Positions 1 through 64,000 of a DNA stretch of 64,000 bases are shown here, one piece after another (the stretch's first letter is position 1; the number at the start of each line of letters is the position of its first letter). The stretch lies in NCBI GenBank assembly GCA_029838215.1, contig JALGVI010000017.1, forward strand, positions 1-64,000, written 5' to 3'. Both the position numbers and the translations under genes were made by a program. The stretch is from Candidatus Helarchaeota archaeon (GTDB taxonomy: Archaea; Asgardarchaeota; Lokiarchaeia; Helarchaeales; RDOG01). The notes beneath the pieces were generated by a model that had not been told where the DNA came from, searched no databases, and was given only the letters and a program-made list of their open reading frames with translations.

Positions 1-34
1 TGGTTTATAAGTTTTCATCACAAATTCTTCAGAG

Positions 35-565
35 GTGGAGATCGTGAAGACCAATATTGCCTTAATCGGGTTCATGGGAACGGGTAAGACACATATAGGT
101 AAGCTTTTGGCGGAAAAATTGAAAAAGAAATTTATTGAAACAGATAAAATTATTGAAGAATTAGCGGGAAAGACTATTCCTGCGATTTTTGCAGAAGATG
201 GAGAAATTCGTTTCCGCGAATATGAGATTGAAGCTTGCAAATCAGTTGCGAAACAGAAGAATGTTGTCATTGCTTGTGGTGGAGGCGTTGTATTAAATAA
301 AATAAATATCGATTACCTGAAACAAGATGGCGTCGTGTTTTGCTTGGAAGCCACGCCACACACAATTTTAGAACGCACGATGAAAGACGGTAAGGAATCG
401 CGTCCTTTACTCAATAACCCTGATCCTGAGAAAAGCATACGAGATCTTCTAGAGTTCAGAGCGCCATTTTATAGTGCTGCGGCAGACTATAAAGTCGACA
501 CGAATCGCTCAAGCGAGGAGATCATTAGTGAGATAATAAGGATTTTCGAAGAGATTAGAGACTAA
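35..565 (+). CDS. aroK: Shikimate kinase, P-loop (bacterial AroK/AroL) type
   Basis: GFMGTGKTHIGKLLA P-loop, ETDKIIEELAG, CGGGVVL, RPLL motifs; next to aroE/aroD/aroB-II genes; GTG start. Confidence 0.9.
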   Translation: MEIVKTNIALIGFMGTGKTHIGKLLAEKLKKKFIETDKIIEELAGKTIPAIFAEDGEIRFREYEIEACKSVAKQKNVVIACGGGVVLNKINIDYLKQDGVVFCLEATPHTILERTMKDGKESRPLLNNPDPEKSIRDLLEFRAPFYSAAADYKVDTNRSSEEIISEIIRIFEEIRD

Positions 566-574
566 AAATTTCTT

Positions 575-1456
575 CTATTTTTTCTTTGTAAGTCCTTCGA
601 TGATTATTTTTTCCATTATCTCAACGGGAGCTTTCTTTTTGGTCCATCGTTCAAAAGCCTCTACGCCTTGATATAAGAACATTTTAATGCCACTTATCGT
701 GAGAGCTCCTTTCGCTCTTGCATTCTTGATTAAAAGCGTTTCAAGGGGATTATAGACGGCATCAAAAACCACTAAGTCCGACCGCAATAAGTCTGCAGAA
801 ACAGGAGTTTTGTCAGCTTGAGGAGACATTCCTACTGGAGTGCAATTCAGCAGGAGATGAGCAGGTTCCAAAGCTTCTTTCAGATTTTCTTTTGTACTTT
901 CAAAGAATGAAATTTTTTTCTCACCATAAGTCTTTTTCAAGTTTGAAATCAATGCCATTGCAACTTCTTTTTTAATATCAGTCATTAGGAGCTCGTCGAC
1001 TTCCGTCAAAAGATAAAAACTAATTGCACGAGCTGCCCCACCAGCACCCACCATTACCGCACGCTTGTTCTTGAGGGTTACATTTGCTTCTTTTAACGAG
1101 CGCATGAATCCCAATCCATCTGTATTTGTGGCCCGCAAGTATCCGTCATCATTAACGATAGTATTGATTGCACCTATTTGTTGAGCGAGCGGATCGATTT
1201 CATCAACATATTTCATTGCTTCAATCTTGTGAGGTATCGTGACATTTGCACCCAAGAAGTTAAAAGCACGAATCCCGTTAATTGCACTTCCAACCTTATC
1301 ATTATCTACACGAGTGGCAATGTAGATGGCATCCACGCCTATTTCCTTGAAAGCAACGGTATGCATTCGAGGAGACATGCTATGTTCTACGGGATTTCCT
1401 ATCAAGGTCACGATTTTCGTCTTTCCGCTTAAATTTATATCTACCAAATCATTCAT
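575..1456 (-). CDS. aroE: Shikimate dehydrogenase
   Basis: GNPVEHSMSPRMH, NVTIPHK, NTDGLGF, GAGGAARAI motifs. Confidence 0.93.
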   Translation of the reverse strand: MNDLVDINLSGKTKIVTLIGNPVEHSMSPRMHTVAFKEIGVDAIYIATRVDNDKVGSAINGIRAFNFLGANVTIPHKIEAMKYVDEIDPLAQQIGAINTIVNDDGYLRATNTDGLGFMRSLKEANVTLKNKRAVMVGAGGAARAISFYLLTEVDELLMTDIKKEVAMALISNLKKTYGEKKISFFESTKENLKEALEPAHLLLNCTPVGMSPQADKTPVSADLLRSDLVVFDAVYNPLETLLIKNARAKGALTISGIKMFLYQGVEAFERWTKKKAPVEIMEKIIIEGLTKKK

Positions 1457-1470
1457 TCTCCAAATTTGTT

Positions 1471-2175
1471 TTAAAAATTCATCTTTAAATCCATGAGCTT
1501 ATAAATTTGTTGCATTTCAGAGATGTTAATTTGTCCAAGAGCGGTTTTCTCATCAAGAGATGCAAACGTGAACATTCCACCAAAGATAGGAGAAAAGACA
1601 CGAGAAAGTATGCCAGCTTGTCCCATGGCAAAACAGATCATTTTAAGATCAGTAACTTCTTGCAAGAGATTAAAATGAATGAGATTATCTTGAGGTTGAG
1701 TGGCCATCGTGATTATTTTGCCAATTTTTCCCCTCATTTGCTTTATTTTTTTTGTTTTTTCCAATAAGTTTTGAAGTGGAGGAGTTTTTTTAAAATCGTG
1801 ATAAGAACAGATTATTTCTACAGAATTTTTTTTACCTAATTCCATGAGTTCAGGTAATGTTTCAGTACTTAGTTCAACATCCACGTATCTTGGGCGGATT
1901 TCGATCAATTCTTTCAAAATATTTTGTCGCTCTGTTTCGTTACCTTGAAAGTATCCTCCTTCGGATTTCTTTCGAAGTGTAAAAATCACGGGAACAGTAA
2001 TAGACTCCATGATTCCGTGTAATGAGGAAGAAATGATGGACTTAAAATAATCCAATCTGATTTCAACTAAGTTAGCTCCTTTTTGAGCCGCTTTTCCTGC
2101 TTTTTTTTTGGCTTCTTGAAGGTTTTTAGCGGCAATTGCTACACAAATCATAATTAAGGCTCCATCATTTCTCAA
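1471..2175 (-). CDS. aroD: 3-dehydroquinate dehydratase, type I
   Basis: VEIRLDYF, FTLRKKSEGG, CSYHDF motifs; shikimate cluster. Confidence 0.9.
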   Translation of the reverse strand: MRNDGALIMICVAIAAKNLQEAKKKAGKAAQKGANLVEIRLDYFKSIISSSLHGIMESITVPVIFTLRKKSEGGYFQGNETERQNILKELIEIRPRYVDVELSTETLPELMELGKKNSVEIICSYHDFKKTPPLQNLLEKTKKIKQMRGKIGKIITMATQPQDNLIHFNLLQEVTDLKMICFAMGQAGILSRVFSPIFGGMFTFASLDEKTALGQINISEMQQIYKLMDLKMNF

Positions 2176-3229
2176 TGATGAATTCTTCCTCGACTAGACG
2201 ACCAAAATGCCTTCCACCTTTTTTATAATAGACGAGGACTTCATCTCCAACCTTTAATTCTGCCACGGAAATGGCTTTCTTGTCTTTGGAGACAAGACGA
2301 ATGGTCTCGGCGTTCTGAAGGAGTATTTTTATACTTTCGCCTTGGACTTCAGCCTTGATGAGCATGAAAGGGCGTTTTTCGATTTTAACGCGTCCGATTA
2401 TTGCCACACGACACAGTCCTTCTGTATTTGCGATAAGAACTTCATTCCCTGCTTCTAATTCGGAGAGATATCTCGTTTTACCATCAGGAGCTAAAACATA
2501 TGCAGAGACGCTTGAAGCATTTACGCGAAAAGGGCGAGATGCTACAAATTCCGTATCAAAGACTTCAGCATGGACTAAAAAAAGACCTCGTGAATGAGAT
2601 CCTACTAGCATACCTTCACCTGGTTCAAGCATTGAACAAGTATCAACGCAGACGCGGTCTCCCAGACCAACTTCCTTGATTTCGGTAATTTTGGCAACTT
2701 CAAGTGGAACGATAATTTTCTTCATTAACAATTTCTGTATATCCAAGATTTCATCAGTGCCTTTAGGCGTGAGGACTACCCCATCAGCCCCTAATTCTAG
2801 TGTTTCTAGCATGAGTCGTGCTTCGGCAACATCTCTTACATTTACAAGCAAGCGAGAATTTAAAGATTGAAAGTCTGCAATTAAGTTCTCTAAAGGAATG
2901 ACCTTCCAAGTTTCGCTAGAGATCAGAATGTTCTCAACACCTTGCCGGGCTGTTTCTAAGATCTCAGCCAGATCTTCATTGGATTTTATAACAAACTCAA
3001 GGATCACGTTTTTTTTATTTTTTGGAATTTCCTTTCCCCGCTCTACTATAATGAAATCAGGGTCATTATCTGGAATATGAGAATAAATCTTCACATTACC
3101 TAGTTCTCGAATTTTTTGGTTGTGCTTCGAATGAACCAAAAAATGATTTAGTCCGTTTGTCAAGGCTTCGATAATGAGTGGTTTTATTTCGGTCCATTCT
3201 CCATCTAACCTTAGAATCACGCTTTTCAT
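2165..3229 (-). CDS. 3-dehydroquinate synthase II (archaeal type)
   Basis: GADGVVL, GDRVCVDTCSMLEPGEGMLVGSHSRGLFLVHAE; shikimate cluster. Confidence 0.9.
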   Translation of the reverse strand: MKSVILRLDGEWTEIKPLIIEALTNGLNHFLVHSKHNQKIRELGNVKIYSHIPDNDPDFIIVERGKEIPKNKKNVILEFVIKSNEDLAEILETARQGVENILISSETWKVIPLENLIADFQSLNSRLLVNVRDVAEARLMLETLELGADGVVLTPKGTDEILDIQKLLMKKIIVPLEVAKITEIKEVGLGDRVCVDTCSMLEPGEGMLVGSHSRGLFLVHAEVFDTEFVASRPFRVNASSVSAYVLAPDGKTRYLSELEAGNEVLIANTEGLCRVAIIGRVKIEKRPFMLIKAEVQGESIKILLQNAETIRLVSKDKKAISVAELKVGDEVLVYYKKGGRHFGRLVEEEFIIEK

Positions 3230-3468
3230 AATCCATCACTACGTGATCAGTTTTACAAGTTCATGAGAATTTAAACTTGTTTAAAAAGTTTTATCAATTT
3301 TTTTTCAAATTGCTTTGCTTCTTCAAATAATAAGTAATCTGATGGAAGTGGTAAAAATTATAACGATTTTTTTTTTATGATTTGATGTAAAATTTCGCTC
3401 AAGTTTATTAGTTAATAAAAAAAATTCATTGATTTTTGCAATAAGTATGCTGAATCTCAGGTGCATTC

Positions 3469-4938
3469 ATGATGAATGTTAGTGAGTATCTTCAAGAATT
3501 TGACATGTTTTTTGATCCTCAATCAATTGCCATTTATGGGGCATCAAATAACATTCAACGATTTGGTTCTTTTCATTTACTTAATTTAATTACTCAAGGA
3601 TATGAGGGGAGAATTTATCCGATTCACCCGGCACAAGATACAATCTTAACGGTGAAGGCTTACAAGAAAATCGGTGACGTTCCAGAAAAAGTAGATTTGG
3701 TCGTCATGGTTCTTCCGACAAGGCTAGTTCTTGAGAAGTTAGAAGAGTGCGGACAGGCAGGTGTAAGGGGGATTATCATAGTGACTGCTGGTTTTCGAGA
3801 GTTGGGGGATCTAGATACAGAATTGGAAATGACTCGAATCGGTGAAAAATACGGGATGAAGATAATTGGTCCGAATTGTATAGGGATTGTAGTCCCAAAA
3901 GTCAGGATCAATTTGAGTCCGATGGCAGTAGAACCGATTGCTGGAGACGTTTCCATTATTTCACAATCTGGGAGTTATGCATGTCATATCCTGTTCATAT
4001 TACGTGAAAAAATTGGGTTAGGCATCTCAAAAATTATTTCCGTTGGAAATGAAGCTCATTTGGACATCGTTGATTTTTTGGAATATTTAGGGGAGGATCC
4101 TGAAACGAAGGCCATTGGCATATATGTTGAGGGAATCAAGAGAGGCAAAAGATTTGCGGAGGTAGCAAGGCGGGTTTCTTTGAAGAAACCGATTATAGCA
4201 ATTAAGATCGGTCAAACAACTGCTGGAATGCGCGGTGCAGCATCGCATACAGGCTCGATTGCAAACGATGAACGTATTATAAATGGAGTTTTTAAGCAAT
4301 CAGGGATCATACAAGCGGAAACCAGTATTGACATGTTAAATGCCTTGCATGCATTTTCGTGTTTACCGCTTCCTACGGGTCCGAAAATTGGTGTCGTTAC
4401 ATTAGGAGGCGGTCCAGGTACCAAAATTGCGGATTTATTAGAGCAACAGGGAGTTCAGGTACCTCTATTATCAAAGAATCTTCAAGAGGAATTAATGAAA
4501 ATCTTGCCATTTACGGCTAGCCCAAGAAATCCCGTTGATTCGACATTTGACACGCAATTTGACAACATATATAAAAAAGTCCCAAAGATGCTTCTTCAAT
4601 CCGGAGAAGTTGATGGTATCATCGTATATGGAATTTGGAGTACTGACAGTTTAAAGTATTGGATGAATTCAGCCCCAGAGAATTTAAAAAGGCACATTCA
4701 TAACAACGAGATGATGGATCTTTTTAGTCGACTTTTGGAGGGAGGAGCAAAATCCTTGAAAAGACTTTCAAAAAAGTTTAATAAGCCCATTATTGGTTCT
4801 ACGCCTTTCTCTCGAACGATCCATCCGTTGATTGATTATTGTCAAGATCAAGGGCTTCCCATTTTTCAGTTTGAAGAAAGTGTAAGACCGCTTGTAATGA
4901 TGGTGCAGTATGCCGAGTGGCTTCGTCGGCAGAAGTGA
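3469..4938 (+). CDS. CoA-binding/succinyl-CoA-ligase-like protein (ADP-forming acyl-CoA synthetase alpha-type, no ATP-grasp domain)
   Basis: FFDPQSIAIYGASNN Rossmann start, GPNCIGI, SQSGSY, SHTGSIA. Confidence 0.8.
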   Translation: MMNVSEYLQEFDMFFDPQSIAIYGASNNIQRFGSFHLLNLITQGYEGRIYPIHPAQDTILTVKAYKKIGDVPEKVDLVVMVLPTRLVLEKLEECGQAGVRGIIIVTAGFRELGDLDTELEMTRIGEKYGMKIIGPNCIGIVVPKVRINLSPMAVEPIAGDVSIISQSGSYACHILFILREKIGLGISKIISVGNEAHLDIVDFLEYLGEDPETKAIGIYVEGIKRGKRFAEVARRVSLKKPIIAIKIGQTTAGMRGAASHTGSIANDERIINGVFKQSGIIQAETSIDMLNALHAFSCLPLPTGPKIGVVTLGGGPGTKIADLLEQQGVQVPLLSKNLQEELMKILPFTASPRNPVDSTFDTQFDNIYKKVPKMLLQSGEVDGIIVYGIWSTDSLKYWMNSAPENLKRHIHNNEMMDLFSRLLEGGAKSLKRLSKKFNKPIIGSTPFSRTIHPLIDYCQDQGLPIFQFEESVRPLVMMVQYAEWLRRQK

Positions 4939-4977
4939 ACAAGCCGAAAAACATCCTTTCAAAGAGAGGAATTTAAA

Positions 4978-5976
4978 GTGATGGAAAACGTATTGGGGAT
5001 CGATATCGGGGGAACCCATATCCGCGTGGCAGTTGTCAACAGGCATGGAAATGTCCTTTCCATTTCAAAAAAACCGTCCCATCCATTTGAAAAAGGATTA
5101 TTTTCCTGCATTGAAGAGCAATTAAAAAACTTGAATGAAGAAGAACTCAAGATTGGTATTGGTTCTGCAGGGCCATTAAATCCAAAGACAGGAATATTGC
5201 ATTCTCCTGGCAACCTTGATTGCGGAGAATATAAATTAAAGGAAACACTTATTAAGAAGTATGGGGCAACGCAAGTTGAGGTTCGGAATGATTTAGATGC
5301 GATTGCTTTGGGATACTATCATTTTGGTAAAGATGTGAACCAAGGTTATCACGTGCCAGCCTTGGCAGTAATTGCACCTGGAACGGGATTGGGGTCATCC
5401 ATTCTGATCGATGGACAGTGTTATTTTGGTGGAGCATTTTCAGGATTTCTTTCGTTGGAACTTGGGAGGGCACCATATTTTGGAAGTACCTTAGAAGAAA
5501 TCAAAGCCAAAATTGGAACGACATTTGAAGATTTTACTGCAGGAAAGGGAGTAATTAGCATCTATAACAAGCTTTTCAAGAAATCAAAGGATGAGAGAAT
5601 TAGAAACATCATTGATCAAGCATCGGAAACGGAAAAACCGTGGTTAATTCAAAATTTTGCCAAAAAACAAAAGGATGAAAGGTTTTTGAAGAAATATCCT
5701 GATCTAAAAGATCTTGCTGTAGATGAAACGTGTTTGAATACATATAAAAATGTCGGAAAACATTTAGGGCTTGCCATTGCCAGTTTTGTGACTCTCATGA
5801 ACCCTGACCTCATTATTCTTGAAGGTTCGATTGGAATTAATGCCTCGGATTTAATGATGGATGATTTATCAAAGCATTTTAAAAGAGCGGTTTGGTCAAA
5901 GCACCAGGAAATCCCAATTCGAATAGGTAAATTATCTAATGCTGGAGTGAAAGGGGCAGCATCTTTAGTTTTTTAA
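4978..5976 (+). CDS. ROK-family sugar kinase
   Basis: LGIDIGGTHIRVAVV, PGTGLGSSILIDG; ASKHA fold. Confidence 0.82.
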   Translation: MMENVLGIDIGGTHIRVAVVNRHGNVLSISKKPSHPFEKGLFSCIEEQLKNLNEEELKIGIGSAGPLNPKTGILHSPGNLDCGEYKLKETLIKKYGATQVEVRNDLDAIALGYYHFGKDVNQGYHVPALAVIAPGTGLGSSILIDGQCYFGGAFSGFLSLELGRAPYFGSTLEEIKAKIGTTFEDFTAGKGVISIYNKLFKKSKDERIRNIIDQASETEKPWLIQNFAKKQKDERFLKKYPDLKDLAVDETCLNTYKNVGKHLGLAIASFVTLMNPDLIILEGSIGINASDLMMDDLSKHFKRAVWSKHQEIPIRIGKLSNAGVKGAASLVF

Positions 5977-6594
5977 GACAGGCAATGAAAAAATCAGGTC
6001 CTTGATTTTAATGAGGTTTTTATTTCTTTCAAGAATTTGACTTATATTGTTTAAAAATGCGTTTTGGATGTTTATCCCATCAATAGCAATCGTTTCAAAA
6101 ACTCTTGTATGCGGTTGCATCTGAATATCGTTTAAAAATGCTCCTAAAGGAATGATGTCTGACAAGTCTCTTTTATTTAGACAAATTGTTACCGGAATGG
6201 ATTTTTCAAGATCTCCTCGAAAGAAATCCTGCAATTCTTTCCAGCTTTTTTCATTTTCAGGTCGTAGGCTTTTTTGGCTTTCAGCAACAAAAATGATGCC
6301 ATCTGTTCCTTGTAGGACTGTTTCTCTTGTTACACAATAGAAATCCTGTCCAGTAGCAGTCCATACATTAAGTTGGATGGTCCATTCTCCTACTTTCATT
6401 TTAAATGTTCCAAAATCAAAAAATAAGGTTCTTGCATTTGCTGAATGAGCAGTATCAATTGATACAGACTCGACATTAACATTTTTTTTGAAAAGTCTGA
6501 TGAGATATTTCCAGCTTGTTGTTTTTCCGCTCATTGCTGGTCCATAAAAAACCAATTTTATCTGAATGGTTTTTTGTCCTGAATCGATTAACAT
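5965..6594 (-). CDS. MglA-like small GTPase
   Basis: G1 GPAMSGKTT; ARTLFFDFG; WTATGQDFY in place of canonical G3; G4 NKRD. Confidence 0.85.
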   Translation of the reverse strand: MLIDSGQKTIQIKLVFYGPAMSGKTTSWKYLIRLFKKNVNVESVSIDTAHSANARTLFFDFGTFKMKVGEWTIQLNVWTATGQDFYCVTRETVLQGTDGIIFVAESQKSLRPENEKSWKELQDFFRGDLEKSIPVTICLNKRDLSDIIPLGAFLNDIQMQPHTRVFETIAIDGINIQNAFLNNISQILERNKNLIKIKDLIFSLPVLKN

Positions 6595-6739
6595 GGTTTC
6601 ACCAATTGAAAAATTGAATTGAAGTTAATGATATGAAATTCAAATTTTATTAAAAGTCGAATATTTAAACTGAAAGTTTTCAGGTTTATCTGAAGAAAAA
6701 GAAAATATTATGATTGTCGATCGAAGCATCTAATCTTGA

Positions 6740-6865
6740 CTATTTTTTAAGTCCGAAATTAAAAAGCAGCTGTCGCGTTGGATTTCGTTTATGCAATTCA
6801 TATAATACTTTCCATTTCTTAATATTTTCTTCAATGCGTCTTATTTCTCGATCTGAAAGCATCAT
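6740..6865 (-). CDS. 41-aa microprotein MMLSDREIRRIEENIKKWKVLYELHKRNPTRQLLFNFGLKK
   Basis: Complete ORF found by hand (absent from track), AGGTGA-like RBS just upstream, lies between the MglA-like and longin-like genes on the same strand. Confidence 0.5.
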   Translation of the reverse strand: MMLSDREIRRIEENIKKWKVLYELHKRNPTRQLLFNFGLKK

Positions 6866-6902
6866 TTTTCACCTCACTTTTCTTTAATTCTTCTGTCGTT
6901 CA

Positions 6903-7316
6903 TTAGCACCTGACGAAAATTTCATTTAGATTGTTCTCAAATTGAGGGAGGTCCGGTAACAGGGTATTATTTTCGAGACATGTTGGAAGTGCTTTTGAAA
7001 AATGTTGAAAGAATCTTCCGCGAAAACTATCGTTAATCTTGGTAAAATTTGGAGTCTTGTCAGTCAAGTCGAGTATATAAACGAAAGTCAACTTTTCGTT
7101 TCCTTCTCTTTCCCGGTATATCAATAGTCTATGTCGTGAAGTAGTTATCGATTTCAATTTTTCACCGAATGTTGTTTCCGAAAATGTTGAGATAGCACTT
7201 AGAAATGCACAAATAGCATGAGGATCTTCTTGATATTTATCAAAGCTCTTGTAAAACAGGCAAATACCACCTGGTCTAAATACATAAATGCCATGAATCA
7301 TTTTATTTTTCACCAC
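6903..7316 (-). CDS. Longin-like domain protein
   Basis: IHGIYVFRPGGICLFYKSF start and overall length/pattern resemble longin domains; co-directional with GTPase. Confidence 0.55.
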   Translation of the reverse strand: MVKNKMIHGIYVFRPGGICLFYKSFDKYQEDPHAICAFLSAISTFSETTFGEKLKSITTSRHRLLIYREREGNEKLTFVYILDLTDKTPNFTKINDSFRGRFFQHFSKALPTCLENNTLLPDLPQFENNLNEIFVRC

Positions 7317-7603
7317 AATTTGAATTTACATGAGTGCGAGGAACGACTATATGATATTTCATGAATTATCTTTTTTAATAAAGAAATATAAAGAGCAAGT
7401 TTAGGGATTTCTAATTGAATGCGAATTCAACATTGCGAATAATTCTCTAATATTCTTGACATAATATCATTGTATTTTTCGGATATGCACCAGTTTGTGA
7501 AAAAAAGACGTGATATTTATTGATTGTTTGATTTATTTTTAAGAATTGGTTTTTAAAAAATTCAAGTAATTCAAGTAGAATTTTTCGCGCAATGAATTCG
7601 AAT

Positions 7604-8719
7604 TTACGTGAGAAATTGAGTCAGGTCCCTTGTTTTAAGGAATGGTTTAATTTCTGTAATGATATCATCCGTAACGTTTTTTATAGCTTTTAATCCATTT
7701 CTAGCAGCAATTACAATAATAGATTCTTTTAAATTTTGTATGTTCATTCCTGCCCAATGCATTTTTTTCCAAGATTTCCCTAATATTTGATTTATATAAG
7801 CTTTGTTTAATAGGTGTTGAGCAATCTTATAATTTTCCTTTCGAAAATCATGAGGAATGAATCTTTTTAATCGGAACCCGATATTATATTTTTTACATAG
7901 TTGAAATACGTGTTTATTAATCCGGCTTGTCCAGCTTGGCCATGCTTGGGTTCCTGTTCTGTATAATGATTTAAATTCTTCTAGCAGGTTTGGAAATGCT
8001 TGTTGCAATTTTTCAAGGAAGAATTTAGCCTGAGCGTCTCGAAGAGTCATTCCAGCACCAAATAAGATAAAATCAGCCCCTGCTTCTTTCGTCCTCCTTA
8101 CTATTTCTTCCATATTCTCAGGCGAATCTTCTAAAAGAGGAATGATGGGAATAAAATTGGTTCCGACCTGTATTTTAGGGTATTCTTTTTTTATTTGTGT
8201 TATTGCTTCAAGCCTCTTCTCTGGGGGGCTTGCTCGCGGTTCTAAGAATTTAACTAAATCTTCATTAAATGTTGTTATCGTGAATCCGATCGTGCACCAA
8301 GTTGTTTCAGCAATATTGGAGAAAATATCTAAATCTCTTAAAACTAAATCTGACTTTGTTGAAAGAATCACCGGAAACTTGTGCTTTGATAGTACTTTTA
8401 AAATATTGCGTGTATTCTTGAATTTCTTTTCTGCAGGTTGATAAGAATCCGTGACTCCACCGATCGCCACGACATCTGATAATAAAGTTCTTGCACGACT
8501 TAATCGCTTATCCAGCATAATAGGAGCATTTTTTTTCACGTAAATGGTTTTCTCAAAGTCTGGATGTAAATAATATTTTTTTGAACGGGCATCGCAATAA
8601 ATGCAGGCATGATAACACCCCACATATGGGTTTAAGGTATACCGACACCAAAACCAGCTATCAATATATTTTAATTTATTCAGGATGGTTTTATATTGTT
8701 TTAAAATATATTTTACCAC
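7604..8719 (-). CDS. SPL-type radical SAM protein (SplB-like)
   Basis: NPYVGCYHACIYCDAR (CxxxCxxC). Confidence 0.85.
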   Translation of the reverse strand: MVKYILKQYKTILNKLKYIDSWFWCRYTLNPYVGCYHACIYCDARSKKYYLHPDFEKTIYVKKNAPIMLDKRLSRARTLLSDVVAIGGVTDSYQPAEKKFKNTRNILKVLSKHKFPVILSTKSDLVLRDLDIFSNIAETTWCTIGFTITTFNEDLVKFLEPRASPPEKRLEAITQIKKEYPKIQVGTNFIPIIPLLEDSPENMEEIVRRTKEAGADFILFGAGMTLRDAQAKFFLEKLQQAFPNLLEEFKSLYRTGTQAWPSWTSRINKHVFQLCKKYNIGFRLKRFIPHDFRKENYKIAQHLLNKAYINQILGKSWKKMHWAGMNIQNLKESIIVIAARNGLKAIKNVTDDIITEIKPFLKTRDLTQFLT

Positions 8720-8871
8720 GTGAAGACTTCCATGTTATTCACGGATTGAATCTGTTAGAGAATCATTTTTAGTGGTTTTTCGTTAATTAATCTTGATTAA
8801 AGATCAAGACAAGAAAAAAATAAATTAAATTGAGATTTAATTTTAGAGAAGAATGTATATGAATTTTCTTC

Positions 8872-9744
8872 TTGAACATGGTTGGAGTTGACATCGTGAC
8901 GAATGTAGAAGACGCAAAGAGAAAAGCAGAAAAATTAATTCAAAAGGGTTTATCAGCTCGTTCAGATGGATTCTTTTCCGAATCAATCAAGCATTGGGAA
9001 GAAGTAGTCAAGATATATGAAGAATTAGGAATGGAAAAAGAGCGAGCCAATATTGAAATCGAGATTGCCAATACTTATTGGTCAATTGGAAGAAAGAAGA
9101 AGGCAAACGAACATTACGATCTCGCAGATGAAATCTATGAGAAGTTAGGTATCCCAAAGGAAGGGCGCCATATTTCTGCAAAAGATCGTGAAGGAGTCCC
9201 AGAAAAGAAGGATAAAGAAGAAGAAAAACAAGTAAAAGGAAAATATTCATTAAAAGTTGTAGTAATAGGGGAACCTTCGGTCGGGAAATCGTCCTTAATA
9301 CGCCGATTTTCCGAGGATAAATTTGATGCCTCTTATACACCGACTATTGGAACCGATTTCATACTTAAACTCGTTGATCTTCCTGATAATGAAGTCATGC
9401 TTACGATTTGGGATATAGGGGGTCATGAGCGTTTTGCAGACATCAGAAATTTTTATTATAAAGGAGCAAATGCTGCAATCGTCGTGTATGACCTCACTAG
9501 AAGGGCAACTTTTAAGCGCGTGAATTATTGGTATGATGACATCACAAAATGGACGGGAAAAAAAATTCCCATTGTAATACTTGGAAATAAAGATGATTTA
9601 GACAATAAGGATGTTACAGATAGAGACATTGATAAGATGAAGACTATTATTAAAGGAGTGGAATGGTTCAAGACTTCGGCTAAAACTGGTGAAAATGTTA
9701 ATGATGCATTTCGCAGCTTGGCTGAAAAATGCCTTGAAATCTAG
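8872..9744 (+). CDS. Rab/Ras-like small GTPase with N-terminal TPR-like repeats
   Basis: G1 GEPSVGKSS, YTPTIGTDF, WDIGGHERF, NKDD, TSAKTGEN; N-terminal about 100 aa helical repeats. Confidence 0.92.
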   Translation: MNMVGVDIVTNVEDAKRKAEKLIQKGLSARSDGFFSESIKHWEEVVKIYEELGMEKERANIEIEIANTYWSIGRKKKANEHYDLADEIYEKLGIPKEGRHISAKDREGVPEKKDKEEEKQVKGKYSLKVVVIGEPSVGKSSLIRRFSEDKFDASYTPTIGTDFILKLVDLPDNEVMLTIWDIGGHERFADIRNFYYKGANAAIVVYDLTRRATFKRVNYWYDDITKWTGKKIPIVILGNKDDLDNKDVTDRDIDKMKTIIKGVEWFKTSAKTGENVNDAFRSLAEKCLEI

Positions 9745-9775
9745 ATAAATTAATGATGAAGTTTGGCGTCCAATT

Positions 9776-11032
9776 ATGGCAACGCATTTTATTAAAGACC
9801 CAGTATATGGATACATTACAATTTCGGATTCTCAAAAGAAATTGATAGATTCTTATCCAATGCAACGCTTGAGAAGAATTCGTCAATTATGTGGATCTGA
9901 TTATGTATATGTTGGTGCCACACATTGTAGATTTTCACATTCATTGGGAGTTTCCAATTTAGCCGAACAACTCATCACTAATTTGGTTAATAAACTCGAT
10001 CTTGATCCCATTTACATTGAGAAAATTAAACTTGCAGGATTGCTGCATGACGTTGGTCATGGTCCATTTTCTCACGTATTTGAAACGATTTTGATAAATG
10101 ACTTGCAAAAAAATCATGAGGACATGACCTCATGGTTAATTCAAGAATCGGAATTGAATTCAATTTTAGAGGAGACTGGATTCGATGCGAAGGAAATTGC
10201 GAAAATGGCGGTGGGAAAATCTGGAAGAAAAGGTGAACTTTTTCTCGATCAGATCATTTCGAGTGCAGTAGATGTTGACTCAATGGATTATATCATACGA
10301 GATAGCCATTTTTCTGGCGCAGAATATGGTTTTGTCGATATTTTTCGTCTTCTTTATACAATGGAAGTAATAAATGGAAATCTCGCCATTAATCTAAATG
10401 CATTATCCACGTTAGAATCGTTTATTCTCGCCCGGTATGAATCATTCAAGAGTATTTATTTTCACAAGACCTCTCGAGCAGTTCAGATCATGCTTGAGCA
10501 AGCCCTTCATAAAGCAAAAGAGGACTTGGGGTTAAATTCTTTTAATCAACCTGACGATTATCTAAAATGGGATGATTACACGGCTTGGAGCGCATTATTA
10601 AAAAATCCCTTATCTCGACCCATAATTGAAAGAATCGCACGTCGTCAGTTATTAAAGGTTGCCTATGAACAGACTTCAATGGTCAAACAAGAATTATTTC
10701 CTTCTCTGTTGAATAAGGAATCAATACGTAATCAAATTAAGGTCGAGATTGCCGAAGAGGCAAATGTAAACCCTGAATTCATTTGGATAGACGTGCCTAA
10801 TTTGCCCACTGTTCCTTATTTTCTATCCATCAATCTTGAACCAATGGAGATACCTGTCTTTCAAAAAAGCAAGACCGGAGAAAAAAAAATTATGAATTTG
10901 ACGGAATTGTCCGGAGTGATTAATGTCTTAAGAGGGTACTTAAACATAATGCGAGTGTATACCTTAGAGAATTTTCGTAATCACGTGAGAAAAGCAGCGG
11001 AAAAAGTCTTGGGCGCCTCTCCCATTGGTTAA
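9776..11032 (+). CDS. HD-domain phosphohydrolase (dNTPase/SAMHD1-like)
   Basis: HCRFSHSLGV ... LLHDVGHGPFSH ... DVDSMDYI. Confidence 0.9.
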   Translation: MATHFIKDPVYGYITISDSQKKLIDSYPMQRLRRIRQLCGSDYVYVGATHCRFSHSLGVSNLAEQLITNLVNKLDLDPIYIEKIKLAGLLHDVGHGPFSHVFETILINDLQKNHEDMTSWLIQESELNSILEETGFDAKEIAKMAVGKSGRKGELFLDQIISSAVDVDSMDYIIRDSHFSGAEYGFVDIFRLLYTMEVINGNLAINLNALSTLESFILARYESFKSIYFHKTSRAVQIMLEQALHKAKEDLGLNSFNQPDDYLKWDDYTAWSALLKNPLSRPIIERIARRQLLKVAYEQTSMVKQELFPSLLNKESIRNQIKVEIAEEANVNPEFIWIDVPNLPTVPYFLSINLEPMEIPVFQKSKTGEKKIMNLTELSGVINVLRGYLNIMRVYTLENFRNHVRKAAEKVLGASPIG

Positions 11033-11061
11033 ACTTTTAAATTTTACTCAGGAGAAACATC

Positions 11062-11352
11062 ATGCCTGTTGATTGTTCGAATTGCGTGAAGAATCCAGAA
11101 AATATAGATATCGCTCGAAAGGATTTAGAGTGTCCCGTAAACGAAAAATATAAAGAAAACCACGAATCTTGTGATTTTAAAGAAACCATTGAACAATTAA
11201 ATGAACGATTGAAGCAAAGTCCTAAATTTTATTGCCCAAAGCACGGTTGGAATCGAGGATGGTTATCATATCGTCCTGTTGCAGGTAGCTCTGCACCACA
11301 ATTTAGATTTTGTCCGATTAAAGGATGTAATCATCGCACTCGAGGTCAATGA
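11062..11352 (+). CDS. Small Cys-rich protein, unknown
   Basis: 96 aa, several Cys pairs (CSNC, CPKH, CPIKGC). Confidence 0.6.
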   Translation: MPVDCSNCVKNPENIDIARKDLECPVNEKYKENHESCDFKETIEQLNERLKQSPKFYCPKHGWNRGWLSYRPVAGSSAPQFRFCPIKGCNHRTRGQ

Positions 11353-11359
11353 CTTATTC

Positions 11360-11563
11360 TCATGGAAGATCTATGCAATCGTATAAATCTAAAATCAAGC
11401 ACAATCTTAATAGCTCACAATTCTTGCAGTCATGTGAACAAAGACGCAAGCACTCAATGTTTAACTTGATTCTATCTCCACTATTTCTTGCATTAAATCG
11501 TAATTGCACGCGTGGTCTTTTTGGTGCTTGAATTAATTCGTTTTGATCTGTTAATGCTTTCAC
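11360..11563 (-). CDS. Small Cys-rich protein (GTG start), candidate metal-binding
   Basis: 67-aa ORF with ECLRLCSHDCKNCELLRLC; opposite-strand ORF in the same interval looks less protein-like. Confidence 0.45.
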   Translation of the reverse strand: MKALTDQNELIQAPKRPRVQLRFNARNSGDRIKLNIECLRLCSHDCKNCELLRLCLILDLYDCIDLP

Positions 11564-11720
11564 TCTACCATCTCACTGTATTACTTTCATGACATCTCTC
11601 TCAAGAATTTATATTTAAAGACCACAAATTTTGAAATTTAAAAATCTCCATTTACAAACACGTGAGATTGTAGAAAATATATCGGAAGAAGGCGTGTTTA
11701 ACCAGATTAAAGCAATTTCT

Positions 11721-12563
11721 CTATGGAATTTTGGTATTCTTGCGGAATGGTAGACGGAGTGCCTTGCGAATGATTTTTTCCATTTCTAGTTGTTCTTCAT
11801 CTGAATATTTGAAAGCATAAAAACGCGCTTCAATTTTTCTTTTTGATTTATTAATGAAGATAGTTTTTGATCCAGCTCGAGAGTCATGAACTTGAATAAG
11901 GAAATCGCCTTTAGATTTCTGAATGTCTTTAACAGTCACCCAATGACCTGGTAATCCCAATAAAAGTCCATCTTTAACGCATTCAATTAGAAGAGAAAAA
12001 TGTTTTTTGAATTCGGAAATAGAGGTAAGAACCAAACTACCGGTTCCATCATCCGAATTAAAGAGACGCGCCTCAGCCCCAAATAAAGCATTTAAAACAC
12101 GAAGTTCTAAATTTGTCTTGTACTCGTTCAAGTAATCCATTAATAGAATTTTTCGAACAATTCCTCGGTTCATGTATATAGAAACTGCCCTTTGCAAATC
12201 AGCGTGCTGATGTTGTTTTGCCAATTCTTTTTTTTGATACATTTGATTTTCGAGCATCATGTCGAAATAATCCATTGATTCCTGTATTTTCGACTGCATT
12301 TTCAGTCTTAACAAGTGATGTGAATGAGTTTTAAGAAGTAAGTACCCGCAGGCGATTTGCCAATTGATTGCATGATGTTCATTTGGATCCAGCTTAATTT
12401 TTTTAGTAATGTCGTTTAGCAATGGAGAAAGTCGATTTTTTTCGGGTGTGAGCATCATCAGGGTGGCTGCAAACCCGCACGTATTCATAATTTGACCATA
12501 AAGAGCAATGTCTCTGGAAGCCATTTTAACGTGTCGCCTTATTCTTTCGGTGATAGAAGTCAC
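11721..12563 (-). CDS. C39/papain-like cysteine peptidase-like protein
   Basis: QIMNTCGFAATLMML resembles C39 Q...CG nucleophile motif; GHWVTVKDIQKSKGDFLIQVHDS resembles His/Asp motif. Confidence 0.5.
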   Translation of the reverse strand: MTSITERIRRHVKMASRDIALYGQIMNTCGFAATLMMLTPEKNRLSPLLNDITKKIKLDPNEHHAINWQIACGYLLLKTHSHHLLRLKMQSKIQESMDYFDMMLENQMYQKKELAKQHQHADLQRAVSIYMNRGIVRKILLMDYLNEYKTNLELRVLNALFGAEARLFNSDDGTGSLVLTSISEFKKHFSLLIECVKDGLLLGLPGHWVTVKDIQKSKGDFLIQVHDSRAGSKTIFINKSKRKIEARFYAFKYSDEEQLEMEKIIRKALRLPFRKNTKIP

Positions 12564-14022
12564 AATATTCTACGAAAGTCTTGAGTGCCCGAGCGGCTGA
12601 TTCAATACTTAAAAAGACAGGAAATCGCTGAAGAAAGAATTCCCAGTCTTCGATTAATTTATGAAAAAAGATTATCGGGGGTATGATGAATAAAACGGGC
12701 TTTCCGGCCTTCTTTATTTCATTAAGGCTCTTGGAAAGCCGTTCATAAAACATGCCAATCCATTTTGTCCGCTCAATCCAATATGGATCGTCCATTCTCG
12801 TGTATTGAATGTTTAATTCAAAAATTATGCAGTCCGTGTTTTTGTCTTTTTTAATTGCGGTAAAAATCTTATCGAGGGAAGCAAAATTAAAGAAATCTGA
12901 AGCTAGATCGACGGGATTCTTCATTGAGTTACCGACCAAGAATTGAAGGGAATTTGTCAAGTCTTCAATGGTAGATTCGTGTAACCTAGGGACTGTCAGA
13001 CCCTCACTCACTAATACATCTGTATATGAAACAGATACCCCTCCCGAAATGGAAATAATGCACACTTTACCTTTTAAATCACCATACTTCTTGTAATTAT
13101 AATAATTGAACATGACGATAATGTCGATTAGCTCATCAAATCCCTTGACATTGATGAAGCCAGTCTGTTTTTGTAATGCTTGCCACAATTGTCTTGACCC
13201 TGTTGATCCCATTATTGCTCCCGTGTGTGACTGTGCGGCTCGTGCACCTTCTGGTGTTTGTCCTCCTTTCCAAAAGGCAATTGGTTTTTTTCTGGCAATT
13301 TTTTTCACTATTTCAAAGAATTCTCGCCCTTTTTTAGGTTTGAGACCTTCCAAATAAATTCCTATAAATCGAGTGGACCTATCATCGTTCAAGTATTTCA
13401 AAAAGTCAATGACATCTAAATCAACTTGATTCCCAAAAGATACTACTTTTGAGAGCGCAATTCCTAAATTTGCCAATTTATAACTAATGTTTTGAGCCAA
13501 TCCGCCACTTTGACTCAGGATGGAAATGTGACCTTTAAATTTAGATAAACCATAATTGAAGTGTAGCCTATTCGGAACATATAAACCCATACAATTTGGA
13601 CCGATGACCCGCGTTTTATAATTGTTTTCTTTAATCATATCCCGGATTTGTTCTTCAAGTTTTATATTTTCTGGAATTCCAGTTTCAGAAAAACCTGACG
13701 TGAAAATTGTGATGAGCCTGACGTTCCTTTCAAAGCATTGTTTTAAAACTCCAGGCACTCTCTTATTTGGGATAGAAATCAAACAATAATCAATGGTTTC
13801 ACTTTCAGGAATGTCCAATATTGATTTATAAAATGGAATTCCAAGATGAGATTCTATGTTTGGATTGATAGGAAATATTTTTCCGCGAAACCCGGCTTGA
13901 ACAAAATTGTTTAGCCACCAAAATCCTCTTTTTTTGCTTACTCCGACTATGGCAATGGAATTAGGTTTAAAAAAGGAATCGAATCTCTTGAATTCGTCTG
14001 GACTAAGAATTTTTAACTCCAT
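12526..14022 (-). CDS. CoA-binding/succinyl-CoA-ligase-like protein (alpha-type, second copy)
   Basis: FFKPNSIAIVGVSKKRGF, GPNCMGLY, SQSGGLAQN, SHTGAIMG; overlaps 11721-12563 gene. Confidence 0.8.
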   Translation of the reverse strand: MELKILSPDEFKRFDSFFKPNSIAIVGVSKKRGFWWLNNFVQAGFRGKIFPINPNIESHLGIPFYKSILDIPESETIDYCLISIPNKRVPGVLKQCFERNVRLITIFTSGFSETGIPENIKLEEQIRDMIKENNYKTRVIGPNCMGLYVPNRLHFNYGLSKFKGHISILSQSGGLAQNISYKLANLGIALSKVVSFGNQVDLDVIDFLKYLNDDRSTRFIGIYLEGLKPKKGREFFEIVKKIARKKPIAFWKGGQTPEGARAAQSHTGAIMGSTGSRQLWQALQKQTGFINVKGFDELIDIIVMFNYYNYKKYGDLKGKVCIISISGGVSVSYTDVLVSEGLTVPRLHESTIEDLTNSLQFLVGNSMKNPVDLASDFFNFASLDKIFTAIKKDKNTDCIIFELNIQYTRMDDPYWIERTKWIGMFYERLSKSLNEIKKAGKPVLFIIPPIIFFHKLIEDWEFFLQRFPVFLSIESAARALKTFVEYCDFYHRKNKATR

Positions 14023-14136
14023 GTTTTAAATTCAATCCAAATTCTATTTTAAAGATTCTGAATTGAGAAAAAAAATTTGACTCATTCAATTTTTATTTAA
14101 TGGAAATCTAGAGCTTCTAAATCAAAAGAATTTTCA

Positions 14137-14649
14137 ATGAAAATGGCTGAATGTCAATTTTTTTGTCTTATCAAAAGCCAAATCACAATGAATTTAAATA
14201 TAAAAAGCACAAAGAACTATTTTGTGTGCAATCTTGGAAGCATGGAATGGAAATCTTCTTCCGAGCACTATCACGTGATTAAAAGCATTGAAAAATTGAG
14301 CAAATACCGAGGTCTTGAAATGTGCCCAAAGGAAAAGGGTCCAGTATTGGAAGCAGAGCTTTACGAATTAAACGTTCCGGGGTCATTAATTCTTAAAGAA
14401 GTCATGGATTCTAAAGCAAAACGCATTGGAGTAGTGCGTTGTGTCAAGCTTACGTTTCCACCTAAAGTCGAGTTAATCATAAAGGGTCTTGACATGGAAA
14501 TCCCAATTGATTATAAAAACGTGAGCAAGGTCGGCACCGTGATTCAGCTTAAGACGAAAATTCCCGTAGCAGAAGAGTGTGATACCAACGAAATCATTCG
14601 ATTACAAGAAGAAATCAAGAATGAAATGAAGGAATTGTATTCTGGATAA
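14137..14649 (+). CDS. Hypothetical protein
   Basis: 170-aa ORF, co-directional with next gene. Confidence 0.5.
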   Translation: MKMAECQFFCLIKSQITMNLNIKSTKNYFVCNLGSMEWKSSSEHYHVIKSIEKLSKYRGLEMCPKEKGPVLEAELYELNVPGSLILKEVMDSKAKRIGVVRCVKLTFPPKVELIIKGLDMEIPIDYKNVSKVGTVIQLKTKIPVAEECDTNEIIRLQEEIKNEMKELYSG

Positions 14650-14671
14650 TTTCCATTCCAATTTAATATTT

Positions 14672-15214
14672 GTGAAAATCATGTTATTTAATCTAAAGGA
14701 TAAAACTCCTAAAATTCACGAAACTTGTTTTATTGCTCCGAATGCATTGATAATAGGGGATGTCCGGCTCAAGGAAAACTCCAGTATTTGGTTTAATTGT
14801 GTCCTGCGAGCCGATAAAGGATCGATCATCGTTGATAAAAATTCAATAATAGAGGATAATTGCATCATCCACGGCATGGGAAAAACGAATATAGGCGAAA
14901 ATGTCATCATCGGACATAATACTATCATCCATTCTTCATCTATTGGTAAAGATGTCCTTATAGGTTCGAATTGCGTGTTGATGGATGGAGTGGTTGTCGG
15001 TGCGGGAACGATGATCGAAGCTGGAAGCCAGATCTTGCCGCACGTGCAAATTCAACCTCGGGTTTTCGTGCGAGCCAATAATGCAATCAGAAAAAAAAAC
15101 CATTACAGTGTTTTGAGAAAAATTAAACCTGAGATTTTAGAACGAAATCTAAACTTCATCAGGGCCTACGGCGAATTGGCTCAATATTATAAGAAAAATC
15201 TCAAGACAAAATAA
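14672..15214 (+). CDS. Gamma-carbonic anhydrase-like left-handed beta-helix protein
   Basis: Hexapeptide repeats, CIIHGMGKTNIGENVIIGHNTIIHSSSIG. Confidence 0.88.
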   Translation: MKIMLFNLKDKTPKIHETCFIAPNALIIGDVRLKENSSIWFNCVLRADKGSIIVDKNSIIEDNCIIHGMGKTNIGENVIIGHNTIIHSSSIGKDVLIGSNCVLMDGVVVGAGTMIEAGSQILPHVQIQPRVFVRANNAIRKKNHYSVLRKIKPEILERNLNFIRAYGELAQYYKKNLKTK

Positions 15215-15216
15215 AA

Positions 15217-15588
15217 TTACTTATTTCCTTCTATATTTGGGGTTCCAATGCGTTTTATCCGTTCAATACTATCAAGTAGGGCGAGTAATACTCGAAGTAG
15301 CGAATTTAATTCATCAAGATTTTTCTCTTTGCTAATCAAGGCATTGATGTAATTGAGTTTTTGATTAAGGACCTTTTTCAACTCTAAAAGACCTGATTCT
15401 TGCATTAATGCAGTTATTCCTTCATCGCCTTTGGTTTTAATCACGCGTTTCTCACAATTAGCGCAGAAAAGCTGTTTCGATTTATCCAAGAATAATGGTG
15501 ATTGACAGGCTGGACATACATCTGAAACCATGGTATAGCCTTTCCTTAGCATTTGAGCCATTTTCTTAATGTGTCCTTCTTCTTCCAT
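15217..15588 (-). CDS. Sjogren's autoantigen/ZNRD2-like (UPF0148) zinc-ribbon protein
   Basis: GYTMVSDVCPACQSPLFLDKSKQLFCANCEKRV. Confidence 0.8.
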   Translation of the reverse strand: MEEEGHIKKMAQMLRKGYTMVSDVCPACQSPLFLDKSKQLFCANCEKRVIKTKGDEGITALMQESGLLELKKVLNQKLNYINALISKEKNLDELNSLLRVLLALLDSIERIKRIGTPNIEGNK

Positions 15589-15743
15589 TTAAAACCCGTG
15601 CCTACTAACTGATGATTAACCTTAATACTTTTTGAGCGTGAAGAAATCCATTTTTTTTTACGTGAAGCCGAAAAAAATTCTTAAACACAAACAATTTAAA
15701 TTAGAAAACTTTTATGTTTTTTCATTAGTAGAGGTCTGAGAAC

Positions 15744-17192
15744 TTGTCTGAATCCAAATTTACCGTGAAAATCAGAGGTATCTATTCAACTTTTTTAACG
15801 AAGTTGTTATCCAATTACTTTGGAATTACTAAAGCCACAGACATCATCAAGTCTCGCATGGATTTACCTTTTCATGAAGTTGATCCCGACATTACCATTA
15901 CGAATGCCCGTGAGCTCCAAAAAATTCACGTGAGTGGGAAGAAAGAAGCAATTGAAGAATTTATAAAAGTTATTCGAGAAGAATTTCCTGACACGATAAT
16001 TTGCTCATCTCAGTCTGGCGAAAATGCCATTTACAAGGGAATTGTAGTAAAAAACAATTATGATAAGAGATTTTCTATCGTGAATTTTGGCAATTTCAAG
16101 GCAATATTAGAAAATGAATTGGTAAGGCCAGGAAAAGAGATCTTGGCTAGAATTGAAACACCTGATTTTGGAAGAAAAAAGGCGATTGCAACAACAAATG
16201 TCACGATACCCGGATTATATGCCGTGTTGCTATTTAGAAATCGTAATAAAATTAGTCAACAAATTCGAAATCAACAGGTTCGGAAAAATCTTTATCGATT
16301 GGGCTCAAGGCTTCAAATGAAAGAATGGGGAATCCTTTGGAGAACTTCGGCCGAAGAGATCTTGGAAGAAGATGAAAATATCTTAATCGAGGAAGTTGAC
16401 CGATTACAGGAAAAGGCAAATTATATATTAAAACGTTATAATGAGATTCCTAATTTTGGTCTTGTATTCGAAGGTAAAAATATAATAAGCGTGGAGTTTC
16501 CATCACATTGTAAGCCATTGATGGACGAAATCCGCCGCTCTGTTGCTAGCATAGCGACTGTTAATAATCATCATTATTATAAATCTTTAAGCCGAGAATT
16601 TAATTTTTTAGTCGATTTTTCAGAAAAACTCGTCTATAAAAACCCCGATTATTTCGACCCGGTTAATAATGAGTTAAATGCCTTTTTTAGAACATTTTTT
16701 CCCACTAAAAATCAATTAGTTCACATTCATCACGTGAAGGTTGATTCACGCACATTTTACTTGACTCCTGGTAATCTTATTAGTATTGAGGATGATTTGA
16801 TCAAAATTAAGCGTAAAATCATTGCAAAAAAGCGTGCCAATTATAATGGATTAAATATCTTAAAAGAAGTCGGAGATTATGCCATACTAACTTGTCAGTT
16901 TGATAAATGGTACATGAGAACGGAATATTTTTCATCAAAGAATGAATTGAAGGGAGAATATTGGAACATTAATACGCCCATTGAACTTTATTTTGATCCG
17001 CATCGAATTCGGTATTGTGATTTGGAAATTGACCTCATTAGAAGGTCATCTGGAGAAATTGAAATCATTGACCAGGAAAAATTGGAATTGGTCTATGAAC
17101 ATAATTACATTTCTCAAGTATTGCGCGATAAGGCAATAAAGGTTGTAAACGAGTTAAAAGAAAAGTTAATGACTGGAAGTCAAATTTTTTAA
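15744..17192 (+). CDS. FAU-1-like RNA-binding protein/ribonuclease (RNase E/G-related, DUF402 C-terminus)
   Basis: KVRGIYSTFLTKLL start; RLQMKEWGILWRTSA; DUF402-like KPNYFD...VHIHHVKVDSR. Confidence 0.75.
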   Translation: MSESKFTVKIRGIYSTFLTKLLSNYFGITKATDIIKSRMDLPFHEVDPDITITNARELQKIHVSGKKEAIEEFIKVIREEFPDTIICSSQSGENAIYKGIVVKNNYDKRFSIVNFGNFKAILENELVRPGKEILARIETPDFGRKKAIATTNVTIPGLYAVLLFRNRNKISQQIRNQQVRKNLYRLGSRLQMKEWGILWRTSAEEILEEDENILIEEVDRLQEKANYILKRYNEIPNFGLVFEGKNIISVEFPSHCKPLMDEIRRSVASIATVNNHHYYKSLSREFNFLVDFSEKLVYKNPDYFDPVNNELNAFFRTFFPTKNQLVHIHHVKVDSRTFYLTPGNLISIEDDLIKIKRKIIAKKRANYNGLNILKEVGDYAILTCQFDKWYMRTEYFSSKNELKGEYWNINTPIELYFDPHRIRYCDLEIDLIRRSSGEIEIIDQEKLELVYEHNYISQVLRDKAIKVVNELKEKLMTGSQIF

Positions 17193-17972
17193 GATCTTTG
17201 GTTTTAATGGCAGATTCGAAGCACAAATTGTAGTTCTCGTAGATATTGATAAATCTAAATCGTTGAGTGTTTTCCCATCTTCTGTATAAACGGTCCCGCC
17301 AGCCTCTTCGACAATGATCTTACCTGCTGCTAAATCTACGATTCGAAGTTTTTTTCTCAAGTCTATAAAAGCATCTAAATTTCCAGCCGCAACGTGACAA
17401 AGATCCAATGCAGAAGAGCCAAAAACTCGAATTTTTCGAACTTTACGTCCCAAGTTTATAAAACTCGAGAATTGTTTTTCTAAATTTTGAATGGAAATAT
17501 TTGTTGAAATAACGGCTTCTTTTAATTCGGATATGTTTGAGACTGAAATTTTTGTTTCATTTAAACTTGCGCCCCGATCTTTTATGGCTTCGAAAAGATT
17601 TCCTGATGTTAAATCCATTACAATGCCATAAAATAGATCTCCTAATTTATTGGAACTTGCTGTTGCGATAGATACACAAAAATATGGTAACCCTCTACTT
17701 GCATTTGTGGACCCGTCAATCGGATCTAGGATGATGTAATGTTCAGGTGAATTACCGATTTGTATCTCTCCAATTTCTTCACTAATTAAATTAAATGAAT
17801 GGCCTTTAGATTTTAAATATTTAATTACAGTTTCTTCGGCTATAATATCGATTTGTTCTAAGTCATCTCCTCCTGCTCCTTTTTTTCCTAGCAAGAAAGA
17901 TGTTCCAATTAATGGTTGAATATTTATCTTGACTTTTTTAACTGCATTTTTTAAATCTTTTATTAATATCAT
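17166..17972 (-). CDS. Inositol monophosphatase/FBPase family
   Basis: LISEEIG, LDPIDGSTNASRGLPYFCVSIA, GSSALDLCHVAAGNLDAF. Confidence 0.9.
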   Translation of the reverse strand: MILIKDLKNAVKKVKINIQPLIGTSFLLGKKGAGGDDLEQIDIIAEETVIKYLKSKGHSFNLISEEIGEIQIGNSPEHYIILDPIDGSTNASRGLPYFCVSIATASSNKLGDLFYGIVMDLTSGNLFEAIKDRGASLNETKISVSNISELKEAVISTNISIQNLEKQFSSFINLGRKVRKIRVFGSSALDLCHVAAGNLDAFIDLRKKLRIVDLAAGKIIVEEAGGTVYTEDGKTLNDLDLSISTRTTICASNLPLKPKILKNLTSSH

Positions 17973-18107
17973 TTTATTTCACTAGTTATTGTCTAAATCT
18001 TATTAGATGAGAATAATGAGATCATTTATTAAATGTAAATCATTTTTTATGTTCATCAAGTTTTTTGTTTATAAAATTTAAATTGAATATAGATTTTTTA
18101 TAATTGT

Positions 18108-18191
18108 GCAGGAGTAGCCAAGCCTGGAAACGGCGCAAGGTTCAGGTCCTTGTCTCGTAGGAGTCCCTGGGTTCAAATCCCAGCTCCTGCA
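18108..18191 (+). tRNA. tRNA-Leu (CAG); CCA encoded at 18192-18194
   Basis: GCAGGAG/CTCCTGC acceptor, CAAGG-TTCAGGT-CCTTG anticodon arm, long variable arm, GGGTTCAAATCCC. Confidence 0.95.
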
Positions 18192-18264
18192 CCATTTTTA
18201 TGTTTAATTTTAGTTTAGATATATAGCGAAACATTTGATAAAATAAATATAAGAACAAAAAAAA

Positions 18265-18288
18265 TAACCCCTATATTTCCTTTGAAAA
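18265..18288 (-). promoter_or_regulatory. ORB-like element (degenerate)
   Basis: taacccctatatttcctttgaaaa; matches spacing of ACCCC plus TTTCC..TTGRAA. Confidence 0.45.
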
Positions 18289-18460
18289 TGAAGTATAATT
18301 TCTTTTATTAACAATAAAATGTAAAAAAATTGATATGCTTCTCTAAAAAATTTGTAAAAAGCTATATAAATAAATTGAATGAATAACCGAATGAAGAGAT
18401 TTATTCCTATTTAATAAACATTTCTTTTTTTTAAGAGATTTAATTTTATAATAAATAATT

Positions 18461-18484
18461 TGGAATCGAAATCGAGGGGAGTCT
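18461..18484 (+). promoter_or_regulatory. ORB-like element, inverted orientation (degenerate)
   Basis: ttggaatcgaaatcgaggggagtc; GAAAT..GAGGGG. Confidence 0.35.
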
Positions 18485-18513
18485 TATATTTCAAAATTTG
18501 TATTATCCAAGTA

Positions 18514-18540
18514 TTACCCCTTCATTTCCATTGGAAGATC
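18514..18540 (-). promoter_or_regulatory. Orc1/Cdc6 origin recognition box-like element
   Basis: ttaccccttcatttccattggaagatc; reverse complement TTCCAATGGAAATGAAGGGGT has dyad plus G-tract. Confidence 0.65.
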
Positions 18541-18603
18541 AAAATTTTATATTATTTTGCTTGAAAGTTTATATTAATTTAACCGAAAGAATGAGGCATT
18601 TTA

Positions 18604-19986
18604 ATGCATATAAAAAATAAAATGCAACTTTTAAATAATAGGAAAGGGAAAATGCAAGAAATCCGGAAAATAATATTAAACTCATTAGAATTTTGTTTAA
18701 AAACAATTGATCCTCAAAGTTTAGTTCAAAAAAATGTAAGAATTAAAAAAAATATTTTAGAAATTGGTAAAATTCAATATAACTTAAAGGAAATAAATGA
18801 TATTTATGTCATTGGAGGAGGGAAAGCGAGTAAGTTAATGGCCCAGACAATATCTTCCATTTTAAATTCAAGGATAAAAAAAGGGATAATAATTGCCTTA
18901 AAAGGAACAATATTTAACAACAATATAAAAAATATAGAAGTTTGGGAAGGAACTCATCCCATTCCGTCAGAGTCGAATATTCAAGGAACCAAAAAAATGA
19001 TGGAAATTATTCAAGATCTTACTTCTAACGATTTAGTTATTGGATTAATTTCTGGAGGAGGATCGGCATTAATTAATCTTCCAGCTCATTCAATTCCACT
19101 TAAAGACATGCAAAAGTTTTATGATATTTTATTGAAACATGATCTTGACATAATAAAGATAAATACCTTACGAAAACATGTTTCTCAAATAAAAGGAGGA
19201 CAGTTGGCTCAGTTATGTTTTCCAACGCCAATGATAAACTTAATAATTTCAGATGTTTTAAACGATCCTCTTGAATATATTGCTTCGGGACCAACCTGTC
19301 CAGATACAACTACTTTTGCCGACTGCATGCAAATCATCACAAAACATCGAGTGAAGGGTATTCCTTCGTCTATCATGCAACATTTCCAAAAAGGATTAAG
19401 AAAAGAAATACCAGAGACACCTAAACCTGGAGATAAATGCTTCACTACAGTTAAAAATATTATCGTCGGAAATCTCAAAGTAGCGTGCGATTCCATACAA
19501 GAATTTTTAACTGAAAAGGGAGTGAATGCTAGCATTATTGACTATAGTTTAAGTGGAAATGTCATGCATTTAGCAAGTTATATTCACGATATAGCGAAAC
19601 GAATGCTTGACAAGCATAAACCATTTGATCCTCCGGGATATCTAATTTTTGGTGGTGAATCTACGGTAGAAATTACATGTATTCCTGGAACGGGTGGACG
19701 TAATCAAGAATTATCATTACACGTAATGAACAAATTTCAAGATGAGGATATAGAATACGTGTTTTGTTCTATTGGAACTGATGGGATTGATGGAAACTCC
19801 ACGGCAGCCGGAGCACTAATTGATTTTCAAACACCAAGAGATGCTCGCAAGAAAGGATTGCAATGTCTTTCTTTTCTACAAGATCATGATTCATATAACT
19901 ATTTTAAGAAATTGAATGATGGTTTGATCATTACAGGACCTACGGGAACAAACGTTGCAGATGTAATGGTATTGTATTTGGAATGA
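18604..19986 (+). CDS. Glycerate 2-kinase (MOFRL family)
   Basis: VIGGGKASKLMA, GTHPIPSESN, LISGGGSALI, GGESTVEITCIPGTGGRNQELSL, GTDGIDGNSTAAGA. Confidence 0.93.
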   Translation: MHIKNKMQLLNNRKGKMQEIRKIILNSLEFCLKTIDPQSLVQKNVRIKKNILEIGKIQYNLKEINDIYVIGGGKASKLMAQTISSILNSRIKKGIIIALKGTIFNNNIKNIEVWEGTHPIPSESNIQGTKKMMEIIQDLTSNDLVIGLISGGGSALINLPAHSIPLKDMQKFYDILLKHDLDIIKINTLRKHVSQIKGGQLAQLCFPTPMINLIISDVLNDPLEYIASGPTCPDTTTFADCMQIITKHRVKGIPSSIMQHFQKGLRKEIPETPKPGDKCFTTVKNIIVGNLKVACDSIQEFLTEKGVNASIIDYSLSGNVMHLASYIHDIAKRMLDKHKPFDPPGYLIFGGESTVEITCIPGTGGRNQELSLHVMNKFQDEDIEYVFCSIGTDGIDGNSTAAGALIDFQTPRDARKKGLQCLSFLQDHDSYNYFKKLNDGLIITGPTGTNVADVMVLYLE

Positions 19987-20006
19987 AAATAAAAATCCAG
20001 CAATGG

Positions 20007-20111
20007 TGGACAGGGGGAGAATCGAACTCCCGACCTCGAGCTCTCTTCAGCATTCTTTCAAGCGGAAATGCTTCGTAAGGCTCGCATCATAACCGACTAG
20101 ACTACCTGTCC
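20007..20111 (-). tRNA. tRNA-Val (TAC) with 31-nt intron at 37/38 (intron 20043-20073); CCA encoded at 20004-20006
   Basis: GGACAGG/CCTGTCC acceptor, GGGAGTTCGATTCTCCC; CGAGC/GCTCG anticodon stem interrupted by AGCATT/AATGCT hairpin. Confidence 0.85.
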
Positions 20112-20223
20112 TATAATAAAATGCAAAATCCAATGAAGATCAAGATAAGATTAATCTTGAGAACACGATTTGTTTTTCAAATCGGAATTAAATATTTTCC
20201 TCTAAAACGATCATTCACAAATC

Positions 20224-20709
20224 TTATTCTGATTTTATCTTGAATGCTCGATGAATTTCATGAATTACGATGGCTGCTGTTCCAATGGTACCCAAATCGC
20301 CTTCGACATCCAAGTAAACGCTTTCTCCTAAGTCTAATTCTTTTTTCGAGAGACCGGGAGTAGAACCACCAAATACGAGTAAGACTTTTTCCTTGGTTTT
20401 TAACGATGAAGCGATTTCGATAGGATCGAATTTCTTCTTACCATGAGGTTTGGGGACGAATAATAAGATCTTTGAAGGTTTTAAGATTTCTAACACGTCT
20501 GGGAGATCTTGCAAGACGATTAGATTTTTTTGGTTCTTAATTACCATCTTGTTAACATCTGGAATGCCACTTTGAGCGGCAGATCCTACAGCTTTAGCAA
20601 TTATTATGGTCTTTAAATTAAATCCGATTATTAATTGAGTCATTTCCCGCATTTTCTGTGTTGAATATACGTTGAATAGACATGCAAGTAAGTTATCCAT
20701 TTCATTCAT
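20224..20709 (-). CDS. Archaeal conserved protein, possibly SPOUT-like
   Basis: 161 aa; Gly-rich C-terminus GDLGTIGTAAIVIHEI reminiscent of knotted methyltransferases. Confidence 0.4.
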   Translation of the reverse strand: MNEMDNLLACLFNVYSTQKMREMTQLIIGFNLKTIIIAKAVGSAAQSGIPDVNKMVIKNQKNLIVLQDLPDVLEILKPSKILLFVPKPHGKKKFDPIEIASSLKTKEKVLLVFGGSTPGLSKKELDLGESVYLDVEGDLGTIGTAAIVIHEIHRAFKIKSE

Positions 20710-20953
20710 TTTTATTTCAAGCCGTATGAGTTTTTTAAATCATTACGATAGACGTTTTAAAAAGATTTTGACGATAATTTTTTGAAAGAAATGAAAAGAG
20801 ATGATTAATCAAAAAATTACAAGAATTAGGTTTTAATGATTTTGTTTTCATTAAAAATCTTCCGAGAAAGATTAAAAATGGATCTTTTATGATTTAATTT
20901 GCAAGATTTTCTAATTTTGAATTTAGGAAAAAAATTTTGAATTGGTGTAAGTA

Positions 20954-22303
20954 ATGTCCGATAAGAAAATGACTACAGATGAGATTTTGGCCAAATCTCA
21001 AAAGCCTTCAAAGGATGCTCTTGAATTGCATCCGTTTTATAAGGGAAAGATACAAGTCACGGCTAAGTGTGCCATTCGTGATTTTTCAGACTTTAGCATT
21101 TGGTATACGCCCGGTGTTGCTGCTCCATGTCGAGCAATCCAGAAGGATCCTTCTTTATCATTTGAGCATACAAATCGAGCCAATACTGTTTGCGTGATTT
21201 CAGATTGCACGCGAGTTTTGGGTTTAGGGGATATTGGTGCAGAGGCAGGAATGCCAGTTATGGAAGGAAAATGTCTTTTATTCAAATATTTAGGAGGAGT
21301 AGATGCATTTCCATTATGTCTTGATACTAAAGATCCTGAGGAGTTCATTCGCATTGTAAAGGTTCTGCAGCCTTCATTTGGAGGATTTAATCTAGAAGAC
21401 ATAGCGAAGCCTAAATGCTTTCATATTTTGGACACGCTTAGAGCAGATCCTGAAGTTAAAGTTCCAGTTTGGCACGATGATCAACAAGGTACTGCGGCAG
21501 TAACTCTTGCAGGTGCCATTAATGCAGTGGACATAGTAAATAAGAAAAGAGAAGATGTCACGATTGTCTTTTTTGGTGCAGGGGCAGCAAATGTTGCAAT
21601 TTCACGCGTGATGTTTCACGCTGGGTTTGATCCCAAAAAATCAGTTTTCGTGGATTCAAAAGGGATCCTTTCCAAGGCACGTAAGGACATAAAACAAGGA
21701 ACCTATAAATGGGATCTCATTACAAGTACAAATGCAGACGATATCAGTGGAGATATTGCTGAATCATTCAAGGATAAGGATATGGCGATATGCCTTTCGA
21801 AATCGGGTCCAGACGTGGTTAAAAAAGAATGGATTTCTTCAATGGCAGAAGATTCCATCGTTTTTGCATGTTCAAATCCCATTCCAGAAATCTATCCTTG
21901 GGAAGCAAAAGAAGCTGGGGCACGAATCGTGGCTACGGGTCGAAGTGATTTTCCAAATCAGGTAAATAATTCTATGGGTTTTCCTGCAATATTTCGTGGA
22001 ACACTTGATGTGAGGGCAAAAACGATCACGGATGAGATGTGCATTGTTGCAGCAGAATCTTTGGCGAAAACTGCTGCCTTAGAAGGACTGGATGAAGAAA
22101 ACATAATACCGAACATGTCAAATAGAATTGCCTTCATCAACGAAGCCATTGCCGTTGCAGAAAAAGCAATTAGTCAAGGTGTTGCCCGGTTAAAACTTAG
22201 TAGAGATGAAATCAGACATCTTGCTGAAATGAAAATCAATAACGCTCAAGATCAAATAAAGTTATTGATGCGTGAAGGATTTATTCCAATTCCCAAGACT
22301 TAA
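20954..22303 (+). CDS. Malic enzyme (malate dehydrogenase, decarboxylating)
   Basis: YTPGVAAPCRAI, LGDIGAEAGMPVMEGK, WHDDQQGTAAVTLAG, GAGAANVAI, ACSNPIPEI. Confidence 0.95.
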   Translation: MSDKKMTTDEILAKSQKPSKDALELHPFYKGKIQVTAKCAIRDFSDFSIWYTPGVAAPCRAIQKDPSLSFEHTNRANTVCVISDCTRVLGLGDIGAEAGMPVMEGKCLLFKYLGGVDAFPLCLDTKDPEEFIRIVKVLQPSFGGFNLEDIAKPKCFHILDTLRADPEVKVPVWHDDQQGTAAVTLAGAINAVDIVNKKREDVTIVFFGAGAANVAISRVMFHAGFDPKKSVFVDSKGILSKARKDIKQGTYKWDLITSTNADDISGDIAESFKDKDMAICLSKSGPDVVKKEWISSMAEDSIVFACSNPIPEIYPWEAKEAGARIVATGRSDFPNQVNNSMGFPAIFRGTLDVRAKTITDEMCIVAAESLAKTAALEGLDEENIIPNMSNRIAFINEAIAVAEKAISQGVARLKLSRDEIRHLAEMKINNAQDQIKLLMREGFIPIPKT

Positions 22304-22371
22304 TCATTTTAGCAAATATCTTTTTTAAAAACCGCTCTCTTTTTTTTTAAATTGTTCCTTTGCCATTTTCG

Positions 22372-22406
22372 CAAAAAAATGCTCATTTTTCCAAAAAATT
22401 GCTCAT
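22372..22406 (+). repeat. Tandem operator-like repeat: CAAAAAAATGCTCAT (22372-22386) and CAAAAAATTGCTCAT (22392-22406), 20 bp apart
   Basis: Direct reading; two copies differ at one base. Confidence 0.6.
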
Positions 22407-22425
22407 AACTTCGATTTTTTAGGAC

Positions 22426-22433
22426 TTTATATA
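22426..22433 (+). promoter_or_regulatory. TATA box for 22460-22624 small ORF
   Basis: TTTATATA about 30 nt upstream of ATG, consistent with a leaderless transcript. Confidence 0.5.
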
Positions 22434-22459
22434 CCGTTGTCAGAAAAAAAGAATCGTTC

Positions 22460-22624
22460 ATGCACAAAACACAATCGCATGAGGTTAAAAAAATGAATGC
22501 AGTCGAACAATTAAAAGAAAGCAAAATCTTGTCAATAATGACCACATTGGTGGCATTTGCAACGGGTTCTAATCTTGCAACCTCTGGAAGTGCCGGTCCT
22601 TGGGGTCCTTGGCCTTTCCCATGA
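22460..22624 (+). CDS. 54-aa peptide MHKTQSHEVKKMNAVEQLKESKILSIMTTLVAFATGSNLATSGSAGPWGPWPFP; candidate precursor or signalling peptide
   Basis: Complete ORF absent from track, with TATA box, upstream tandem repeat and downstream T-tract. Confidence 0.55.
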   Translation: MHKTQSHEVKKMNAVEQLKESKILSIMTTLVAFATGSNLATSGSAGPWGPWPFP

Positions 22625-22634
22625 AAAATTTGAC

Positions 22635-22655
22635 CCCTTTCCTTTTTTTTTTTAA
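22635..22655 (+). terminator. T-rich tract downstream of peptide ORF
   Basis: ccctttccttttttttttta; archaeal poly-T type termination. Confidence 0.4.
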
Positions 22656-23023
22656 TTTTCAAATTTTTTGTGAATAAGTGGATTCTCTACGTAAACTAAA
22701 TTCACATAACTTAAGTGATTCAGTTTGTGAATTAATTTTAAATAGACGAGAAAAGAATATTGACGAAATCCGACAAAAAAAGAAAACATTAGAAAGTCAA
22801 TATTGAATTATCATAAATACATCTTTACTTTATATCGGTAATTTATAGAAATTAGAAATTATTATTAATATTCACGTCAAAGTTTAGTTTTTACGTATTA
22901 ATATGGTCGTTCAAGATATTTGAACGTAGATATTAATCAGTTAATATATTTTTTATGAATCAAAGTTCACATAATTCTTATGGTTCACAATTCTTTGTGA
23001 TTAAAATTTTGTCTAATCATACT

Positions 23024-23050
23024 TGAACCCCATAATTTCCATTGGAACTC
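23024..23050 (-). promoter_or_regulatory. Orc1/Cdc6 origin recognition box-like element
   Basis: tgaaccccataatttccattggaactc. Confidence 0.6.
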
Positions 23051-23064
23051 GACTTATTTAGACG

Positions 23065-23078
23065 TTCACATATGTGAA
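23065..23078. repeat. Perfect 14-bp palindrome TTCACATATGTGAA
   Basis: Direct reading; between two ORB-like elements. Confidence 0.8.
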
Positions 23079-23082
23079 ATTA

Positions 23083-23109
23083 TGACCCCTTCATTTCCAT
23101 TGGAAAATC
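23083..23109 (-). promoter_or_regulatory. Orc1/Cdc6 origin recognition box-like element
   Basis: tgaccccttcatttccattggaaaatc; reverse complement TTTTCCAATGGAAATGAAGGGGTCA. Confidence 0.65.
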
Positions 23110-23207
23110 TTGCTACCAATAAGTTTTAAGAAATTTGAAACTTAAAATTCTAGAAAATATAATGTGAATTTTATAATCGGTCGAAAAAATCAAATAAAAC
23201 AAAAAAG

Positions 23208-23966
23208 ATGGAAATAGATTATATGGATCGCGTGAGGATAATCAAAGCGTTTTTAAACGAGGGTTTTGAAATAGATCCAGCTTTATTGAAGTTCATTCAA
23301 TATCATGATGATTCTGAATCCTGCTTATTTGAAGTATTAAATAGAGTAAAACGAACGAAGAATTTACCTTCTGTCTTGACGTTGTCCTTGATTCAAGATG
23401 GTGTTTCTTCATCAAAAGCTAATAGAAATGCCTCCATTTCATCGAAGGAATCCAGCTTATTTTTGAAAAATGTCAAGCGTTCAAGATTTCATTCTAACGT
23501 GATCATTTACAAAGACCCTACTGGACGTTCTTTCAGTACAGGTCAAGTTGAAGATTTTTCAAACCATTTTTTATTAAGATATCAGATGCTTAAAACCATT
23601 CTTCGCCAGCGTCCAGAGGCGAGAAACGCAATTTCCATCTCTAGAATTAAGTTCATCAATAATTCAGAGATTGGAATCATTGGAATGATACGATCGAAAG
23701 TAGAGAAACAATCACGAAGCATATCACTTGAATTAGAAGATGAAACTGGAAGAATTGTTGGAATAATTTCTTCAAAAGAACAGGAACTCTTGAAGAAAGC
23801 CGTTCACCTGCTAAACGATCAAGTAATTTATTGTAAGGGTCAAAAATGGAATTCTAGTTCGTTTCAAATTAAGGATTTTTTTTGGCCAGATGTTCCATTT
23901 AACAAGCAAGCAACAGGATATTGCCCTTTCCGTAAAATATTTAATAATTGCTGGGGATATCGTTGA
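23208..23966 (+). CDS. DNA polymerase D small subunit (DP1), N-terminal/OB part, frame-disrupted
   Basis: OB-fold region SIIGMIRSKVEKQSRSISLELEDETGRIVGII ... KDFFWPDVPFNK then out of frame. Confidence 0.8.
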   Translation: MEIDYMDRVRIIKAFLNEGFEIDPALLKFIQYHDDSESCLFEVLNRVKRTKNLPSVLTLSLIQDGVSSSKANRNASISSKESSLFLKNVKRSRFHSNVIIYKDPTGRSFSTGQVEDFSNHFLLRYQMLKTILRQRPEARNAISISRIKFINNSEIGIIGMIRSKVEKQSRSISLELEDETGRIVGIISSKEQELLKKAVHLLNDQVIYCKGQKWNSSSFQIKDFFWPDVPFNKQATGYCPFRKIFNNCWGYR

Positions 23967-24594
23967 TGGGATTGGCGTGTATAAAAATCAGGAAAATGAT
24001 TTATATATCAACGACATTAATCAGCAATATGAAAAGGTGGCTTCTTATCTAACGTCCCTCCCCGAAGACCTAACAATAATAATGATTCCTGGAGGAGCAC
24101 ATGATGCAGTTCGAAAAGCATTACCTCAACCTGCTATTCCCAAAAAACACGCACGCGATCTTTATGAAATGAAAAATGTTATAATGCTTGGAAATCCCTG
24201 TTTTTTTTCTATTCATGGAGTCGATTTCCTTGTATACCACGGTGAAGGATTGGATGATGTTATACCTGTCATTCCTGGTCTAAGTTATGAAAATCCGTGC
24301 TCTTGTATGAAAGAATTTTTAAAAAGTCGTCATTTAGCACCTTGCTATGGAACAAAAACAAGTATTATTCCCGAAAAAGAAGATTTCATGGTCATTGATC
24401 GAGTCCCTAACGTGTTGCATTGTGGACATGCCCATGTTTCAGACTATGTTGACTATCGAGGCGTGAAATTAATTAATAGTGGATGTTGGCAAGGTTTGAC
24501 TTCCTTCCAAAAAGAAAGGGGAATAACCCCTACTCCAGCAAAAATATCGATTTTGAATTTGAAGACTTTAAAGACTCAATTCATCCAGTTTTAA
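23890..24594 (+). CDS. DNA polymerase D small subunit (DP1), C-terminal phosphoesterase part
   Basis: VKYLIIAGDIVDGIGVYKNQE, PGGAHDAVRKALPQPA, HCGHAHVSDY, INSGCWQGLTSFQKERGITPTPA. Confidence 0.88.
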   Translation: MFHLTSKQQDIALSVKYLIIAGDIVDGIGVYKNQENDLYINDINQQYEKVASYLTSLPEDLTIIMIPGGAHDAVRKALPQPAIPKKHARDLYEMKNVIMLGNPCFFSIHGVDFLVYHGEGLDDVIPVIPGLSYENPCSCMKEFLKSRHLAPCYGTKTSIIPEKEDFMVIDRVPNVLHCGHAHVSDYVDYRGVKLINSGCWQGLTSFQKERGITPTPAKISILNLKTLKTQFIQF

Positions 24595-24716
24595 TTTCAA
24601 TTCGTTAAGCGATTATTTTTTATTAGAAGGAGTTTATTTTATTCCTCAAGAATATTAGATATCATGGTTGTTGGTGACCAGACCTGACGAAGAAAAAGGA
24701 AAAAGACGAAAAAAAA

Positions 24717-25226
24717 ATGCCTACAATAAAAATCATATCAACAGAAACATCAGTATCTATTCCAAAAGATAAACAAGTTTCACCTTCAGATCCTGTCTAT
24801 GATTCATTCCTTGAGAATTTGCAGAGGCGTCCTAAGAAAAGAAAATCGTCTAAAGAACTACTCTTTTCTGAATCGGAGGCTAAACCTGTTGAACCAATCT
24901 CACCTCCTTCAACTATCGATTCAATAGAAGATGATGATTTTGAAGAGGGCGAAACGGGCGAAGGTGGGATGTCAGAGGAACTTTTAAAAACAATGAAAAT
25001 GCTTGAAGAGATAAAACAAGAAAATCTGGCATCTGAAAGTAGCACAACGCTTAAAGAAGACATACCTTTGGAGATTGATGAAAGCATTCTGAAAAAAATC
25101 ACCTGTCCTTTTTGCCAAAGGTCAATACCCCTTCGTAAATTGGAATTCTTACAACAAGGATATTCTGATTATTGTCCATATTGCCATGAAATGATCCTTC
25201 CAGATCAAGTAGCAGACCAGCTATGA
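24717..25226 (+). CDS. Acidic protein with C-terminal zinc-finger
   Basis: ITCPFCQRSIPLRKLEF...DYCPYCHEMI. Confidence 0.7.
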   Translation: MPTIKIISTETSVSIPKDKQVSPSDPVYDSFLENLQRRPKKRKSSKELLFSESEAKPVEPISPPSTIDSIEDDDFEEGETGEGGMSEELLKTMKMLEEIKQENLASESSTTLKEDIPLEIDESILKKITCPFCQRSIPLRKLEFLQQGYSDYCPYCHEMILPDQVADQL

Positions 25227-25526
25227 TTATCCTTTTTTTGCTTCAATCTCTTGTAGATTAAACCTTATTGAGAGATTGCCGTGTACTTTCTGGATTTTTT
25301 GCAAAATTTTTAAATAGCGCTTTCCTCGATACTTTAAATCACAAGTTTTTAAACTCGGAGAGTAAAAAATTATGAACCCATTACCATCATCATCTTTGTA
25401 AGTAATGGATGTTTCACCTGTTTCAGCATATTTTAACCGTGTTTTTATTCTGGGAAATAAAATCCCAAATTTTCCACTATACAGGTTTAGAATTAATTCT
25501 TTTATGAACTCATCAGTATGCATCAT
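25227..25526 (-). CDS. Hypothetical protein
   Basis: 99-aa ORF. Confidence 0.45.
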   Translation of the reverse strand: MMHTDEFIKELILNLYSGKFGILFPRIKTRLKYAETGETSITYKDDDGNGFIIFYSPSLKTCDLKYRGKRYLKILQKIQKVHGNLSIRFNLQEIEAKKG

Positions 25527-25612
25527 GGTTATAACGGACTTGTTAAATTAGAAATTTAAATGATTTTCGTGAATATTTTCATTTTTTTATTGGGAATGTG
25601 TTTGAAGATATT

Positions 25613-25915
25613 TTAAGATGTATTTCTTACGTATCTTGAGGAATAAAATAAAACAACGCCCACTGATGCAAGAACGACAGTAGTGAGTAGATTAAATACC
25701 ATCGAAATGTAAAAATTTTGTTGTATTTCGGAGTAAATTAGGGGTAAAAACGGGAGATAACTTGCATTTATCAGAAGATAACAAAAAAGCATCGTGAATG
25801 TCAGATTTGCAACTACAAAATAGATCCAGGCAAGATTTAAGAGTATAATACCGCATTTTTGCTCAAAATAATAAATTTCCCAATCTCCTAAGAAAAATTG
25901 TTTGATCTTTTTCAT
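25613..25915 (-). CDS. Small multi-span membrane protein
   Basis: About three hydrophobic segments. Confidence 0.5.
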   Translation of the reverse strand: MKKIKQFFLGDWEIYYFEQKCGIILLNLAWIYFVVANLTFTMLFCYLLINASYLPFLPLIYSEIQQNFYISMVFNLLTTVVLASVGVVLFYSSRYVRNTS

Positions 25916-25997
25916 TTAGCATTCCTACCATCTTTTCTCTCTAAAAAATTGGTATTCAAAATTCTTTGTCTTTAAATACGCTTTTCGATAAAAAAAA

Positions 25998-26711
25998 TTG
26001 AATTCTTATTTGAAGGTGAAATTCTTGATCTCTACATATAAAGTAAAGCATCTCACGCCGGATGCAAAAAAAGTCGATATATCTTTAAAAATATTAAAAC
26101 GCACGAATGAAAAAGAAGTTACACTAAAGAAGGATAATTCAAGACATCGGGTTTGCACTTTCATAGCAGCAGATGATACTGGGACCATTAATTTAAATAT
26201 ATGGGATGATGTCATTGATTTAATTCACATCAATGATAAAGTCCAAATTAAAAACGGCTATGTTCGCGAATTTCAAGGTCAAATATATTTGAATATTGGT
26301 CGATTCGGAACGATTGAAACCATTGGAAAAGTTACAGATTCGCCATCAAAGAGCGTGCTGGAATCAACTGTAAAAATTAAAGATTCAATTTCGAAAAAAT
26401 TCGGCTTGAATTTATTAGTAAAAGTGGCTGAAATTTCCGAGATCCGAACAGTTACTGTAAAAAAAGATAATTCGAAGCATGAATTATTGGATGTTTTGGT
26501 TGGCGATGAGACCGGATGCGTTATCCTTACGCTTTGGGATAAGCAAATTCCAAAAATTACAGGATATAATACCTATCAAATAAATAATGCTTATTTATCA
26601 GAATATAATGGAGGATACCGGCTAAATATTTCCCGAAATGGATCAATTCATAAGGTTGATCGGGATATCTCAGTCAATTTACTACACAATCTTTCTCTTT
26701 TAGATGTTTGA
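25998..26711 (+). CDS. Tandem OB-fold (RPA/SOSS-B-like) ssDNA-binding protein
   Basis: Two repeats of TFIAADDTGTINLNIWDD / VLVGDETGCVILTLWDK. Confidence 0.82.
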   Translation: MNSYLKVKFLISTYKVKHLTPDAKKVDISLKILKRTNEKEVTLKKDNSRHRVCTFIAADDTGTINLNIWDDVIDLIHINDKVQIKNGYVREFQGQIYLNIGRFGTIETIGKVTDSPSKSVLESTVKIKDSISKKFGLNLLVKVAEISEIRTVTVKKDNSKHELLDVLVGDETGCVILTLWDKQIPKITGYNTYQINNAYLSEYNGGYRLNISRNGSIHKVDRDISVNLLHNLSLLDV

Positions 26712-26764
26712 AGTAAAAACCTTCTATATTTCATTTTATCCATAACAATTTTTTTCAGAGGTAA

Positions 26765-28009
26765 ATGATTTTGTTACAGATTGAAAATCTGAATACGGTA
26801 AAAACTTGTAAGAATTGCTTGAATTCAGAATATCATGACACGCGAACTATGCGACACATAAAGATCGGTGAAGATGGGCTATGTGATTTATGCAAGCAAG
26901 ATCTTCTATATCGCTCCGAATTTTTCCAGTTGAGAAAAAGAGTGAGAGATGACCTGCCGCGAATTTTTGAAAAGGTAAAAAAAGAAAAACATGAATATGA
27001 TGCCATTTTGTGGTTAAGTGGTGGAAAAGATAGTTCTGTCGCGCTTATTCTAGCCAAAGAAAGATATAATCTTAATATTTTAGCATTCACTATCGATAGA
27101 GGGAATCTTTTTGCTCAAACAAGGAAGAATATCGATAATTTAACGAATCACTTAGGCGTGGACCACATTTATTTTAGAACCCCTCCAAAAATATTTCGAA
27201 ATCTATTAAAATTTGGGATTTCTACAATGTCGCGTATTGGAATATGTTGTACTGTCTGTGGAAGTCTCATGCACCGACCCATTACTTCCCGGCTTCTAAT
27301 GAATCACGACATCCCGCTGGTGATTACCGGTGTCGATTTATGGGAAATCTACGGAGCATTTCTCGATCAAAAATGGCGTGAGCAGAAAAATAAAAAACAG
27401 AATGAATATAATCAATTTTTTCAGTATCTGCCACAATTTAACGAATTAGTAAATGATTACGAAGCAATTATCACGATGATTCTAAGAAAGTTACGGTTGC
27501 ATTCGAAGGATCCTGATCATTTTAAAACGTTGCGGGATGAATTTCTTCAAATAATTGAACCAATGAAACGCTGGTGGCTCAATGAAGAAGAGAAAAAGAA
27601 ATTTAAAGAAATTAATCAAAAAATTAAATACATTCCTTTAACTGCAATTGAAATTACAAAAAAAAGTGAACTTTTTAAATTATTGGACAAGTATGGGTGG
27701 AAATTACCAAAATTACCATCAGGAGAAATCATCGGAACTGACTGCCGAGCAGGAAACCTATTTAACGCAATTTCTAGTTTTAAATCTAAATCACAACTAT
27801 GGGCTTATAGAATAATTAGTGGAAACGTAACTAAACAAGAAGCCATCGAAGAAATAAAAAAGCCGGTCAATGTAGAGCTCTTAAAAGAAATTCTTGACTA
27901 TTTCGAAATCGAAAATCTTGAAAATCGTTTAAAACTTGGCTGGAACAGCCCGTATTACAGGGATCTTTTTAATTTAAAAGTGATAGAATCATTACAACGC
28001 AATGATTGA
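26765..28009 (+). CDS. PP-loop ATPase / N-acetyl-sugar-amidotransferase-like
   Basis: CKNCLNSE...CDLCK zinc pairs; LWLSGGKDSSVALIL PP-loop; CCTVCGS. Confidence 0.72.
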   Translation: MILLQIENLNTVKTCKNCLNSEYHDTRTMRHIKIGEDGLCDLCKQDLLYRSEFFQLRKRVRDDLPRIFEKVKKEKHEYDAILWLSGGKDSSVALILAKERYNLNILAFTIDRGNLFAQTRKNIDNLTNHLGVDHIYFRTPPKIFRNLLKFGISTMSRIGICCTVCGSLMHRPITSRLLMNHDIPLVITGVDLWEIYGAFLDQKWREQKNKKQNEYNQFFQYLPQFNELVNDYEAIITMILRKLRLHSKDPDHFKTLRDEFLQIIEPMKRWWLNEEEKKKFKEINQKIKYIPLTAIEITKKSELFKLLDKYGWKLPKLPSGEIIGTDCRAGNLFNAISSFKSKSQLWAYRIISGNVTKQEAIEEIKKPVNVELLKEILDYFEIENLENRLKLGWNSPYYRDLFNLKVIESLQRND

Positions 28010-28107
28010 AAAATAGCAATAACTCTAAGAATTTGAATGAATTTTAAGTAATGATGTTATTTTCCGGAATATTTCTTTGAATTGCGTAATTCTGGGTGAT
28101 CTTTTTA

Positions 28108-29058
28108 TTAAATTTTTTTCAACACTTTAGCAATATCTTCAGGCGAAGTTGAATTTACAAATACACCACTTCCCAGCTCACAACCTCCCAAGTACTTCAT
28201 CTTACCTTCGCCTCTATTCATCACGTAAATTTCAATATGAAAATGATAGAATGGATATTTTGTGTCATCACAGGGTGATTGATGAAGGATCATTTCGTAT
28301 GCTAACTCTTCCTCAAATAATTTTTCATATTTCTTGAGAATTCCCCTCAATATTTTTGCAAGTGAACTTTTCATGTTTGATGTAAATTCCAGCAAACTTT
28401 GGACGTGTTTTTTAGGATAAATAAACGTTCCATATGGCCATGTTGCAAAAAACGGAATAAAACAAACAAAATCTTCATTTTCTAAAATAATTCTTGAACC
28501 TTCTTTCTTTTCTGATTTGAGATGGTCACAAAACAAGCATGACTTTTTTTCAGAGTAATATTCTTTAGAATTTTGCAGTTCACGCCCAATCTTAGGTGGA
28601 ATAAACGGGAATGCATATATTTGCCCGTGTGGGTGGTCTAAACTAACACCAATAAAGCGACCTCTATTTTCAAAGATTAATACGTATAAGATTTCATCTC
28701 TGGTGCTTAAAGCTTTAAACCTTTGAATCCAAATCTCAATAATTTCTTCGATTTGGTCATGATCTAATGCGGCTAGATGTTTTTCATGAGATGGAGAGTA
28801 TATAATCACTTCACATTGTCCGATTCCAGGTTTAATTTTGAGTAAGGGATCAGTAATACTTACATTTGAATCAGGAATTCCCAAAGCTGGAAATTTATTA
28901 GGCAATACAAGGACCTTCCATTCTCCTTTTATCTTTATCTCTGGGGAACCCACGCAAAACGGACATGATTGCTTTTCTGGTAGATTTGGTCGTTTCATTC
29001 GACGTGGATTTATAATCACCCACTCTTTTAAAAAAGGATTCCACCTTAATTGACTCAT
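28108..29058 (-). CDS. galT: Galactose-1-phosphate uridylyltransferase
   Basis: CPFCVGSPE, NRGRFIGVSLDHPHGQIYAFPFIP, CLFCDHL, HFHIEIY. Confidence 0.92.
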   Translation of the reverse strand: MSQLRWNPFLKEWVIINPRRMKRPNLPEKQSCPFCVGSPEIKIKGEWKVLVLPNKFPALGIPDSNVSITDPLLKIKPGIGQCEVIIYSPSHEKHLAALDHDQIEEIIEIWIQRFKALSTRDEILYVLIFENRGRFIGVSLDHPHGQIYAFPFIPPKIGRELQNSKEYYSEKKSCLFCDHLKSEKKEGSRIILENEDFVCFIPFFATWPYGTFIYPKKHVQSLLEFTSNMKSSLAKILRGILKKYEKLFEEELAYEMILHQSPCDDTKYPFYHFHIEIYVMNRGEGKMKYLGGCELGSGVFVNSTSPEDIAKVLKKI

Positions 29059-29084
29059 TTATTATCACGATTTAAGAGATTTGT

Positions 29085-30398
29085 TTAAAGAAACGATTGA
29101 AAAAAATCTAAAATACGCGAAAAATCGACAATATTAATTGCAGATATTCCTAAAATTGGAAAATTAAAGAATTTTGAAATAGCTTCAGGTGAAGATGCTC
29201 CCGGTTCATCTTGTTTATTAGCAAGGATGCAAAACTTAATTGTTTCGACCTCTGTCTCAAGATTCTTATATACTTGTAGAACTTGCATGATGTCTTTTAA
29301 TTTAGAATCGGTTACAAATGCTATTATTACCGGTTTAAATTCGAGGATTTCATCCATTGAAACCGAATCTAAATCTTTCACACTAAATCTTATTGAAGAA
29401 TCTCCCGTTAAGTGAAGCTTTGGTGGATCATCATAATTAATGAATTTATCCTCTCCTTTATTCACTAATAAATTTAGAACCGTTTTTTTACCTACTCCTT
29501 TATTACCTAAAAGCATGACTCTCAATTCCTTTTCTTCAAATAAGGAACGTAAATTTGAAAGGAGAGAATGATATGCATCTTCAATTATACCAAAAATCTT
29601 GGATTTATTGGATAATTCAGCAGAAAGTTGATTGTAATATTCTTGTAGATAAGTGAAAATTTGTTGTTCTAAATTATTTTTAACGTTTCTTTCTTTTTCT
29701 AATCTTTCAAAGGATATTTTTATTTCATCATTTAAAATATCAATCTTGGACGATAATGATTCTATTTCTGCCCTGTAATTTTTCACTTCTTCTTCCAAAT
29801 TCTTGATCTTTTCTTTTTGAGTTTCGATAAGTTTTTCATAAAGAGCCATCCCCCGATCTTTTTCATCTAGCTTTTCTTGGATTTCCTTCATCGTTGTTTC
29901 AGGAACTGGAATGTCTTCATCTTCAAAGATAGCATCAAGTTCTTCTTGGGATATTGGAACGTTTCCAAGACTTAAGTCCATAAAAATTTTTGGCAAAACT
30001 TCCATATAATCCGTCCCGATTAAATCTAGTACGTCAGAAATTCTAAGCGTCCGATTTTGATACTCTTGTGGGTTGAACTTGTGAATTTTTTCCAAGATCA
30101 AGCGGGATGCAACGGGTAGCATTTTTGAATAATCGCCACTTTCTTCTTTTTTCAATATTAAGGAAATGACAAAATTTGGAGCAATGTAATACCGATGTGT
30201 GGCCATTCCCGAGAAAAAACTTGCAATTTTATAAGATTTCGTGTTTAACGTGATAAAATTGGGTTTTAAATTACGCATTCGATGAAGTGAACCAATTTGC
30301 ATTACTTCTTCGTCAGAAAGAGTAAAATCTGGAAATGTCTTTATTAAAAAAAATCCTTCTTTATTGGTCCATCCTATAAGAGCAACGCCTACTGGCAA
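29085..30398 (-). CDS. Longin-like domain + coiled coil + Arf-like GTPase fusion
   Basis: N-terminal longin-like fold pattern; long E/K coiled coil; GNKGVGKKT, ANKQDEPGA, GISAIN. Confidence 0.7.
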   Translation of the reverse strand: MPVGVALIGWTNKEGFFLIKTFPDFTLSDEEVMQIGSLHRMRNLKPNFITLNTKSYKIASFFSGMATHRYYIAPNFVISLILKKEESGDYSKMLPVASRLILEKIHKFNPQEYQNRTLRISDVLDLIGTDYMEVLPKIFMDLSLGNVPISQEELDAIFEDEDIPVPETTMKEIQEKLDEKDRGMALYEKLIETQKEKIKNLEEEVKNYRAEIESLSSKIDILNDEIKISFERLEKERNVKNNLEQQIFTYLQEYYNQLSAELSNKSKIFGIIEDAYHSLLSNLRSLFEEKELRVMLLGNKGVGKKTVLNLLVNKGEDKFINYDDPPKLHLTGDSSIRFSVKDLDSVSMDEILEFKPVIIAFVTDSKLKDIMQVLQVYKNLETEVETIKFCILANKQDEPGASSPEAISKFFNFPILGISAINIVDFSRILDFFQSFL

Positions 30399-30581
30399 GA
30401 ATCACACCTCTTCGCAATTTTTTTCTTTGGAATTTTGTTTTAATCACTAATTCATAGAATAACCTATTTTCATTATTTTCCATACATGAATTTCAAGTTT
30501 TTAAGATTAACTTGATTTATATAAAGAAGATCTATTTTTTACACATTTCTATACTAAAGTGATCTTAGATTAAAAATATGG

Positions 30582-30672
30582 TAGCGGGAGTAGGATTTGA
30601 ACCTACCATCTCAGGGTTTCCCAGTTTTTACTTATGAGCCCTGCGGGATCATCCTGGCTACCCCATCCCGCT
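30582..30672 (-). tRNA. Initiator tRNA-Met (CAT) with 15-nt intron at 37/38 (intron 30618-30632); CCA encoded
   Basis: AGCGGG/CCCGCT, A1-T72 pair; CAGGG/CCCTG anticodon stem; BHB CTCA/TGGG central helix with TA|A and AA|A bulges. Confidence 0.9.
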
Positions 30673-30890
30673 AAGGATATTGTAGTTTCGCAAGTATGTA
30701 ACTCACGATCATTGAAGACCTTTGTCTATAATTACATAAAAATTCCTTTTAAAATTTTTATTCTAACAATTTTACTTGAAAGAAACCTCGGAGTATATAT
30801 AGAATAATGCGAAAAACAATAAGGACCTCTTAGAGAGATAACACATTGGTCATTAGCAGTAAGTTACAATGTTTATAAAGAATATTAAAG

Positions 30891-32444
30891 ATGGTGATGT
30901 TCCCCGTGAGTAAAATTGATTTTTTAATGGTTCTACCTCCCGCAAAACCTTTTCCTAGACCACTAGATCTTACTTATCCTTTTTATGAAAAAATTGAATA
31001 CCAAAAGAAATTAAATATCTTACCGCTTCAAGCGGGAGCACTTCGGATAACGACAATTCTAAACAGCGAGGGATATGGAGTAGCTTATCACGATTTCTGT
31101 CATTTTTCAGGTGCAAGTACGTTACGTGAAACGGTAAAAAGTCTAATTAAAAAATATGACCCTGCCATTATCGGAGGATATTCCTATACGGCACTAATGA
31201 GTGGTCTTCGGCGAATTTTTACTCTTGCAAAAGAAATTAATCCTAACATTATCACAATTGCAGGTGGACCGCACGTAACATTTTTAGATTCCGAGAGTCT
31301 AATCGAATTTTCAGGAAATTTGGATATAGTAGTTCGTGGAGAAGGAGAAAAAACGATAGTTGAGCTCCTTCCATTATTAAAATCAGAAAAATCGATAGAT
31401 GGAGTAAGAGGAATTACGTATTACAAAAACTTGAGCATAAAAAGAAACAATGCTCGTAACCTGATGTCGAATGATGAATTATCTTCACTTCCATTACTTG
31501 ATTTGAGTGCAATTCCTAAAAAAGAATTGAATAGACCCATTTATTTTGCTATGAGCGTTTCTCGTGGTTGTCCTTATCAGTGTACGTTTTGTATTAACCC
31601 ACGATTCTGGAACGGTCAGTTGCGCTTTCGACCCGTTGATCACGTCCTTGAAGAAGTTAAAATGCTTGAAGCTCATCATGATGTTTTAATGGATTTTGGC
31701 GATACTAATTTACCAATTAAATTGAATATTTTCGAAGATTTAGTGAAGAAATTTAATAAAGAACAATTTCGAAGAGTTAAAATTGGAATGGTCCTGATTA
31801 GATCAAATTTATGTGATGATGTGCGCCTGAGTTTAACTAATAACCTAATAAAAGATCAATATAATGCCTATGTAACAATTGGAATTGAGAATTCCCATGA
31901 ATCCATATTGAAGTTAATGCACAAACCGTCTTGGGATATTCAACTTTCTGCATTGAAAAAGATTCATCAGAAAAGAATGCGAAATGTTCCTTCGTGGATG
32001 GTGGGATTTCCTGGAGAAGATTTGGAGACAATGACTCACAATTTTAGGACACTGAATTCCTTGCATGATGATAATATTTTGGATTCTGCCATCGTTTTTA
32101 TTTATGTTCCAATCCCTGGATCACCCCCTTTTAACAATCCTGAAAAATATGGAATAAAAATATTGTCTCGAGATTGGGATTTATTCGATAGAGCAATTTA
32201 TCCTCCCCCGTATCACTTATTTAACCCTAAAACAGGAAAAATCACTCTTACGAATAAACAAATTTGGAGTTATTATATCACAATGCTTGAAATTATCAGA
32301 AGAAAAAGAGTAGAAGATGGTGAAGAAATTAAAATATTGGAATACTTGAAACTAATAGAAGAAAAACCTCAATACATTAACTTTAATCCTGTTGATGGTG
32401 ATGTCAATTTCTATGAAGATTTTCCTACTCATTTAGAGTATTAA
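30891..32444 (+). CDS. B12-binding-domain radical SAM protein
   Basis: IIGGYSYTALMSG, GGPHVTF, VVRGEGEKTI; SRGCPYQCTFCINP (CxxxCxxC). Confidence 0.92.
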   Translation: MVMFPVSKIDFLMVLPPAKPFPRPLDLTYPFYEKIEYQKKLNILPLQAGALRITTILNSEGYGVAYHDFCHFSGASTLRETVKSLIKKYDPAIIGGYSYTALMSGLRRIFTLAKEINPNIITIAGGPHVTFLDSESLIEFSGNLDIVVRGEGEKTIVELLPLLKSEKSIDGVRGITYYKNLSIKRNNARNLMSNDELSSLPLLDLSAIPKKELNRPIYFAMSVSRGCPYQCTFCINPRFWNGQLRFRPVDHVLEEVKMLEAHHDVLMDFGDTNLPIKLNIFEDLVKKFNKEQFRRVKIGMVLIRSNLCDDVRLSLTNNLIKDQYNAYVTIGIENSHESILKLMHKPSWDIQLSALKKIHQKRMRNVPSWMVGFPGEDLETMTHNFRTLNSLHDDNILDSAIVFIYVPIPGSPPFNNPEKYGIKILSRDWDLFDRAIYPPPYHLFNPKTGKITLTNKQIWSYYITMLEIIRRKRVEDGEEIKILEYLKLIEEKPQYINFNPVDGDVNFYEDFPTHLEY

Positions 32445-32542
32445 ATCTCTTTCGGAAATTAATGATTCTTTACGGAAAAATTAAATGGAACTTATCAGAA
32501 TTGATGGATATTTATAATTTCTTAATAATGTCTTGATTGTAA

Positions 32543-33994
32543 TCATATTCGTATTTGAAATTTATCAATACCTTCTCTGATGAATATTCTTTTCTCTTCA
32601 TCAATATTTCCATCTATTTTTCCTTCAGCTAGTAGTGTTATGAAAGTCTTAATGATATCCTGTACGGATTTGTTGAAAAATTCAGCAAGTTCATCAAAGT
32701 ACAAGATTCCATCTTCGCTCTTTTCAACGAAATTTATAATTAATTTGTGCATGCGGGAACTATAAGTTTTTGGTATTGGTTTAAGAAACACGTGAATTGG
32801 CGGAGGGACGATTTGTATCTTTTCGAAGGTTGGGTATATTGTTTTATTCATTTCGATCAAAGATGTACTTAAATAATCCGTAGCCTTCAACACGAGAAGG
32901 GGGAATTTTTCAATAGTGCCTAACTTCGAAGCGCCTCTCCAACTATTGTAACTGGATGGATTAGTTATTTTTCTTACTCTAATTTTTATTGAAGGGGAAA
33001 CTAGCAAGGAAAGCTCTGCAGTTAGTCTTTTGTCAATGTTATTAATGTCGACAGAGCCGCCAGATAAAAAAATATTGTTAAAAAATATGTTTCTTAATGA
33101 AGGTTCCACTTCATCAATACAGCGTATAATTAATTGAGGAAGCGATTCATCTTTTCCAACCAGTTCGGGTTGGAAGAGTACTTCTGGTGCTAAAAAACGT
33201 TCCGTTTCGACGTGAATCAAAGATCGATCAGGTAAAAGATAGTCTATCTTTTTATTATAAAATTCTTTCGAGAAGATATAATGATCTTCCACATCTTTAG
33301 AGTGGGGATTACTTTCACACAAATTATGTTTAATGTCTTGAATTATTAGATTAGGAGAAACTCCTGCAATTGGCTCGCTTAAACTCTTGAACTTGCTTCC
33401 TATGAGCTGTTTTAGATGATCTGAAATGTATTTTCCTCCAAACATTGTATTTTGCGCTTTAAGGGCATGTCCCTTCAAGACAGGTAAGATTTGAATTTGT
33501 TTATGACCTATTTCTACAATTAACCCTGTAATTTGTTGATCATTAGACAGCAAAGCAGCATATGGTTGAGAAACGAGACATAAGCCTAGAACATTCAAGT
33601 TTTTAAAGAAATAATCCATAAAAAATGTTAAATATTCTTCAGATGCTAAAATTGGATATAAAAGAATAACGTATCCATTAAAGGGTCTTTTAATATTTAA
33701 CGAGTATAAAGTATGTTCTAAGAACTTTTCTAGAAGATCTGGATTAGATAAAAGAGGACCATTTATCGGTTGTTTCAGGTTTAGTCCCAGATTTCGATCA
33801 ATTGCTTCAAAACCAAAATATATATCTTTAGAAATATCTATTGATAAATTATTCAAGACTGATTCAATCATTTTAATTTGAAGAGCTGTTTTTCTTGTCC
33901 CTATTATTGTTGGAATTACAAGTCTTGGTTCATCTTCACCTGCAAAACCAATTTTAGATGTATGAGATCCTATTTCAACCACTAAAACCTTCAT
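32543..33994 (-). CDS. Actin-related protein with C-terminal winged-helix-like extension
   Basis: VEIGSHTSKIGFAGEDEPRLVIPTIIGTRK; GLIVEIGHKQIQILPVLKGHAL; IFLSGGSVDI; NSWRGASKLG; C-terminal 80 aa HKLIINFVEKSEDGILYFDELAEFFNKSVQDIIKTFITLLAEGKIDGNI. Confidence 0.88.
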   Translation of the reverse strand: MKVLVVEIGSHTSKIGFAGEDEPRLVIPTIIGTRKTALQIKMIESVLNNLSIDISKDIYFGFEAIDRNLGLNLKQPINGPLLSNPDLLEKFLEHTLYSLNIKRPFNGYVILLYPILASEEYLTFFMDYFFKNLNVLGLCLVSQPYAALLSNDQQITGLIVEIGHKQIQILPVLKGHALKAQNTMFGGKYISDHLKQLIGSKFKSLSEPIAGVSPNLIIQDIKHNLCESNPHSKDVEDHYIFSKEFYNKKIDYLLPDRSLIHVETERFLAPEVLFQPELVGKDESLPQLIIRCIDEVEPSLRNIFFNNIFLSGGSVDINNIDKRLTAELSLLVSPSIKIRVRKITNPSSYNSWRGASKLGTIEKFPLLVLKATDYLSTSLIEMNKTIYPTFEKIQIVPPPIHVFLKPIPKTYSSRMHKLIINFVEKSEDGILYFDELAEFFNKSVQDIIKTFITLLAEGKIDGNIDEEKRIFIREGIDKFQIRI

Positions 33995-34162
33995 AACGAA
34001 TAAAATCTAACCAATTAAAATAAAGTTTATCACTTTAAGCATTCATACTTACGGATTTAAACGAAGAGATAAGAACGAGCGATATTTTATTACTTAATTC
34101 AAGAAATCGTCAAGATCGAAAAATTTTTAGAATGAAAAATATGAAATTGAAAAAAAAAGAAA

Positions 34163-34843
34163 TTAGTATGGTGCTTTTTTGAGAAAGCCATACAGAAACA
34201 ATGAATATCCTATTATTTCAACCAGCACACCAATGAAACTGAAACTTGTATAAATGTCGACGTAAATGGTTCCAATTTTCGAACATATTGCATGAACAAA
34301 ATAGCTAGACATTGCAACGACTGCTCCCATCCCTACAAATAGAGGATGAATGTTAGATAAACGTTGCTGATGATAAGCAAAGATAAATGTTATTGCTAAT
34401 AATGCAAAGGTTGGAATCCCTAGTAAAAACATTGTTATTACTACCAGTTCGTAGTCAATGAGAATGATGATAGTAAACAACCCAATAACAATGCTGCAAT
34501 AAAGTAATATGCCAATATTTCGGATTTTTGGTTTATTTTCAAACCAAATATCTAACATTGTTATAAATAATAGAATTAAAACAGTGCTAATTATGATAAA
34601 TTGAACAAAAATCATAATTTGACTGGCAATCGTTGCATAAGGTACAAGTCCCGTGACCCAAAGAATATCAAACACGTGTTGAACTGATTGGCCAATAAAT
34701 GCAAGTCCCAGTAGGAAGGGGATGTCTGAAATATAGCGTTTTTCACTTTCTTTCCACTGATAAAAGAGCACGCTCGCTAGAGCAACATATACGGCTTCTT
34801 TCGTGAACATGGTTGTAATTAAAAAGATATACTCAACAATCAT
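34163..34843 (-). CDS. Predicted seven-span membrane protein
   Basis: Seven hydrophobic segments by eye. Confidence 0.6.
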   Translation of the reverse strand: MIVEYIFLITTMFTKEAVYVALASVLFYQWKESEKRYISDIPFLLGLAFIGQSVQHVFDILWVTGLVPYATIASQIMIFVQFIIISTVLILLFITMLDIWFENKPKIRNIGILLYCSIVIGLFTIIILIDYELVVITMFLLGIPTFALLAITFIFAYHQQRLSNIHPLFVGMGAVVAMSSYFVHAICSKIGTIYVDIYTSFSFIGVLVEIIGYSLFLYGFLKKAPY

Positions 34844-35387
34844 TTTGAATCACCGAAAAAATATTTCACAATTTGGGTGGATTCATAAGAAATTACTTTT
34901 TTTTTGCGAAAAAAAATATAAAAACTAATCAAAAAATGAACTTGTAAAGAATTAGCAATTTATGATATTAATTTAACATTTTTAATCCAAATATTTCTAG
35001 GTCACGCATATTATTGAACATAGATAATATTTTCAATAAATAATAGGTGTCTAAAGTTAAATTCAACTTAGATACTTTAGTAAATTGATGATATATTCTG
35101 TCTATTTACAATATTTTTGTATGGAAAGGCCTAATTTGATAATTTCAACAATGCGATCTTCAAAGTCCATTATAGAGTGGAAACATTTCTATTCGTATAA
35201 CTTGAAGTATCCAACTCCGAATTGCGCATCCTGATGATGATAACTAAAAATCATTTAAAGAAATCATTTATGGGAGACACTTCACCAATTTTTAATAAAG
35301 AACCAAAAATGTTATTATATGAGTTACACATAGCTCCTTGAAGAATAAAAAAGATTCAATTCTTTTTCTTAACCTTGAGGACCTTAA

Positions 35388-35900
35388 ATGATTTCCCAAA
35401 TCGATTCTGAAGTTTTTTTAGGCGTTGTTCAAGAACTCGTTGGTGAAGAAGCCATAGCAATAGTAAAAATGCTAAATGAGAAATATGAAGCAACCGATGA
35501 GGAACTTTCAAATAAATTGGACGTGCGTCTAAATATCATCCGAAAAACTCTTTATAAACTCTATGATAATCATTTAGCTATTTTTCGACGAATTCGAGAT
35601 AAAAACACGGGCTGGTTTGTATATTTTTGGAAGCTAAAGCCAGAACGTATATCTGACCTTGTTCGAACTAAGAAGAAGATGGTTTTGCAAAAGCTCAAAG
35701 AACGTTTAGATTTTGAACGCGATCACGTATTTTATCAATGTGAAAACGGATGTCCGAGATTTATTTTTGAAGAAGCATTAGAAATCAGTTTTCAATGCCC
35801 AACATGCCACGCTCCATTGATAAATATTTCGAATACAGACATAATTTCAGTCCTTGAATCAAAAGTAAACATTTTAGAACAAGATCTTGAACAAAAATAG
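35388..35900 (+). CDS. tfe: Transcription factor E alpha (TFE)
   Basis: Winged helix ATDEELSNKLDVRLNIIRKTLYKLYDNHLA...; zinc ribbon CENGCPRF...FQCPTCHAPL. Confidence 0.9.
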   Translation: MISQIDSEVFLGVVQELVGEEAIAIVKMLNEKYEATDEELSNKLDVRLNIIRKTLYKLYDNHLAIFRRIRDKNTGWFVYFWKLKPERISDLVRTKKKMVLQKLKERLDFERDHVFYQCENGCPRFIFEEALEISFQCPTCHAPLINISNTDIISVLESKVNILEQDLEQK

Positions 35901-35937
35901 CGAATAATTAAATAAGATCTTTTTTTTTGATGATTTA

Positions 35938-36705
35938 ATGAAAACAATTAATATACTCCCCAAAATTTATTCGTTTCCTAAGCAAATAATCTATTCTGAG
36001 TTGAAAAATTACATAAATAGAGAATTTATTGATTTAGATTTAAATGTCAAAATTGATTTCATCTCAAAAGCTCAAATTAAAATTTCTCTTGAGGGTCCTG
36101 ATGAAGAAATCGCTCATAATTTTTTAAAGAAAAGCTTTGTAACCATTTCTTCACTAAATTCTATAAAAACTGGGCTGGTAAAAAGGGGTAGATGTATTAG
36201 TGTTGGTAAGCACGGATTTGGTCTCTTTGTGAATATTGGACTAATAGAACCGAAAAAAAAAGATGCTTTGCTTCCATTATTTGAATTAAGAACACAATTG
36301 CTTGATGATCAAGATTTTTCCTTGCGTTCTATTATAGACTTGTTTGGATTTATTGATGGATTTCCACTGGAAGTTGAAATTTCTGAGATTAATGAAAAAG
36401 ATCAAGTTTTTGTTCGGTTAACAAATAATCAAATTGATATTTTCAAGTCTTGGATAGAAAAAAGCCTTGATCGACTGTTCGTGTACGGAATAAACTCAAA
36501 AAATCTCTACAAAATCATTAGTCAAATTAATCAATTTGGAGACATTCACTCTGTTGATAGGTTAGGCTTGTTTGATTTTATTCTCATTCTAAAAGAAGAT
36601 ACCTCTGCTAAAGGAATGCTTCCAATTCTTGGAAAAAAAATACAAGCAAAAATGAATTTTTTTTCTCCTAAAATGATCTTGAAACGATTGGAAAAAATTT
36701 CTTAA
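35938..36705 (+). CDS. DUF2110-like archaeal protein
   Basis: GRCISVGKHGFGLFVNIGLIEPKKKDALLP; adjacent to TFE. Confidence 0.65.
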   Translation: MKTINILPKIYSFPKQIIYSELKNYINREFIDLDLNVKIDFISKAQIKISLEGPDEEIAHNFLKKSFVTISSLNSIKTGLVKRGRCISVGKHGFGLFVNIGLIEPKKKDALLPLFELRTQLLDDQDFSLRSIIDLFGFIDGFPLEVEISEINEKDQVFVRLTNNQIDIFKSWIEKSLDRLFVYGINSKNLYKIISQINQFGDIHSVDRLGLFDFILILKEDTSAKGMLPILGKKIQAKMNFFSPKMILKRLEKIS

Positions 36706-36772
36706 ATTTGCCAAAAATTAATGAGATTGATTTTTCTGTTTGATTAGCTTGACTTGGTAGAATTTTTTCCAT

Positions 36773-37333
36773 TCAATATGCTGGTCGGGCTGAAAAATCA
36801 ATGTTAATGTTAAATTCATTTTTATTCCATACCTTCTCTTCGTTTTCAGGCATAATTGTAAATTCATAACCAAAAAATTCGGTCCAAACTAACGGGAAAC
36901 AAAGAATAGTTTCCGCCAAAGTTCGGATCATTGCAATTTCTTCGTTTATTTCATCTATATCATTTTCTTTTAAAGCTTTTATAAAGAGAATGACTTCATC
37001 GTGATGGTAGGAATATCTTATATTCAAAATAATATCGACATTCGTTCCTCCGATGTCAAATTTAATTTTTAATTTTTTACTATTGAATGGAAAAACCTTG
37101 CATAACCAATCCGTTAAAAGACTTTTTCCGTATTTCTTGAAAAAAGCCGAAATATCTGAACCACTCTTTTTCATTTGCCATTTATTCCATGCCTTTTCAA
37201 AGTTAGATTTATATGATCGAATTTGAGAAACCCTGCTTTGAATTTCTGATTTAAAGAATTTTACCATATCAAAACGTTCAAATTTCGTTTTATTTGCGAG
37301 TTTGTTCACGAAATCCTTGAATTTAAAAAACAT
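36773..37333 (-). CDS. Hypothetical protein
   Basis: 186-aa ORF. Confidence 0.5.
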   Translation of the reverse strand: MFFKFKDFVNKLANKTKFERFDMVKFFKSEIQSRVSQIRSYKSNFEKAWNKWQMKKSGSDISAFFKKYGKSLLTDWLCKVFPFNSKKLKIKFDIGGTNVDIILNIRYSYHHDEVILFIKALKENDIDEINEEIAMIRTLAETILCFPLVWTEFFGYEFTIMPENEEKVWNKNEFNINIDFSARPAY

Positions 37334-37686
37334 AGATAATCGTTTCCGTTTTTTTTTCCTTAAATTTTATTTTGTTTTATTTGCTTAAAAAAAGTGATAG
37401 TTATCATAAAAGTCTGATAGGAGTAAGTATGATAAAAATAAAATGATAATTCTTTAAAAGAGTTTTACCTATCGATTGAAATTGCTCGAGTATTTATCAT
37501 AAATTATCTCATTGGATGTATCAAAAAGAAACAAAATCAAATTAATAGGGACATTTTCACATTTCTTTCTGAATTTACATTATTTGCTTTTTTCGCATTT
37601 ATTGTAGTTTAAATAGGGAAGGGTAAGAAACAATATAGATTTTAATTCTGGAAAATATTGCCATTTCCATTAAAAATCACTAAAAA

Positions 37687-38697
37687 GTGACCACGATGTC
37701 CGAAATTCAAATAACACGACAACTAAGAGCTCATTTAAACAAGATAAAGAGAATTTTTGGGGTCGAAAATGTTGTTGTTTCACAACGTGATGGGAATCCC
37801 ATTGAAAGTGTAGGAGTTTGGCTTTCAAAACATGATATATTTGGATTATGTTCATCAACGTCTGCTATATTTAACGTTGCGGAAATATTGCATGGTTTTG
37901 ATTTGAATTATATACTCATTGATGGAAGAAATAGCAAGATTCTCATAGCGCCAATATACAATAAATCATCCCATTCTGAGTTGTCAGATGTACCTGAAAA
38001 TCAACCTCCTTCACGAGCTGAATTTTTTGTTTCTGTAACGACTCGACCAAAGGTAAATCTAGGGGGGATTTTCATTAAAATGCGACAAATTCTCCAAGAC
38101 ATTTCTTTTTCATTAGAAAAGTCGGGACAGGATTTTAAACCTCCGCTGAGAAATTTTTCCGAAACGGAAGTTCAAGATATTTTAAATTCATTCAAGGTGA
38201 AAGAGGAACTGGAATCAAACCAAGAAAATAAATCAATAAGCACATTTTCAATGAGGATGTCATCTGAGACTTCTGAAAAAATTAGGGATTGCGTTTACGA
38301 CTTCTTAAAAAACGTGCCTGGAGTGAAAATTGCGAGTGTTGCTTTAAATGGTGGTTATACTCTCTGTAAGTTTTCTTTGGATCCATTGATAGATAACCAA
38401 GGGGCCATGTCTTATAGCCTATATGACACAAGCCGCCGCATTATTTGGATGCTAAGAAAAACTCAATTAAATCACGTTCTTTGTGAATGTAAAAATCACG
38501 CTCATTTTATTTATGGCATTATAGATGGCTCCATCTTCAGCACTTATATCAAAAAATCAATGGATAAAAGGTTGGGACTTTTACGTTTGATTATCCCTCA
38601 ATATATACAAACGCTACAACAATACATGGGAGAAGCAAAAAAGGAGAAATTCAGTGAATTTGACTTCAAAGAATTACTTGAAGAACTTAATGTATGA
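37687..38697 (+). CDS. Tandem roadblock/LC7-like protein
   Basis: Two alpha/beta domains: FGVENVVVSQRDGNPIESVGVWLS... and VPGVKIASVALNGGYTLCKFS... Confidence 0.65.
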   Translation: MTTMSEIQITRQLRAHLNKIKRIFGVENVVVSQRDGNPIESVGVWLSKHDIFGLCSSTSAIFNVAEILHGFDLNYILIDGRNSKILIAPIYNKSSHSELSDVPENQPPSRAEFFVSVTTRPKVNLGGIFIKMRQILQDISFSLEKSGQDFKPPLRNFSETEVQDILNSFKVKEELESNQENKSISTFSMRMSSETSEKIRDCVYDFLKNVPGVKIASVALNGGYTLCKFSLDPLIDNQGAMSYSLYDTSRRIIWMLRKTQLNHVLCECKNHAHFIYGIIDGSIFSTYIKKSMDKRLGLLRLIIPQYIQTLQQYMGEAKKEKFSEFDFKELLEELNV

Positions 38698-39623
38698 AAA
38701 ACTCAAGGAGAAGATCTAGAATGGAGCAATATTTCTCTTTAAAAAACTTGATTCAAACACTAGGACGTTCAGACTTCTCTCTTTTGATCCATATGATACT
38801 TAATCGTGTTCCGATTTTAATAATTGGACAAGATGAATCGTTGGTTGATGAACTTGTATCTAAGTTAGTATCATTAGCGCCCCACAGGTCCGAATTAATT
38901 TATTATTCTGATTTCGTTGATGAATACGACTATAAAACTCTTCTCCAGGAAGAAAATGACGATTTTAAAAGCCCCCGCATTATTATTAGATCTCCTTCAA
39001 ATGCATCACAACATGCAATTGAAAATATTTCTTCCCTAAAAGGATGGATATTGGGATATACGAATAAAAATGGAATGAAAGATCAAATTTTTAAGGATTT
39101 TTTAACTAAAGAAGAACCTTGTGTCGTGATATTCCTTAATCAACTGGATAAAATTAGGATTGATGTTTTTGGAATTAAAGTGAATGATTTGGATCTCTCA
39201 CTTGAAAAAAGGATTCTCACCAAAGCTATCAAGCAAACAGAAGTTGCTTTAGAGAAAATGAAACGCGTATTACATAAAAAAATAAAGATGAAAAAAGAAT
39301 CCGAAGTTCTTAAGGCAGTTATGAATTTCAGCATGGAGGAAGAGGAAATTCAGAAAAACATATTTCAAGAAGAAATACAATCTTTCGTACATGCAGCAAG
39401 TAGAGCATTAGCGGTTCTATCCAGAATAGATTTAGTTCATGAACTTGGGATGCAAATAAAAATCGCTGATAATACATTGCTTCGGACTATTGATTATGAA
39501 GATGTGAATATTAAACGGCTTTTAGACTTTATTAAATCGGAATTTGGAGTTGATTTTTTTTCATGCATTAAAGGTTCGTGGAAGGATCGCTCAGGAGATA
39601 AAATTGATGGACTATGGGGTTGA
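38694..39623 (+). CDS. Unknown protein, possible degenerate P-loop, coupled to roadblock and MglA genes
   Basis: ATGA overlap with upstream gene; VPILIIGQDESLVDEL and EEPCVVIFLNQ segments. Confidence 0.55.
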   Translation: MKNSRRRSRMEQYFSLKNLIQTLGRSDFSLLIHMILNRVPILIIGQDESLVDELVSKLVSLAPHRSELIYYSDFVDEYDYKTLLQEENDDFKSPRIIIRSPSNASQHAIENISSLKGWILGYTNKNGMKDQIFKDFLTKEEPCVVIFLNQLDKIRIDVFGIKVNDLDLSLEKRILTKAIKQTEVALEKMKRVLHKKIKMKKESEVLKAVMNFSMEEEEIQKNIFQEEIQSFVHAASRALAVLSRIDLVHELGMQIKIADNTLLRTIDYEDVNIKRLLDFIKSEFGVDFFSCIKGSWKDRSGDKIDGLWG

Positions 39624-39638
39624 TAGGAGGATTAATTA

Positions 39639-40196
39639 TTGTTTGTTGATTACGGAAAAAGAAAAGTAATGGTAAAACTTGTTTATTGGGGTGGTGCCAT
39701 GTCAGGGAAAACCACTTCCGTCAAATTTCTATTTCATTCATTCAATTCTGATAAATTATTGCACTCTATTGAAACAAGTACTGGTAGAACGTTATTTTTC
39801 GATTATGGAGAACTCATACTGAACCGAGGACAATGGGAATTTCATGTTAATGTATGGACTGCAACAGGTCAAGATTTTTATTGTGAAACTAGACCAACTG
39901 TTTTGGCTGGTGTAGATGGTATTATTTTCGTGGCAGATTCGAATCCCGAGTTACTTCAAGACAATTTAAAGAGTTGGATTGAACTTACATCAATTTTAGG
40001 TGCAAAAATTAAGTCTATCCCAATTATATTTTGTCTCAATAAGCGAGATCTTAACAACAAATTAACTTGTGAAGAATTCCAAAAGGCACTAGGAATTAAA
40101 GGGAAATTCAATGTTGTCGAAACAATAGCTACACATGGAGAGAACGTGCTTAAGACATTTCAATTAATGATAAAGAGCATATTAGAAAAGAATTAA
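39639..40196 (+). CDS. MglA-like small GTPase
   Basis: GGAMSGKTTSVK, GRTLFFDYG, WTATGQDFYCETR, DGIIFVADS, CLNKRD. Confidence 0.87.
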   Translation: MFVDYGKRKVMVKLVYWGGAMSGKTTSVKFLFHSFNSDKLLHSIETSTGRTLFFDYGELILNRGQWEFHVNVWTATGQDFYCETRPTVLAGVDGIIFVADSNPELLQDNLKSWIELTSILGAKIKSIPIIFCLNKRDLNNKLTCEEFQKALGIKGKFNVVETIATHGENVLKTFQLMIKSILEKN

Positions 40197-40235
40197 AAAT
40201 TTTCTTGGTGTTTAAACAACATCTTTACTTTTTGT

Positions 40236-40460
40236 CTAAACTGCCAATTCATTATCAATTTTTTCTCTTTTAACCTTGTTTTTAATCAGACAAGTTATAT
40301 ATCCTGCTATTCTATTTCTAAAATGTTTTGATTTATATATTATCAATTCATTTAACATTTTCTTATTATTCTCGAAATCTAAGTTAAACTTGTCTGGAAA
40401 CTGTTCATATATTTCATTTGAAATTCTCTTTATTGTCTCAGTTCTTACTTTTCCACACAT
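40236..40460 (-). CDS. rps17e: 30S ribosomal protein S17e
   Basis: GKVRTETIKRISNEIYEQFPDKFNLDFENNKKML...RNRIAGYITCLIK. Confidence 0.93.
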   Translation of the reverse strand: MCGKVRTETIKRISNEIYEQFPDKFNLDFENNKKMLNELIIYKSKHFRNRIAGYITCLIKNKVKREKIDNELAV

Positions 40461-40765
40461 TTTTTAAACCATTTCCTTGTCTATCAATGTCTGTGAAGTA
40501 ATTTCCATTTTGATTTTTATATTTTATTCAAAATGAAATTTATGATTTCTTTTTATCAATATTGATTGAAAAGGTTTTTTCTTTTTCTATTACCTCCTAA
40601 TTTAAAATTCAAGCTTCTCTCTATGAGTGTATTACGTGATAGTTCCTAAGTTTAAGCTGACGATCCCTCAGACCGGCCTACGAAAAACTACATTTTATGG
40701 TCTTTTCTCGTCTAAAAATTCATAATTTAACATTCTTTTTCTCATTAACATGAACCTGTTAAAAT

Positions 40766-41857
40766 GTGGAGGATATGTCAATGATTAAAAAATCAGTCAA
40801 AGAAATACAAAACTTAGACTTGGAATGTGAACACGAGCCCTTTCTAGATGAAATTCGTGGAGAATATACATGTTCGAAGTGCGGTCTAGTGCTTTCCACG
40901 TTGTATATATCTCCTTCCTACCAATTAAATGAGAATAATTTCGATACTTCAAATTCATCCAGAAATTATGTTGCATTGGGAGATAGGGTAAACATCGTCG
41001 ATGGTCTTGGAAGCTTTATTGATTATCAGTATTCATCATACTTTTTGGACAAGAAAGGATTACCAGTATCCGCTCATTACCAAACATTATTTAAAAGATT
41101 AAAATATCGATATGATTTAAGAGCACGAATTTGTAATCGAGAAACTCATTATCGGGCATTAAAAACATTGAATAAGATTGTTTCTTTTCTAAATTTGAAC
41201 GATAAAATTAGGGATCGAGCCGCATATTTTTATCAAAAAATTATAAAAAACGAAGAAAAAAAAGAAATTACAAATCACTTGGCTTTAGTTGCACTCTGTC
41301 TTCTCCTAGCAACCCGTGAATATAAAGAAAAGGCTCCTATTACAATTCAAGAAATTACTAAAGCCTTTCAGAAACTTGGACATCGTGTAAGTGAACGATC
41401 CCTCATTCAACTTGCACTAAAAATTCGCCCTAAATACAATCACCTATTCTTGAAACAGACTCGCTTGAGCGAACATTACATGCCTCGGATCATTTCCCAA
41501 GTCATAAACAATCCAGAAATACGGGAGCGCCTCGCCATATATAATCGCAACATTGAAGATTATCAGAAGAAATTAAGGATCATAAGTCAAAAAATTCTGT
41601 CTGAAATTAATAAAGAAATGAGAGGTGGTAGAAACCCTCATATTTTTGCGGTTGCTGTTCTCTATTGCGCAGATCAAATCATTTCAAAAAGAGAAAAGAA
41701 ACACGCCATCCTGACTCAAAAACTCCTGTCGAGAGCAACAAATGCTGCCGAATATTCAATTAGGGATCATTGGAGAGCCATACTTTATGAATATTTTAAG
41801 AAAGCGCGAGATGAAGGAAGATTGCATGATTTTTATCAAAATTCAATTTTTAAGTAA
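40766..41857 (+). CDS. tfb: Transcription initiation factor B (TFB)
   Basis: Zinc ribbon CEHEPFLDEIRGEYTCSKCGLVLS; two cyclin-like repeats. Confidence 0.85.
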   Translation: MEDMSMIKKSVKEIQNLDLECEHEPFLDEIRGEYTCSKCGLVLSTLYISPSYQLNENNFDTSNSSRNYVALGDRVNIVDGLGSFIDYQYSSYFLDKKGLPVSAHYQTLFKRLKYRYDLRARICNRETHYRALKTLNKIVSFLNLNDKIRDRAAYFYQKIIKNEEKKEITNHLALVALCLLLATREYKEKAPITIQEITKAFQKLGHRVSERSLIQLALKIRPKYNHLFLKQTRLSEHYMPRIISQVINNPEIRERLAIYNRNIEDYQKKLRIISQKILSEINKEMRGGRNPHIFAVAVLYCADQIISKREKKHAILTQKLLSRATNAAEYSIRDHWRAILYEYFKKARDEGRLHDFYQNSIFK

Positions 41858-41868
41858 TTTTTTCGTTC

Positions 41869-43446
41869 CTAGTATAAAAAAATTGAAAAAATGAAGACTG
41901 TTAATATGTAAATCAAAAAAGATATGAAGGAATTAAAGAACTTTTTATCCAAATTTACCACATCTGCTAAAAATAAAGCCGTAAAAAGTGTCATGCTTAA
42001 TAAAAAGACATATAATGGCCAGATTGTTATGATGTGAAATAAGTTTAAGGAAATGCTTGAAAGATTTGGAGATTGAAAAATTTGAAAGGAATAATATAAT
42101 AGAGGCGAGATTGAAGTAAGCATCCCAAGCACGCCACTTAAAACAATACAAAGAAATCTAACTTTAAAATGCTGTGCTTTTAATAAAATTAACCGTTCTT
42201 CTGTTAATTGTTGATTAATTTTTAGTTGAGTTAATATAGATATTAATCGAATTCCTGTCTCTCTACTGCTCTTTCGGAGCATTCTCTGAACTAGGCTAAC
42301 AAGTTTCTTTGAATGTGGATTTTGAAGTTGAACTGAAAAAAGATGCCAAAAATCTTCAAATGAATGGCCGTTTTTAAGCAAAACATCCTGAGTGGTGTCT
42401 ATGATGCTCAATATATTGCTTGATGAATTCTTAAGCGCATCTGTATATGCTTTTTCTTCCGAATTATATCTTTTCAATGAGTTTGCAAAATATAGAAGAA
42501 ATTCGGTAAGATCAAGAAATTCCCGATTCATTTTCAACCATTTCTTTCTTTGTAGGTTTGGTGAGAATACATCTATTTCTCCAAATATCTGAAGTGATGT
42601 TTTAAACAGTTTTGAACGAATGAAAATAAATATCATGATGATTATGGGAATTAAAATGATTGTAATTGCATTAGCTGCAAGTCCGTAAAAACTTAGGAAT
42701 AAAGTAATGATAAAAGGCAAAAATATGCATAAGCCTATTAAGAATATTAATTTACTTTCCAATTCTTTTGTATATCTTTTATATTCTGCTTGCTTTTCAA
42801 CGTAATTCAATTCCAAAAAGTCTGTAATTAAATCTCTCTTAAAATTATTCGATAATAAATTCTGTATTCTCTCTTTTAATGTATTGCTTGGTTGGGTTTC
42901 AGCAAAGTTCCATAAGAGAATTTCTGGATCTTCTCCATTATTTACACCTTTCAAAATTTCTTGAAATTTGCTTGAGATAACAGGATATGCTCCATTTGCA
43001 ATGAGTTCAATTCCATCTAGAATTGAATGATTCGTCTTTAACATTAATAGTAAATCTTGAAAAGCCAGTTCTGTTCCAAAAATAATTTGTATCCTTATTT
43101 TATCATAATAGAAGATTAAGCGATTTTTCAGGTAAATATAACTAAAAAGAGCAAACATTGTGGATATAACAAATGATATAAAGATATTAAACAGTATGAG
43201 GAAAAAGAAAGTAGTTGAGAATATAAAAATAGAAAAAATAATGGATGCTCCAATAATTTCATTTGGATTCAAACCTGTTTCAATAAAAAAATACTTGCAC
43301 GCTTTGTTTAGTTTATCATCCTGAATGAATTTTGATACGAATTTAATTCCTGGAAAATTTCCAAGGAGTTTAAACAAACGAGCTAAGTTTTTCATTTTTC
43401 CAGTTTTTATTTTTAAATGTCTCTTAAAAACGCCCCGCGTTGTCAA
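41869..43446 (-). CDS. TadC/T2SF-like pilus assembly membrane protein
   Basis: Two GSPII-F-like membrane halves; downstream of secretion ATPase. Confidence 0.75.
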   Translation of the reverse strand: MTTRGVFKRHLKIKTGKMKNLARLFKLLGNFPGIKFVSKFIQDDKLNKACKYFFIETGLNPNEIIGASIIFSIFIFSTTFFFLILFNIFISFVISTMFALFSYIYLKNRLIFYYDKIRIQIIFGTELAFQDLLLMLKTNHSILDGIELIANGAYPVISSKFQEILKGVNNGEDPEILLWNFAETQPSNTLKERIQNLLSNNFKRDLITDFLELNYVEKQAEYKRYTKELESKLIFLIGLCIFLPFIITLFLSFYGLAANAITIILIPIIIMIFIFIRSKLFKTSLQIFGEIDVFSPNLQRKKWLKMNREFLDLTEFLLYFANSLKRYNSEEKAYTDALKNSSSNILSIIDTTQDVLLKNGHSFEDFWHLFSVQLQNPHSKKLVSLVQRMLRKSSRETGIRLISILTQLKINQQLTEERLILLKAQHFKVRFLCIVLSGVLGMLTSISPLLYYSFQIFQSPNLSSISLNLFHIITIWPLYVFLLSMTLFTALFLADVVNLDKKFFNSFISFLIYILTVFIFSIFLY

Positions 43447-43685
43447 GAACCTAAAATTATAGTTAGAAATTTATACGTTAACGTAATTATCATTAATATT
43501 GCCACCAAAAAAATAAGAGGATAAAAAAAAGTAGGAATATCTGGAAGAATGCCGAGAATAAATGTTCCGGTAATTAAAAAAACGGTCGCACAAAATAGGA
43601 AAGAGTATGTTTCATCGCAAAATGGAATATATATCATCTCAATTATCCAGAAAATCAAGATTATGAGAATAAATACTTCTATCAA
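43443..43685 (-). CDS. Small membrane protein of secretion cassette
   Basis: 80 aa hydrophobic, overlaps both neighbours by 4 nt. Confidence 0.6.
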   Translation of the reverse strand: MIEVFILIILIFWIIEMIYIPFCDETYSFLFCATVFLITGTFILGILPDIPTFFYPLIFLVAILMIITLTYKFLTIILGS

Positions 43686-45883
43686 CTGATTTCCTCTCGT
43701 ACAAGCGGCTTCTCGTTGAAATCACGCACATTTTTTGTTGTTTTAAAAAAAACACACATTTTTTTATTAATTGAGCTAAGTTCTGTAGTATTATTAATTC
43801 TAAATGAATTAAATATCGTTTTAAGTTCGTTAATTTCCCAAAGAAATAACTTAGGAGTAATGATTTCTAAACAGGATTCCCTTATTTTATTTACAATTGA
43901 AGAAATATCATAAAATTCTTCCCATGATGAAAAATCTGAAATTAAATCATCTTTTAATGGGTCTCTATGAAAAAGTGTGTTAATCTTTATTTCTCCTGTC
44001 CTCTCCATTTTTGCAACTTCATCAATTTTGATTACTCTTCTCCCTAAATCTGTTTTTCCCATTTGGATGATTAAATCGATGTTACCAATGGCGGTTTTAG
44101 GAATTTGCTCATCTTCTAGCCAACGTTCAATGATTAAGTTGGAATTTGTTCCATGACAAGTTCCAAGACAACTTTGTAATCCTACCTTTAATAAAAAAAA
44201 GAAAGCATGAATAGTTTCTGTATGGATTAATTCACCGATGATAACAATGTCAGGAGTTCGATGTAATGTCTCACGAACTTGATAGCTTTTAGTGGTTTCT
44301 TCATGTACGTGATCCCTGCGTGATAATTTAAATCTCATTTGGTGTTTTCCGTACAAAAATTGGGGAAGGCTTTCTACAACATCTTCAATATATATTTTTC
44401 TCCATGAAGAAGGTGTTAAGAAGTCAAGAGCGTTCAACAAGGTCGTTTTTCCTGAACCTGGTTCTCCGATGATAATAATGCTTCGCTTGTGAAACAGGAA
44501 AAAACAAACAAGAGCAAGCGATTCAGCATTAATCGTCCTTGATTTTAAGAGTTCGGTAATGGAAAATACTTTTCTCCGTAATTTTCGAACTGTAAAGTTT
44601 ACCTTATCTACAGCCAGAGGGCTTACATTCATTTCTACACGAATTTGAAAGAAATCAGTTAAAATTTCAGTTTTTAATGACGGTTTTTCCTCATTTAATG
44701 ATAAATTACTTTCCGCCCTTAATCTAGTTCGAAAGTTTTTTATTTCGTCAAAATCGAGATAAAGATTTGTTTTACATCTGCCCCACTTCTCATGATCTAG
44801 ATATAAGGCTGTTCCAGGGCCATCAAAATAGATCTCCTCAATATTTTGATCTAAAAATAATGGAAGTAGCTTATTTAGACCGATTGATTCAAAACAAATT
44901 AGATGCTGGAATCGTTCTTCACGTTCATGAGGTAACAAATCAAAATTGATTAAAATGGATTTAACTGCTTTCATGCGGTTCTTTAAAAGTCTATTAAAAT
45001 TTAAAATTGAACGTTTTTCAACTTGCAACATATTCGAATCTTGGAGATTCGTTAACATCTTGGATATTCTCTGCTTTTGATTTGAATTTAAATCAAAATA
45101 TCTTTTAATCTCATATTCTTTTTCAAGTGAATTGCTCTCATAGATTGAAATCACATAAGGTCCAACATTATATTGTTCATTGAGAATTTTTTTGTTAGAT
45201 TGTTTATTTATTGTTTCTATGTCTTGCCTTCTATGTCCTGTCGAAGGTGGAAGGTAAATTTCGAGGAATTCGGCAAATTTGATGCTGGGATCTTTTTTAA
45301 AAAAAGCGTAATAATCCTGAATTAATTTCAACTTTTCTAATTCTTTTTTTACATACTGTAGAAATTCAATATATTTATATGAGCAGCGTTTACAATTTAT
45401 ATCGGATTTTTTAATTAGCTCTTGTTCCTTTTTGATTTCATATGAAACGTCAAAAAGCGTTTTTAATGGATTATTCAAGAATTCTGCAAATCCATAAATA
45501 TCCTTAAAATTTAATTTCAAAAAAAATATCCGTTTTTGCTTACAAGAATAATTTTTTGAGCAATTTATATCCACTAATGAAACGGTCATTATCCTTTCTT
45601 CAATTCTTTTTGCTATTCTAACCAAATTTTTGAATTTTTTTGTTTTATTTTCATTTATATGAATTGTCTGATCAGGCTTTTCTATGAATATGTCATCAAA
45701 TTCATATTCGTTTTCCTTAATTATTTTCAAGATTTCCTTAAAACACGGAGCAAGAACGGCATCCCTGCCTTGATTTTGACATTGATTTTCACAATATATG
45801 AATAATCGGTTGATTTTTTTTGTTACGTTATTATTTTCCACATTTTCCAACAAGATTGGTTGAAATTTATGGGAACAATTCAT
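43682..45883 (-). CDS. Type II/IV secretion ATPase (TadA/FlaI-like) with Cys-rich N-terminal region
   Basis: IIIGEPGSGKTTLLNAL Walker A, DIVIIGELIHTETIH, CLGTCHGTNS; N-terminal CxxxC/CxxC cysteines. Confidence 0.88.
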   Translation of the reverse strand: MNCSHKFQPILLENVENNNVTKKINRLFIYCENQCQNQGRDAVLAPCFKEILKIIKENEYEFDDIFIEKPDQTIHINENKTKKFKNLVRIAKRIEERIMTVSLVDINCSKNYSCKQKRIFFLKLNFKDIYGFAEFLNNPLKTLFDVSYEIKKEQELIKKSDINCKRCSYKYIEFLQYVKKELEKLKLIQDYYAFFKKDPSIKFAEFLEIYLPPSTGHRRQDIETINKQSNKKILNEQYNVGPYVISIYESNSLEKEYEIKRYFDLNSNQKQRISKMLTNLQDSNMLQVEKRSILNFNRLLKNRMKAVKSILINFDLLPHEREERFQHLICFESIGLNKLLPLFLDQNIEEIYFDGPGTALYLDHEKWGRCKTNLYLDFDEIKNFRTRLRAESNLSLNEEKPSLKTEILTDFFQIRVEMNVSPLAVDKVNFTVRKLRRKVFSITELLKSRTINAESLALVCFFLFHKRSIIIIGEPGSGKTTLLNALDFLTPSSWRKIYIEDVVESLPQFLYGKHQMRFKLSRRDHVHEETTKSYQVRETLHRTPDIVIIGELIHTETIHAFFFLLKVGLQSCLGTCHGTNSNLIIERWLEDEQIPKTAIGNIDLIIQMGKTDLGRRVIKIDEVAKMERTGEIKINTLFHRDPLKDDLISDFSSWEEFYDISSIVNKIRESCLEIITPKLFLWEINELKTIFNSFRINNTTELSSINKKMCVFFKTTKNVRDFNEKPLVREEIS

Positions 45884-46154
45884 ATTGAATTCCCTTTTTC
45901 TTCCTAAATTTTAAATAAATTTATAAACGAGTAATTCATGCGAAAAATTTCGATTTTTTTTATTTGAAAGATTTGTCTAATTAAAGGATTCACGTGGTTA
46001 TGTAAATCCTATCCAATTTTCGAGTTTCAGGGATGAATGATAAGATCCTATCTAAACTTCTTCTCGAACGATATTTAAACACAACAAACAAAATTCAAAC
46101 AAGGAAAAAAACAATATTTGTGAAGAAGTAAACAATCAAATTTTTAATCCAAAT

Positions 46155-47789
46155 TTGTTTCTACTAAATAAGAAAAAATGGAAATATAACATTATGTTCA
46201 TTCCAACTCATAACTTGAATTCTATCGAAACGGATATTCTTGTAATTGGGAGTGGTATTGCTGGACTTTTTTTTTCCATCAAGGCTTCCAGATTCGCAAA
46301 TATCATAATTATCACAAAACGAGAAAAAGAAGAAGCCAACACACAATATGCGCAAGGAGGCATTGCAAGTGTCACTACTTCAGATGATTCTTTCGAAGAT
46401 CACGTGAGAGATACGTTGATTGCAGGAGATGGTTTATGTAGCCGCCCTGTTGTTGAAGAAGTTGTGGAAAAAGGACCTGAAATGATCGAAGAATTAATCG
46501 GATTGGGTGTGAAATTTTCGAAGAAACCTGTTGGGAAAGGATATGATTTAGGTATTGAAGGAGGTCATTCAAAAAGAAGGGTTTTTCATGCTGCAGATAT
46601 GACTGGAAAAGAAGTTCAAACAGTATTATTAAATCGAATAATGGAAAAAGAAAATGTAAGAATACTAGAATATCATATTGCAATCGATTTAGTATGCCAA
46701 AATGGAAAATGTATCGGAGCTTATGTCTTAGATATAAAAAATAAAAAAGTTATTAACGTATCTGCAAAGATAACAGTTTTGGCTACTGGTGGGGCAGGAA
46801 AAGTATACCTTTATACCAGTAATCCTGATATTGCGACAGGGGACGGCATTGCGATGGCATATAGAGCTGGTGCAACCATTCTTAATATGGAATTTTTTCA
46901 ATTCCATCCAACTTGCTTATACCACCCTTATGCGAAATCTTTTCTGATCTCTGAAGCGCTTCGAGGGGAAGGAGCAGTTTTGAAAGACAAAAATGGTAAG
47001 GAATTTATGATTAATTATCACAAACAAAAAAGTCTGGCCCCTCGTGATATCGTAGCACGCGCTATAGATAATGAATTAAAGAAGAGCGGGGATGATTGCG
47101 TCTTTCTGGACATTAGTTTTAAAAATCCTGATTTTATTAAAAAAAGATTTCCTGGAATCTACAAGAAATGTTTAAATTTTGGGATTGATATCACAAAGGA
47201 TCCCATACCTGTTGTTCCTGCTGCTCATTATTCATGTGGTGGTATTAAGGCTACCCTTGATGGTCAAACCGACATTCAAAACCTACTTGCGATTGGAGAA
47301 GTAACATGTACTGGACTTCATGGGGCAAACCGATTAGCGAGCAACTCACTTCTAGAAGGACTTGTAAGTTCTTTTAAAGCATCAGAAAAATGCAGGTTAC
47401 TTTTGAGATTCGATATAAAAAATCAGAGATTTGCATGTTGGGAATCAGGTAATGCAGTGGATAGTAATGAAGCGGTTATCATTTCTCAAAATTGGGACGA
47501 AATTAGAAGATTTATGTGGAATTACGTGGGAATTGTCCGTACAGATAAGCGTCTAGAACGAGCAAAAAAAAGAATAGTAATGTTACGAGATGAAATTAAT
47601 GAATATTACTGGGACTTTATTGTTACTTCAGATTTAATAGAATTACGAAATCTCGCAACAGTGGCGGAGATCATAATCGATTCAGCATTATTAAGGAAGG
47701 AAAGCAGAGGAATTCATTATAATCTCGATCATCTCGAAAAGATCGAGCCGAGAAATACGGAAATAAGAAAAAAACGCACTTGGGTTTAG
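46155..47789 (+). CDS. nadB: L-aspartate oxidase
   Basis: VIGSGIAGLFFSIKA; EANTQYAQGGIASV; EGGHSKRRVFHAADMTG; HYSCGGI; GLHGANRLASNSLLE. Confidence 0.95.
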   Translation: MFLLNKKKWKYNIMFIPTHNLNSIETDILVIGSGIAGLFFSIKASRFANIIIITKREKEEANTQYAQGGIASVTTSDDSFEDHVRDTLIAGDGLCSRPVVEEVVEKGPEMIEELIGLGVKFSKKPVGKGYDLGIEGGHSKRRVFHAADMTGKEVQTVLLNRIMEKENVRILEYHIAIDLVCQNGKCIGAYVLDIKNKKVINVSAKITVLATGGAGKVYLYTSNPDIATGDGIAMAYRAGATILNMEFFQFHPTCLYHPYAKSFLISEALRGEGAVLKDKNGKEFMINYHKQKSLAPRDIVARAIDNELKKSGDDCVFLDISFKNPDFIKKRFPGIYKKCLNFGIDITKDPIPVVPAAHYSCGGIKATLDGQTDIQNLLAIGEVTCTGLHGANRLASNSLLEGLVSSFKASEKCRLLLRFDIKNQRFACWESGNAVDSNEAVIISQNWDEIRRFMWNYVGIVRTDKRLERAKKRIVMLRDEINEYYWDFIVTSDLIELRNLATVAEIIIDSALLRKESRGIHYNLDHLEKIEPRNTEIRKKRTWV

Positions 47790-48580
47790 TATTCTTGAAC
47801 TTGATTAACGAGGGTATTGCTATCGAAATCAGAATATTAGCCATCTCTTCAATTCCATTGATCGAAAAAAAAATCGGTCTTCCTACTCTTTCACGATTAA
47901 TTTTTGAAGCAATAAACCGCCAAGCAAATCTATCTAATGGTGACATTATTATAATTGCTCAAACGATAATTTCAAAAGCGGAAGGCCGAATATTCGATCT
48001 CAATGAATTTAAAGTAACAAGTGAAGCCGAAAAATTAGCAAAAGAGCTAAAAAAAGATCCTCGATTAATTGCTGCTATCTTGAGTGAATCCAAGCAAGTC
48101 TTAAAAAAAACGGATAAATCATTGATTGTAGAATTAAATTCTGGTCTAATCTGTGCTAATGCTGGAGTTGATCAATCCAATTCTGGAAAGAATAAGGTTA
48201 CCCTACTTCCAAAAGATCCTGATGGGAGTGCTCTGACAATTAAAAAAGAGATTAAAAAGATTTCGGGAAAATCCGTTGGAATCATCATTTCCGATACTCA
48301 AGGACGTGTGCTTCGAGAAGGTGCTGTAAACATTGGTCTTGGATTTTCTGGATTCAAGAATGGTATCTTGCATTATGAAGGAAAAACCGATCTTTTTGGT
48401 TTTAAACTTAAAACAACAGAAATCAACATCATTGATGAATTGGCATCAGCTGCAGAACTTTTGATGGGTGAAGCAAATGAAGGTATTCCTGTCGTTCTTA
48501 TTAAAGGATATAACTTTGAACCGGGTTATGATTCATCCAAATCTCTAATAAGAAATAGAAATAATCAATTATTCAAGTAA
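47780..48580 (+). CDS. cofE: Coenzyme F420-0:L-glutamate ligase
   Basis: GDIIIIAQTIISKAEG; NAGVDQSN; LPKDPDGSA; ISDTQGRVLREGAVN. Confidence 0.93.
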   Translation: MGLVFLNLINEGIAIEIRILAISSIPLIEKKIGLPTLSRLIFEAINRQANLSNGDIIIIAQTIISKAEGRIFDLNEFKVTSEAEKLAKELKKDPRLIAAILSESKQVLKKTDKSLIVELNSGLICANAGVDQSNSGKNKVTLLPKDPDGSALTIKKEIKKISGKSVGIIISDTQGRVLREGAVNIGLGFSGFKNGILHYEGKTDLFGFKLKTTEINIIDELASAAELLMGEANEGIPVVLIKGYNFEPGYDSSKSLIRNRNNQLFK

Positions 48581-48602
48581 GGAAAGAGTTATCTTAATTT
48601 CT

Positions 48603-49112
48603 ATGAGTTTTATTTTGATTAATAATTGGAGAATTAATGTATTGCATCCTGAAAAAGCAACTAAATCAAAAAAAAGTGATGAAGAAGACTATAAGTACTT
48701 AGCAATTGTAAAAAAAGGCATGAAACGAATAAAAGAAGTAAAAAAGAAATATGTAGAAGAATTGAGAACATATAATGAATTGCTCAAAGAAAATAAAAAT
48801 CTATTTTTACGACCTACCTATGTGAATCGAGGTAAAAAAGTCTATTATTATTGGTACAGGTATATCTGGGATCCTATAAAAAAAAAGACGATCCAAGTAT
48901 ATGTTGGAAAACGTAAATTGAACGAAGATGAAGATTTACCTGATCCTCCTCAATACCCTTTGAAGGATCTGGAATTCGAGACTTTAGACAATAAAGAAGA
49001 CATTGTAATTTCGCGAGAAGATTACTATAAATTTAAAGAATTATTTGAAGGTCTCGAAGTAAGTTTCAATGTGAAAGAGCTAATTAAATCCGACAGAATA
49101 CCTCTTATTTAA
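48603..49112 (+). CDS. Hypothetical protein
   Basis: 169-aa ORF, basic/aromatic-rich KKVYYYWYRYIWD. Confidence 0.5.
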   Translation: MSFILINNWRINVLHPEKATKSKKSDEEDYKYLAIVKKGMKRIKEVKKKYVEELRTYNELLKENKNLFLRPTYVNRGKKVYYYWYRYIWDPIKKKTIQVYVGKRKLNEDEDLPDPPQYPLKDLEFETLDNKEDIVISREDYYKFKELFEGLEVSFNVKELIKSDRIPLI

Positions 49113-49143
49113 TCATCTATGGATTTTATATCGGTGCAGAAAA

Positions 49144-49950
49144 ATGCGTAAGATTAACATGGAAAGAATCAAAGTATTCATTTTTGATCTTGATGGCGTG
49201 GTCTATTTAGGAAATCAGTTAGTACCACGAGCTGATGAAGTAATTGATAAAATCAACAAATTAGGAAAAAAAGTCTATTTTCTGACCAATAATTCTACCA
49301 GAACTCGAAATGAATATGTGAAAAAGTTGAAAAATTTAGGAATAAAAGCCATTCCCGATATTATTATGACGAGTGCTCGAGCCACGGCCATCTATTTATC
49401 ACAAATAAAGAACCACGCAAATGTTTTTGTCATTGGAGAAAAAGGTCTCCAAAAAGAGCTAACTACTTCAGGATTTAAGGTCACTAACAAAAATGATACT
49501 CAGTCTTTGGTTGATTTTGTAGTAGTAGGGCTCGATCGATTTTTTGATTATGAAAAATTAACATTTGCTCTTCATCACGTCATTAAAGGCGCAGAATTCA
49601 TTGCAACAAATGATGATGCTTCATTACCCACTGAAACATTACCGTTGCCAGGCGCAGGAAGTATGGTCGCCGCCCTAACAGCCTGTACCTCCAAAAAACC
49701 AAAAATTATTATAGGGAAACCAAATCCATTTGGAATCAATTTAATTCTTCAACAAGAAAATTGTTCTCCTACTCAGTCTGTAATGATTGGAGACCGAATT
49801 TCGACTGATATCCAAGCTGGAAAAAAAGCAGGAACATCAACCATCTTGGTTAAAACGGGAGCAGGGTTAGAAGAACTTGCCAAGTATAATAATACGAAAA
49901 ACATGGATTTGATTATAGATTCTATCAAAGATCTTGAAAAATTCCTGTAA
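49144..49950 (+). CDS. HAD-superfamily phosphatase (NagD-like)
   Basis: FDLDGVVYLGNQ; TNNSTRTRNEY; GKPNPFG; MIGDRISTDIQAGKKAG. Confidence 0.92.
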   Translation: MRKINMERIKVFIFDLDGVVYLGNQLVPRADEVIDKINKLGKKVYFLTNNSTRTRNEYVKKLKNLGIKAIPDIIMTSARATAIYLSQIKNHANVFVIGEKGLQKELTTSGFKVTNKNDTQSLVDFVVVGLDRFFDYEKLTFALHHVIKGAEFIATNDDASLPTETLPLPGAGSMVAALTACTSKKPKIIIGKPNPFGINLILQQENCSPTQSVMIGDRISTDIQAGKKAGTSTILVKTGAGLEELAKYNNTKNMDLIIDSIKDLEKFL

Positions 49951-49985
49951 ACTTTTTAATTATGTTAATTAACATGGTGTATTTC

Positions 49986-50360
49986 TTAATGGCTTAAGAG
50001 ATCATCAATTCTTTTTGCCATCCGTTCAATAATTAGTAATGTGATTCCAAAGGAACGTTTCAGAGTTATCGTTAGGATTAATGCTTCTTCTCCTGCTTCA
50101 ACAAGGATGACACTATAAGGTCCCGATTCCAGAATGAATTTATCAGGAGATTTATTAAAAAGTTCAAATATTACACGATCTCCCAACATTGCCATCTGAG
50201 ATGCCATACCAGCAAGTAATTCTTCATTATATCCATTTTCAAGTGCATTTGCAATAATTAATCCATCCCTAGATACGATTGTAATGGCAAGAATATCCTG
50301 ACTTTTTTCGAGTACTTCACGGAGCATGTTGTTTAGAGAACTTGACATATCCGATACCAA
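49986..50360 (-). CDS. Roadblock/LC7 domain protein
   Basis: DILAITIVSRDGLIIANAL...ILTITLKRSFGITLL. Confidence 0.85.
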   Translation of the reverse strand: MVSDMSSSLNNMLREVLEKSQDILAITIVSRDGLIIANALENGYNEELLAGMASQMAMLGDRVIFELFNKSPDKFILESGPYSVILVEAGEEALILTITLKRSFGITLLIIERMAKRIDDLLSH

Positions 50361-50442
50361 GAGAACAATCCACCTTTAGCAATATATGAGCTAAAGATGA
50401 TTCTAAATTCTCGAATTTAAACCAAACAAAAAATCTTGTCTC

Positions 50443-51147
50443 GTGCATGGAAAATTTTATTTATTTCTCTTCAGTTGTTTAAAAACCAGAAATTCGAATG
50501 AGGATGAGCAAATGATCGAATTAATATACAAAATGAAATACAAGGACGTGCAGATTCAAGTTATAAAAGGTAAAATTTCAAACCTACAAGTTGATGCCAT
50601 AATGTGTCCCACTAATTCTTACCTAAGAATGGAAGCTGATGTTGCAAAATTTTTGAAAGAAATTGGTGGTTCAGAAATCGAAACTGAAGCATTGAACTTT
50701 TTAGAAAATTACAAAGATTATTCTTACTTGAAAGACTTTGAAGGTAGCTGTCCCATTGGAACTGCCGTTATTACGAGCGCAGGCAAATTAATCCCAAATA
50801 TAAAATATGTTATTCATACCCCCGTAATTAATGAATCTGGAGAACAAACAAAAAGAACTCGAATTCTAAGTGCGATCCGGGGAGTAATGCAAAGGGCTTA
50901 CGAAGCTTGGTGGAAACTTGGACTAAACGAAAAGAGTAATCTCTGCGAAAGCATTGCAATTCCGGGATTTAAGATGGGAACCGAACGTCTCTCAAAAGCA
51001 AAGATTTCTAGGGCAATCATCGATGGATTGGTCAATCAATTAAATACATGGTTTGTAAAGGCACCCCTCAAGAAAATAATTCTCATAGATCAAGATGATG
51101 AACTTCTTCAGCAACACATAAAGGTCCTCGAAACCCTTAATGAATAA
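50443..51147 (+). CDS. Macro-domain protein
   Basis: IKGKISNLQVDAIMCPTNSYL; CPIGTAVITSAGKL; YVIHTPVI; IAIPGFKMG. Confidence 0.8.
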   Translation: MHGKFYLFLFSCLKTRNSNEDEQMIELIYKMKYKDVQIQVIKGKISNLQVDAIMCPTNSYLRMEADVAKFLKEIGGSEIETEALNFLENYKDYSYLKDFEGSCPIGTAVITSAGKLIPNIKYVIHTPVINESGEQTKRTRILSAIRGVMQRAYEAWWKLGLNEKSNLCESIAIPGFKMGTERLSKAKISRAIIDGLVNQLNTWFVKAPLKKIILIDQDDELLQQHIKVLETLNE

Positions 51148-51207
51148 CTCTCCATTCATTTGAATTTTTGTTTTATTAATGAAGGATCAAATCCAATCAG
51201 TTAATAA

Positions 51208-51774
51208 ATGCTTTCAGAATATGTAAGACGTGAAGCAAAATCTCCTCTATTACTTAGAAAAAGAGATACTCAAAACAAGCTATTAAATATCGCTTATGGT
51301 CTCAAAAAACGTCTATTCAAAAAAAGAATACGGAATGCGAAAAGCGTGAGATTAAAATTTAAAAAATATCCCTCTGTTACCGTAGATGCAGTAATCATTG
51401 AAAATGAAAGAATCCTACTTGTCAAGAGAAAATATGATCCTTTTAAAAATTATTGGGCTCTCCCTGGCGGTTTTATAGAACTAGGAGAAACGGTTGAAGC
51501 GGCCTGTATTCGAGAAGTGAAAGAAGAAACAAATCTTGATGTCGAATTTAAATCTTTTTTTGGCACCTATTCTAATCCGAAACGAGATCCTCGTGGGCAC
51601 GTAATAACTGTTGTTTGTTTCTGCAAGAAAATAAATGAAAATCAATTTCCTATGGGATCAGATGATGCAAAGGAAGCCAAATTTATTGGCAAGTCAGAAT
51701 TAAATAAAATAAAAGATAGAATTGCCTTTGATCACTTACAAATAATGACTGATTCGGGATTTTTTCAGCTCTAA
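51208..51774 (+). CDS. Nudix hydrolase
   Basis: Nudix box GGFIELGETVEAACIREVKEETNL. Confidence 0.93.
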   Translation: MLSEYVRREAKSPLLLRKRDTQNKLLNIAYGLKKRLFKKRIRNAKSVRLKFKKYPSVTVDAVIIENERILLVKRKYDPFKNYWALPGGFIELGETVEAACIREVKEETNLDVEFKSFFGTYSNPKRDPRGHVITVVCFCKKINENQFPMGSDDAKEAKFIGKSELNKIKDRIAFDHLQIMTDSGFFQL

Positions 51775-51803
51775 TTTTATTAAAAGGATGTGAACTTTCT
51801 TCG

Positions 51804-52502
51804 ATGAATGATTCAAGCGAAAATGAAAAGATCTTAGAAACCATTTCTAAATCATATTATATTTGCAAGGAAAAAGTAGATCGATATGTTGCAAAGACAA
51901 GAATGGAAGAAAAGCGAATAAGAAAAAGCAAAACCGAATCAAATATCCTAAGTAGAAAAGATCTTATTGAATTTAAAGTTAGTTACATCCCATTTCTACT
52001 ACTAGATGGAATGTATGAAATTAAATATTCAAAAAAGAATGTAATAAAAATATCACTTAGGAGTGAAGTTTTCTCCATAACAATAGGCAATTTAACGTTC
52101 AAGAAGACCGAATTACATCAATTAAAAGAAGATTTATTCGAACTAGACTTTATTGAATCAATCATTCAAGAAAATAATGCAAAGATAGCAATTGATGCTC
52201 AAGGAAAGGAAATTAAGGAAAAAGATATTCCTGAATTTCAATTGATAGATAAGAAATTACTTGAAGAAATTCAAAAAAAAGACCAAATTGTAAAAGTTCG
52301 TTATAATGATAAATTCCTTCTTGAAAAGTTAAAATCACGTTTAATAAAAAGACCATTAGACTATGTTAAAATAATAGAAGAGAAAATTTCTATTAGGTAT
52401 TTGATAATTCTCCGAGCACGTTATGAAGGAACATTTGAAATCAATAATAAAAAGAAAACAATGATTATTGATAGCGTGACTGGATCATCAACATTAGAAT
52501 GA
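51804..52502 (+). CDS. Hypothetical protein
   Basis: 232-aa ORF, co-directional. Confidence 0.5.
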   Translation: MNDSSENEKILETISKSYYICKEKVDRYVAKTRMEEKRIRKSKTESNILSRKDLIEFKVSYIPFLLLDGMYEIKYSKKNVIKISLRSEVFSITIGNLTFKKTELHQLKEDLFELDFIESIIQENNAKIAIDAQGKEIKEKDIPEFQLIDKKLLEEIQKKDQIVKVRYNDKFLLEKLKSRLIKRPLDYVKIIEEKISIRYLIILRARYEGTFEINNKKKTMIIDSVTGSSTLE

Positions 52503-52553
52503 GATGAGAGCGTATTTTTTCCATCATTTATTTTAAACTTGGTTTGAATAAAG

Positions 52554-53174
52554 ATGACCTCTAAGTTTAAATGTTTCCAATGCGGACAATGCTGTGTGAT
52601 CAAATATCCCTGCATTTATAGTTTTGAATTGGATAAGGCAAAGAGATTAGCTACTGAGCTTGATGTAGAATTGGGCATAACTCCGTTTAGATTTAAATTT
52701 GATTTAACAAATAAAAATATCATCATTCTCATATATCGATTTAATAAAAGGCCTTGTATTTTTATGCAAAATAATAAATGTATGATCCAAAAGGATAAAT
52801 TCATTGCATGTAGGAAATATCCTATTGCCACATGGTTAGATCTAGGTTTTTTATCATTATTGGGTTTCCATCAAACCTATTTTGATTTTGATCGCACTTG
52901 TACGTTCTTAAAAAGTCAAGAATATGAAATAGATGCTTTAATAAAAGAACCCTTAGAAGAGATTTTTCCTTCAGAATTAAGAGCTTCTAAAGAAGATAGA
53001 GATACATGGATTTCAATGGAAAAAAATCTTCGGCGGATAGCAAAGAATCAAAAATTCAAATTAATCTCAGACATAAAAATGAAGAAAAAGAACAAATTTC
53101 TATATGAAAAAAATCTTAAAGAATGGAATCAACTGTCTTTCGAACAATATATTAAAAAATATGATAATTTATAG
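52554..53174 (+). CDS. YkgJ-type cysteine cluster protein
   Basis: CFQCGQCCVIKYPC...CIFMQNNKCMI...CRKYP. Confidence 0.82.
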   Translation: MTSKFKCFQCGQCCVIKYPCIYSFELDKAKRLATELDVELGITPFRFKFDLTNKNIIILIYRFNKRPCIFMQNNKCMIQKDKFIACRKYPIATWLDLGFLSLLGFHQTYFDFDRTCTFLKSQEYEIDALIKEPLEEIFPSELRASKEDRDTWISMEKNLRRIAKNQKFKLISDIKMKKKNKFLYEKNLKEWNQLSFEQYIKKYDNL

Positions 53175-53192
53175 TAGGACCAACTATTGTTT

Positions 53193-53399
53193 TCACCCAA
53201 TGCCTAATTGATCAAAAAGGACGTTTATGCTGTTTGAAATCCAATTAAAGATACCAAATATTAATCCTACTAAGATTAATATGACTACAATAGATACTCC
53301 TATCAATAAACCCTCTTCTGTAATTGGAGAAAAGAAGATTTTTACCAATAAATTTGTCATGACCTTTTGTTTTGAATTCTTTAATAATAAGGCATTCAT
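53193..53399 (-). CDS. Single-span small membrane protein
   Basis: ITEEGLLIGVSIVVILILVGLIFGIFNW hydrophobic segment. Confidence 0.5.
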   Translation of the reverse strand: MNALLLKNSKQKVMTNLLVKIFFSPITEEGLLIGVSIVVILILVGLIFGIFNWISNSINVLFDQLGIG

Positions 53400-53445
53400 A
53401 CGAAATTCTTTAATTAGAATGGTATATTAACTCCAATTTTTGCCA

Positions 53446-54099
53446 TTAAAAGGACAGTAGTCTAAGAATGGAAAGAATAAAAAAAAGACATTGGGAACTG
53501 ATGTTAAGTATAAGAAAATAATTTTTTTTAATGAAATAAAACGAGATTTCGGGTTCATTTTGCATAAAATTATCTGTTAGAACAACATTTAAAAAAAGAA
53601 TGAGCATTATTGCAAATGATAGTCCGAGTCCAAAGTTGACAATGAATCCTTCGATTAAAATCGTGATCAAAAAGTAACTAGGTAATGGAACAACTATTTG
53701 AATGACCTGATCGAATAGAACATAACAAGTAATGCCTATAAAAATTATAGAAGCGAACTTGCATTGATATTGTGATTTGAAATGGAGATCCTTGTCTTTT
53801 TCTTGAAATGATCCCCTGATTTTCGGAATTCTTGATGTTTCGACCATCTGGGAAATCACATACACGAGGAATAGAACATTCATCGAACAAGATGTATAAA
53901 AAAAGAAAAAAACATCTGTTTTTAGAAAATTCATACCAAAAATACTCACAAAACCAATACCAGGAATCAATGAATAAATATGAAGAACTTCTACAAAATA
54001 CATAAAACATAATGTGAGGTAGAATGAAATTACAAAGATTATAACTAAGAATCTGATTTTGGTATTTCGAATGTGTGAAATGGTTATAGATTTCATCAT
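53446..54099 (-). CDS. Multi-span membrane protein
   Basis: Six or seven hydrophobic segments. Confidence 0.55.
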   Translation of the reverse strand: MMKSITISHIRNTKIRFLVIIFVISFYLTLCFMYFVEVLHIYSLIPGIGFVSIFGMNFLKTDVFFFFYTSCSMNVLFLVYVISQMVETSRIPKIRGSFQEKDKDLHFKSQYQCKFASIIFIGITCYVLFDQVIQIVVPLPSYFLITILIEGFIVNFGLGLSFAIMLILFLNVVLTDNFMQNEPEISFYFIKKNYFLILNISSQCLFFILSILRLLSF

Positions 54100-54266
54100 T
54101 TAGCTCCAAGATACTGGATTTTAAAACCTTACAGACTTTTTTTGAATCTCGAAAATGATTTTTTTCGTAAAAATTATAAACATATTCTATTTTTAGAATC
54201 AAGAAATAAAAATTGTACGATTATTGATAAGGCTAAAAATTAAGTGAAATCAGGTAGTAATTCATA

Positions 54267-54530
54267 ATGACATCGATGTACGAAATCATCTTGAAACCGC
54301 TAATGACAGAATCGTCATTTAATCTCATTGAAAAGGAAAATAAATTAATATTTATTGTAAAAAGGGACGCAAATAAAAAAATGATAAAATGGGCGGTTGA
54401 AAAACTTTTCAACGTAAAAGTTGAAAAAGTTAATACCTTAATACAAAAAGATGGTAAGAAAAAAGCGTACGTAAGGCTTTCTCCTGAGTATATAGCTGGT
54501 GACATTGCCACTAATTTAGGAATTTTCTAA
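54267..54530 (+). CDS. rpl23: 50S ribosomal protein L23
   Basis: MYEIILKPLMTESSFNLIEKENKLIFIVKRDANK...VEKLFNVKVEKVNT. Confidence 0.93.
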   Translation: MTSMYEIILKPLMTESSFNLIEKENKLIFIVKRDANKKMIKWAVEKLFNVKVEKVNTLIQKDGKKKAYVRLSPEYIAGDIATNLGIF

Positions 54531-54543
54531 GTGGGGTCATAAA

Positions 54544-55260
54544 ATGGGAAAACGAATTCGAGTTCAACGTCAGAGTTCAAAAGTCTTTAGAGCACCAACG
54601 CATAAGGCACTAAATCCTGTAAAATACGTTCCATTATCTGATAAACCCAAGTTAACTGGTGTAATTCAAGAAATAACTCATGAACCTCGGCGGGGTGCGC
54701 CTCTAGCAAAAATAAAGTATGAAAATAATATGACAAAGTATCAAATCATACCAGAATCAATTTATGTAGGGAAACAGGTCGAAGTTGGGGCAAAAGCAGA
54801 ACTCGAAATTGGAAATGTGTTACCATTAATCCGCATCCCTGAAGGAATTCCAATTTGTAACATTGAAGGTAATCCTGGAGATGGTGGAAAGTTCATTCGA
54901 TCTTCTGGGTGCTATGGGACGATTCAATCTCGTTCACGTGAAAAGGTTGTCGTGAAATTAAAATCGGGACAATTAAAATCATTTAACCCATTATGTCGGG
55001 CAACAATTGGAATCGTGGCGGGTGGTGGACGACCTGAAAAACCGTTTGTAAAAGCAGGAACAAAACATCACTTAATGCGTGCAAAAGGTCGGAGATGGCC
55101 CGTAGTTCGAGGTGTTGCAATGAATGCTTGTAGCCATCCTCACGGTGGTGGAGGACACCAACACATTGGGAAGAAAGGATCTTGTGTTTCGAGGAATGCA
55201 CCTCCTGGTCGCAAAGTGGGTCTTATTGCTGCCCGGAGGTCTGGAAAAAAGAAGAAATAA
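54544..55260 (+). CDS. rpl2: 50S ribosomal protein L2
   Basis: GKRIRVQRQ; EPRRGAPLAKI; VRGVAMNACSHPHGGGGHQHIGK. Confidence 0.96.
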   Translation: MGKRIRVQRQSSKVFRAPTHKALNPVKYVPLSDKPKLTGVIQEITHEPRRGAPLAKIKYENNMTKYQIIPESIYVGKQVEVGAKAELEIGNVLPLIRIPEGIPICNIEGNPGDGGKFIRSSGCYGTIQSRSREKVVVKLKSGQLKSFNPLCRATIGIVAGGGRPEKPFVKAGTKHHLMRAKGRRWPVVRGVAMNACSHPHGGGGHQHIGKKGSCVSRNAPPGRKVGLIAARRSGKKKK

Positions 55261-55272
55261 TTCAAAGTTGTC

Positions 55273-58200
55273 TCAGGTATTTTTTAATTTTTCCGAATAT
55301 TTTTCAAAGAATTCCGTATCTTTCAAAATTTTGAAATCCTTGCAAAATTCCTCCACTTCTTCTAGAATTGGTAGGTTTTGCATATTCTTATTCGGCATTG
55401 TATGACGACTATCTACTGATGATTCCAATTGAAGATTTTTTAGATCTTCGACCTTATTCTCACAATAAACCTGAATTTTTTTCCATTCTCTATAATTAAA
55501 AGCAGAAAGTTGAATATACTTTAAATTTTCTTGCTTCAAATATTGTAAAAATTTATTTTTCAAGGAAAAAAAAGGCACGATAATCAATATACTCTTAACT
55601 TCCATTTTAACGTGTTCTTCCATTTGACGAATCTTCGTTATGAATTCTTGCTTAGACAAATCTTCTGTAATAATCAAACCATTACAGTTTCTTGATGGAA
55701 TGAAGAAATCAAATGGTTTGCAATCATCAAATTTCATAAACTTATTTTTCCTAAATTCTTCCATCATTTTTTCTCTAATTATCTTTCTGCTAACGTTTAA
55801 TTTAGGGTTTTTATAGATGATCGAAATTCTACGATCCATGTTTGATTTATAAACGGGAATTGATGTCTCAAGAAGCAGCCTATTTCGCAAAAGTTTTGCA
55901 AGTATCGAGTTGAACCTATTTATATTCATTTCAATTTGTGAAATCACGTCTCGTTTTAATACGTAACCGTTAGTCATCATATGATAAATAAAAAAATAAA
56001 GTTCCTTTTCTTCATTAGTAAAGTTTTCCAATGCTGAAAAATCTTTAAAGTTGTTGCTTTGCACGCTCAGCTTATTTTCTTTATAGTCTTTCATTTGAAA
56101 AAATTTTCTAAAATTTGAAGTATTTGATTGAAAAATTTCGTCTAGTGTAATTGGAACATTTGGTGAAAATGGAGCTCGAATTCTAAATGGAAACGGAAAA
56201 TTCAATGTGCTCATGATTGCTTCACGTTTGGGAATTGTTCTTAAGTATTTTTCTTGTTCCTCGTTTAAATTTTGATAGTTTGATACTTTATCCGTATCAT
56301 TTTTATCCGTCAATCGAAAACTTATTTTTACTGCAGAATTTGAGATGATATCACTTGAAATCTCAGGACGAGTTGCAATAGATATCATTGATTCACCGAC
56401 CCCTCTTAACAATAATGGAATATCTTCGCCTAATGACGTTTCGGATATCTCTCTCAAGATAGACGGAACTAAAAGTTGCGCGTCCTCAATTATAGTAACG
56501 TGTTTTAAATCATTTGTTACTCCTCTTCTAAGAGCTTCATCTATTGCATATTTTAGGATAATGTTCATTAATAACCTAACATCTTCTTTGGTACCTTGTT
56601 TATAAATAACGTTTGAAAGATCGAAGACAACCTTATGCTTCATTAATTCTTCAAATGGGATTGTTGTTCTATCCGTATTTAAAATCTCTCCTAGAATACC
56701 ACTTACAAATTTCGTAAAACGATTTTCTATCGCCGCAATTGTCATTACGATGGCCTTATTCTCAGATCTATTTTCCAATGAATAACTGCGTAGTTCTTCG
56801 AAAAAGGATTTAAAATCACGTTTATTCTTGTCTCTTATGCATTTTATTAGAACCTCTCTTGTAATTTTCTCCATTTGTGGGCTAAATTCTAATTTTGAAT
56901 ACGAATCTTTAGTTAAAGTGCTCTTAAATACTTCTTTTAAAATGGAAAATATTTTATTTGCATGATTTTCTGGATTAGCTCGATGTGGATCGAATAAATT
57001 GATTTTAAGTGAATTTTGTTCATCACCTAAAATGAAAACTAAGACTGGTTCCTTAATCCGCTTTATGAGGTTCCTGTAATCTCCTTTCCATTCTAGGACC
57101 ATCCAATTAATTTTAGGAAATTTATTTGTCAACTCAATTAGCATATTCTTTGTAAATTCCGTTTTGCCCATTCCAATTAAACCAGTAATGAACACGTTTA
57201 ACTTCACTTCTTCAATATCTAAAAAAGCACGAAATAACTCTTGGTTTCCATACAGAACATCTCCAATATAGATTTGTGTACTATTCGGATTATCAATTAT
57301 GGGAGGTAATTCAAAGTTGGGGATTTGAATTCTCTGAATTGTGGAAGGAAATGCTTGTTCAGGCAAGTGAAAAGTCGCTATAAGTTGTTCTGTAGTCATT
57401 TCAAGAGAATCCAGAAGTCCACGCATTAAGGCAATGGGAAGAGCTTTAAGCAATTTATAGTTCTCTATACTTAATATTTTAACAATTTGGTTGGAATCGG
57501 AAAATATATTTTTCAGTATCGCTTTAGCTTTATCAATATTCCTTTGTAATTGGACTAAATTATGAGATTTTAAGACTAAATAATTAGATACTTTCCAAAA
57601 CTGAACGAATTCCATATGCTTGATGTTAAGGAGATTTATACGAATTTCTTCCGTCGCAAGCATCTCATCAATCTGTTTACTCGAATTGTAAAATGAAGCG
57701 AAATTGTCTTGCACTTTTTGCTTGAATCTTGAGAAATCTTGACTAAAACTTGGTTTTATTGAAGAAATAAAATGACAATTGATTTTATTAGAAAGAAAAT
57801 TATTAATGAGTTGATCAATTTGTGTGAGAGTTGATTCAGCTTTTATTGCAGGAATGGAATCAAATTTTAAAATGCTAATATATAGGTCATCTATTTTTCT
57901 GTTTATTTGTATTATATTTTTTTCAACTTTCTTATATTTATAATTGCCTAACCCTAAAATCTCTTTCCATTCATATGTTAATTCATCACCTGTTAATACT
58001 CTAAATCCAATTCCATTAAAAACGGTTTTAAATGTAGTTTCGAGGAATAAAACTTTTGCCTCTAGTTCGCCGACTAACTTATCAACTGATTTTCTTCCAC
58101 TTATCATTAAAATAAATTGAATTTCGATTTTATTATTGCGAATTACAATCTCATATGATAATTGAGGAATTTGTCGTGCAATATTGACCAAATGGTAAAA

Positions 58201-58815
58201 AAGATAATTTGTATTTCCCATTTTAAGTAAGCGGTCAACGATCCTAGGAATTTCGCGTTCCTCTCTCATGGAAATATTCTTAGGAATTTCTGTTATTTTG
58301 ATAATTGCTAAAACTTTTTTATGACCATTTTTTCCTCTGAATATTAGTGCACATTCCCCGACTTCAGTATCTTTTACGGAAAAACGATATTTTGCCACAT
58401 CAAGAAGAGAAATAATAAGGGTAATCTCAACAACAATAACAATGAACGATATACAAAATGAAATAGGGTTGAACATTTCATAGATACTGAATAAACTTAA
58501 TAGTAAAGACATTACAATCGTGCTGAATATAATGGATATAGTAATATTCACGATTTCATCTTTTGAAAGAAAGGAAAGACCGAGGAATCCAAGTAAGAAA
58601 AGAATTGTACCGTAATTACTAAAGTAAATAAAAAAGACAGGATTCTGAATAATTGGCACTCCTCTTATTACGTAAATTATGTAAATATTGAAAATTAAGT
58701 CAATTAATTTTGGTACTGAAGTATTGAAATAAACATTAAAAATAAAAACAAATAGGGTGTTAAAGAAAGTAATTCCAAAAAGGAATAAACAGCTACCTAA
58801 CAAAATATGAACCAA
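55273..58815 (-). CDS. HerA/VirB4-like membrane-anchored ATPase
   Basis: N-terminal TM segments; Walker A TGLIGMGKTEFTK; Walker B HVTIIEDAQLL; C-terminal HTH-like region. Confidence 0.75.
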   Translation of the reverse strand: MVHILLGSCLFLFGITFFNTLFVFIFNVYFNTSVPKLIDLIFNIYIIYVIRGVPIIQNPVFFIYFSNYGTILFLLGFLGLSFLSKDEIVNITISIIFSTIVMSLLLSLFSIYEMFNPISFCISFIVIVVEITLIISLLDVAKYRFSVKDTEVGECALIFRGKNGHKKVLAIIKITEIPKNISMREEREIPRIVDRLLKMGNTNYLFYHLVNIARQIPQLSYEIVIRNNKIEIQFILMISGRKSVDKLVGELEAKVLFLETTFKTVFNGIGFRVLTGDELTYEWKEILGLGNYKYKKVEKNIIQINRKIDDLYISILKFDSIPAIKAESTLTQIDQLINNFLSNKINCHFISSIKPSFSQDFSRFKQKVQDNFASFYNSSKQIDEMLATEEIRINLLNIKHMEFVQFWKVSNYLVLKSHNLVQLQRNIDKAKAILKNIFSDSNQIVKILSIENYKLLKALPIALMRGLLDSLEMTTEQLIATFHLPEQAFPSTIQRIQIPNFELPPIIDNPNSTQIYIGDVLYGNQELFRAFLDIEEVKLNVFITGLIGMGKTEFTKNMLIELTNKFPKINWMVLEWKGDYRNLIKRIKEPVLVFILGDEQNSLKINLFDPHRANPENHANKIFSILKEVFKSTLTKDSYSKLEFSPQMEKITREVLIKCIRDKNKRDFKSFFEELRSYSLENRSENKAIVMTIAAIENRFTKFVSGILGEILNTDRTTIPFEELMKHKVVFDLSNVIYKQGTKEDVRLLMNIILKYAIDEALRRGVTNDLKHVTIIEDAQLLVPSILREISETSLGEDIPLLLRGVGESMISIATRPEISSDIISNSAVKISFRLTDKNDTDKVSNYQNLNEEQEKYLRTIPKREAIMSTLNFPFPFRIRAPFSPNVPITLDEIFQSNTSNFRKFFQMKDYKENKLSVQSNNFKDFSALENFTNEEKELYFFIYHMMTNGYVLKRDVISQIEMNINRFNSILAKLLRNRLLLETSIPVYKSNMDRRISIIYKNPKLNVSRKIIREKMMEEFRKNKFMKFDDCKPFDFFIPSRNCNGLIITEDLSKQEFITKIRQMEEHVKMEVKSILIIVPFFSLKNKFLQYLKQENLKYIQLSAFNYREWKKIQVYCENKVEDLKNLQLESSVDSRHTMPNKNMQNLPILEEVEEFCKDFKILKDTEFFEKYSEKLKNT

Positions 58816-59159
58816 TAGAGTATGTTCTCTTGAAATTTGCTTTTTTTTTTAATATATCTGAAAAATAGCCCCCCTAAGATTAATGACTCGCCAAGTATTG
58901 CAAATATGAATAAGAGATTTATTTGTTCAATCAACGAATTTAGTATAAATAAGAAATTTATTAGTCCATATAACGAAGGAAACTCTAAAATAAAGTCTGG
59001 AAAGAGGTTGAATTCACTCAGATATATGTTTGCTAGAATGAAACAGGTGATAGTTATGACTATAATTGCTAAACAAGAGAAAACTCTCTCAAGCTCTCTT
59101 GGTCTTGGAGTTTTTACTGGTATTATTTCCTGTTTCACGTATACTTCCTTGTCAACCAT
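58797..59159 (-). CDS. Small membrane protein
   Basis: 120 aa, hydrophobic segments, overlaps ATPase gene. Confidence 0.6.
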   Translation of the reverse strand: MVDKEVYVKQEIIPVKTPRPRELERVFSCLAIIVITITCFILANIYLSEFNLFPDFILEFPSLYGLINFLFILNSLIEQINLLFIFAILGESLILGGLFFRYIKKKSKFQENILYWFIFC

Positions 59160-59234
59160 TTTTATCAGTATTTACTTTTATTGGTCTAAAAGTTTTACGT
59201 TTTGTTTTATATTTTAACTCCACAAAAGAAGAAA

Positions 59235-61106
59235 TCACTTCATTTTCATTTTTTGTAAATTCTTCGCAAGTCTTTTTCTTTTGAAAAGAATAGCTGAGAA
59301 ACATCCAATCAATAACGTTGAGATCGTTAAACCCATGTTTGACATTAAAAACTCCATGAAACCATTTGTAATGAGAATCACGTAATTATATTCTTCAGCA
59401 AGATATGTTCCGTTTCCAAAATAGACGAATTTAATATGGATTGGATTTAACGATTCGGGAATCAATAAGGAAAAAATTAGCTCTCCATTTTCATTTGATA
59501 TCAACGTACTATGATATTTTCCATTCAGATAAACATTTACTTCTTCATTTCCTAAAAAAACACCATTTTTAGTCTGAAAACTAAATTTCAGGATTTTATT
59601 CTTAAGAATATGCCCTAGCAATGTAACTTGAGGAATTATTTCAATGGGAGTGAGTTCTAAATCCCAAAACTCATCATCATATATCTTACCGTTTATTCGA
59701 TATTGTAATAGAACTTCATTTGAGATTGTTTGAGGAAGTGACCAAGAAAAATTTGCCCATCCATCCATAGAATAGACTTCTTTTACTTTTTTCCATTCTG
59801 TATTTTCCCAAAAAAATAATTCAATACATTCACCATCTAATATTTCTCGAGATGAATGTGCATCTTTAAAAAAAAATGAAAAATCCATAATTCGACTTTC
59901 AGGATTTTTATGAACTAAAACATGACAGGATAATGGCCTTGGTTTAATTTGAATGGGAACAATTTTTGTTAAATTACTACCTTGCTCAAATGGAATTGCT
60001 TCCAAAATGAGATCATGTATCCCGCTTTCATTCAAGGATTGAAATACTATTTGATGATTCAAGTGATTAGATGTATCTAAAAAACCAAAATCAGAATTGA
60101 ATAGATATGACACGTTTGAGAGAAATTCTGTTTGCACCTGAATGTTTATTTGTGGATGTTCGTAAGAAACAACTGGAAAAATGTTGCTTGCATTTAAGAT
60201 AGAAACGAAAAATGAATTATTTATATCAAGCACCTCGAATTGTAAATTTAAGTTTAATGGGTTATAATCTATCGTTTCAATATTATTTAATATTGCCCGA
60301 TACATTCCAGATTTTCCACTATCCGTATCTAAAGTAAGATTCAAGATTCCTTCTGAATTTGTAGAAACATTTTCGTTTGATATTAAAACGAAATCAGGAT
60401 CGAATAATTGACAATTTATTAATTGATTGCGAAATTTAAATGTAGAATTATGCTCATTATAGAATTGGATCGAAATCTTTGTTTTATTTCCTTGAAATAT
60501 TATTGAAGGGTATTGATCTAGGATTTGGTAAGCGAGATCTGCCTTGAATATTCTTATTCCATTGACCGATTTTAACGTAACACCTTCTATAGCTCCTGTT
60601 CCTTCTGGATCGATCTCTATTTCTATATTTGCAACAGCTCTAACATCTGATTGCGTAACTGGATCATAACTTTCAGGATCTAAAAAGATCACTTTTGAGA
60701 TTTCGAAATTCTCTCTTGGATGCGGTAAAAAATGATCATCAAAATAAAAATTCTCAAGATCTAACGAGTTGCGGATCACCTCATATTGTGATGAAACATT
60801 TAATACATAAGTTGTTGAAATTCTTATTGATTCACCTATTTCATAATACCCTGCCCCATACATATCAACTGTATAAATTGAGATATTCTTCCATTCTTCT
60901 TCATCTGTTATTTGAATTATCTTTGGTAACTGGAACTGAGAACTTACTTGTATATTAGTTACAAAAATTGAAATCGCGAAAACAAATATTAGAATCACAC
61001 TCAAAAAAAGCACGAATATCGTGATGCTGGTCCTAGAATGAACGTGTTTCATGACTTTTAATTTCAATGGAATATGATATAAACAACACGACCCTATTTT
61101 GCGCAA
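59235..61106 (-). CDS. Large surface/secreted protein with N- and C-terminal TM segments
   Basis: N-terminal TM (FVLFLSVILIFVFAISIF), beta-rich body, C-terminal TM plus KRKRLAK. Confidence 0.65.
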   Translation of the reverse strand: MRKIGSCCLYHIPLKLKVMKHVHSRTSITIFVLFLSVILIFVFAISIFVTNIQVSSQFQLPKIIQITDEEEWKNISIYTVDMYGAGYYEIGESIRISTTYVLNVSSQYEVIRNSLDLENFYFDDHFLPHPRENFEISKVIFLDPESYDPVTQSDVRAVANIEIEIDPEGTGAIEGVTLKSVNGIRIFKADLAYQILDQYPSIIFQGNKTKISIQFYNEHNSTFKFRNQLINCQLFDPDFVLISNENVSTNSEGILNLTLDTDSGKSGMYRAILNNIETIDYNPLNLNLQFEVLDINNSFFVSILNASNIFPVVSYEHPQINIQVQTEFLSNVSYLFNSDFGFLDTSNHLNHQIVFQSLNESGIHDLILEAIPFEQGSNLTKIVPIQIKPRPLSCHVLVHKNPESRIMDFSFFFKDAHSSREILDGECIELFFWENTEWKKVKEVYSMDGWANFSWSLPQTISNEVLLQYRINGKIYDDEFWDLELTPIEIIPQVTLLGHILKNKILKFSFQTKNGVFLGNEEVNVYLNGKYHSTLISNENGELIFSLLIPESLNPIHIKFVYFGNGTYLAEEYNYVILITNGFMEFLMSNMGLTISTLLIGCFSAILFKRKRLAKNLQKMKMK

Positions 61107-61223
61107 AATCGTGTTTTATTTCTTACTTTTTTTTAATTATGGTCTTTACATTTAAAACGGTAGTTAGTTATAATAATCAAAAAATAAAATTTTTTTAAAA
61201 AAGCTCACGCAAGTTGAGATTGG

Positions 61224-61502
61224 ATGACAAGAATTAAGCAAATTGACAAAATCCTCAGTCTTATCAATCAAAAGGATAGAATAAGAAATGTTGGAATCGT
61301 TGCGCATATCGACCACGGAAAAACCACGCTTGCAGATTGCCTACTTGCTCGGACAGGACTAATATCTCCATCTCTAGCTGGTCAACTTCGTGCATTGGAT
61401 TACTTAGATGAAGAACAGCGGAGAGGAATAACAATGAAATCGGCAAACGTTTCTTTGGTTTACAATGATTTCTTAATAAACTTGGTTGATACTCCAGGTC
61501 AT
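61224..61502 (+). CDS. EF-2 paralogue, exon 1 (proposed CDS join 61224..61502, 61536..63398; 713 aa)
   Basis: [27 protein letters not shown]...[17 protein letters not shown]...LVDTPGH. Confidence 0.88.
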
Positions 61503-61535
61503 TAGAATTCATCTTATGAATTGAATTCTGACCAA
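61503..61535 (+). other. Candidate 33-nt BHB pre-mRNA intron
   Basis: Outer helix TCCA/TGGA, bulge AA|G, central helix GGTC/GACC, bulge AT|T, inner helix AGAATTC/GAATTCT; removal restores PGHVD frame. Confidence 0.8.
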
Positions 61536-63398
61536 GTGGATTTATCTCCCAAGGTTTCTCGCGCGCTTAGATCTATCGATGGTGCCATTGTAGTCGTGGA
61601 TGCCGTAGAAGGCTGCCAAATTCAAACCGAAATTGTATTAAAGCAAGTATTGAAAGAATTGGTTCAACCTACTTTGTACATTAATAAAGTAGATCGACTT
61701 ATTAAAGAATTAAAATTGGATCCTGACCAAATTCAAGCCCGTTTTCAAAAAATAATCGATGAATTTAATGACTTGATTGAGAATTACTCTGATTTCCAAT
61801 TTCAGAAAGAATGGCAGATTCAACTTGAAAAGGGAAATGTAGTTTTTGGATGTGCAATTTTCCCAAATTGGGGAATTTCTTATCGAAAAATGCTCCAAAC
61901 TGGGTTGAAATTCAAAAATATATATGATAGCTATCATTCTTCTGATCAACTAAACGCTTTGGGTCAGCTTCATGACCTGATTCCATTGAGTGATTCCATT
62001 TTTGATATGATTATTAATTTACTCCCGAATCCCATTAAGGCTCAAGGATATAGAATACATGGAATTTGGAAAGAGTCATCCAATCTTGAAATGAATGAGT
62101 TTCTTAATAAATGCGAAGAGAAAGGTCCAACAATTTTATGCATAAATAAGGTAATGACGGACAAACATGGTGGTTTTACTTGTATTTGTAGGGTCTTTTC
62201 TGGTGAGATCTTTCGAGGGATGCGTCTGTATGCAATGAATTTAAAAAAATTTATCCAAATTCGGGATCTTTATATTTTTATGGGAGAACAACGAGCAAGA
62301 GTTGAGCGAATTCCTTGTGGAAACATAGTAGCTTTTAAAACAATGACAGCAATTAATGCTGGAGAGACGCTGGTTCAAGAGGGATATGAAAATAATTCTG
62401 GATTCTTTGAAATGTTTCATTATATCTCTGAACCTATTCTCACAATTGCTCTAGAACCCAAACAACCAAGCCAATTGGAAAAAATGCTAGATTTTCTCAA
62501 TGTCATGTCGTTGAATGATCCAAGTCTAAGAGTTACCGTTAACAGGGATACTGGAGAATATCTTATTTCTGGATTAGGAGAACTTCACTTGGATATCCTT
62601 TTAAAAGAAATTGAGAAACAGGGAATAAATGTGATTCCCTCTCGCCCATTAGTCGTATTTCGGGAAAGTATAACTCACTCGGTTTCACCTATATCCAGTA
62701 GTACAAAGGATGGATTAACTGAAATCGAGATTTCGATTGATCCTTTAAGTAATGATGAAATTAATCTTATAAATCAAGGTAAATTATATCAGAGTGGGAA
62801 AGTATTTCATATTGAATCTCATCTAAATCTAATCCTTGATGAAACGGAAAAAAGCATTCAAGATCCTGTTATTCAAAGAATTTTAAGAAAAGGATTTGAT
62901 AAGATATTAAAAACAGGACCACTTTGTGATCAACCCGTAAGAGGATTGAAAATAAAAATTCATGCTCTAAAGATCCAAAAGAAACAAGTCTTGTCTTCGC
63001 CTTTGGAAATTCAATTGTTGCTACGAAATGTGATTTTTGCATCAATCTTAACAGGAACACCCATTTTATTAGAACCTATTTCAAAACTAATCATTCAGCT
63101 TCCTCTAAATCTGATAAAGGCCGTGGAAACTCTTGTTGCTCAAAAAAAAGGGAAGATCTTGTCAATTGAACAGATCGGAAATTCATCATCAATTACGTGC
63201 ATCATCCCTATAAAGAATTCATTAGAATTAACTGGTGAATTAAGATCAAAATCATCAGGACAAGCATTTTGGCAAGTCTTTTTCTCACATTGGCAGGAAA
63301 TTGAATCATCCGAGGCCCGAATGATTATAAAAACAATAAGGATGAAAAATGGTCGAATTCCAGAGGTACCAACACCTGATTTTTTCCTAAATAAATAA
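61536..63398 (+). CDS. EF-2 paralogue, exon 2; lacks diphthamide-loop motif
   Basis: VDLSPKVSRALRSIDGAIVVVDAVEG...LYINKVDR...SGLGELHLDILLKEIE...TPILLEPISKL...FWQVFFSHWQEI. Confidence 0.92.
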   Translation: MDLSPKVSRALRSIDGAIVVVDAVEGCQIQTEIVLKQVLKELVQPTLYINKVDRLIKELKLDPDQIQARFQKIIDEFNDLIENYSDFQFQKEWQIQLEKGNVVFGCAIFPNWGISYRKMLQTGLKFKNIYDSYHSSDQLNALGQLHDLIPLSDSIFDMIINLLPNPIKAQGYRIHGIWKESSNLEMNEFLNKCEEKGPTILCINKVMTDKHGGFTCICRVFSGEIFRGMRLYAMNLKKFIQIRDLYIFMGEQRARVERIPCGNIVAFKTMTAINAGETLVQEGYENNSGFFEMFHYISEPILTIALEPKQPSQLEKMLDFLNVMSLNDPSLRVTVNRDTGEYLISGLGELHLDILLKEIEKQGINVIPSRPLVVFRESITHSVSPISSSTKDGLTEIEISIDPLSNDEINLINQGKLYQSGKVFHIESHLNLILDETEKSIQDPVIQRILRKGFDKILKTGPLCDQPVRGLKIKIHALKIQKKQVLSSPLEIQLLLRNVIFASILTGTPILLEPISKLIIQLPLNLIKAVETLVAQKKGKILSIEQIGNSSSITCIIPIKNSLELTGELRSKSSGQAFWQVFFSHWQEIESSEARMIIKTIRMKNGRIPEVPTPDFFLNK

Positions 63399-63569
63399 CA
63401 TTTTTTAAAGGTTAAAACAAGAAGAACTTGTTTTTCCAATTTTTGGAAACAATTCTGTGCTTCACATAAGAATAAATCAATGCCACGAGATGGATGATAT
63501 ATAATCGTTTTATAGGACGATTTCAAGGACTAACGAATTTTTTATCTTGAAAAGGAACCAATTTCGATT

Positions 63570-63643
63570 GCAGCTGTGGTATAGTTTGGTTAGAACCGGA
63601 GGTTCCCATCCTCCTGACCCGGATTCAAATTCCGGCAGCTGCA
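63570..63643 (+). tRNA. tRNA-Gly (CCC); CCA encoded at 63644-63646
   Basis: GCAGCTG/CAGCTGC; GGAGG-TTCCCAT-CCTCC; CCGGATTCAAATTCCGG. Confidence 0.93.
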
Positions 63644-63660
63644 CCACTTCTCTTTCATAT

Positions 63661-64000
63661 TTAAATCAAGAATTCTTGTAGCTTCGTATCTAGCTTTTTA
63701 ATGATCCGCTTATAATATCGAATTTCAATAGGAATTAAGTTTATAAGAAATAGTCGATTTTGACGTGTCTTGACATCATTTAACAAGTGTACATGGATGA
63801 GAATTCTATCTATTGTTATCGCAAGATCGTTGATAAAACTGATATCCATGATTTCGTTTTTAAAGAGAAAAGAAGCCAATACTGCTACTATGGATTCAAT
63901 ATCTATGGCTCCTCGAAAATTAATATTATTATTTTTTGTTGCCAAAACAATTAATCCTTCATCCGAACAAATAAAAGTCCCTAAAAAACCAACTTTTTTA
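63661..64000 (-). CDS. Roadblock/LC7-like protein, 5' end beyond window
   Basis: Open frame continues upstream of track ORF: KKVGFLGTFICSDEGLIVLATKNNNINFRGAIDIESIVAVLASFLF. Confidence 0.6.
   Translation of the reverse strand, partial: KKVGFLGTFICSDEGLIVLATKNNNINFRGAIDIESIVAVLASFLFKNEIMDISFINDLAITIDRILIHVHLLNDVKTRQNRLFLINLIPIEIRYYKRIIKKLDTKLQEFLI

Follow-up and report, generated by a model that had tools for sequence, protein, structure and literature searches.

Two near-identical short repeats lie directly in front of the gene for the PolD small subunit (DP1) in a Candidatus Helarchaeota genome. The locus raises the question of whether these repeats are ORBs, i.e. binding sites of the initiator Orc1/Cdc6 at a chromosomal replication origin, or whether they have another source or serve the neighbouring gene instead. 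The window, which is the whole 64-kb stretch of DNA that was analysed, is on contig C23 of a fragmented 3.6-Mb assembly (G000; 170 contigs, 6.2% contamination), and genome-wide statements on this genome are based on pattern searches.

ORB sites upstream of DP1

A preliminary description of the window had reported two near-identical elements upstream of DP1, and this is borne out: the two strings are located exactly, at positions 23024–23050 and 23083–23109. Their cores are both on the minus strand. The proximal ORB at 23085–23105 (TTCCAATGGAAATGAAGGGGT) has no mismatch to the ORB pattern and shares the best matrix score of the window, and the distal ORB at 23027–23047 (TTCCAATGGAAATTATGGGGT) has one mismatch and the third best score, with a weight matrix that was trained on 20 ORB sites, all from other genomes. 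The cores are direct repeats with 90% identity over 21 nt and are spaced 58 bp from start to start. This pair, termed cluster 2, is 98 bp from the DP1 start codon at 23208.

The common archaeal ORB motif given for Ori-Finder 2 is TCCA[CG]T[TG]GAAA[TC][GA]AAGGGGT (PMC4164010, Table 1). The site at 23085 and a further one at 18516 differ from it at the dyad centre alone, where both have an A, and the site at 23027 differs at three positions. The window sites have the consensus arrangement of TCCA-N-T-N-GAAA, a 4-nt spacer and GGGGT. No match to the 23-mer ORB pattern turned up when the window was shuffled 100 times, and TCCANTNGAAANNAAGGGGT, with up to one mismatch allowed, occurs three times in the whole 3.6-Mb genome, at 18516, 23027 and 23085.

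An exact scan of 85,462 GTDB prokaryote genomes finds the class TTCCAATGGAAATNAAGGGGT at 59 loci, compared with an expectation of about 0.5 (20 fixed bases, 264 Gb, both strands), and 58 of these loci are in archaeal-titled records. By an Orc1 profile search, 30 of these loci have an orc1/cdc6 gene within 1.2 kb of the exact ORB; the remaining 29 have no adjacent orc1, partly owing to short contigs. It should be added that the alignment behind the Orc1 profile includes some wrongly extracted fragments; its matches are mostly at E below 1e-80, and a blastp cross-check was made with the correct paralogues. All 29 of the long ORB-adjacent Orc1 proteins have the same paralogue as their best match in each of four genomes of the order, which in the genome of the window is the Orc1 encoded on contig C165 (mean 45% identity and 337 bits, the next paralogue reaching 147 bits). 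The C165 protein, of the Orc1-1 type, is the likely cognate initiator of the window ORBs. The ORB-like motif match proposed at the outset agrees with the outside consensus, with genome-wide rarity and with the way the exact 21-mer class is tied to orc1 genes across archaea, and the view that the 21-mers are ORBs, i.e. predicted Orc1/Cdc6 binding sites, is supported. Chance similarity in AT-rich DNA could draw on the low GC content of the region and nothing more; it is refuted statistically, since the sites are unique in the genome, clustered, conserved and linked to orc1, and its probability is negligible.

The one exact locus outside archaeal-titled records is in a bacterial Cloacimonas bin. 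The contig concerned (LKUH01000080.1; L194), which is 2 kb in length, carries an archaeal ORB together with an archaeal-type orc1 gene, and since an archaeal-type Orc1 is encoded there, the contig is probably mis-binned.

Other motifs accompany the ORBs of cluster 2. A perfect palindrome, TTCACATATGTGAA, is at 23065–23078, 6 nt past the G-string of the proximal ORB. It is the sole exact copy in the genome, and a copy with one mismatch has the equivalent place beside an ORB of a family-mate (G001:C6:45241). Eight TTCACA/TGTGAA hexamers form an array at 22669–23168 (22669 −, 22701 +, 22726 −, 22966 +, 22984 +, 23065 +, 23073 − and 23163 −). An AT-rich, easily melted stretch at 22775–22875 is between the two halves of the array. 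It may act as an unwinding element of cluster 2, and among non-overlapping 60-bp places of the window the second least stable, at 22813, falls in this intergenic stretch. The AT-rich centre of the same stretch has an imperfect inverted repeat of 25 nt that is split by a gap of 5 nt (22890–22944), and an open reading frame of 54 aa ending in TSGSAGPWGPWPFP is found 5′ of cluster 2 (22460–22624). Scans of sigma-70-type promoters and terminators gave nothing above shuffles, but in archaeal DNA they carry no meaning.

The DP1 gene itself (23208–24594, plus strand) is interrupted. It consists of two overlapping open reading frames, 23208–23966 and 23890–24594, both of which are matched by NF003118. 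Alignment with DP1 of relatives shows a loss of about 46 codons, among them those of the SDxH phosphodiesterase motif, and a frameshift near 23915. Short CAAG repeats are present at the deletion junction (23878–23966). No DP1 other than this interrupted copy was found in the genome. The likeliest explanation of the deletion and frameshift is an assembly deletion, with a genuine lesion as the less likely alternative.

Cluster 1 and the predicted site of melting

The five best matrix scores in the 64 kb are those of 23085(−), 18516(−), 23027(−), 18267(−) and 18460(+), which are confined to two intergenic stretches, and such clustering of several ORBs in intergenic DNA is as in origins of the oriC1 type. 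Cluster 1 is the intergenic stretch 18195–18603, which has tRNA-Leu on one side and, on the other, a glycerate kinase gene that starts at 18604. It has one strong ORB at 18516–18536 on the minus strand (TTCCAATGGAAATGAAGGGGT, no mismatch, joint best score) and two degenerate ones that the matrix scan adds to the sites described before: 18267–18287 on the minus strand (TTTCAAAGGAAATATAGGGGT, fourth best score of the window) and 18460–18480 on the plus strand (TTGGAATCGAAATCGAGGGGA, fifth best, with 0.0024 expected in the interval). The layout is that of a divergent pair, 18267(−) and 18460(+), with 18516 as a further box. The three strong ORBs of the window, 18516, 23027 and 23085, share one orientation, whereas relatives usually have inverted pairs; the inverted partner present here, 18460, is degenerate.

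The divergent pair flanks 172 bp with 84% A+T (18288–18459), which is the predicted unwinding element and corresponds to the AT-rich, easily unwound stretch that ORBs flank in oriC1-type origins. The least stable DNA of the whole window is within it, both for 60 bp (at 18399) and for 100 bp (at 18362). This makes cluster 1 a better candidate for the site of melting than cluster 2, which would be a second block.

Taken together, the sequence features make it very probable that the ORBs of clusters 1 and 2 are sites for Orc1/Cdc6 within a single chromosomal origin of replication, a zone at about 18.2–23.2 kb. The C165 Orc1-1 would bind each ORB through its winged helix at the TTCCANTGGAAA part and its AAA+ domain at the GGGG part; it would also bend the DNA and bring in MCM, as is general for archaeal Orc1 proteins. 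Melting would most likely start at the AT-rich 18288–18459, between the divergent ORBs of cluster 1, and cluster 2 would add another block of bound ORBs to the zone, its TTCACA array serving a putative second factor. Binding, melting, MCM loading and firing at the two clusters are what we infer from this arrangement.

ORB clusters, DP1 and orc1 in related genomes

Relatives of the same order have ORB clusters of their own. The family-mate G001 has four ORBs in alternating orientation (C6:40144–40788), and the order-mates G002 and G003 have three (C112:202, C112:538 and C77:232) and two (C108:12354 and 12419), respectively. In G001 a second ORB block is found 4.4 kb from the four-ORB cluster, and the two resemble clusters 1 and 2 of the window; this second block shows the same composite as the window, an ORB, 5–6 nt and TTYACATATGTGAA. 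The suggestion that clusters 1 and 2, about 4.5 kb apart, form one origin zone gains backing from this two-part layout. Another family of the class has ORB pairs that face away from each other, about 155–220 bp apart, and adjoin a small winged-helix gene, with an ABCE1-type gene (named by eye from its sequence) on the opposite side in most cases.

Nucleotide disparity, which is expected to have an extremum at an oriC1-type origin, was followed in two relatives. The GC skew of the G001 contig C6 is flat to weakly inflected. The keto skew of G006 peaks at 120–180 kb, around an ORB pair at 144 kb, and is the single supportive case.

The ORB-containing intergenic stretches of G003 (L074:11969–12912) and G001 (L058:118–1062) have their own repeats, CTTATGTAAAG, and inverted ATTTACAAAC pairs, which are perhaps diverged forms of TTCACA. 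A DUF6788 protein adjoins the ORBs in G003 (L074:11537–11968, Pfam match), and a protein judged by eye to be of the same type is near the ORBs of Candidatus Hodarchaeum mangrovi (L233:11486–11851).

Proximity to replication genes such as DP1 is typical of oriC1-type origins and is evident at cluster 2, and DP1 is present in six of the 59 loci with the exact ORB. The expectation that relatives would keep ORBs upstream of DP1 failed: they are absent directly upstream of DP1 in G001, G002 and G003, and ORBs that directly adjoin DP1 were seen in the genome of the window only. This bears on the possibility that cluster 2 is an Orc1-dependent operator, or a titration site, for DP1, and cluster 1 likewise for the glycerate kinase gene. 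The strong ORBs do sit 5′ of co-directional genes, namely DP1 and the kinase, a TTTTATAA box is found about 33 bp before the DP1 start, cluster 2 has no inverted ORB pair, and an Orc1-2 paralogue of another archaeon is reported to act as a damage-response transcription regulator (PMC9738581). On the other hand, none of nine scanned DP1 loci of relatives has an ORB at up to three mismatches, and the paralogue on C165 belongs to the type of initiator that is encoded beside ORBs. Moreover, the G001 composite of ORB, palindrome and TTCACA array has a winged-helix gene on one side and, on the other, a gene that by eye is mutL-like; it is not in front of DP1, and such a position is hardly that of an operator for DP1. 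A role as operator or titration site is unlikely, and an origin zone remains the preferred reading.

The preliminary description had also appealed to a cdc6–DP1 neighbourhood. Taken literally this does not hold, as the 64-kb window and contig C23 have no orc1/cdc6 gene, and the four full-length ones of the genome are on other contigs; adjacency of an oriC1-type origin to orc1/cdc6 is usual but not universal. Within the order, no ORBs at up to two mismatches are found beside the orc1 loci. Regionally the neighbourhood stands. In Candidatus Hodarchaeum mangrovi, another Asgard archaeon, DP1 (C295:28.2–29.8 kb), orc1 (29.8–31.1 kb) and ORBs (33.1 and 34.0 kb) are all inside 6 kb, with 3.4 kb between DP1 and the ORBs. 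In G001, the 80 kb around the cluster include DP1 at 8.8 kb, orc1-1 at 25.2 kb and orc1-2 at 65.5 kb. In the genome of the window, the counterparts of the genes that neighbour this cluster are in the window itself, on contig C57, which has orc1-2, and at the end of C165, which has orc1-1. This distribution suggests, without proof, that the window contig, C57 and the end of C165 are genomic neighbours.

The neighbourhood also bears on whether the ORBs came from an integrated plasmid or virus with its own archaeal-type origin. Multiple archaeal origins are thought to derive from integrated elements (PMC4010727), and the genome does have four orc1 paralogues. The flanks, however, are ordinary chromosomal genes: besides DP1, the window has genes for malic enzyme, tRNA-Leu, a fructose-bisphosphatase type, an actin-family protein, Ras-family GTPases and a roadblock/LC7 protein, and this neighbourhood is common to G001, G003 and Hodarchaeum. 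The actin-family, Ras-family and roadblock/LC7 genes, along with what the region has in common with Hodarchaeum, indicate an Asgard host. In addition, the paralogue of the cognate type is the conserved Orc1-1 and not a divergent one. An origin brought in by such an element is very improbable, and a chromosomal origin zone accords better with the flanking genes.

A candidate second factor and comparison with known origins

The TTCACA array of cluster 2 amounts to eight hexamers in 580 bp compared with 0.35 expected (P about 4e-9, for a hexamer picked after the fact). TTCACA is also abundant beside ORBs elsewhere, with nine copies in G002 (P about 5e-11), seven in the second ORB block of G001 (P about 5e-9) and eight beside the Hodarchaeum ORBs (P about 4e-8). 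No TTCACA arrays are found near the orc1 genes of the order, and TTYACA arrays are absent at the tested ORB pairs of family f4 (G006, G014, G018 and G022).

Related genomes also have an ORB-linked gene for a winged-helix protein of 85–130 aa that ends in RGRP plus a short tail. One to three homologues are found in nine of ten genomes searched, G003 having none. The gene is within 1.5 kb of an ORB or ORB pair in G018, G022, G006, G014, G001 and G061, and 2.6 kb from an ORB in G002. Linkage is thereby seen in at least seven genomes, and in four of these (G022, G006, G014 and G001) the gene was found without the use of ORBs, which makes them independent cases. Matches to the Lrs14, Sta1, Sul7s and TrmB models are far below or at the edge of the cut-offs. 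The small protein is a candidate origin-associated DNA-binding protein.

The homologue in the genome of the window (G000:C71:10220–10432; L216) is near a contig end, beside genes that by eye look like ribosomal-protein genes. No ORB was found beside it on the stretch examined. There is no TTCACA array upstream of the gene, and its autoregulation via such an array is unsupported.

It is tempting to think that Orc1-1 is joined at Asgard origins by another origin-binding factor, with the TTCACA array possibly read by the ORB-linked winged-helix protein. The significant arrays in four genomes (the window, G001, G002 and Hodarchaeum) speak for this. Against the pairing of protein and motif, G006, G014, G018 and G022 have the gene and no array at the tested ORB pairs, and in the genome of the window the gene is on another contig. 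The proposal is accordingly a tentative one, and rather doubtful as it stands.

No ORB-based or experimentally mapped Asgard origin was found in the open-access literature; for Odinarchaeum there is a skew-based origin candidate only (PMC9246712). If the present reading is true, replication in Asgard archaea, to which eukaryotes are more closely related than to any other known group, begins at Orc1 boxes defined by their sequence, and this would provide a concrete starting point for the question of how eukaryotic ORC lost sequence specificity. The analysis also gives precise coordinates, names a candidate initiator and points to a second motif that can be tested.

With respect to known systems, there is some likeness to Sulfolobus oriC3 and other WhiP-type origins, which have a second, winged-helix initiator, in that a winged-helix gene is origin-linked in related Asgard genomes. 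The Asgard protein differs in that it is about 85–90 aa in length, has only below-cut-off likeness to Lrs14, Sta1, Sul7s and TrmB, and is a putative binding protein. The Candidatus Hodarchaeum mangrovi region (JAEOUE010000298.1; L186/L233) resembles the window more closely, with ORBs, a TTCACA array and DP1 close together, but there the 6 kb also include orc1 and a pair of small winged-helix genes, which are on other contigs in the genome of the window. In relation to archaeal oriC1-type origins (Pyrococcus oriC, Sulfolobus oriC1 and haloarchaeal oriC1), the window ORBs differ in that no orc1 adjoins them within the window, the dyad centre is an A, one of the blocks has a TTCACA array, and the two blocks are 4.5 kb apart with three genes between them. 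What they share with these origins is the ORB dyad and G-string, several ORBs in AT-rich intergenic DNA with an easily melted stretch between them, a DP1/orc1 neighbourhood and a cognate Orc1-1-type protein in the genome.
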